From IMG/VR virus record IMGVR_UViG_3300009160_000130, positions 1 to 29,019 of that record: 29,019 nucleotides of DNA; one strand, 5' to 3'. Of this stretch, positions 1 to 29,019 are shown piece after piece. The stretch comes from a virus. The first letter of the stretch is position 1. The number at the start of each line of letters is the position of its first letter. Position numbers and translations under genes: made by a program. Under the pieces are notes generated by a model. That model worked only from the letters and a program-made list of their open reading frames with translations, was not told the origin of the DNA and ran no database searches.

Positions 1-66
1 AAAGACATGACTGTGTATCAGGCGCATGATTTGTATATCCACTTGAAGCAAATGTTTGGAGGCTGA
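1..66 (+). CDS. 3' end of a truncated gene, unknown product
   Basis: Frame 1 is open from the window edge to a TGA at 64-66 and encodes about 21 residues (it ends ...HLKQMFGG). The next gene's Shine-Dalgarno (GGAGG, 58-62) lies inside this tail and its ATG is 1 base past the stop, so the frame fits an operon member. The in-frame ATG at 7 has no visible ribosome binding site within the window, so a gene entering from the left is more likely than a tiny complete one. No function can be assigned. Confidence 0.5.
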   Translation, partial: KDMTVYQAHDLYIHLKQMFGG

Positions 67-67
67 C

Positions 68-220
68 ATGACTGAAGAAGAAAAGAAACGCATGGAGTAT
101 CTCGAGCGTGTAGAGAAGACGGCAAGAGCCGCTTTCAGCGCCTTTAATGAGTCCCACGACTATGATGTATGGGACAGGGCGCTTGATAGGCTTGAAGCCG
201 TGCTGAAGGAGCAGCCATGA
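68..220 (+). CDS. Small hypothetical protein (50 aa)
   Basis: This short gene starts at ATG 68 with a strong GGAGG site (58-62) five bases upstream, and it ends in an ATGA overlap with the next gene. The product is highly charged and probably all helical: an N-terminal MTEEEKKR run, then Glu/Lys/Arg-rich helices with one DYDVWD segment. No catalytic motif, cysteine pair or membrane segment is visible. The good ribosome binding site and the exact 4-base overlap are the main evidence that it is real. I do not recognise a family. A small protein-binding or regulatory role is possible but unsupported. Confidence 0.6.
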   Translation: MTEEEKKRMEYLERVEKTARAAFSAFNESHDYDVWDRALDRLEAVLKEQP

Positions 221-471
221 GAGGACAAGCACGAAGAAGCTATGTTGGGGAAAACATGCTTGCTTATACGGCTACAAGAGACTTAAACAAGTATCGTTTA
301 ACCCGAACAAAGACGTGTTGGAAGTGCCAGAAAGATAAGCCTCAAAGCGGTGGTTCTGCCCAAACACTAGACGGTTTTGGCGGGAGTGTGCACAAGTTTA
401 TTTGCAGGGACTGTATTGACGCCAAAGAAAGGAAAACGAAAAGTGAAGAGCAATCACAACATCATTCGTGA
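217..471 (+). CDS. Small zinc-ribbon-like protein (84 aa)
   Basis: The start ATG 217 overlaps the previous stop (ATGA) and has AAGGAG at 206-211. The product has two cysteine pairs, C34-x2-C37 and C63-x2-C66, separated by 25 residues. This is the layout of a treble-clef or zinc-ribbon fold that binds one zinc ion. The ends are basic (Arg/Lys) and the tail is polar (QSQHHS). Small proteins of this shape are common in phage early regions and may bind nucleic acid or a host protein, but no specific family is recognised. The 3' end overlaps the next gene by 29 bases if that gene starts at GTG 443. Confidence 0.6.
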   Translation: MRGQARRSYVGENMLAYTATRDLNKYRLTRTKTCWKCQKDKPQSGGSAQTLDGFGGSVHKFICRDCIDAKERKTKSEEQSQHHS

Positions 472-754
472 GCTACTTAAAAGACACCCCGATGGTTTGA
501 AGTCACGCGAGATAGCCGACATAACTGGCATAGACAAGCGCGTTGTCAACAAAGCATTGGAGAGTGTCTTTGGTGTGTACATCGATAGATGGGAGAGGTC
601 TGTCTTCCGCAACACATTGTCGGCAGTATGGGTCGTCGTTGACGTGCCTGAGAACTGCCCAAAACCCGCAAACTCTGGGAGGCGATCGCGTGAACGGATA
701 TGCTACCCCGACGACGCTATATTTTTAAACAGAAAGAGAGAAATCAATGACTAA
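443..754 (+). CDS. Winged helix-turn-helix protein (103 aa)
   Basis: I place the start at GTG 443, nine bases after an AAAGGA site (428-433). The same frame is open back to 377, but that longer start lies deep in the preceding gene and adds a peptide that looks like an out-of-frame shadow. Residues about 6-45 form a typical helix-turn-helix: a helix with RELLKRHP, then LKSREIADITGIDKRVVNKAL. A VYIDRWERS...VWVVV segment could be the wing and strand. The family would be expected to bind DNA as a regulator or to open an origin, and no target can be read from the sequence. The C-terminal 30 residues are basic. It overlaps the next gene by 8 bases. Confidence 0.6.
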   Translation: MKSNHNIIRELLKRHPDGLKSREIADITGIDKRVVNKALESVFGVYIDRWERSVFRNTLSAVWVVVDVPENCPKPANSGRRSRERICYPDDAIFLNRKREIND

Positions 755-977
755 CACGACAGCAGACGATCTGCAAGTAAGCGGTACGCACTACAAGGAC
801 ATGGCAGTTCAGCCGTGGGTTGTGATGGAGTTAGTGCTAACGAGCGACGAATTTGAGGGCTTCCTCAAGGGTAACATTATCAAGTACACCATGCGTGCCG
901 GACGCAAGGACGGAAGCGATGACGCAGGCAAAGCTAAACACTACATGCAGAAACTCAAAGAAGTCAGAGGATACTAA
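747..977 (+). CDS. DUF3310 family protein (76 aa)
   Basis: The product matches the phage DUF3310 (SaV-like) pattern: SGTHY at residues 12-16, a central GNIIKYTMR at 42-50, then GRKDG and a K-A-x2-Y helix (KAKHYMQKL). Such proteins are often labelled nucleotide kinase in phage annotations, but they have no P-loop and none is seen here, so that label should not be used. The family is common in phage replication regions and its biochemical role is unknown. The start ATG 747 has only a weak AGAGAG site (735-740). It overlaps the previous gene by 8 bases, and its stop shares one base with the next ATG (TAATG). Confidence 0.82.
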   Translation: MTNTTADDLQVSGTHYKDMAVQPWVVMELVLTSDEFEGFLKGNIIKYTMRAGRKDGSDDAGKAKHYMQKLKEVRGY

Positions 978-1279
978 TGGCTGCAACCCCCGAATCCAAA
1001 GTCAAGAAGCGCGTGCGTGAGGTGTTGGACAAGTTAGACATCTACCACTTCATGCCCCCAGCCAATGGCTTTGGTCGGGCGGGTATTCCGGACATCATAG
1101 CCTGCATGGACGGACACTTCATTGCGATCGAGTGCAAGGCAGGCAAGGGCACAACCACCGCCCTACAAGACCGAGAACTCGACCGCATACACAACGCAGG
1201 CGGTACAACATACATAGCAAGGGAGAGCAACATAGATGAACTACAACAACTACTCAGGGAGAAAAGAAGTGGCCTTTGA
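977..1279 (+). CDS. VRR-NUC domain endonuclease (100 aa)
   Basis: This is a stand-alone VRR-NUC nuclease, a member of the PD-(D/E)XK superfamily related to the FAN1 catalytic domain. The catalytic residues are visible in order: E6 in the first helix (PESKVKKRV), D39 in GIPD, E52-x-K54 in AIECKAG, and Q64 in the following helix (TALQDREL). Phage members are thought to cut branched or damaged DNA and are often found near SNF2-type helicases, one of which lies at 5057-6616 here. The length of about 100 residues is normal for a phage stand-alone form. The start ATG 977 has AGAGG (966-970) six bases upstream and shares a base with the previous stop. Confidence 0.87.
   Translation: MAATPESKVKKRVREVLDKLDIYHFMPPANGFGRAGIPDIIACMDGHFIAIECKAGKGTTTALQDRELDRIHNAGGTTYIARESNIDELQQLLREKRSGL
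1256..1261 (+). promoter_or_regulatory. Ribosome binding site fixing a GTG start at 1269
   Basis: AGGGAG is seven bases upstream of GTG 1269. The alternative ATG at 1236 in the same frame has no comparable site and would overlap the VRR-NUC gene by 44 bases. Confidence 0.6.
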
Positions 1280-1556
1280 AGACATGATGACTCAGGCTGA
1301 GCTGGAGCGCCGAGTATCGGCCATGTCAGACGAAGAGCAGTCGCATTTCAAACTTCTCATACACAAACTCGTGATGTGTTATGGCGACGGCAACGCGCAG
1401 GGCGTGGTCATAGTGGGCAGGGCAGAAGATCAGTTAGCAGGCGTCGTCACCCTAAACTGTGACGAGATGGAGGCGTCGCAACTGATGTTGGCGGCAAACG
1501 ATTTTTTCGGCTTTCTAAACACCCTAGGCGCACCGCCCAAGGAGAACTTTAATTGA
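1269..1556 (+). CDS. Hypothetical protein (95 aa)
   Basis: GTG 1269 is chosen over ATG 1236 because of the AGGGAG site at 1256-1261, which leaves an 11-base overlap with the VRR-NUC gene. The product is acidic and mostly helical at the start (MMTQAELERRVSAMSDEEQ), followed by a probable beta segment (GVVIVGR...GVVTLNCDE) and a C-terminal helix (ASQLMLAANDFFGFL). No catalytic motif is recognised. It is translationally linked to the polymerase: its stop overlaps the polymerase TTG start in a TTGA arrangement, and the polymerase Shine-Dalgarno lies inside its last codons. This suggests a replication-associated role, but that is inference only. Confidence 0.65.
   Translation: MAFEDMMTQAELERRVSAMSDEEQSHFKLLIHKLVMCYGDGNAQGVVIVGRAEDQLAGVVTLNCDEMEASQLMLAANDFFGFLNTLGAPPKENFN
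1539..1544 (+). promoter_or_regulatory. Ribosome binding site for the TTG-started polymerase
   Basis: A full AAGGAG lies eight bases before TTG 1553. No ATG or GTG with a comparable site exists before the first exonuclease motif, so this site decides the unusual start. Confidence 0.7.
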
Positions 1557-3538
1557 GCGCACCATACGACAAGATCATCACAGTCGACTTCGAGACCTAT
1601 TGGGACACCAAGATAGGGTACACCCTAACCAAGATGACAACAGAGGAGTACATACGCCATGACTTATTTCACGCGTTTGGATGCTGCGTTCATGAGTTCG
1701 GAACTGACAGCCCAGTTACGTGGGTTAGAGGAGAGGGACTACGTGAATACTTTTCTGGAATCGATTGGGGACGAACCGCAGTGCTTGCGCACAACGCACA
1801 GTTCGATGTATCCATTATGGAGTGGGTCTACGATACACATCCAGCCTTCATCTTCGACACGCTATCAATGGCGCGAGCTCTCAGAGGCGTTGAGGTTGGC
1901 AACAGTCTCGCCAAACTTGCAATCGATTTTGGTCTTCCCGCCAAAGGGACAGCCGTGTATTCGACAAATGGTGTGGCCGAGCTGGACGAGGTCATGGAAT
2001 CTGAACTTGCAGACTATTGCAAACACGACGTACATCTATGCGAACGAATCTTTGATCGACTGGTCAAAGGGTATCCACCAAAGGAGCTTCGACTCATCGA
2101 CATGACGCTGAAGATGTACACGCGTGCGTGCTTGCAACTTGACCCCAACATGTTAACTGACGCCATACTAGAGGAGAAAGAAACCCGTGAAGCACTATTA
2201 CAGAAACTCCGCGTGGACGAGACTGCACTTGCGTCGAACCCGCAGTTTGCAGCACTACTTGAGGCCCTCGGTGTGGTTGCCCCAAGGAAGATCAGTAAAA
2301 CTACAGGGAAAGAAACACTTGCGCTGGCTAAGAATGATGCCCTCTTTCAGGCGTTACTCAACGGTGAACGTGAGGACGTTGCCCTTCTTTGTGAAGCGCG
2401 TCTTAGGGTTAAGTCGACCACCGAGCGCACAAGGGCTCAGAGATTCCTCGACATTAGTAAACGCGGCACCCTACCAGTTCCTCTCTCGTACTATGGTGCG
2501 CAAACTGGCCGGTGGACAGCAAGCCGTGGCTCGGCCATCAACATGCAAAACCTCAAGCGAGGTTCGTTCTTGCGCAAAGCAATTATGGCTCCCAAAGGAC
2601 ACCAACTCGTTGTGGGGGACTTATCGCAAATTGAACCGCGAGTACTCGCGTGGCTTTCGGATTACGAAGACATGCTCGACATCTTTCGGTCAGGTGGTGA
2701 CCCTTACGCCGCGTTCGGTGCGCAGATGTTTAACATACCCGGACTTACTAAGGAGAGCCACCCTGACCTACGGCAGTCTGCAAAAAGCGCTTTGCTTGGC
2801 TGCGGTTACGGACTTGGATGGGCTGCCTTTGCGTCGCAACTACTTACAGGATTCTTGGGCGCACCACCACAGCGATATGACTTGGCCTTTGCGAAGAAGC
2901 TGGGCGTCACGCAACAAGCGGCTGAAAAGTTCCTAGACTGGGAAGTGAACGTCGAGAAGCTCCAAGCCATACCGCACACATGTTCGACAAGAGAGCTAGT
3001 CATCCACTGCCTAGCGGCCAAGGCCATCATCGACAAGTACAGGGCTACGGCTACGCCCGTGGTGGACTTCTGGAACCTACAGACAGAGCTGATACACGAG
3101 TCTCTTTACAAAGGGAAGGAGTACAAGCACAAGTGTCTGACGTATCGTAAGGGCGAGATCGTTCTGCCATCTGGCATGAAGTTGTTGTACCCGTACCTAC
3201 AGATCAGGCGCCATACAGACGAGAAAACAAAAAAAGAACAGGTTGAGTGGACTTACGGCGAAAATCGTACTAAGATATACGCAGGGAAAATAACCAACAA
3301 TGTCACGCAGGGCGTAGCGAGATGCGTGATGACAGATGGGATGGTACGAACTGCAAAGAGATACTTTGTGGCGGGAACAGTACATGACGAGCAGATCGTT
3401 GTGGTTCCTGACGCAGAGGTGGAGGACGCTAAGACTTGGGTCTTAGCGCAGATGACTGTGGAGCCGCCTTACATGCCGGGCATTCCATTGGACGCTGACG
3501 GTGGCGCGCACCGTCGTTATGGGTTAGCTAAAAACTAG
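1553..3538 (+). CDS. polA: Family A DNA polymerase with 3'-5' exonuclease (661 aa)
   Basis: This is the replicative DNA polymerase, of the phage Pol I type with no 5' nuclease domain. The proofreading exonuclease comes first: Exo I is VDFETYWD (D12, E14), Exo II is AHNAQFD near residue 85, and Exo III is YCKHDVHLCE near 160. The polymerase domain has motif A GDLSQIEPR (D356), an O helix R407-x3-K411-x7-Y419-G, and motif C VHDEQ (H611, D612, E613). All catalytic acids are present and the length is normal. The residue equivalent to E. coli Phe762 is Leu415, a variant known from virioplankton polymerases. The start is TTG with a strong AAGGAG, and the stop overlaps the next gene's Shine-Dalgarno. 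No thioredoxin-binding insertion like that of T7 is obvious. Confidence 0.96.
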   Translation: MSAPYDKIITVDFETYWDTKIGYTLTKMTTEEYIRHDLFHAFGCCVHEFGTDSPVTWVRGEGLREYFSGIDWGRTAVLAHNAQFDVSIMEWVYDTHPAFIFDTLSMARALRGVEVGNSLAKLAIDFGLPAKGTAVYSTNGVAELDEVMESELADYCKHDVHLCERIFDRLVKGYPPKELRLIDMTLKMYTRACLQLDPNMLTDAILEEKETREALLQKLRVDETALASNPQFAALLEALGVVAPRKISKTTGKETLALAKNDALFQALLNGEREDVALLCEARLRVKSTTERTRAQRFLDISKRGTLPVPLSYYGAQTGRWTASRGSAINMQNLKRGSFLRKAIMAPKGHQLVVGDLSQIEPRVLAWLSDYEDMLDIFRSGGDPYAAFGAQMFNIPGLTKESHPDLRQSAKSALLGCGYGLGWAAFASQLLTGFLGAPPQRYDLAFAKKLGVTQQAAEKFLDWEVNVEKLQAIPHTCSTRELVIHCLAAKAIIDKYRATATPVVDFWNLQTELIHESLYKGKEYKHKCLTYRKGEIVLPSGMKLLYPYLQIRRHTDEKTKKEQVEWTYGENRTKIYAGKITNNVTQGVARCVMTDGMVRTAKRYFVAGTVHDEQIVVVPDAEVEDAKTWVLAQMTVEPPYMPGIPLDADGGAHRRYGLAKN

Positions 3539-3541
3539 GAG
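3537..3541 (+). promoter_or_regulatory. Ribosome binding site for a TTG start at 3550
   Basis: AGGAG sits across the polymerase stop codon (TAG 3536-3538) and is eight bases from TTG 3550. The first in-frame ATG lies well inside the conserved region, so the TTG start is preferred. Confidence 0.6.
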
Positions 3542-3549
3542 AAGCAATA

Positions 3550-3849
3550 TTGAAGTTACCAACAAAAATAAGAGTCGGTAGGCGCTGGTACAGCGTGGAG
3601 GTCATTGAGGCCATGATCGATAAGAGTTATGTGGGGCGGGTGTACTATGACGCGCAACACATTCGGATCGGTACACGCAACCAAACGGGCAAGCCGTTTA
3701 CAAAACAGGAAGTTGGCGATACCTTTTGGCACGAGCTTACGCATGCAATCTTGCATGACATGGACAGCCCTTTGTATCGTGACGAGAAGTTTGTATCAGC
3801 ATTTGCAACACGGCTTAACAAAGCCATTAACACAGCGAAGTTCGAATGA
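3550..3849 (+). CDS. Small HExxH zincin-like protein (99 aa)
   Basis: The product carries a zinc metallopeptidase signature, H61-E62-L-T-H65 (WHELTHAILHDM), on a central helix. The histidines would bind zinc and E62 would be the catalytic base. A third ligand could be H69, D70 or an acidic residue near 78-79, but I cannot decide from sequence. The N-terminal half is basic with predicted strands (RRWYSVEVIE, VGRVYYDAQHIRIG). This is similar in shape to small SprT- or ImmA-like domains, though the match is not good enough to name a family. It is the second TTG-started gene in a row, and its stop overlaps the next ATG (ATGA). A role in cleaving a host or phage DNA-bound protein is possible. Confidence 0.7.
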   Translation: MKLPTKIRVGRRWYSVEVIEAMIDKSYVGRVYYDAQHIRIGTRNQTGKPFTKQEVGDTFWHELTHAILHDMDSPLYRDEKFVSAFATRLNKAINTAKFE

Positions 3850-4511
3850 AAAATCCAGCATGGTCACACAGCAGCCTCAAAGATTTTGAGGGCTGCCAAC
3901 GCAGGTATCACGAGGTCAAGGTCTTAAAGAAGTACCCATTCCAAGAGACGGAAGCCACGCGCTACGGCAATCAGGTACATAAGGCTATCGAAGACTACAT
4001 CAGGGACAAGAAGCCGATACCACCTGAGTATGCGCAGTTCCAGCCTGTAGTGGACGCCATGCTGGGTAAATCAGGACGAGCGCTTGCTGAGTATGAGATG
4101 GCATTGACGGTGGACTTAAAGCCTACAAACTGGAAGTCCCCTGACGTTTGGGTTCGAGGCATTGCCGACATCCTGATCGTTGACGATGAGAACCTTACGG
4201 CGTGGGTGGGAGATTGGAAGACGGGCAACAACAAGTACCCAGATCGGGATCAGCTTGTATTGATGTCACTGCTGGTGTTCCAGTACTTCCCCCACATCCG
4301 CAAGGTCAACTCAGCGTTGCTGTTCATTGTTAAAAATGATATGGTCAAGATGCAGATGACACGCGATCAAGCTGAAGCCTTCTGGTGGAAGTATCGTGAG
4401 CGTACTGCACGTCTTGAAGCAAGCTTTGAGAACGATGTATGGAATCCAAATCAAACCCCACTATGCGGCTGGTGTCAGGTCACTAGCTGTGAGTTCAACC
4501 CTAAGCACTAG
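3846..4511 (+). CDS. PD-(D/E)XK nuclease, Cas4/AddB-like with probable Fe-S cysteines (221 aa)
   Basis: This is a RecB-family nuclease of the PDDEXK_1 type. Motifs in order are a conserved start WSHSSLKDFEGC, H45 in GNQVHKAIE, D108 in RGIADIL, and D123-x-K125 in GDWKTG. Four cysteines are placed as in iron-sulfur nucleases such as Cas4 and the AddB C-terminus: one near the N-terminus (C17) and three at the C-terminus (C207-x2-C210-x4-C215). The last spacing is one residue shorter than the usual x5. The expected activity is exonuclease or single-strand nuclease work in recombination or end processing, or degradation of host DNA. It starts at ATG 3846, overlapping the zincin stop, and lies between polymerase and helicase genes, which favours a replication-recombination role. 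Confidence 0.88.
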   Translation: MKNPAWSHSSLKDFEGCQRRYHEVKVLKKYPFQETEATRYGNQVHKAIEDYIRDKKPIPPEYAQFQPVVDAMLGKSGRALAEYEMALTVDLKPTNWKSPDVWVRGIADILIVDDENLTAWVGDWKTGNNKYPDRDQLVLMSLLVFQYFPHIRKVNSALLFIVKNDMVKMQMTRDQAEAFWWKYRERTARLEASFENDVWNPNQTPLCGWCQVTSCEFNPKH

Positions 4512-4518
4512 GAAATTT

Positions 4519-4806
4519 ATGTCTCTCTTACAACCAAACGATATTCACCCCTCATACCCAAGCATCTGCCACGTTTGCAGTAAACCATTACGCGCTTGCG
4601 ACAGTGCCGTGGTGCATGATGGGCGTGTTCAGACGACGGATGAAGATACAGCTAGCTACGGATCAATCGGCCTGCACATAGAGTGCGCTACGATTTTGGC
4701 CATGCGCCTGATCGCAGACGTGATGAAGCATGAGCGTAGTGAGCACGAGCCTCGTGTGGTGCGTAGCCTGCGCAACGCATGCGAAGCAAAGTTGAAGGAG
4801 TTCTAA
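4519..4806 (+). CDS. Small zinc-motif protein (95 aa)
   Basis: I start this gene at ATG 4519, after AGGA (4510-4513), rather than at upstream in-frame codons that lie inside the nuclease gene. It has a C17-x2-C20 pair (ICHVCSKPL) and an H53-x2-C56 pair (GLHIEC), which would together bind one zinc. Between them is a strand-like ACDSAVVHDG and a polar loop. The C-terminal half is a charged helix (RLIADVMKHERSEHEPRVVRSL). No known family is recognised. The small binuclear layout suggests DNA or protein binding. It is packed tightly in the operon, with only 2 bases before the next ATG. Confidence 0.65.
   Translation: MSLLQPNDIHPSYPSICHVCSKPLRACDSAVVHDGRVQTTDEDTASYGSIGLHIECATILAMRLIADVMKHERSEHEPRVVRSLRNACEAKLKEF
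4795..4800 (+). promoter_or_regulatory. Ribosome binding site for the HNH gene
   Basis: AAGGAG is eight bases before ATG 4809. It rules out the longer in-frame start at 4779, which would precede the site. Confidence 0.65.
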
Positions 4807-4808
4807 TC

Positions 4809-5042
4809 ATGGCCACACGTAACTACAGGTCAGAGTACGACAACTACCAAGGTACACCCGAGCAGATCAAGAAACGCGCAGGCCGAGTCAAGGCTAGGCG
4901 CATGATGGAGAAGACGGGGGCAGCCACCAAAGGTGACGGCAAAGATGTGGATCACATCAAGCCCATGCGCTCAGGCGGCACATCAACCAAAGGTAACTTG
5001 CGTATGCGTAGCAAATCTGCCAACAGAGCAGACAATAAATAA
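4809..5042 (+). CDS. Small HNH endonuclease-like protein (77 aa)
   Basis: The C-terminal half has the core of an HNH beta-beta-alpha metal fold: D48-H49 in DVDHIKPM, N63 in a GNL turn, and N72 in SANRADNK. The extra CxxC zinc pairs of larger HNH proteins are absent, as in some minimal phage forms. The N-terminal half is basic (KKRAGRVKARR), suited to DNA binding. At 77 residues it is near the lower limit for an active enzyme, so it may nick DNA or may be only a DNA-binding relic. It is not a homing enzyme by context, because no intron or intein is visible in flanking genes. It starts at ATG 4809, 2 bases after the previous stop. Confidence 0.75.
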   Translation: MATRNYRSEYDNYQGTPEQIKKRAGRVKARRMMEKTGAATKGDGKDVDHIKPMRSGGTSTKGNLRMRSKSANRADNK

Positions 5043-5056
5043 TCCTCGGAGAAGCA

Positions 5057-6616
5057 ATGGAAATCGTAGAAGACAAAGCGCTTATCTTACGCACAAGAGA
5101 CCCACACAAATATTCAATCATTCCAAAGAGCAAAGCCATGCCCCGTGCAGACGGCGGCTACGACGTTGCTGTGTATTGGGGGCTTGATGAAGCGCGGGTG
5201 TTGCGTAACCTAGGTGTTAAAAACGTACCATCGCCTATCACTAGGCGCTACGACTGGCCGGGTCGTTACAAACCAATGGCTCACCAGATCGAGACTGCAT
5301 CGTTCCTGACGATGTACAGGAGAGCATTTGTGTTCTCCGAACCCGGCACTGGCAAGACGCTATCGGCTCTCTGGGCGGCTGACTACTTGATGAAGCTTGG
5401 TAAGGTGCGTAGGGTTTTGATTCTGTGCCCTTTGTCGATCATGCACAGCGCGTGGATGGGAGACATCAACAACAGCATCATTCACCGCTCGGCAGTTATC
5501 GCGCACCATCCGCAAGCTAGTCGCCGTATTGAGATGATTCAGCACGACTACGAGATCGTCATTACCAACTACGAAGGCTTGAACCTGATAGCTAATGAGG
5601 TGCGTAACGATGGGCGCTTTGATCTTGTGATTGTTGATGAGGCCAACGCATACAAAACACCAACCACACGCAGATGGAAATCGCTTAACTCAATAATTAA
5701 CCCCAACACATACCTGTGGATGATGACTGGAACCCCTGCATCGCAGTCGCCTGTCGATGCGTACGGCTTGGCTAAACTAGTTAACCCCGATGGTGTGCCA
5801 AAGTTTTTTACTGCATGGCGAGATCAAGTCATGAACAAGGTCACTACGTTTAAGTGGTCGCCTAAAGCTGACGCTAAAGAGAAAGTGCATGAAGCGCTAC
5901 AACCTGCGATACGCTTCACAAAAGAGGCGTGTTTGGATCTGCCCCCAGTGATTACCATGACGCGTGAGGTGAAGTTAACGCCACAGCAAGCCAAGTACTA
6001 CAACCTTCTCAAAGAGCGCATGCTTGTGCAAGCGGCAGGGGAGACCATCACAGCGGTCAATGCCGCGGCTGGCGTATCCAAACTTTTGCAGATCAGTTGT
6101 GGTGCGGCTTACACAGACGACAAAGAGGTTGTGGAGTTTGATTCTGCGCCTAGGCTTGCGGTACTGGAGGAGATACTAGAAGAGACCAACCGCAAGGTTA
6201 TCGTCTTTGCACTGTTTCGCAGCATCATCGACACCATAAGCACACACCTGACCAAGCGCGGTATCTCCAACGAGTGCATCCAAGGGGATGTGTCACCCAG
6301 CAAACGAGGCGCCATCATCAACCGCTTCCAGACTGAGGACAACCCGCGCATACTGGTGATGCAGCCTGCGGCTACCGCGCACGGCATTACGCTTACTGCC
6401 GCTGATACTGTGGTGTTCTACGGGCCGCTCATGTCTGTTGAGCAGTACATCCAGTGCTGTGCGCGTGCTGACCGCAAGGGGCAAACGTCAGATAAAGTTA
6501 CGGTGATTCACATTCAAGGAAGTGCGATTGAAGAACGAATGTTTAAAGCCTTAGCAGGGAAAGTTAGTGATAACTTACTACTTACCCAGATGTTCGACAC
6601 TGAAATTAAATCGTAA
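5057..6616 (+). CDS. SNF2/DEAD-like superfamily 2 helicase (519 aa)
   Basis: This is an ATP-dependent DNA translocase of superfamily 2. Motif I is EPGTGKT (K100) and motif II is VDEANAYK (D194, E195). A TGTPASQSP segment (motif III) follows near residue 225. The second RecA-like lobe has VIVFALFRS, ...ILVMQPAATAHGITL and motif VI QCCARADRKGQ (R470, R473). The final MFKALAGK helix is also typical of phage SNF2-type proteins. They remodel or unwind branched DNA, and phages often encode them near a VRR-NUC nuclease, as here. ATG 5057 follows GGAG (5048-5051). The gene closes the first + strand block, and a promoter follows it. It could be the replication helicase, but the PrimPol fusion at 8674-11565 is the better candidate for that. 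Confidence 0.9.
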   Translation: MEIVEDKALILRTRDPHKYSIIPKSKAMPRADGGYDVAVYWGLDEARVLRNLGVKNVPSPITRRYDWPGRYKPMAHQIETASFLTMYRRAFVFSEPGTGKTLSALWAADYLMKLGKVRRVLILCPLSIMHSAWMGDINNSIIHRSAVIAHHPQASRRIEMIQHDYEIVITNYEGLNLIANEVRNDGRFDLVIVDEANAYKTPTTRRWKSLNSIINPNTYLWMMTGTPASQSPVDAYGLAKLVNPDGVPKFFTAWRDQVMNKVTTFKWSPKADAKEKVHEALQPAIRFTKEACLDLPPVITMTREVKLTPQQAKYYNLLKERMLVQAAGETITAVNAAAGVSKLLQISCGAAYTDDKEVVEFDSAPRLAVLEEILEETNRKVIVFALFRSIIDTISTHLTKRGISNECIQGDVSPSKRGAIINRFQTEDNPRILVMQPAATAHGITLTAADTVVFYGPLMSVEQYIQCCARADRKGQTSDKVTVIHIQGSAIEERMFKALAGKVSDNLLLTQMFDTEIKS

Positions 6617-6622
6617 AAGGAG

Positions 6623-6652
6623 TTTACACATGCTATAAAACCCGTCTATACT
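6623..6652 (+). promoter_or_regulatory. Candidate sigma70-like promoter
   Basis: TTTACA (6623-6628) and TATACT (6647-6652) each match the -35 and -10 consensus at five of six positions, with an 18-base spacer. It lies in a 74-base gap of an otherwise gapless operon, and transcription would start near 6659, ahead of the gene at 6691. Nothing similar is seen in the preceding 6 kb, so this is a plausible separate promoter for the second replication block. Confidence 0.6.
6630..6638 (+). other. Two-codon minigene with its own ribosome binding site
   Basis: An AAAGGAG run (6616-6622) is followed by ATG CTA TAA at 6630-6638. This is a start, one sense codon and a stop with correct Shine-Dalgarno spacing. 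It overlaps the candidate promoter spacer, so only transcripts from further upstream would carry it. It may be the decayed start of a lost gene or a chance match. Confidence 0.25.
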
Positions 6653-6690
6653 GTCCAACCTTAGACAAACATTTATAAACAGGAGAAGTA

Positions 6691-7092
6691 ATGGAAGAAG
6701 AAAACGTACCGTTAGATAAGCTTGTCAAGATATACCGCAAGCTACGCTCTCGCATGACTGCATTGACCCAAGAGTACGACACCCAAGCGGAGATACTCAA
6801 GGCTCAACAAGACGAGATCAAGAACGCAATCAAAGAGCAGATGAAGGCAATGGGCGTCACATCTGTTCGCACTACCGAGGGCACGGCAGTCATGTCCGTG
6901 AAGACTCGCTACACCACGCAAGACTGGGACGAATTTAAAAAGTTCGTACTGGCGCACGAAGCTGTTGAGCTACTGGAGAAGCGCATTGCGCAGACCAACA
7001 TGGCTCAGTTCCTAGAAGAAAACCCCGGGGTCGTACCGCCCGGCTTGAACTCGACATCCGAGTATGACATCTCTGTACGTAAACCAACTTAA
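6691..7092 (+). CDS. Coiled-coil hypothetical protein (133 aa)
   Basis: ATG 6691 follows AGGAG (6681-6685). Residues about 8-52 form a charged coiled coil (KIYRKLRSRMTALTQEYDTQ..., then KAQQDEIKNAIKEQMKAMG). The middle is a two-strand element (VTSVRTTEGTAVMSVK), and the last third is helical with a PGVVPPGL loop. The general plan of a long helix followed by a beta hairpin resembles phage Gp157/Gam-like DNA-end proteins, but the likeness is only architectural. It is the first gene after the promoter and sits 11 bases before the candidate ssDNA-binding gene, which suggests a DNA-handling partner. Confidence 0.75.
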   Translation: MEEENVPLDKLVKIYRKLRSRMTALTQEYDTQAEILKAQQDEIKNAIKEQMKAMGVTSVRTTEGTAVMSVKTRYTTQDWDEFKKFVLAHEAVELLEKRIAQTNMAQFLEENPGVVPPGLNSTSEYDISVRKPT

Positions 7093-7103
7093 ATGGAAAT
7101 CAA

Positions 7104-8087
7104 ATGAGCAAAATTGCAATGTTCAACCCCTCAAACGTCCCTGCATTTGCTAAGAATGCAGTCCTGTCAGCAACCACGCTAGCCTTGGCGGGCGGTGCAG
7201 GTTCTGGCGGTGGCATGAAGCGCGTCTCTATCAAGGGCGGTGTGTTCAGACTGCTGTCTAACGGCAAAGAGATTGCATCGATTGATGAGCGTCACTTGGA
7301 TGTGATCGTGGTCAAGGCTGCCCCCAAGGTCAGCCGTATTTTCTACGCTGGTGGCTATGATAAAGATGCTGCAGCCGCACCCCCTGACTGCACATCTGCC
7401 GATGGTGAGAAGCCTGACGCTAACGTGAAGAACAAGCAGTCATCAAGCTGCGCTACATGCCCACAAAACATCGCTGGGTCTGGTAATGGTCAAAGCCGTG
7501 CATGCCGCTACCAACAGCGCTTGGCTGTTGTGTTGGCTAACAACCCCGATGGTGATGTGTTGCAAGTGACTCTGCCTGCGACATCCATATTCGGCAAGGA
7601 AGACGGCGAGAAGCGCCCACTGCAAGCATACGCTCGCTACATGGCCGCGCAGACACCGCCTGTTAACTTGGACGCCATCGTCACGCGCATGAAGTTTGAT
7701 ACACAAGCTGAGTCTCCAAAGATTATCTTTGCGCCTGTGCGTTGGTTGACCGATGAGGAGTATGAGTCTGCACAGAACCAAGCCAACTCTAAGGATGCAG
7801 AGAAGGCTGTAGCTGTTACCCCTGCCTTTGCTGATGGCGTTGCCTCACCCGCACCGCTTGCCCTGTCTGGCAAAGCGCCTAGCACCAAGACCCTTGGTGA
7901 TCTGATGGATGAGGACGATGCTGAAGCTATTGCTGAAGTCAAAGCAACCAAGGCCAAGAAAGCCAAGGCTGTTGAGGTGGAGGCCGAAGAAGAACCCGAA
8001 GTGCGCAAAGCCGCACCCAAGGTTGAATCCGTTCCAGCCAAGAAGAACAAGCTGGCCGACATCGTTGCTGATTGGGACGATGAGTAA
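7104..8087 (+). CDS. Candidate ssDNA-binding protein with zinc cysteines (327 aa)
   Basis: I do not recognise a named family, but several traits fit a phage ssDNA-binding protein. A basic beta-rich core comes first (MKRVSIKGGVFRLLSNGKEI, HLDVIVVKAAPKVSRIFY). A cysteine cluster follows (C96, C116-x2-C119, C134) in a loop with CPQN and GSGNGQ...CRY, which would bind zinc as T4 gp32 does with a different pattern. After about residue 240 the chain is a low-complexity Ala/Lys/Glu linker, and the end is an acidic tip (DIVADWDDE) like the tails that recruit replication partners. The position between a promoter and the primase-helicase supports this. A general replication accessory factor is the alternative. 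The start ATG 7104 has GGAA upstream. Confidence 0.75.
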   Translation: MSKIAMFNPSNVPAFAKNAVLSATTLALAGGAGSGGGMKRVSIKGGVFRLLSNGKEIASIDERHLDVIVVKAAPKVSRIFYAGGYDKDAAAAPPDCTSADGEKPDANVKNKQSSSCATCPQNIAGSGNGQSRACRYQQRLAVVLANNPDGDVLQVTLPATSIFGKEDGEKRPLQAYARYMAAQTPPVNLDAIVTRMKFDTQAESPKIIFAPVRWLTDEEYESAQNQANSKDAEKAVAVTPAFADGVASPAPLALSGKAPSTKTLGDLMDEDDAEAIAEVKATKAKKAKAVEVEAEEEPEVRKAAPKVESVPAKKNKLADIVADWDDE

Positions 8088-8097
8088 TTAAAGGTTT

Positions 8098-8203
8098 CGC
8101 TAGGCCGCAGTCGGCGGTCGCATTGCGTGTGCCGGGGCGCCTTCCTCGTTATAAAGAAACACACATGCCCACGACTGCGTTTCCCGTTCTGCGTGTCCTA
8201 GCG
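8098..8203 (+). promoter_or_regulatory. Structured intergenic element, possible leader RNA
   Basis: The 132-base gap at 8088-8219 is unusual for this operon. It holds three nested complementary pairs: CGCTAGG (8098-8104) with CCTAGCG (8197-8203), CGCAGTCG (8106-8113) with CGACTGCG (8172-8179), and GTGTG (8127-8131) with CACAC (8160-8164). Together they could fold into one long arm with internal loops. The next gene (ATG 8220) has no Shine-Dalgarno, so the element may control its translation or act as a small RNA. A 14-codon frame (8165-8209) lies inside. No U-run follows, so a simple terminator is unlikely. Confidence 0.45.
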
Positions 8204-8219
8204 CCTTAACAAAACCACT

Positions 8220-8513
8220 ATGGCCTACTCACAAAAAATCATTGACGAAGTAGCGAAGACCCCCAAGTCTCTGGGCAACCAGCTTGGGCGTTGGGCGATC
8301 CATCTTGACTTTCCGGTCACGAAGATTGCCTATGCGCTTGGCGTCTCTCGGCAGACTGTCTACAACTGGTTTACAGGCACGGAAGTGTTTGTGGCCTATC
8401 GTAACCGCGTCGAATTCTTAACCCACATAATGAAGACCTCACCCACAGCAGATGAGGCATGGAGAAAAATATGTACGGAATACAACCTCGATCCCTCACC
8501 ACGAAAGAGCTGA
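8220..8513 (+). CDS. Helix-turn-helix DNA-binding protein (97 aa)
   Basis: The core is a clear helix-turn-helix at residues 31-53: FPVTKIAYALGVSRQTVYNW, followed by FTG. The recognition helix is SRQTVYNWF. The rest is helical and fits a small Cro/XRE-like or Fis-like regulator, with length in the normal range. No ribosome binding site precedes ATG 8220, and the A-rich AACAAAACC stretch follows the structured element at 8098-8203, so expression may depend on that element or on initiation at an unstructured region. The 3' end overlaps the next gene by 43 bases. Its target could be the element itself or phage promoters; neither is shown by the sequence. Confidence 0.8.
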   Translation: MAYSQKIIDEVAKTPKSLGNQLGRWAIHLDFPVTKIAYALGVSRQTVYNWFTGTEVFVAYRNRVEFLTHIMKTSPTADEAWRKICTEYNLDPSPRKS

Positions 8514-8656
8514 TTGCTTTCAGCGCAGAACTGATTGAACTTCCAAGAGGGTTACCCAAGGACTTTCAGCTTGAACTCATCAGACGTTTGGAAGCGTTGA
8601 CGCCCCACAATGAAGCATTGCCAATAGATCCCAAGCAATTAGATCTGTTCCAGTAA
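8471..8656 (+). CDS. Small protein with a C-terminal beta-clamp-binding motif (61 aa)
   Basis: I start this gene at ATG 8471, six bases after GGAG (8461-8464). ATG 8459 in the same frame is possible and would add four residues. The body is helical (TTKELIAFSAELIEL, KDFQLELIRRLEAL), and a short linker follows (TPHNEALPIDPK). The protein ends QLDLFQ, where Q56-L57-D58-L59-F60 is an exact match to the bacterial sliding-clamp-binding consensus QL(S/D)LF. A free C-terminal position is where host clamp-binding proteins often carry it. The likely role is to recruit or block the host DnaN clamp. It sits just upstream of the primase-helicase, and the phage polymerase itself ends without such a motif. 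Confidence 0.75.
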   Translation: MYGIQPRSLTTKELIAFSAELIELPRGLPKDFQLELIRRLEALTPHNEALPIDPKQLDLFQ

Positions 8657-8673
8657 CCCCACCAAGGACTTTA

Positions 8674-11565
8674 ATGACTCCGCTTGAGTTTTTAGCGGTT
8701 GTTCTGCCGCCGCCAGAATTTGGCCGGTATTGTGTGGCGGAACTTACTAAAGCGAAAGAGCACGTCTTTGTTGACGCACTCGATCAAACATCAGCGCATA
8801 TCAAGCGCTGGCACAGCAGTAAGTTGGATGTTTACTTTGCCTTGGCTACCTTTGGCATTGAAGACAACCGGCAAGCTACCAATGCGCGGTATGTGAAATC
8901 ACTGTTCATTGACATGGATGGGTACGCATCGAAGAAAGATGCCGCCTTTGCGCTCAATGCGTTCTTGGAGAAGACAGGCTTAGGAGCCTTGGGTACGCCC
9001 TATGTTGTTGGTTCTGGTGGCGGTTTGCACTGCTACTGGCCACTGCATGCGGCTGTTCCGGTGGACTCTTGGAAACCTGTGGCCGAGAACTTCAAGCGCC
9101 TGTGCAAACAGGAGAGCTTGGCGATTGACATGACTGTAACGGCTGATGCCGCCCGCGTCTTGCGTGTGCCCGAGACAACCAACTTCAAGAAGAAGTACGC
9201 AACGCCGCGCCCCGTGCGCATACTGACTGAAGGCGACAACTTTGATTTTGATGCCGTGGCTACCCTCATCAGGGAGAAGCTGTCTGGGTCAATCTACGAG
9301 CCGCAGGCCGTGCCGAAACTAGATTTGGCCGGCACACGCCCATCTGCAGCGCCTACAGCGACTAGCGTCAAACTGTTTGAGAACAGCATAACCAAGTTCA
9401 AACCAATTTGGTTGGCGACTCAGCAAGGGCGTGGCTGCGGGCAGTTGGGGCACTACGTAGAACATGCGACAGAAGAGGGCATGGAGCCGATCTGGAGGGG
9501 CTTACTCTCATGGACTAAGGTCTGTGAAGACGGCAACAAGGCGGCTGTCTGGCTTAGCCAGATGCATCCCTACGAGCCTGAGCGCATGAATCAAAAGCTG
9601 CAAAGCATCAAGGGCCCATACCCCTGTATCAAGATGGACTCAGAGAACCCCGGCGTGTGCCCGACATGCCCGCACTGGGGAAAGATAACCAACCCCCTGA
9701 TCCTTGGACGTGAGTTGTCTGTGGAAGTGGAGGAGAAAGAAATTGAGGTCAAGCTAACGAGTGACAGCACAGTCACGGAGAAAGAAGTCGTCAAAGTCAT
9801 GCGCCCAACACCGCCTCGTGGTTATGCCTATGGCACCAATGGCGGCATCTTTATGGAGCGTATGGTCGAAGACGACGAAGGCGTTAAGACAAAGAAGCAA
9901 GTGATGCTGTTGCCCTACGAATTGTTCGTGGTGGACATACTCAACAGCAACAACGACCACACTGTGCACATGATTGCGCTCAGACCCGAAGGGGCAATCA
10001 ACGTAGTTATGCCGCAAAGAGCCGTGGTCAGCAAGGACGAGACAGTCAAAGCACTGGCGAGTCAAAACATCGTGGCCTCTTTCGGCCACAACAACGACAA
10101 AAACCTTTTTGAATATGTGAGGGCATGCGTGGAAGAATCTAGCACTAACAAAACCCCAATCAAAGTTCCAGACAGCTATGGTTGGCAACCTGACAACTCG
10201 TATGTATTTGCGGGTCGTATCTTTACTAAGGGTAAACCCCCAGTCAAAGTCCCAATGCCGGGCTTGGAGAACATCACCAAGAACACTGAACCGCGTGGCA
10301 CTATGGAGGCTTGGCGTGCGTTCATCGACATGTTGATTGCCAAGAAGATGTGGGATCACCTAGCCGTTTTGCTTGCCGGTGCTGGCGCTCCTTTCATGCG
10401 CTTCACGGGTATCTACGGCATGACCTACCACTGCGCCAGTACCGAATCTGGTACGGGTAAGACGCTGGCGCTGGAGGCTGCAGCTTCGGTCTGGGGACAC
10501 CCCACCCACTACCGCACAGGCAAGAGCACATCGCCTGTTGCTATGCAACAACGCTTAGGTCTGCTCAACAGCCACCCGCTTATCACAGATGAGATCACAT
10601 CCAAGAACCGAGACGACTTCGAGTGGTTGCCTGAGTTCCTGCTGGACATGACCGAAGGCCGTGGCAAAGAGCGTATGGAGTCTGGCTCCAACAAAGAGCG
10701 CCTGAACTTGTCGACATGGATGACCAATGCGTTGATGTCTTCCAATACCCACATCGTCGACTACTTGACTGGTGGGCGTACCCACTCATCGGAAGGCGAG
10801 TTGCGCCGCTTGCTGGAGTTTGTGCTTGAAGACGAGTTAAAGTGGGAGCCACATGAGATTGAGATCATCAAGTCTTTACAGCACAACTATGGCGTAGCGG
10901 GTTACGCCTTGGCTCAGTACCTTGCCGACAACGTTGACCAGTTCCCTAAGATAGTTGGCGAAGCTGTTGCGGGTATGTATACTGAGTTCAAGGCAACCAA
11001 CGATGAGCGCTTCTGGATGGCTGGCGTTGGGGCTTCTATATGCGCCCTTAAAGCGTTTAAAGAGTTGGGCGTAGCCGACATACCCTACCGCCACATTCTG
11101 AACTCCTACAAGAAGGCTGTGGACTATATGCGAGCCAGTATGAAGAGCAGCGTGCGCACCGCTGTGGATGTACTGAACGCCTATACCCGTGACAACTACG
11201 GCAGTTTTGTGGTGATTAAGCCTAGCAAGGGCGGCCTCATGGCTGAACTCGGTAGCGGCAAGGACATCGATCTGTCGATTACACGCAACAAGGTGTTCGG
11301 GCGGGTGGAGCATGAACCTATCCCCAACCACATCGACTACTTTATTGAGGAGCAACTGCTCAAGGCGTACTGCGCCACTATGAGCTTTGGGTATTCGTCA
11401 TTTAAGCGCCAGCTTGAACAACTGTACAACGTGGAGTATCTTAAGAAAGATATGATGGCCAAGACCAAGGGGCCGCAGATGCGGGTCACAGTTATGAAAA
11501 TCAGACGCGAGATTATCGAAGCCGATGAAGTACTCCTCACTGCGCCTTCCGTGGGAGAAAGTTGA
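8674..11565 (+). CDS. PrimPol-helicase fusion: primase and superfamily 3-like/DUF927-type helicase (963 aa)
   Basis: This is a two-domain replication protein. The N-terminal part is an archaeo-eukaryotic primase (PrimPol) domain: D80-x-D82 in LFIDMDG, H119 in the GSGGGLHCYW loop, and a third acidic patch in IDMTVTADAARVLR (D152, D158). A Cys-containing linker (CPTCPH near residue 330) may bind zinc. The C-terminal half is a DUF927-like helicase: Walker A ESGTGKT (K596), Walker B LITDE (D639, E640) and a GRGKERM segment with a likely arginine finger. It would prime and unwind DNA for the family A polymerase. ATG 8674 follows AAGGA (8664-8668). The fusion length is normal for phage PrimPol-helicases. 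Confidence 0.9.
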   Translation: MTPLEFLAVVLPPPEFGRYCVAELTKAKEHVFVDALDQTSAHIKRWHSSKLDVYFALATFGIEDNRQATNARYVKSLFIDMDGYASKKDAAFALNAFLEKTGLGALGTPYVVGSGGGLHCYWPLHAAVPVDSWKPVAENFKRLCKQESLAIDMTVTADAARVLRVPETTNFKKKYATPRPVRILTEGDNFDFDAVATLIREKLSGSIYEPQAVPKLDLAGTRPSAAPTATSVKLFENSITKFKPIWLATQQGRGCGQLGHYVEHATEEGMEPIWRGLLSWTKVCEDGNKAAVWLSQMHPYEPERMNQKLQSIKGPYPCIKMDSENPGVCPTCPHWGKITNPLILGRELSVEVEEKEIEVKLTSDSTVTEKEVVKVMRPTPPRGYAYGTNGGIFMERMVEDDEGVKTKKQVMLLPYELFVVDILNSNNDHTVHMIALRPEGAINVVMPQRAVVSKDETVKALASQNIVASFGHNNDKNLFEYVRACVEESSTNKTPIKVPDSYGWQPDNSYVFAGRIFTKGKPPVKVPMPGLENITKNTEPRGTMEAWRAFIDMLIAKKMWDHLAVLLAGAGAPFMRFTGIYGMTYHCASTESGTGKTLALEAAASVWGHPTHYRTGKSTSPVAMQQRLGLLNSHPLITDEITSKNRDDFEWLPEFLLDMTEGRGKERMESGSNKERLNLSTWMTNALMSSNTHIVDYLTGGRTHSSEGELRRLLEFVLEDELKWEPHEIEIIKSLQHNYGVAGYALAQYLADNVDQFPKIVGEAVAGMYTEFKATNDERFWMAGVGASICALKAFKELGVADIPYRHILNSYKKAVDYMRASMKSSVRTAVDVLNAYTRDNYGSFVVIKPSKGGLMAELGSGKDIDLSITRNKVFGRVEHEPIPNHIDYFIEEQLLKAYCATMSFGYSSFKRQLEQLYNVEYLKKDMMAKTKGPQMRVTVMKIRREIIEADEVLLTAPSVGES

Positions 11566-11731
11566 GAAAGGGCAGGGGTTCTTTATCCCCTGCCTAGACA
11601 CCGAAGCCATGAAAGAGTGGGGCTTGAAGAAAGCCTTCTCCTTGCGGATACTAGACGCCCACGCTAGCGTGGGCATCCTTGACGGCAAGCTTGGCGTTAT
11701 GTTTTACCGGAAGCCTCAATCCGTTTCATAG
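11525..11731 (+). CDS. Small hypothetical protein at the end of the left arm (68 aa)
   Basis: The frame starts at ATG 11525 inside the last 41 bases of the primase-helicase gene and runs 35 bases into the end of the convergent giant gene. The product has LRLPWEKVEKGQGFFIPCLD, a compact pattern seen in small phage proteins that begin with a strand and a WEK turn, then a helix (TEAMKEWGLKKAFSLRIL) and a final strand (GILDGKLGVMFYRK). The ribosome binding site is weak. The pattern of hydrophobic strands and the position argue for a real gene, but no function is known. The palindrome at 11657-11674 is inside its coding sequence. Confidence 0.55.
   Translation: MKYSSLRLPWEKVEKGQGFFIPCLDTEAMKEWGLKKAFSLRILDAHASVGILDGKLGVMFYRKPQSVS
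11657..11674. repeat. Perfect 18-bp palindrome near the convergence of the two arms
   Basis: GCCCACGCTAGCGTGGGC reads the same on both strands. It lies 23 bases before the stop of the giant - strand gene and inside the last + strand gene, where transcription from both arms meets. It could be a protein-binding site or the stem of a bidirectional terminator. No T-run follows on either side, so intrinsic termination is not supported. Confidence 0.5.
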
Positions 11732-14700
11732 CCGCTTCAAATTTCTCCGACAGGGCTTGACGGGCTTCGTCAATCCTATCTATGCGAGCACGCTTCTCGG
11801 CGCCTGTCATCTTCTCCATACCCGTTATACGTTCCTCATCTGAGCGCAAGCGTCCCATCTGCGTCTTGTACTGCGCGGCTAATTTTGCAGCCACAATCTG
11901 TGTGCGGTTGTCTGCCAAAAATTCTCTGGCTTCTTCCACGCGTCCTTGCTTGAGCATGCTGTCGTAAGAGTTCTTGGCTTGCGTAGCTTCCGTGGCCATC
12001 CGATACATTACGTCGGCATCAGCCCCACCAAACTTCTTCTGGAACGAGCTACCAATAAAGGGCAAGTCTGTCACACGCTTCTCAGGCGCTTCGCCTTTGC
12101 TCTCCTTGCGGAACAAACCATCAGCAGCGCCCGCAATAATTAGCGGCAACTGACCAAAGTAGCCTGTGGCAAGATGCTCAATCTGCACAGGAGACAAGAA
12201 AGGTAACGCCTTACTCATAGCCTTAGCCGCCTCTGTTGTGGCTGCTCCAAAGCGTTCTTGTGGCGTCTTGCTCTCCATACGAGCCGACTCAATGTTGTTG
12301 CCGCTGAAGAAGTTCTTATTGGTAAAGACTTCAAACGCTGGCTTGATAGCCTGCGGCATAAACTTAGACGAGTAGCCCGGTACTGACTGTAAGAACATAT
12401 CGCGCAGACCGTCAAACTGTTGCTGGCCATCGGTCTCGGCTTTCATAGCGTCAACTGCCGCTACAGCCAACGAGAAGAACCAGCCAGCCTCGTAGGGAAT
12501 TGGTAGCTTGAACGGCTCTTCAACGCCCGGCACAGGGATGAAGAAGTTGCTGTACTTGTCCTTTGGCTTGGCACGTTTGAAAGCTTCGTCGTCCTCCATC
12601 GCCATGGCGTAGACCACGCCTGTAGCAACCAACAGCATGGCGTTGTTGAAGAACTTCTGCTTGATCTTCTGCTGCTCTTCAAAAGGCATCTGGCCTGTGG
12701 CGGCTTTATACAGTACGTTTAAGCCTTGGATCTGCGCATTGAAGAAGGGGATCAAACGACTGGCGTACTGCACTGTGGGCGACAGACCGCGCTTGTAGAA
12801 GTTCATAGACTCCATCGTGGCCATATCAGCCTCGACTTCAGACAATCCGTTCTTACGTGCGTTCTCGTACACCAACGCGCGGGTGGCAGCATCGGCACGC
12901 ATCGCGGCTCTGTCAAGCCCCGCAAACAACTGGTCAACAGCGCCTTGGTTGTTACCTGCCAACTGCAAAGCCATCTTGGCAATGTCGTCTGGGTCGCCTG
13001 TGAAAATACCGCTCTGGACTAAGCCACGTTTAATAAGCTCTTCGCTTGCCGCGCTGGTGCCGCGACTCATCCGAACAAACTCACGCCCAGCTTTGGCCAC
13101 CGCTGTAAGAGGCCCGTAGTTTAGACCGCCCGTAAACGATGCCGCCATTGGGTCACGAACCAACTGACGCAAAATATAGATTGGCATCCGAGTAACGCCA
13201 GAGCGCAAGATGTCGCCGGCTATGCCGCCAATCTTTAAGAACGCTGGGAGCGTCAGGTGCGCGCCTTCCAAACTCTTCACAATCAACTCGGCAGGGATAC
13301 CACCCATGATGGTGTCATCGGTCTTAACGCGTACCCAGCGCTCGCCTGTATCTTCAGGGTCTTTGGGATCTGGCTCTTGGTTAAAACGAATAATGTCCGC
13401 GCCAGCTACACCTTTTCCTTTGTGGATCGGCATGGCGTTGGTTGGCTTGCCTTCTTTATCCAAGGGGCCCTTGCCTGCACCAACAGATTGGAACGCATAG
13501 GCTACGTTTCTGGCGGCTAAGTTAGTCAGAGCCTTGTCTGTAATAAGCAACGTGTTGCGTGGAAGCGACTCTGTCAGGGGCAGGATGCGGGTCTCGCCGC
13601 CCTTGAGTTCTGCCAAGTAGGGCTGGTATCTAACATCGCCGATGTTGATAGTAACCTCATCACTAAAGACAAGATCAGCCATCCCGTTTTCACGGACGCG
13701 ATAGAACGGAACATAGTCACCGTCTTTAAGCAGCTTGGCTGCCGTTTCTTTGGGTATTGCGCCAGTCGAAGCCAAGAACTTAATCAAGCCTGCGTTGTAC
13801 GCGTTGTACGTACTTCGCACAACTTCCAAAGCTTTTTTTAGTTCTGGGTTTGCGTTGACGTCAGCCATAGCCGCTTTGAGGTCTGCCTCGGTAATCCCCA
13901 GATCGCCCAAGTCAAGCTTGGCTAAACCCTTGTTAGCCGCACGTTGTGCGATCATGTACGTGGTAGCAAGGTCAACGCGGCCTCTGGCGTTGCCGCCCGG
14001 GATGCGCCCTATGGCGTCAAAGACATCCTTGGCACTGTTCTGTCCCGAAGACTTAATACCAAAGAAACCCTTCTCGTCTGTGTACAGTTCCATTGGGCCG
14101 TTCATCAGCGTGGAGCTAACGACAGCCATCTTCTGGTCAGCTTTGGTCACGCTGTACATAGCCTGCACAAAGTTCTTGGTGTCCCCCATTTCCTTAGCGC
14201 CAGCCTTCAGCGCTTCGCGCAAACCAGCACGCATATCCACCAAGTTCATCTCGGTCTCAAGCGCAATGTTTCTACCAAGGCGGGCACTGAAAGACTTAGG
14301 CTGTGCCACAACGCGGCTAGCCAGATCAGTCAGCGCATCGTCTGAACCAAACTGTGCCTTGCGGGAAAACAACAGACCTTCAGACTGACCGACAGGTTGC
14401 AGATTCATTGCCAGTATTTCAGGAGCTTGGTCAATGTAAGCGCGTTCGGTAAACTCACCATCTTCGTTGCCGCGTTCAATGACGTCAATTCCAGCGGCTT
14501 TCAGTTCTTCTGTTGTTTTTTTGATGCCCAATTCTCTGCGCATTTTGTAAAACAAACTGTTGGCAAAAAAACGATCGTTGCCTTTGTACGTAGACTTCGT
14601 ACCGTATTTTTCAAGCAACGCGTCAAGTTGAGGGCGCTCACCAATCGTCATGACTGAGTCAACCCTATAGACTTTTTCACGGGGGATTGCGTCAAGGGAA

Positions 14701-17700
14701 CGATACAGTTGTCCTGTCTTGGGGCGTTCTGTTAACCCTTTAATTTTTCCAATATCGAGTGTTTGCGCAGCTTTTAATTGGTTTTTTGCTATTTGCAATT
14801 CTTCACGGGCGCTCTCAATGCTGTCAGGCTTGGCTTTTCTTTTTTCTCGGCTTGCCAAAGTCTCTGTTTGATCTTTAACATTTCGTTCTGCTTTTTTAAG
14901 CAGTTGATCCAAATACCTCCTTGCGCCTTTGTTGTTTTGCGGGTCAAGTGTTCCGCCCTGCGCAACGTCCTGCAAATAATTTGTTAATAAATTGCTCTCA
15001 TAAATACTCTGCAAATCCGCCACCGGCGTAACACGCGGCCTGTTGGGATCCATGTACTTGGCATCCATAGACCTATAGTCTTGATACGATAAGGAGCCGT
15101 ACCCGGTCTCGTTTGCGGCTTTGCCAAAGGGTATAGCATGCTGATAATACTCAGCGTAAGTTTTGTCGGGAGTAGTGTACGGACCCGCGCCAATCGAGTT
15201 CTCGTTTGCAAAACGTAAATCAAACATGCCCTCGCCAGCACCCGCATACTTTGTGTCAAACGCCGTAAAAGTAGCATCGCTGCCGTGCCATGTACCGCGA
15301 ATCTCCAACTGGGCAGCACCATAAGCAAGATTAACCAAGTCGCCGGCTTTAAGGTTCTTTGAATCAATACCAAAAGCAGAAAGCGCTTTTTTCAGCGTGT
15401 CGATTACCAAGCGTAACCAGTTTGCAATCGGTGAACCTTTAGAGCCCAACGCTGTTGGCCTAACGCCTGCTTTGATCGCTTCTTCAACTGCGTAAGCTAG
15501 CAACTCATCATCAAACTGTTCTTTGGACGTTTGCGCAGCTTCCACACGGGCAAGCGCAGCCTTAGCCACACGCGCTTCTACGGAGTTATCATTTAACTTA
15601 GACCAGTTGCGTACAGCGTTGACTAAGCTTTTGTATTGCCCAGCATTGAAAAGGTTTTTAAAACCAAGGTGCACACCGACTTCGTGTAGCAGTATGCCTA
15701 AGCCGTCCCCCTTGGCAATGTTGTTGGCAAACATAAACGCTTTGCCTGTCCTAGGATCTACAAAAGCTTTAGCGTCTGTAGGAATGTCGCCGGCTTCTGG
15801 TGGTTTGGCTCGTTTCACAGTGTACGCATCTTGCAGATCAGCAAAACTAGCACTGTCTAAAAACTCTTCAACACTGTTGAATAGCTCAACGCGGCCTTTA
15901 GTAAGCCCCGCCCCACCCAGCGCAGTGTCAATTTCTTTCTGTAATTCCGCGACACTCAAGCCGTTAACAGCCGCGCCTCGAGAAAACTCCAGTCCGCCTT
16001 GCTCATCAAAGTAAACATCTTTCACCGCACCTTCTGCGCGAGTGGTTTCGCCGTATGCTTCTTCTTCAGTCACCTTACGACGGCGGCCGCGAGTTTTGGT
16101 TTCTTTCTCAACGGGTTCAGCAGCGGCTTCTTCTGCGGCTCTGATGTCAGCTTCGTTGGTTGACTGATACAGCGCTTTCTTAACGCCTTCAAGTTCTTGA
16201 CGGACAGCACGGCGCTCGTTCTCGTAGTCTTCAACTTCTTGTTTAGCGTTTACGATCTCTTCAAGCGAAGGCAGGTTGCTTCGGCCAGTAGCAGGGCGCG
16301 CTGCTCTTGCTTGTAGTGTAGTGAGCCGATCTTTAGCGGCTTCTAACTGGTTGGTCAGCTCTTCGTCACGGCGCTCCAAAATTACTTGAAACTCTGCTTG
16401 ACGCTCGGCTTCAATTGCTGCTAGTTGTGCTTTGGTCAAGTTCTTCTCACCAGCCGCACGTTTTTCTGCCAGTGCGTTGGCCTCGGCCACTGCTTGCGCC
16501 ACTGATGGTGCTTTGATATTGCGCTGCTCAACCAACGGCTGTTTGGTAACGCCCGGTGTGCGTTTAGACTCTGTTGTACCAGCACGCAGTTTACTTGGAG
16601 CGCTTGTAGCGCGACGTGCGCCAGCAGATACACGGCCTTTTAGTGCAAGGTCTAACTTGGCTTTTTCTTCTGTGCCAACAGATATCTCTGTATTAACCTT
16701 GTCAATTTCTCCGTTTAGACGTGCAACAGCTTTGGTTTTACCTTCCTTGATAGCGTCGTCACGCTCGGCAGTCAGCGCCGCTAAACGATCTGTTGCTTTG
16801 CCCAGCTCTTGCACTTGCTCAATGTACTGGTCAATTGCGTCTTGTTCTTCTGGCGTAGCCTCCCGTACCGCGGGCGCTTCGGCTAGGTTAGTTCTAAGCG
16901 GCATGTTGCGTGCACGCATAAAATTAATTGCTTCTTCAAGAGATATTTTGCGTACAGACAAACGGCTTTGGAGACGGATAGCTGCCCCCAAACCTTTGAA
17001 CGCTTGTACGTTTTGCTCACCGCCTACATAGGAGCCAGACTTCTTTCTGGCCGCAGTCACTTTGGCCGTAGCTTCGGCCAACTGCTTGTCGATACTGCCT
17101 AGTTCTAGAATCAAAGACAGCAAAGGCTTGTTGTACAACTCGTTATTGTATTTAACTTCGCTTGCCGCATCGGCAGTAAGCCCACGCTCACGGGCATCAC
17201 GTTCGGCAGCACCAAGTGCGCGGATTTGCACACCCTTACCAAAACCGGACATTGCCACGTTCCAACGCCTTGTGCGTTCGTCAGAGATTTGTCTCTCCAA
17301 CTGCTGGACATTTGCGTCTTTAGCGCCTTGCACGGCTTGGGTTTTGTCCGCCTCGGCCTGACGCACCTTGTTGTCAGCTTCTGTAATTTCTGCTTGCGCT
17401 GTGCGAATTGTTTCCTGCAGCCTTGCAATTTCATTTTTAGCAGACTCGTTGGATTTTTCTAGCGGATCGACTGTGGCTTTGAGTTCAGCTAAACGCTGTT
17501 CACCCACCAACACTTTAATCTGTGTACGCACTAAATCCAGAGCGGCTTTAGTCTGGGTGTATTCGGCTTTGGCTTCTTCATGCAACGCAATCAAATCGTC
17601 CAACTCTTTGAACATTGCAATTTCTGCGGCGCCGCCTCTGGCGCGTACGCCGGATCGATTGGCTTCTTTAATCAGCTCTTCTTTAGCCTGCTCGTACGAT

Positions 17701-20700
17701 TTAATACGGGCGTTTAGATCGCTGACGCTGAGCTTCAGATTGTTCATCTTCAGCGCAAGGTTGTCTGTGTTGGTTTGGAACGAAGCCAACTCACCGTTTT
17801 CTTTTAAGAACTTAGTCCAGTTCTTAATTTTGCTCATACGTGCAGTAGTGTCTTTGCTTTCTTTAAGCAGTTGTTTCAAACGCGGCAAAGCTCTGGCCAA
17901 GAACGCACGCACAGGAGCCAAATCTTTCTCAGACTGCTTCATGTCTTGTTTTAGCTTACGAACGTACGGGCTATTCATGAAGCGCTGGAACGACTCAACG
18001 TCAGGTCTTGCACCAATATCTAGGCTTGGGCCAGCTTCAATACCACGGCGCTCAGCTTTCTGTACGCGACTACGCTCATCGGCTGCACCAAACAAAGGCA
18101 ACTGACCAGCTTGCTCATCACGAACAGTCTCAGCCAGTTTAACCAACTGCTCCAATTCATTTTGCAAAGACAGCGGTGCGGCTTCAGCACTCTTACCGCG
18201 AATCGTTCCGGACACCAGTACTTGTTTGCCAGTGACGGGGTCGGTGCGGTACACAGGTTTGTTAATATCCTGCGCACGTTTCTCAACCGTGGCTCGACCG
18301 GGCACACCTTGTGTGCGTTCCTCTTCTTCTGGCTGGGCTACAAAGCCGGGCAATTTGCCGGGTTTGCCTGTACTCTCAAGACGCTCCCGTTGCGCGTTCT
18401 GCTCCATCTGAGACACAGACGCGGCTTGTCCGGGGGTAGCGCTAGTCTCTCCCTGCTCGTACTTAAATGCTTCGGTTGGCGTGGTAGTGCTAGCCTGTGC
18501 TTGGGATTCTTTTGTTGGTGGGAATGTCTTCAACAATGTAGGGCGATCAGCGCCTCTTCGTGCCACACCCTCTTCACCATTCTCAATCTTGGTCAGTTGT
18601 TGGTCGAGCAGTGTAAGGAAGCCCTGCGACTGCGACACATTCTTAAGCAGCCCCCTGTCTGCAACAACTTCACCCGCTATATTTTCTTGATTGGCTCTGC
18701 CCGACGCTTCTTGTTTGAGCGTCATGTCTGCTTCAGGAATTACCTGCTCAGCGCGGCGCAAGAAGGCCGCAGCTTCTGGAGACAGCTTGTATGTGGACAG
18801 CACTCGGTCAATACGATCACGCAAAGATTCGGCAGTAAGTACTTCGCCAGTGCCCTCGGCTCGTGGGTGCAATTTAAACTCAGCACCGGGTACGCGTCTA
18901 AGTACTCGCTTTTGCTCGCCTTCTGGAACAACTTCTTCGGCTGTAGGCAGTGTGCCTTCTTCTAAGGGTATACCCTGTAATCGTTGCTGCAACTGACCAA
19001 ACGCAGCGGATGTCGATGGTGGAGCTTCTTCGTTTCCAAACAACCCCAAGTTCTCCGTCATAGGAGACGGAGCGTTTTTCATGCGCTGCAGTGCCTGCAT
19101 CTCTGGCGCCAGCCTAACTTTACGGTCTGCTTCTTCAGCAGCGGCTTGGTCTGCGGCACGGCTTTGTTCAAGTGCGGCTTGCTCTTCCTCTTCAACAGTT
19201 TGCAAACGCGTCTGGTTAGGTTGCGCTGCTTTTACTGCGTTTGCGGCACGAAGTTCTTCTAACCGCTGTTCAAGACTAGCAAAAACCAAATTCTGCTGGC
19301 GCTTGGTTAAACCGGGCAAATAAGCGCGTAGCTGCAAAGTTTGCTGCGCCATAGCAGGGTCGGTCATTAAATAACCAACGTAATCTTTAGCGGCTAGTTC
19401 TGGTTCTTTTTCATTAGACAGTTGCTGGTCATTAGCCAACTGTATTTGTTTCGTAGCGTAATCCACTACTTTTTGTTTTGGATTGGCTATCTGCTGTTCA
19501 TAGTAGCCTTCAAGATCGGGCGCTGCGGCTTTTGTTTTTGCCGTTGAGACTTCGCCGGTTTGTTCCAACATATAGTCAAACGGAGACATGCCAGCAACAC
19601 GCGCTTTCTCTGCCTCTTGCTCACGCATTGGTTTAGTGCGGCGGTACTCAGGAACAATTTCTTGCAGTTGTTTTTGCAAAGCTTGAAGCGAGTCTTGCGC
19701 GTCTTTGTACTCCGCTTTCTCAACAGGCGTAGCGTTAGCGCCGGGCTTTTTAAGCGCCGTCTTCTGCGTTTGAAACTGCGCTAGTAAATCATCGTACTGT
19801 TTGCCAATATCAATAGCGTACTTGGGTGTCTGTTTTTCAGCTTCCAGAGCCTTTGCGTCAGCTTCTTCTTCAGCTTTCTGTTGGGCAGCAGTTAGTTGTT
19901 CTTGTTGCAAACGCAATGCACGCTTTTGTTGTTCGGCTTCTTTGGCTTTCTCTTCAACTTCTGCACGGGCACCAGAGCGTTCAGACACGCGACCAACGGC
20001 GCCTAAAGGCGCAAGCAAACCTACTTGATAAGCGGTTTCGCCATACTCTTTCATGGCGTCAGGAGATGTCAAAGACAGCCCTGCTTGGTAACGCTCCAAC
20101 ATCTGCTGGGCAATTTCTGTGGGGATCTCGGCTAACGCGCCTGTGGCCAGACCTTTAGACAACGTAACGGCTAGGCGTTCTTCGGCTAACTTGGCAACCT
20201 GAGCCGCGCTCCGTCCGAGTAGTGCCTCGGCGGGGATACCAGTTAATTTACTGACAATTTTGCCGCCAAACGGAATAAACGTACCGGCTACATCGAGCGC
20301 TCCAGAGGGAATCGCTGTGCCCACAGCTTTGCGCATATCAATACTGATAGGCTCTCCGGCACGTTCCTGTTCCGCAGCTTGACGCTCTACGTTTTGACCC
20401 AAAGCTTGTGTAGTACCGGAAGCCAACGCGCCTAGAGCACCGCCAACCAACTTGCCCTTTGTACCAAACGCACCGCCAAGCATGGAACCCAAACGGCCAC
20501 TGGCGGCAAGAGACGCAATGTTTGCGCCTTGCTCTGCAATGGCTCCGGGGATTTGACTAACGGCTTCGCCTGCGGCTGGCAGGATACCGCGCTCTTCGTA
20601 GAGCTTCTTGACTTTCTCAAAGTCTGCGCCTTCTTCGTAACGGGAACTAATGTCTCGGCTACGGGCTAGGCCTGCTTTAGCGGCTTCTTCAGCGTCACCT

Positions 20701-20909
20701 GTCAGAGATGCGCCAGCGGTGCGGCCAGAGGAAATTAAAGACTCAAGACCCTTGCTTGCTTGGGCAAGTATGCCTTTTTTACGTGCAGGCTTCTCGGACT
20801 CAAAAGCGTCTGGGTATCTTTCTTTAGCCAGCGCCATGGCTTCGTCATACCCCATGCTGCTGGGAACTTTAAAGGAAGTGCCGTCTGGAAGGGGTAGGTA
20901 TTTAGCCAT
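11697..20909 (-). CDS. Giant polyvalent virion protein with zincin, ADP-ribosyltransferase-like and LPD38-like regions (3,070 aa)
   Basis: I start at ATG 20909 (MAKYLPLPDG), a common opening for phage polyvalent proteins; a GTG at 20930 would add seven unlikely residues. The N-terminus has Gly/Ala-rich hydrophobic stretches (about 100-260). Residues about 330-1,500 are Ala/Glu/Lys coiled coil. A zincin motif H1742-E-x2-H1746 (LLHEVGVHLGF) follows, then an ADP-ribosyltransferase-like segment from about 1,870 (TWHGS, H1875, then GAGPYTTPDKTYAEYY). From about 2,550 the chain resembles the polyvalent domain LPD38 (LRQLVRDPMAASF, IPFFNAQIQGLNVLYKA). Such proteins are packaged and delivered with phage DNA, where the enzymatic domains modify host targets. 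Clamp-like NLGLF (620-624) and QLPLF (936-940) occur in the disordered part. No Shine-Dalgarno is visible. Confidence 0.88.
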   Translation of the reverse strand: MAKYLPLPDGTSFKVPSSMGYDEAMALAKERYPDAFESEKPARKKGILAQASKGLESLISSGRTAGASLTGDAEEAAKAGLARSRDISSRYEEGADFEKVKKLYEERGILPAAGEAVSQIPGAIAEQGANIASLAASGRLGSMLGGAFGTKGKLVGGALGALASGTTQALGQNVERQAAEQERAGEPISIDMRKAVGTAIPSGALDVAGTFIPFGGKIVSKLTGIPAEALLGRSAAQVAKLAEERLAVTLSKGLATGALAEIPTEIAQQMLERYQAGLSLTSPDAMKEYGETAYQVGLLAPLGAVGRVSERSGARAEVEEKAKEAEQQKRALRLQQEQLTAAQQKAEEEADAKALEAEKQTPKYAIDIGKQYDDLLAQFQTQKTALKKPGANATPVEKAEYKDAQDSLQALQKQLQEIVPEYRRTKPMREQEAEKARVAGMSPFDYMLEQTGEVSTAKTKAAAPDLEGYYEQQIANPKQKVVDYATKQIQLANDQQLSNEKEPELAAKDYVGYLMTDPAMAQQTLQLRAYLPGLTKRQQNLVFASLEQRLEELRAANAVKAAQPNQTRLQTVEEEEQAALEQSRAADQAAAEEADRKVRLAPEMQALQRMKNAPSPMTENLGLFGNEEAPPSTSAAFGQLQQRLQGIPLEEGTLPTAEEVVPEGEQKRVLRRVPGAEFKLHPRAEGTGEVLTAESLRDRIDRVLSTYKLSPEAAAFLRRAEQVIPEADMTLKQEASGRANQENIAGEVVADRGLLKNVSQSQGFLTLLDQQLTKIENGEEGVARRGADRPTLLKTFPPTKESQAQASTTTPTEAFKYEQGETSATPGQAASVSQMEQNAQRERLESTGKPGKLPGFVAQPEEEERTQGVPGRATVEKRAQDINKPVYRTDPVTGKQVLVSGTIRGKSAEAAPLSLQNELEQLVKLAETVRDEQAGQLPLFGAADERSRVQKAERRGIEAGPSLDIGARPDVESFQRFMNSPYVRKLKQDMKQSEKDLAPVRAFLARALPRLKQLLKESKDTTARMSKIKNWTKFLKENGELASFQTNTDNLALKMNNLKLSVSDLNARIKSYEQAKEELIKEANRSGVRARGGAAEIAMFKELDDLIALHEEAKAEYTQTKAALDLVRTQIKVLVGEQRLAELKATVDPLEKSNESAKNEIARLQETIRTAQAEITEADNKVRQAEADKTQAVQGAKDANVQQLERQISDERTRRWNVAMSGFGKGVQIRALGAAERDARERGLTADAASEVKYNNELYNKPLLSLILELGSIDKQLAEATAKVTAARKKSGSYVGGEQNVQAFKGLGAAIRLQSRLSVRKISLEEAINFMRARNMPLRTNLAEAPAVREATPEEQDAIDQYIEQVQELGKATDRLAALTAERDDAIKEGKTKAVARLNGEIDKVNTEISVGTEEKAKLDLALKGRVSAGARRATSAPSKLRAGTTESKRTPGVTKQPLVEQRNIKAPSVAQAVAEANALAEKRAAGEKNLTKAQLAAIEAERQAEFQVILERRDEELTNQLEAAKDRLTTLQARAARPATGRSNLPSLEEIVNAKQEVEDYENERRAVRQELEGVKKALYQSTNEADIRAAEEAAAEPVEKETKTRGRRRKVTEEEAYGETTRAEGAVKDVYFDEQGGLEFSRGAAVNGLSVAELQKEIDTALGGAGLTKGRVELFNSVEEFLDSASFADLQDAYTVKRAKPPEAGDIPTDAKAFVDPRTGKAFMFANNIAKGDGLGILLHEVGVHLGFKNLFNAGQYKSLVNAVRNWSKLNDNSVEARVAKAALARVEAAQTSKEQFDDELLAYAVEEAIKAGVRPTALGSKGSPIANWLRLVIDTLKKALSAFGIDSKNLKAGDLVNLAYGAAQLEIRGTWHGSDATFTAFDTKYAGAGEGMFDLRFANENSIGAGPYTTPDKTYAEYYQHAIPFGKAANETGYGSLSYQDYRSMDAKYMDPNRPRVTPVADLQSIYESNLLTNYLQDVAQGGTLDPQNNKGARRYLDQLLKKAERNVKDQTETLASREKRKAKPDSIESAREELQIAKNQLKAAQTLDIGKIKGLTERPKTGQLYRSLDAIPREKVYRVDSVMTIGERPQLDALLEKYGTKSTYKGNDRFFANSLFYKMRRELGIKKTTEELKAAGIDVIERGNEDGEFTERAYIDQAPEILAMNLQPVGQSEGLLFSRKAQFGSDDALTDLASRVVAQPKSFSARLGRNIALETEMNLVDMRAGLREALKAGAKEMGDTKNFVQAMYSVTKADQKMAVVSSTLMNGPMELYTDEKGFFGIKSSGQNSAKDVFDAIGRIPGGNARGRVDLATTYMIAQRAANKGLAKLDLGDLGITEADLKAAMADVNANPELKKALEVVRSTYNAYNAGLIKFLASTGAIPKETAAKLLKDGDYVPFYRVRENGMADLVFSDEVTINIGDVRYQPYLAELKGGETRILPLTESLPRNTLLITDKALTNLAARNVAYAFQSVGAGKGPLDKEGKPTNAMPIHKGKGVAGADIIRFNQEPDPKDPEDTGERWVRVKTDDTIMGGIPAELIVKSLEGAHLTLPAFLKIGGIAGDILRSGVTRMPIYILRQLVRDPMAASFTGGLNYGPLTAVAKAGREFVRMSRGTSAASEELIKRGLVQSGIFTGDPDDIAKMALQLAGNNQGAVDQLFAGLDRAAMRADAATRALVYENARKNGLSEVEADMATMESMNFYKRGLSPTVQYASRLIPFFNAQIQGLNVLYKAATGQMPFEEQQKIKQKFFNNAMLLVATGVVYAMAMEDDEAFKRAKPKDKYSNFFIPVPGVEEPFKLPIPYEAGWFFSLAVAAVDAMKAETDGQQQFDGLRDMFLQSVPGYSSKFMPQAIKPAFEVFTNKNFFSGNNIESARMESKTPQERFGAATTEAAKAMSKALPFLSPVQIEHLATGYFGQLPLIIAGAADGLFRKESKGEAPEKRVTDLPFIGSSFQKKFGGADADVMYRMATEATQAKNSYDSMLKQGRVEEAREFLADNRTQIVAAKLAAQYKTQMGRLRSDEERITGMEKMTGAEKRARIDRIDEARQALSEKFEAAMKRIEASGKT

Positions 20910-20942
20910 AAAAATTAAATTGTAGACCACACATTTGTAGCG

Positions 20943-20963
20943 CTCTGGCGGGTCAGACCAGAG
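20943..20963 (-). promoter_or_regulatory. Hairpin in the leader of the giant gene
   Basis: CTCTGG and CCAGAG form a six-pair stem with a nine-base loop. It lies 33 bases before the giant gene start and downstream of the candidate promoter at 20976-21003, so it would be in the 5' leader. No T-run follows directly on either strand, so a terminator is less likely than an RNA-protecting stem or a protein site. Confidence 0.35.
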
Positions 20964-20975
20964 TACCGTTTAGCT

Positions 20976-21003
20976 ATTGTCGCGCAAATTTATGCGCTGT
21001 CAA
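20976..21003 (-). promoter_or_regulatory. Candidate sigma70-like promoter for the giant gene
   Basis: Reading the - strand, a perfect TTGACA (21003-20998) is followed after 16 bases by GACAAT (20981-20976), a weaker -10 with four of six matches. It sits directly after the stop codon of the 708-residue gene (TGA 21007-21005), and transcription would begin near 20969, leaving a 60-base leader. This would let the giant gene be transcribed apart from the rest of the virion block. Confidence 0.4.
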
Positions 21004-21004
21004 C

Positions 21005-23131
21005 TCATTCGTCACCGGCGTTGCGCACAGTGCCTCTGGGCTCGCTTTCAAAGCCTAGATTCATAGCGTAAGCAGACAAGAACGGGTTGGTCATAAGCGC
21101 AGAACGCAGTCTGTCTTGGTATATTTTGTTTTTTGCGGCCTCAGACGGGGCTGTGTTGTAGTTCGTATCGTTCTTAAGGTCTGCCATAACTTGCTTTTGA
21201 ACTTTGGTGAACTCCAACATCTTCTTGTCATCGGCAGCAAAACGCTTAGCCATCATTTCGTTGCGTTGGTAGCCGGGGCCGGCTGCAATGTTTGCTTGTT
21301 GCAAGTTAATTGCCCCGCCAAACATTGTTTTAGCTTGGTCAGTCGTAATGTCAAAACGCTTAGCCGTAAAGTTAATCAGGCTCTCAAGCCCTGCGTTGGT
21401 GGCGTTGTCAATGTCTTTTTTAGCGGCTCGTAACTCTTTCGAGTCCATACTCTTTTGGTTAAACCGCACATCTTCCAAACGACCGTAAGCATCGTCTAGC
21501 TTGTCACGAGCATCGTTAAGTCTTTCTTGGCTCTTGCGATACGCAGCAGTACCGGCCATAGCGCCTTGACCAATATTGGCAAACGCGTTGGGAGATGTGC
21601 CGGACATCATTGCCAAACCGGCTTCCAAAAGCGCCAGACCACTGGACTGTCCTTCTTCTTTGGCAATCCGTTCTTCTTTACCTTTAAGCTTGGCTTCACG
21701 GTCTTTGCCGTACTCACCCCGAGCAGCTAAGTCTGCTTGCAATTGTTCGTAGTCACGCTGTGCCGCAGAAGTTCTGCTCTCAGCCAACTCTTTGTATTGG
21801 CGCTCAATATCGTTTAGCTGCGTGTCACGCTTGTTTTGATCCCCTGCAAACAAGGCATACATGTCCTTGATGCTCTGGGCACTACTACCTGCACCAGCTC
21901 CTCCTCCAGCACCACCTCCGCCCCCTTGTTTACCGGCACCAGTATCGGCAACGTCCGCGGCTTCGACCGGCTTGGACATTGTGTTGGGGTTGACCTTCAG
22001 ACCTAAGCGACGTGCTTCGGCATTTGACTGATCGTCGGGGCTGTACGTAGGCGCCAGCTTTGCCGCCGCTTTTTTGGTTTGTTCTGGCGTAGCCTGTGGA
22101 TTAGCTTTTTTCCAAGCTTCCAATGCTTCTGTTTCGGCAGGCAAAAGCGCTGCCGCCCCTGTACCTACAAGCGTGCCCACGCCAGTGCCTATTGGGCCAA
22201 ACAAAGAACCGAGACCTGCGCCAGCCATAGGTAGCCCTGACCGACCGGCTGTAAGAGATGCTTGTTTGGCTTTATCTATTGCAGATACGTTCGGGTCGTT
22301 GTAGAAGTCGCCTTGCGTGTAACCTTCGTACAGCCCAGAACCCAACCCCACCACGCCAGCTGTAGCCGCACCGCCACCCAGTGGTAGTTTGCTGGTCTTT
22401 GTAGTGCCAATATCAGACAGCCTGTCAGTGACAGCTTTAACACTTGGGCCTACTTTTTGACCTAGTTCAAAAGACTTACTTGGTGCGGCTGTAGGCGTTG
22501 CGGCGGTAGGTTTAGGGGCTGCAGGCTTCTGGGGGCCAGAAGTTTCTTTGCCAAAATCACTCAATATTTTTTGTTTGTCCGCAGGATCTGCATTAGCAAA
22601 CTGTGACCCAGTTATACCTTTAGCTTTAAGGTACTCTTTAAAACGTTCTTCATTAAATACACCCGCTGCATACCCCGGCACACCGCCACCAGACATACGA
22701 ACCACAGGCTCACTGCGCTGGGCAAAGTCATACATGCCGCCCTGCGCCATACCGTCACCAGTTCTTCTGGGGACATCATCACCGTCGCCGTAGCCGGCAA
22801 TACCACCATCAGCCATACGCTCAATGTTGCGTGCAGGTAAACGTCCAATACCCTGATCTTCTGGCAGTCCGCCAGCAGCCATACCAGTCACATTACCCAT
22901 AGCGTCAACGGCAGGGGCTTCGGACATACCCGCAATAGCGGCATCAGCTATCTTAGGTTGAGGCGCAGCCATACGTGCTTGCGCGGCTTGGCGCAGTTGT
23001 TTACGCTGATTACTCTCTGCAACGGCCAAAGACAGAACGTAGGGATTACCCTTATTCATCATGGCGTATTGTTGCAACAAGCGGTCAGGCATACCGCGCA
23101 GGGTTGTCGTGATTTGGTTTACATCAAACAT
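21005..23131 (-). CDS. Glycine/alanine-rich candidate internal virion or ejection protein (708 aa)
   Basis: The chain can be split by eye. Residues 1-60 are helical (MFDVNQITTTLRGMPDRLLQQY). About 95-155 carry three glycine motifs (MADGGIAGYGDG, MAQGGMYD, MSGGGVPGYAAG). About 175-255 are a Pro/Lys/Thr linker. Next come Gly-rich hydrophobic stretches that could enter a membrane (GGGAATAGVVGLGSG, GAGLGSLFGPIGTGVGTLVG). A Gly-only run follows at about 405-420, then a long coiled coil (DIERQYKELAESRTSAAQRD...), and a compact helical C-terminus (RFDITTDQAKTMFGG). This mix of membrane-active and helical parts resembles ejection proteins of short-tailed phages, but no named family is recognised. It starts at ATG 23131, 4 bases after the previous stop, without a clear Shine-Dalgarno. 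Confidence 0.8.
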   Translation of the reverse strand: MFDVNQITTTLRGMPDRLLQQYAMMNKGNPYVLSLAVAESNQRKQLRQAAQARMAAPQPKIADAAIAGMSEAPAVDAMGNVTGMAAGGLPEDQGIGRLPARNIERMADGGIAGYGDGDDVPRRTGDGMAQGGMYDFAQRSEPVVRMSGGGVPGYAAGVFNEERFKEYLKAKGITGSQFANADPADKQKILSDFGKETSGPQKPAAPKPTAATPTAAPSKSFELGQKVGPSVKAVTDRLSDIGTTKTSKLPLGGGAATAGVVGLGSGLYEGYTQGDFYNDPNVSAIDKAKQASLTAGRSGLPMAGAGLGSLFGPIGTGVGTLVGTGAAALLPAETEALEAWKKANPQATPEQTKKAAAKLAPTYSPDDQSNAEARRLGLKVNPNTMSKPVEAADVADTGAGKQGGGGGAGGGAGAGSSAQSIKDMYALFAGDQNKRDTQLNDIERQYKELAESRTSAAQRDYEQLQADLAARGEYGKDREAKLKGKEERIAKEEGQSSGLALLEAGLAMMSGTSPNAFANIGQGAMAGTAAYRKSQERLNDARDKLDDAYGRLEDVRFNQKSMDSKELRAAKKDIDNATNAGLESLINFTAKRFDITTDQAKTMFGGAINLQQANIAAGPGYQRNEMMAKRFAADDKKMLEFTKVQKQVMADLKNDTNYNTAPSEAAKNKIYQDRLRSALMTNPFLSAYAMNLGFESEPRGTVRNAGDE

Positions 23132-23135
23132 ATTT

Positions 23136-24371
23136 TTAGCCCATGTTATAGACAGCTAAGTCCGCCAACCCAGCAGGCGCACTGTCAACAGCGCCGCCTT
23201 TAGCAAACAATTTACTAGCGCCCAGCGCTGCTGTGCCAAGACCCGCCACTTGAGACACCGCAGAAGGTGCTGCTTGGTAAATCGTATTTGATTGCTGGGT
23301 CAATGGCAAACCGCGGAGCATGTCAGACATAAAGCCCAACTGCTTGTACGGGTAGTTCTGGTAGCCCAAGTAGTCTTGGTACTGATTGTTCAGCATGTTC
23401 TGGACTTGCTGTTGTTGCTGTGTGCCGTACTGGTTCTGCAACTGATTGATGCCCACTTGTTGGCCAAACTGGGTCTGGCCTAAATTACCCAACTGACCCG
23501 CGCCTGTCAGCGCTGTTTGCAAGCCTTGAAGTCCCAGACCTGCACCGTACTGGCGTGATTGCTCAGCTAATTGTTGTGCCTGCATTAACTGCTGTTGGTT
23601 AGCCAGTTGCGCCTGTAAATCTTGCCCTGCGCCTAATTGTTGTACACCCAGCTTAGCCTGTAAGTTCTGTCCGCCAACTTGAAGACCTGCTTGTTGATTA
23701 GCTAGGTTAGCTTGCAGACGCGCTGCTTGCTCGGTGTTAAATTGCTGCTGGCCTTGCTGAAAAGCGGCTTGCTGACCCTGCGCAAAGATGTCATTTTGCA
23801 GACGGGCTAAGTTGTTTCTTGCTTGCCCACGCATTAGATAGTCGCCACTGCCACCAAACGCACCAGCACGAGCAGCCTGAGCACCTTGGATTTGAGATGC
23901 AATATCGCTTTGCCGTTGCGCATCCGCCTGCTGGCGTGCCACCACATTTGCCATGTAAGGCGACATGTACGCTTCTTGCGTACTAGGGCGTGTGAAAGAC
24001 TCCGTTGTAACCCCGTGTGAGGGATCCATCTGGTAGTAGTTTAGGCTTGGGTTCTGTACCGTGTAGGCAGAGAACATCCCGGGGTTGTAAGCGCCGTAGT
24101 TAAGTGCTGCTTGAGAAGCCAAGCCAGTTAGGTCTGTAGCTTGTTGCAGTTGCGGGGCAGTTTGCATACCCTGCGCGCCTTCAAAGGCTTGCTGCTGCAT
24201 AGGCGTGAACTGAGCGACACGCTCCCCCATGTACTGCATGTAGGGGTTTTGAGTTGTGTCGGTTACCGCGGCCGCTTTGCCTAGTAAATCCTGTACGTAC
24301 GGCTTGGCATAGTCAGGAATGGCCGTCTGGGACGACGATATTTGGGAAACTTGTACTTGTGGTTCAGCCAT
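23136..24371 (-). CDS. Gln/Ala-rich candidate internal virion or ejection protein (411 aa)
   Basis: The chain is Gln-, Ala- and Asn-rich and nearly all helical in the middle (about 150-340, with repeated QQ/LQA patterns such as QLQNQYGTQQQQQ). The N-terminal part (TAIPDYAKPYVQDLL...) and a central ARAGAFGGSGDYLMRGQARNN segment look conserved in style. It ends in an ASKLFAKGGAVD motif that matches the glycine motif of its neighbours. Long amphipathic Gln/Ala helices are typical of phage ejection proteins that form a channel, and the gene's position between two other such proteins agrees. ATG 24371 has AAGGAA six bases upstream, overlapping the previous stop codon. A tail or fibre adaptor is the main alternative. 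Confidence 0.8.
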   Translation of the reverse strand: MAEPQVQVSQISSSQTAIPDYAKPYVQDLLGKAAAVTDTTQNPYMQYMGERVAQFTPMQQQAFEGAQGMQTAPQLQQATDLTGLASQAALNYGAYNPGMFSAYTVQNPSLNYYQMDPSHGVTTESFTRPSTQEAYMSPYMANVVARQQADAQRQSDIASQIQGAQAARAGAFGGSGDYLMRGQARNNLARLQNDIFAQGQQAAFQQGQQQFNTEQAARLQANLANQQAGLQVGGQNLQAKLGVQQLGAGQDLQAQLANQQQLMQAQQLAEQSRQYGAGLGLQGLQTALTGAGQLGNLGQTQFGQQVGINQLQNQYGTQQQQQVQNMLNNQYQDYLGYQNYPYKQLGFMSDMLRGLPLTQQSNTIYQAAPSAVSQVAGLGTAALGASKLFAKGGAVDSAPAGLADLAVYNMG

Positions 24372-24377
24372 GATCTA

Positions 24378-24383
24378 TTCCTT
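24378..24383 (-). promoter_or_regulatory. Ribosome binding site overlapping the previous stop codon
   Basis: AAGGAA on the - strand overlaps the TAA stop of the 1,002-residue gene (24384-24382) and is six bases before ATG 24371. The two genes are therefore probably translationally coupled. Confidence 0.55.
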
Positions 24384-27300
24384 AAGCGGGAAGATATTTG
24401 TCAGCACGGCTATTGGCCGCTACTTTATTTTTGCCTGTGGTTTTGCCCCGTGCACGTTGCACACGATCCATCATGGCGTACAGTTTCTTAGCGCCAGCTT
24501 CAGTTGAGCCATTACCCAATTCAGACACGATGCGTGCAGGTACTACAAACTCACCATCGGCAAGGCGTGCGGGTTGCTGTTTAGCGCCAATTGTTGCAGG
24601 GATGCTATCAGACACGCCATCACCGGGGCCTCTGAGCAAACGACCACCATCAGAGTAGCTACCCAAGGAACCTAGCCCGCCGCCTACTGCATAGCCAGTC
24701 ATTGGCATACCGCCCATGGCATAACCCATCAGACCCCCCGCGGCTGCGCCCCCACTTTCTCGTTTGTCATTTTCAGAACCTCCACCACCGGCTGCTGCTG
24801 CTGCTGCGGCTTTATCAGCTTCAGTTTTAGTGGCCGAAGCTTTCTTGGCTTTAGCGTCACGCCATTTAGCGGCAACTGTAGACAGCGGTACACCCGTAGC
24901 GGAAGCAATTTCTTCAGGAGTAAGGTTGTTTTCAATCGCCCAATCGTATGTAGCGCTGTCTGCTTGGCCTTGGTTGGCTTTAAAGTATGCGGCAATCTCG
25001 TTTGGCGACATCAAGTAGTTAGTGCCGCCAGTTGGATCATTGTATTTGGCTACATAGTCTTTGTTAAGTCTATAAGTTTTTGCTACTGGGTCAAAAATAT
25101 ATTGCTGATTTGAGTTGCTTGGGTATCCAAGCGTAGCTTCTGCGTACGGGCGCGCAATCTCACCAACGCCAGACTTGGTCGGGTATGCGCCTTTGCCCAT
25201 CAGGAAGTTGTACGCAGCCTGCGAGTCACCAGTCATCTTGTTGTACTTGGCGTCGTAGTAGCGGTTCTTCATCTGCTGCGGAGAAAGCGGTGTCGCCCTA
25301 GATGCGACATCAGGACTCAAATTAATTTTGTCCATAAAGTTGGCGTGCTCGACATCTGTAGCGTTGGGGTTTTGAGTAATCCAACTGCGATAAAGATCAA
25401 GCTGTGCATTTTGGGCAGCGGTTGTAGCGGCTGCTTGTTCTGCAATTTGTTGTTTGGCCAGTGTTATTGGTGCTACTGTAAACCCGGCTGTGCCGCCGTA
25501 GTCAATGATTGGGCCTGTTGTGCCTGTGGTTGTCTCAGAACCAACCCCTGTAATTTTGCCTTGGCCAACTTGCGTACCAATAACGGCTGCTGGCCCAGTT
25601 GTGCCAACGTATGTACCATCGACTGTAATTTTGTTTGCTGCGGCTGCGGCATTAGCGGCAGCTTTATCTGCGGCGGCTTTGGCAATTGCATCAGCTTCTG
25701 CTTTAGCTCTTGCTGCTGCGGCAGCGGCTTCGGCGGCAGTTTTACCTTCTGCTAACGCTTTTAACCTAGCAGCTTCTGCTGCGGCTGCTGCGTCTCTTGC
25801 CGCTTTTTCTGCGGCTGCTTTTGCTGCGGCCTCTGCTGCGGCTTTAGCGGCTGCTGCCGCTGCCGCGTCATCCTCTGCTTTTTTCTTAGCTGCTGCCGCT
25901 GCTGCCGCTGCATCATCGTCTGCTTTTTTCTTAGCGGCTGCGGCTGCGGCTGCGGCTGCGGCATCTGCGGCGGCTTTATCCCTAGCGGCTTTGTCTGCGG
26001 CTGCTTTGTCTGCGGCGGCTTTGGCGGCGGCATCACGGGCATCAAAAATCTGTGATGAAGTCTGGCCAGTAGCACGCAATACATCGGCATCTGTGATGCC
26101 GTATGTGCCCATCCCAGTCTGTGCTTGCTCACGAGTCAAATTAGGGTTAGCAAGCGCGGTGTTAATGTTTTGGCTGAGTCCTGCCAAGCCGCCAGCCGTA
26201 CCGGTATCACTGTGAGTAGCCGCATATTGCGCAGCGGCAGATAAGCCAGAACTACCCAAAGCATTTGCTAATGCTTGGTTTTGCAGTGCAACGTCAGAAG
26301 TTTGCGCTAAGAATTGAGGTGCTGTTACTGTTGGCGTAGCTGCCTGCTGAACAAAACGTTTTTCGTAATCAGCTTGCTGGTTCTGTGTGCCAGTAATCCG
26401 CGCAATATCGGCTGCAGACACGTTGTATGTCTGCATGTCTGCCGCAATTTGTTTATCAAGTGCTCCAGAAGCTAACTTAGCTTGGTCAAGCCCTGAAAAA
26501 TAATTAAATACGTCTTGGTCGCCAACAAGCATACCGTCAGCGTATCCGGGCACACCGCCATGCGCTAACGCAACAATACCGCCTTCAGCAAAAGGCTTGA
26601 ATGCGGGTGTGCCGTAATTCTTTGCAGGCACGGGGTTCAGCCTACGATACTGCCCGTTGGGGCCATAAATAAACTGGTTGATTGTGTCGTTGCCTTGAAT
26701 GTTTGGTTGTTGCGTGGTTGTTGGAACCATCATGTCAGCCATGATTGGCGATGCGGCAGCGGCAAGGTACTTAAAGTTATCTTTTGCAAACTGCATGGGA
26801 TCGTTGGCAACAGCCTTAGCCCCGGCAGAAGCCATATCACCAAAAGATTGAGTTGCCGGATTAGCGTTGCTTTTGAGAAATTCATTAAACGCGGTGCCAG
26901 AAGAGCCGTCAGTAGCAGTGGCTGCAACATCGCCAAACGCCTGCCCTAAATTTCCTGAAGAAGACCCCGCTAAAGCTTCAGACAACCCCGCACTTGTACC
27001 CGCGCCCATTAGACCTTCGGCTAATCCTGCTCCACCATACGCACCCAATCCGGCCATGAGGCCGCGAGATAAACTACCAGTAGCCAAAGCCGTTGCGCCC
27101 CCCACTGCAACACCCGTACCCACAGCCGCACTAGTACCCAATGCACTACCAAGCGCGGTTCCAATACCGGGGGCAAAATAGTTTAAAGCTGCGCCTGCCA
27201 AAATAGGCAAAATATTGCTCAAAAAGCCGGCTTCAGGAAGTCCTGTATCGGGGTTAATTGTCAACGAGCCGCCGTGTTTCATGGCCAAGGCTTGCAGCCC

Positions 27301-27390
27301 CGCAACTTCTTGGGGGGCCATGTGTACCAGCATTGAATCTGGGCCTCGGCCACGGGAGGCCATGTCTGTGGCTAATGCGTGAAGGCTCAT
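24382..27390 (-). CDS. Candidate virion protein with a TolA-like Ala/Lys helix (1,002 aa)
   Basis: The N-terminus contains a conserved-looking segment, MLVHMAPQEVAGLQAL then HGGSLTINPDTGLPEAGF. This is followed by a Gly/Ala hydrophobic region (about 58-130, SNILPILAGAALNYFAPG...) that could insert in a membrane. Glycine motifs appear near 270-285 (FAEGGIVALAHGGVPGYADG). Residues about 450-588 are a long Ala/Lys/Asp/Glu helix much like TolA domain II. The C-terminal 80 residues (GPGDGVSDSIPATI, ARLADGEFVVPARIVSELGNGS) have the look of a conserved phage virion domain that recurs in podovirus-like genomes, though no database name comes to mind. ATG 27390 has GAGAGG (27401-27396) five bases upstream. 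The role is probably virion-internal and ejected, by context. Confidence 0.85.
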   Translation of the reverse strand: MSLHALATDMASRGRGPDSMLVHMAPQEVAGLQALAMKHGGSLTINPDTGLPEAGFLSNILPILAGAALNYFAPGIGTALGSALGTSAAVGTGVAVGGATALATGSLSRGLMAGLGAYGGAGLAEGLMGAGTSAGLSEALAGSSSGNLGQAFGDVAATATDGSSGTAFNEFLKSNANPATQSFGDMASAGAKAVANDPMQFAKDNFKYLAAAASPIMADMMVPTTTQQPNIQGNDTINQFIYGPNGQYRRLNPVPAKNYGTPAFKPFAEGGIVALAHGGVPGYADGMLVGDQDVFNYFSGLDQAKLASGALDKQIAADMQTYNVSAADIARITGTQNQQADYEKRFVQQAATPTVTAPQFLAQTSDVALQNQALANALGSSGLSAAAQYAATHSDTGTAGGLAGLSQNINTALANPNLTREQAQTGMGTYGITDADVLRATGQTSSQIFDARDAAAKAAADKAAADKAARDKAAADAAAAAAAAAAKKKADDDAAAAAAAAKKKAEDDAAAAAAAKAAAEAAAKAAAEKAARDAAAAAEAARLKALAEGKTAAEAAAAAARAKAEADAIAKAAADKAAANAAAAANKITVDGTYVGTTGPAAVIGTQVGQGKITGVGSETTTGTTGPIIDYGGTAGFTVAPITLAKQQIAEQAAATTAAQNAQLDLYRSWITQNPNATDVEHANFMDKINLSPDVASRATPLSPQQMKNRYYDAKYNKMTGDSQAAYNFLMGKGAYPTKSGVGEIARPYAEATLGYPSNSNQQYIFDPVAKTYRLNKDYVAKYNDPTGGTNYLMSPNEIAAYFKANQGQADSATYDWAIENNLTPEEIASATGVPLSTVAAKWRDAKAKKASATKTEADKAAAAAAAGGGGSENDKRESGGAAAGGLMGYAMGGMPMTGYAVGGGLGSLGSYSDGGRLLRGPGDGVSDSIPATIGAKQQPARLADGEFVVPARIVSELGNGSTEAGAKKLYAMMDRVQRARGKTTGKNKVAANSRADKYLPA
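25625..26040. repeat. Low-complexity GC-codon repeat encoding Ala-rich helix, with a 45-bp tandem unit
   Basis: The DNA is a string of GCN/GCK codons (read on the - strand). Within it, the 17-base block TCTGCTTTTTTCTTAGC occurs at 25874 and again at 25919, giving a 45-base period. On the protein level the unit is an Ala run followed by KKKADDD or KKKAEDD. It is a coding repeat, not a CRISPR array, because there are no conserved repeats with unique spacers. Confidence 0.85.
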
Positions 27391-27424
27391 TTTTGCCTCT
27401 CAAAATGGGGGTTAGTCAATAATA

Positions 27425-28075
27425 TCATGCTGGGAGCGCGGACACAAATGAAAGTGTAGCTACAACGGATTGTGTAGTTGGACGGGTGGGGCTTGTTCCA
27501 GCGGGGTATGCTTGGATAGTTACAGCAGCGTTTGTAGTTGACCAGTAAATTTGAATGTAATCGTCAGCATTCATGGACACATAGTAGTTCCAGCCAACAA
27601 TCTCGTGGGCTTCTTCGCCCGGAGACGCGCTCTTTCGTGCGGGTATAGACACATAGCCTGTCGAGCCTGCAATATCTGTGCCGTTTTGCTTGAGCCAAAT
27701 GCTGATGTCTTGAATCTGAGTGTCTGTGTTTTGGAACTGCGTACTGAACTGCAAGTTGTATATGCCTGCGTATGCCGCAGTAATTTTGGAACTACTTATA
27801 CTTACACTGTTAGCAAAGTCAGTAGTGTTCAGTGTCATCAACGTAGCTGTATTAGCTGTAGTTGTTTGGTCTACACTGCTGGAAAACGCCCCGTACGGAA
27901 ACGCTAAATACCTACCGCCCGTGTTACCTGTAAGTTCTGTAAGCGCGTTTTGTAATTGGTTAAAGTAAAGACGCAAAACGTTTGTAAACTGATCCTGATA
28001 ACGGCGCTCGTACGCATCTGTACCCAAAGGCAAGTTGGGTGTTGCGGGGTTAATGATCCTGTTTTGTGTTGCCAT
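27425..28075 (-). CDS. TNF/C1q-like beta-sandwich virion protein (216 aa)
   Basis: The start ATG 28075 shares one base with the stop of the previous gene (TGATG); a TTG three bases upstream is the alternative. Residues 1-50 form a helical stalk (YQDQFTNVLRLYFNQLQNALTEL). The remainder is beta-rich with Thr/Ser/Asn strands, including AGIYNLQFSTQFQNTD, ISIWLKQNGTDI and DDYIQIYWSTTNAAVTIQAY. This order of a short stalk and a jelly-roll with YxLxFS and ISIWLKxNG strands is typical of phage C1q/TNF-like decoration, fibre or receptor-binding proteins. No cysteines, enzymatic motif or signal peptide are visible. Its place between a tail protein and the ejection block suggests a small tail or head decoration. 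Confidence 0.78.
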   Translation of the reverse strand: MATQNRIINPATPNLPLGTDAYERRYQDQFTNVLRLYFNQLQNALTELTGNTGGRYLAFPYGAFSSSVDQTTTANTATLMTLNTTDFANSVSISSSKITAAYAGIYNLQFSTQFQNTDTQIQDISIWLKQNGTDIAGSTGYVSIPARKSASPGEEAHEIVGWNYYVSMNADDYIQIYWSTTNAAVTIQAYPAGTSPTRPTTQSVVATLSFVSALPA

Positions 28076-29019
28076 CAACGTCTGCCGTCAGGTCTGATGT
28101 CTATGCGAGGAGCGCCAAGCTGCCAGCAGGTGTTGATCTGGTTTGAGCTAATCTTAAAAATCATCTGGCGGCCGCGCAAACGTGTAAATATCATGCCCGT
28201 AAATTCTTCGGTGATGTAGTATGCGGATGACTTACGTACCGGCTGAGATGCGTCACTCGTAACGCCAGAGCCTGAGTTGGCTAAACCATACAACTCCATA
28301 GTCACAGTGGGTTGAACACCTGTCGGAGAAGTCGTGGCATTTTCAAAGGTCAGATCGGGGAGGACACGCCACACAAAACCAAAGTTGTGACCATCACCAA
28401 TGTCAAACTCAGACGAGCTAATGTAAGCGTCAATTGCAACAGGAGTGCCGGTCGTGTCGTCATTCAAACCTGTCTCGTGGTTAATCAAGTTACCTGTGAG
28501 CGTATTGGGGAAATAGTTTGCCGCGATTGGATATGACTGCAAGCCGGAGTCCAACCATGCCGTACGTGACATGGTGCCGTAGTACCAGATTTTCTCGAGA
28601 TAGTTATAAATAACGTACCTGTCGATGTTTGACGAATTGGCTGAGCAATAGAACCACCAGACTTCATTGAAGCCTTCGTTTGTGCCGGAAAATACTTGTA
28701 AATCCTGCTCTTGGTTAAGGTCACCAAACACGTAGCGGCGCAGGTCACAGTTAAGCGTTTGCACACGGCCATCGTAAGAGTAAAACTTGTCTACGCCCAT
28801 CCAGTACACAATACCCGAAGCAATCACAGCCGCGTTAGGGCTCATGATAGAGATGTTGTCACCAAGAAGTTGCGATGCCCATACGTACGGGGGGCCAAGG
28901 TATTGGAGCGAATATATGCTAACGTCGGTAAATACCACAAACTCTTGACGAGTCTGTACTACAGCTACAATTTCAGAGCCGTGGGATAGTCGGGTAAACC
29001 CTGCTTGGTTAGTTGGGTC
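28075..29019 (-). CDS. P22 gp10-like tail stabilisation protein, 5' end cut by the window edge
   Basis: The frame is open to the last base, so the gene continues past the right edge; at least 314 residues are present. A GTG at 28938 is in frame but has coding-like sequence above it (TNQAGFTRLSHGSEIVAVVQ), so it is not the start. The chain is beta-rich with Trp/Tyr-rich blades: VVFTDVSIYSLQYLG, AVIASGIVYWMGVDKFYSYDG, NEVWWFYCSANSS..., VIYNYLEKIWYYGT. This alternation of observed-value and plotted strands is the pattern of beta-propeller tail proteins such as P22 gp10 or the T7 nozzle. It would seal the tail below the portal or connector. The family assignment is by pattern only. Confidence 0.7.
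   Translation of the reverse strand, partial: DPTNQAGFTRLSHGSEIVAVVQTRQEFVVFTDVSIYSLQYLGPPYVWASQLLGDNISIMSPNAAVIASGIVYWMGVDKFYSYDGRVQTLNCDLRRYVFGDLNQEQDLQVFSGTNEGFNEVWWFYCSANSSNIDRYVIYNYLEKIWYYGTMSRTAWLDSGLQSYPIAANYFPNTLTGNLINHETGLNDDTTGTPVAIDAYISSSEFDIGDGHNFGFVWRVLPDLTFENATTSPTGVQPTVTMELYGLANSGSGVTSDASQPVRKSSAYYITEEFTGMIFTRLRGRQMIFKISSNQINTCWQLGAPRIDIRPDGRR

Follow-up and report, generated by a model that had tools for sequence, protein, structure and literature searches.

A predicted clamp-binding tail on a small hairpin protein encoded ahead of the primase-helicase in uncultured phages

The window analyzed here, a 29,019-nt stretch of viral DNA (IMG/VR record IMGVR_UViG_3300009160_000130), encodes a miniprotein at 8471..8656 on the + strand, stop codon included. 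Translation of this open reading frame (ORF) gives MYGIQPRSLTTKELIAFSAELIELPRGLPKDFQLELIRRLEALTPHNEALPIDPKQLDLFQ, a product of 61 residues whose last residues are QLDLFQ, in agreement with the preliminary description, which had also claimed an exact match to QL(S/D)LF; QLDLF indeed fits that pattern exactly. An alternative in-frame ATG at 8459, 12 nt upstream, would yield a 65-residue protein and is less likely to be used, as it is incompletely conserved. Since GGAG lies 6 nt 5′ of the ATG at 8471 and the orthologue at locus L003 has TTG where the window has the upstream ATG, 8471 is the better, and likely, start of the miniprotein.

The gene lies in a replication operon. The 3′ end of a helix-turn-helix (HTH) protein gene (8220..8513, +) overlaps it in another frame, and 17 nt separate its stop codon from the downstream gene for a DUF927 primase-helicase (8674..11565, +; Pfam PF06048, 3.7e-22; PHROG primase/helicase). 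The order HTH–miniprotein–primase, with the overlap retained, is identical in 32 of 32 loci read, so that the position between HTH regulator and primase-helicase noted previously for the window holds well beyond it. Across the window's clade, the DNA of the overlap (8457-8513 in the window) is nearly invariant, as expected from dual coding. A programmed −1 frameshift fusing the HTH protein and the miniprotein is geometrically possible at the A run there (8457-8513) and is not needed. The operon neighbor at 7104..8087 (+; phrog_27714, function unknown) encodes a protein with an acidic C-terminus (..ADWDDE), from which an SSB-like role might be guessed. In one sister lineage (L342, L343, L345 and L358), the SSB-like neighbors, encoded by the gene preceding the HTH gene (e.g., L342:3242-4570), have an acidic tail that contains ITKQPDLFE/D.

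Neither a clamp domain (PF02767) nor a clamp-loader domain (PF13177) was found in the window, and motif scans found no clamp-binding motif (CBM) in the ORF of its family A DNA polymerase (PolA; 1553..3538, +; PF00476), bearing out the earlier statements that the window encodes neither clamp nor clamp loader and that the phage polymerase lacks the motif. Among records of the window's own and sister lineages, whose completeness is uncertified, a DnaN clamp was found in none of 41 (many of them 58–68 kb) and a clamp-loader domain in none of 9. CBM-like sequences occur elsewhere in these genomes. The SNF2 helicase of sister lineages has QADLF-type matches; these fall within the folded part of the protein and were considered fortuitous. 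In the window, a giant protein of 3077 residues (11697-20930, −) has QLPLF at residue 943, in a charged and probably disordered stretch (EQAGQLPLFGAADE); the giant proteins encoded by G002 and G009 also contain QLPLF, and G005 and G014 have QQDLF at a comparable place. The DUF3310 proteins of two relatives, at L148:8771-9076 (G001) and at about 17362-17607 in G009, begin with MTKPPIPTSDQLDLFHE.. and MIEVETQLELF.., placing QLDLF or QLELF at the N-terminus, and could represent a second clamp-docked phage protein in those relatives; the window's own DUF3310 protein (747-977) has no N-terminal motif.

Searches of Pfam, PHROGs and PDB sequences with the miniprotein and its alignments gave no convincing match, and a Foldseek search of the PDB with its predicted fold gave nothing significant (best E 3.0). 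No miniprotein homologue was found in cultured phages; the nearest cultured relatives of PolA and the primase infect Pseudomonas and Rhizobium. The DUF927 modules of Pseudomonas phage Rollin and Rhizobium phage RHph_TM3_14A share with the window a related primase, an SNF2 helicase, a VRR-NUC protein and neighboring genes; unlike in the window, their primase has no miniprotein gene in front of it. The more distant DUF927 lineages, in which 78 loci were read together with Rollin and RHph_TM3_14A, contained no such gene. From the kind of metagenomes in which it occurs, the phage group is probably a freshwater one.

Four protein-led scans of IMG/VR, from which orthologous proteins were extracted without any motif requirement, yielded 273 loci and 90 distinct orthologues, 29 representatives of which are 38–90% identical to the window protein. 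All but one of the 90 end in Q-x-x-L-F followed by 0–4 residues, and this retention (89/90) excludes chance; the sole exception (L188/L256) is truncated before the motif. Seventy-two of the 89 read QL[DENK]LF or are QIDLF-like. Position 2 is mostly L, and also Q, I, R, A or P, while position 3 is D, E, N or K; the residues after the motif are variable, numbering 0 to 4 or more (L, K, LKN, LDTK). Shuffling residues 15 to the end of the window protein produced a C-terminal QL[SD]LF with a frequency of 0.01% and a C-terminal QxxLF with a frequency of 0.46%. Six-frame translation of related loci gave 18,082 ORFs, and outside the family the C-terminal matches with a relative were limited to two copies of one other small protein. 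A separate 73-residue protein ending in TQLPLFS is encoded at 13527-13748 in G005 and at L164:17504-17869, where the ORF is longer.

Substitutions were counted by parsimony on an independent tree of 112 loci that used only the primase, with rows required to carry the motif, a requirement that dropped only the truncated form. Synonymous changes numbered 17 at Q56, 19 at L59 and 6 at F60, so that the three contact residues together record 42 synonymous and 0 nonsynonymous events; the adjoining linker residues 44-52 record 120 and 202, respectively. By these counts, the tail of the window's clade is under purifying selection; its sequence fits the clamp-binding consensus. The nonsynonymous-to-synonymous event ratio of the miniprotein body (residues 15-55) is 1.12, whereas the HTH gene scores 0.43 and the start of the primase 0.61. 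As ratios of raw events rather than dN/dS, these values do not on their own demonstrate positive selection.

The bacterial CBM consensus is Q-φ-x-[L/M]-F, in which positions 1, 4 and 5 are critical, position 2 is tolerant with L best, and position 3 has a weak preference for D; QLDLF is the strongest and tightest known pentapeptide (PMC11139829; PMC12309361). The family obeys each of these published rules and conserves the Q-φ-x-[L/M]-[F/L] form that defines a CBM-bearing client, with 89 of 90 orthologues conforming and no nonsynonymous event at positions 1, 4 and 5. One locus, L445, carries instead the hexameric QLNLPL, which resembles the QLSLPL clamp motif of Hda. The predicted architecture suits this role as well. 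AlphaFold2 predicts a helical hairpin as the core, spanning residues 11-43 (8501..8599, +) with helices at 11-21 and 30-43, followed by a variable linker (residues 44-55; 8600..8635, +) and the QLDLF motif (residues 56-60; 8636..8650, +). Mean pLDDT is 92–95 for the hairpin blocks and 61–71 for the tail, and a confident hairpin with a low-confidence tail is what would be expected for a tethered linear motif. The C-terminal place, the variable linker and the lower pLDDT together put the motif in an accessible, flexible segment, as in a CBM-bearing clamp client. In the window's clade, the miniprotein thus characterized very probably binds the host clamp DnaN.

Two other readings of the tail fare worse against these data. 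Being hydrophobic and C-terminal, it could be a protease degron or have no function, which is barely credible: a C-terminal degron is rejected because variable residues, 0 to 4 or more, come after the motif, and Q is needed at position 1, while strong purifying selection on the motif excludes a lack of function. The QxxLF tail could also bind a non-clamp target, e.g., a similar pocket in a protein of the phage itself, and the motif-less homologues described below show that the system works without the motif. We consider this improbable, since every position matches the clamp consensus, L445 has the Hda-like QLNLPL, and a phage pocket would need to copy the preferences of the clamp.

As the miniprotein had guided the first scans, they were repeated with the primase as query, free of motif bias. 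The resulting 101 dereplicated loci comprise 54 with the pentameric motif, one with the hexameric motif (L445), 39 with a motif-less miniprotein and 7 without the gene. The preliminary description had proposed a search for orthologues in the same position with a conserved C-terminus; such orthologues exist across the window's clade. It had also named orthologues without the motif as evidence against its reading, and these exist too, the motif being missing in 39 of the 94 miniprotein-bearing loci; the earlier interpretation is thus supported in part. A hidden Markov model built on the hairpin columns of the CBM-clade alignment recovers 38 of the 39 motif-less miniproteins at E<1e-3 (search space set to 1000). 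In one example, the motif-less gene overlaps the HTH gene, and the same hairpin is predicted for one such protein. By profile, gene overlap and predicted fold, the motif-less miniproteins are homologues of the CBM-bearing ones. They either have no tail or end in an acidic, aromatic one (DEGFxDGFxxGxxHAxDDFK), and no half-decayed motif was seen among them. The alternative acidic, aromatic tail (DEGFADGFADGIEHAN..) occurs in the motif-less miniproteins of L372-L451, e.g., at L375:2272-2484.

On the primase tree, the pentameric-CBM label changes 7 times by a quick method in which long branches were flagged, and at least 6 of these changes are forced by starred branches. For example, L580, which has the CBM, is placed among L581 and L583, which do not, and the primases of the three are very similar. 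The CBM-state switches between relatives may represent loss, gain or recombination. The presence of the hairpin in motif-less loci, together with the at least 6 changes of CBM state, points to a constant hairpin with the CBM as a swappable docking tail. It may be, at somewhat less than even odds, that this operon encodes an adaptor whose hairpin stays constant while closely related phages acquire, drop or exchange its host-clamp docking tail. Absence of the motif from 39 of 94 loci further implies that clamp binding belongs to particular lineages, as a module carried by a conserved hairpin, and is not what defines the function of the gene; membership among CBM-bearing clamp clients, as read from the sequences, would hold for motif-bearing lineages only. 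No convincing compensating terminal CBM was found elsewhere in four motif-less genomes; since these relatives have the same replication module with no tail and no obvious replacement, this replisome does not depend on clamp docking.

Based on these findings, we tentatively propose, at close to even chances, that the miniprotein is an adaptor linking a partner of its hairpin to the host clamp. The N-terminal two-helix hairpin, kept in all homologues, would bind a partner that is probably encoded in the same phage replication operon, and the CBM of the flexible C-terminal tail would insert into the cleft by which the host β clamp (DnaN) binds proteins. The partner would thereby be docked on the host clamp at phage forks, which amounts to recruitment rather than inhibition. 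Persistence of the hairpin without the tail in 39 loci indicates that it has a job of its own, and the adaptor reading explains both parts, core and tail. It is further supported by the conservation of the motif, the fixed operon place before the primase, the absence of a phage clamp from the 41 records and the CBM-less PolA. The fast-changing body, however, would also fit a host-directed inhibitor. Such a host-takeover protein would fill the client cleft of the clamp, displace Pol III and other clients and stop host replication, while the phage itself uses its clamp-independent PolA. QLDLF being the tightest known pentapeptide and the body changing faster than its neighbors (1.12 versus 0.43 and 0.61) both speak for it, and there are precedents in Twort gp168 and G1 gp240, which bind host DnaN, N4 gp8, which targets HolA (PMC3594737), and SocB, which acts via a CBM. 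Nonetheless, we regard inhibition as the less likely reading, though as the main and a serious rival: some members have weaker-looking motifs (QQNLF, QRDLF), and 39 of 94 loci retain the hairpin core but lack the motif, so clamp inhibition cannot be the only role of the gene.

The strictly preserved five-residue tail, present in about half of the family and matching the tag by which bacterial proteins attach to the replication clamp, suggests that these phages either block the host clamp or use it as a docking site for a product of their own replication genes. To our knowledge, no phage protein has been demonstrated to engage the canonical CBM pocket by an adaptor tail of this kind; a search of the open-access literature found no phage protein using that pocket, which is not proof of absence. 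If the adaptor reading is right, it would describe a phage route onto the host clamp via the canonical client pocket, occurring in a common group of uncultured phages, and the family would constitute a set of naturally selected clamp ligands. Such tail changes, if real, would amount to an on/off series set up by nature, from which the influence of host-clamp docking on phage replication could be read, and the tail-plus and tail-minus relatives would allow a direct test of its role.

The miniprotein is reminiscent of established CBM clients such as PolC, Pol II, UmuC and Hda, in which Q-x-x-L-F is often found in a flexible terminal tail; it differs from them as a 61-residue phage protein without a polymerase or AAA+ domain, whose binding is predicted. 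Staphylococcus phage Twort gp168 and phage G1 gp240 are likewise phage proteins, and they bind host DnaN. However, the site taken by gp168 is the DNA channel of the clamp rather than the client pocket, and its binding prevents loading (PMC11139829), so that the mechanism of the miniprotein, which has a pocket motif, would be distinct. SocB of Caulobacter, a small toxin that uses a CBM to bind the clamp and so blocks elongation (PMC9690074), is similar in being a small CBM-bearing protein; it is a chromosomal toxin with an antitoxin, whereas no such partner was seen beside the miniprotein. Finally, insertion-sequence transposases have a β-binding motif near the C-terminus that is thought to have arisen repeatedly (PMC4549789). 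The miniprotein, also a mobile-element protein with its motif near the C-terminus, differs in having no transposase domain and in its place within a phage replication operon.
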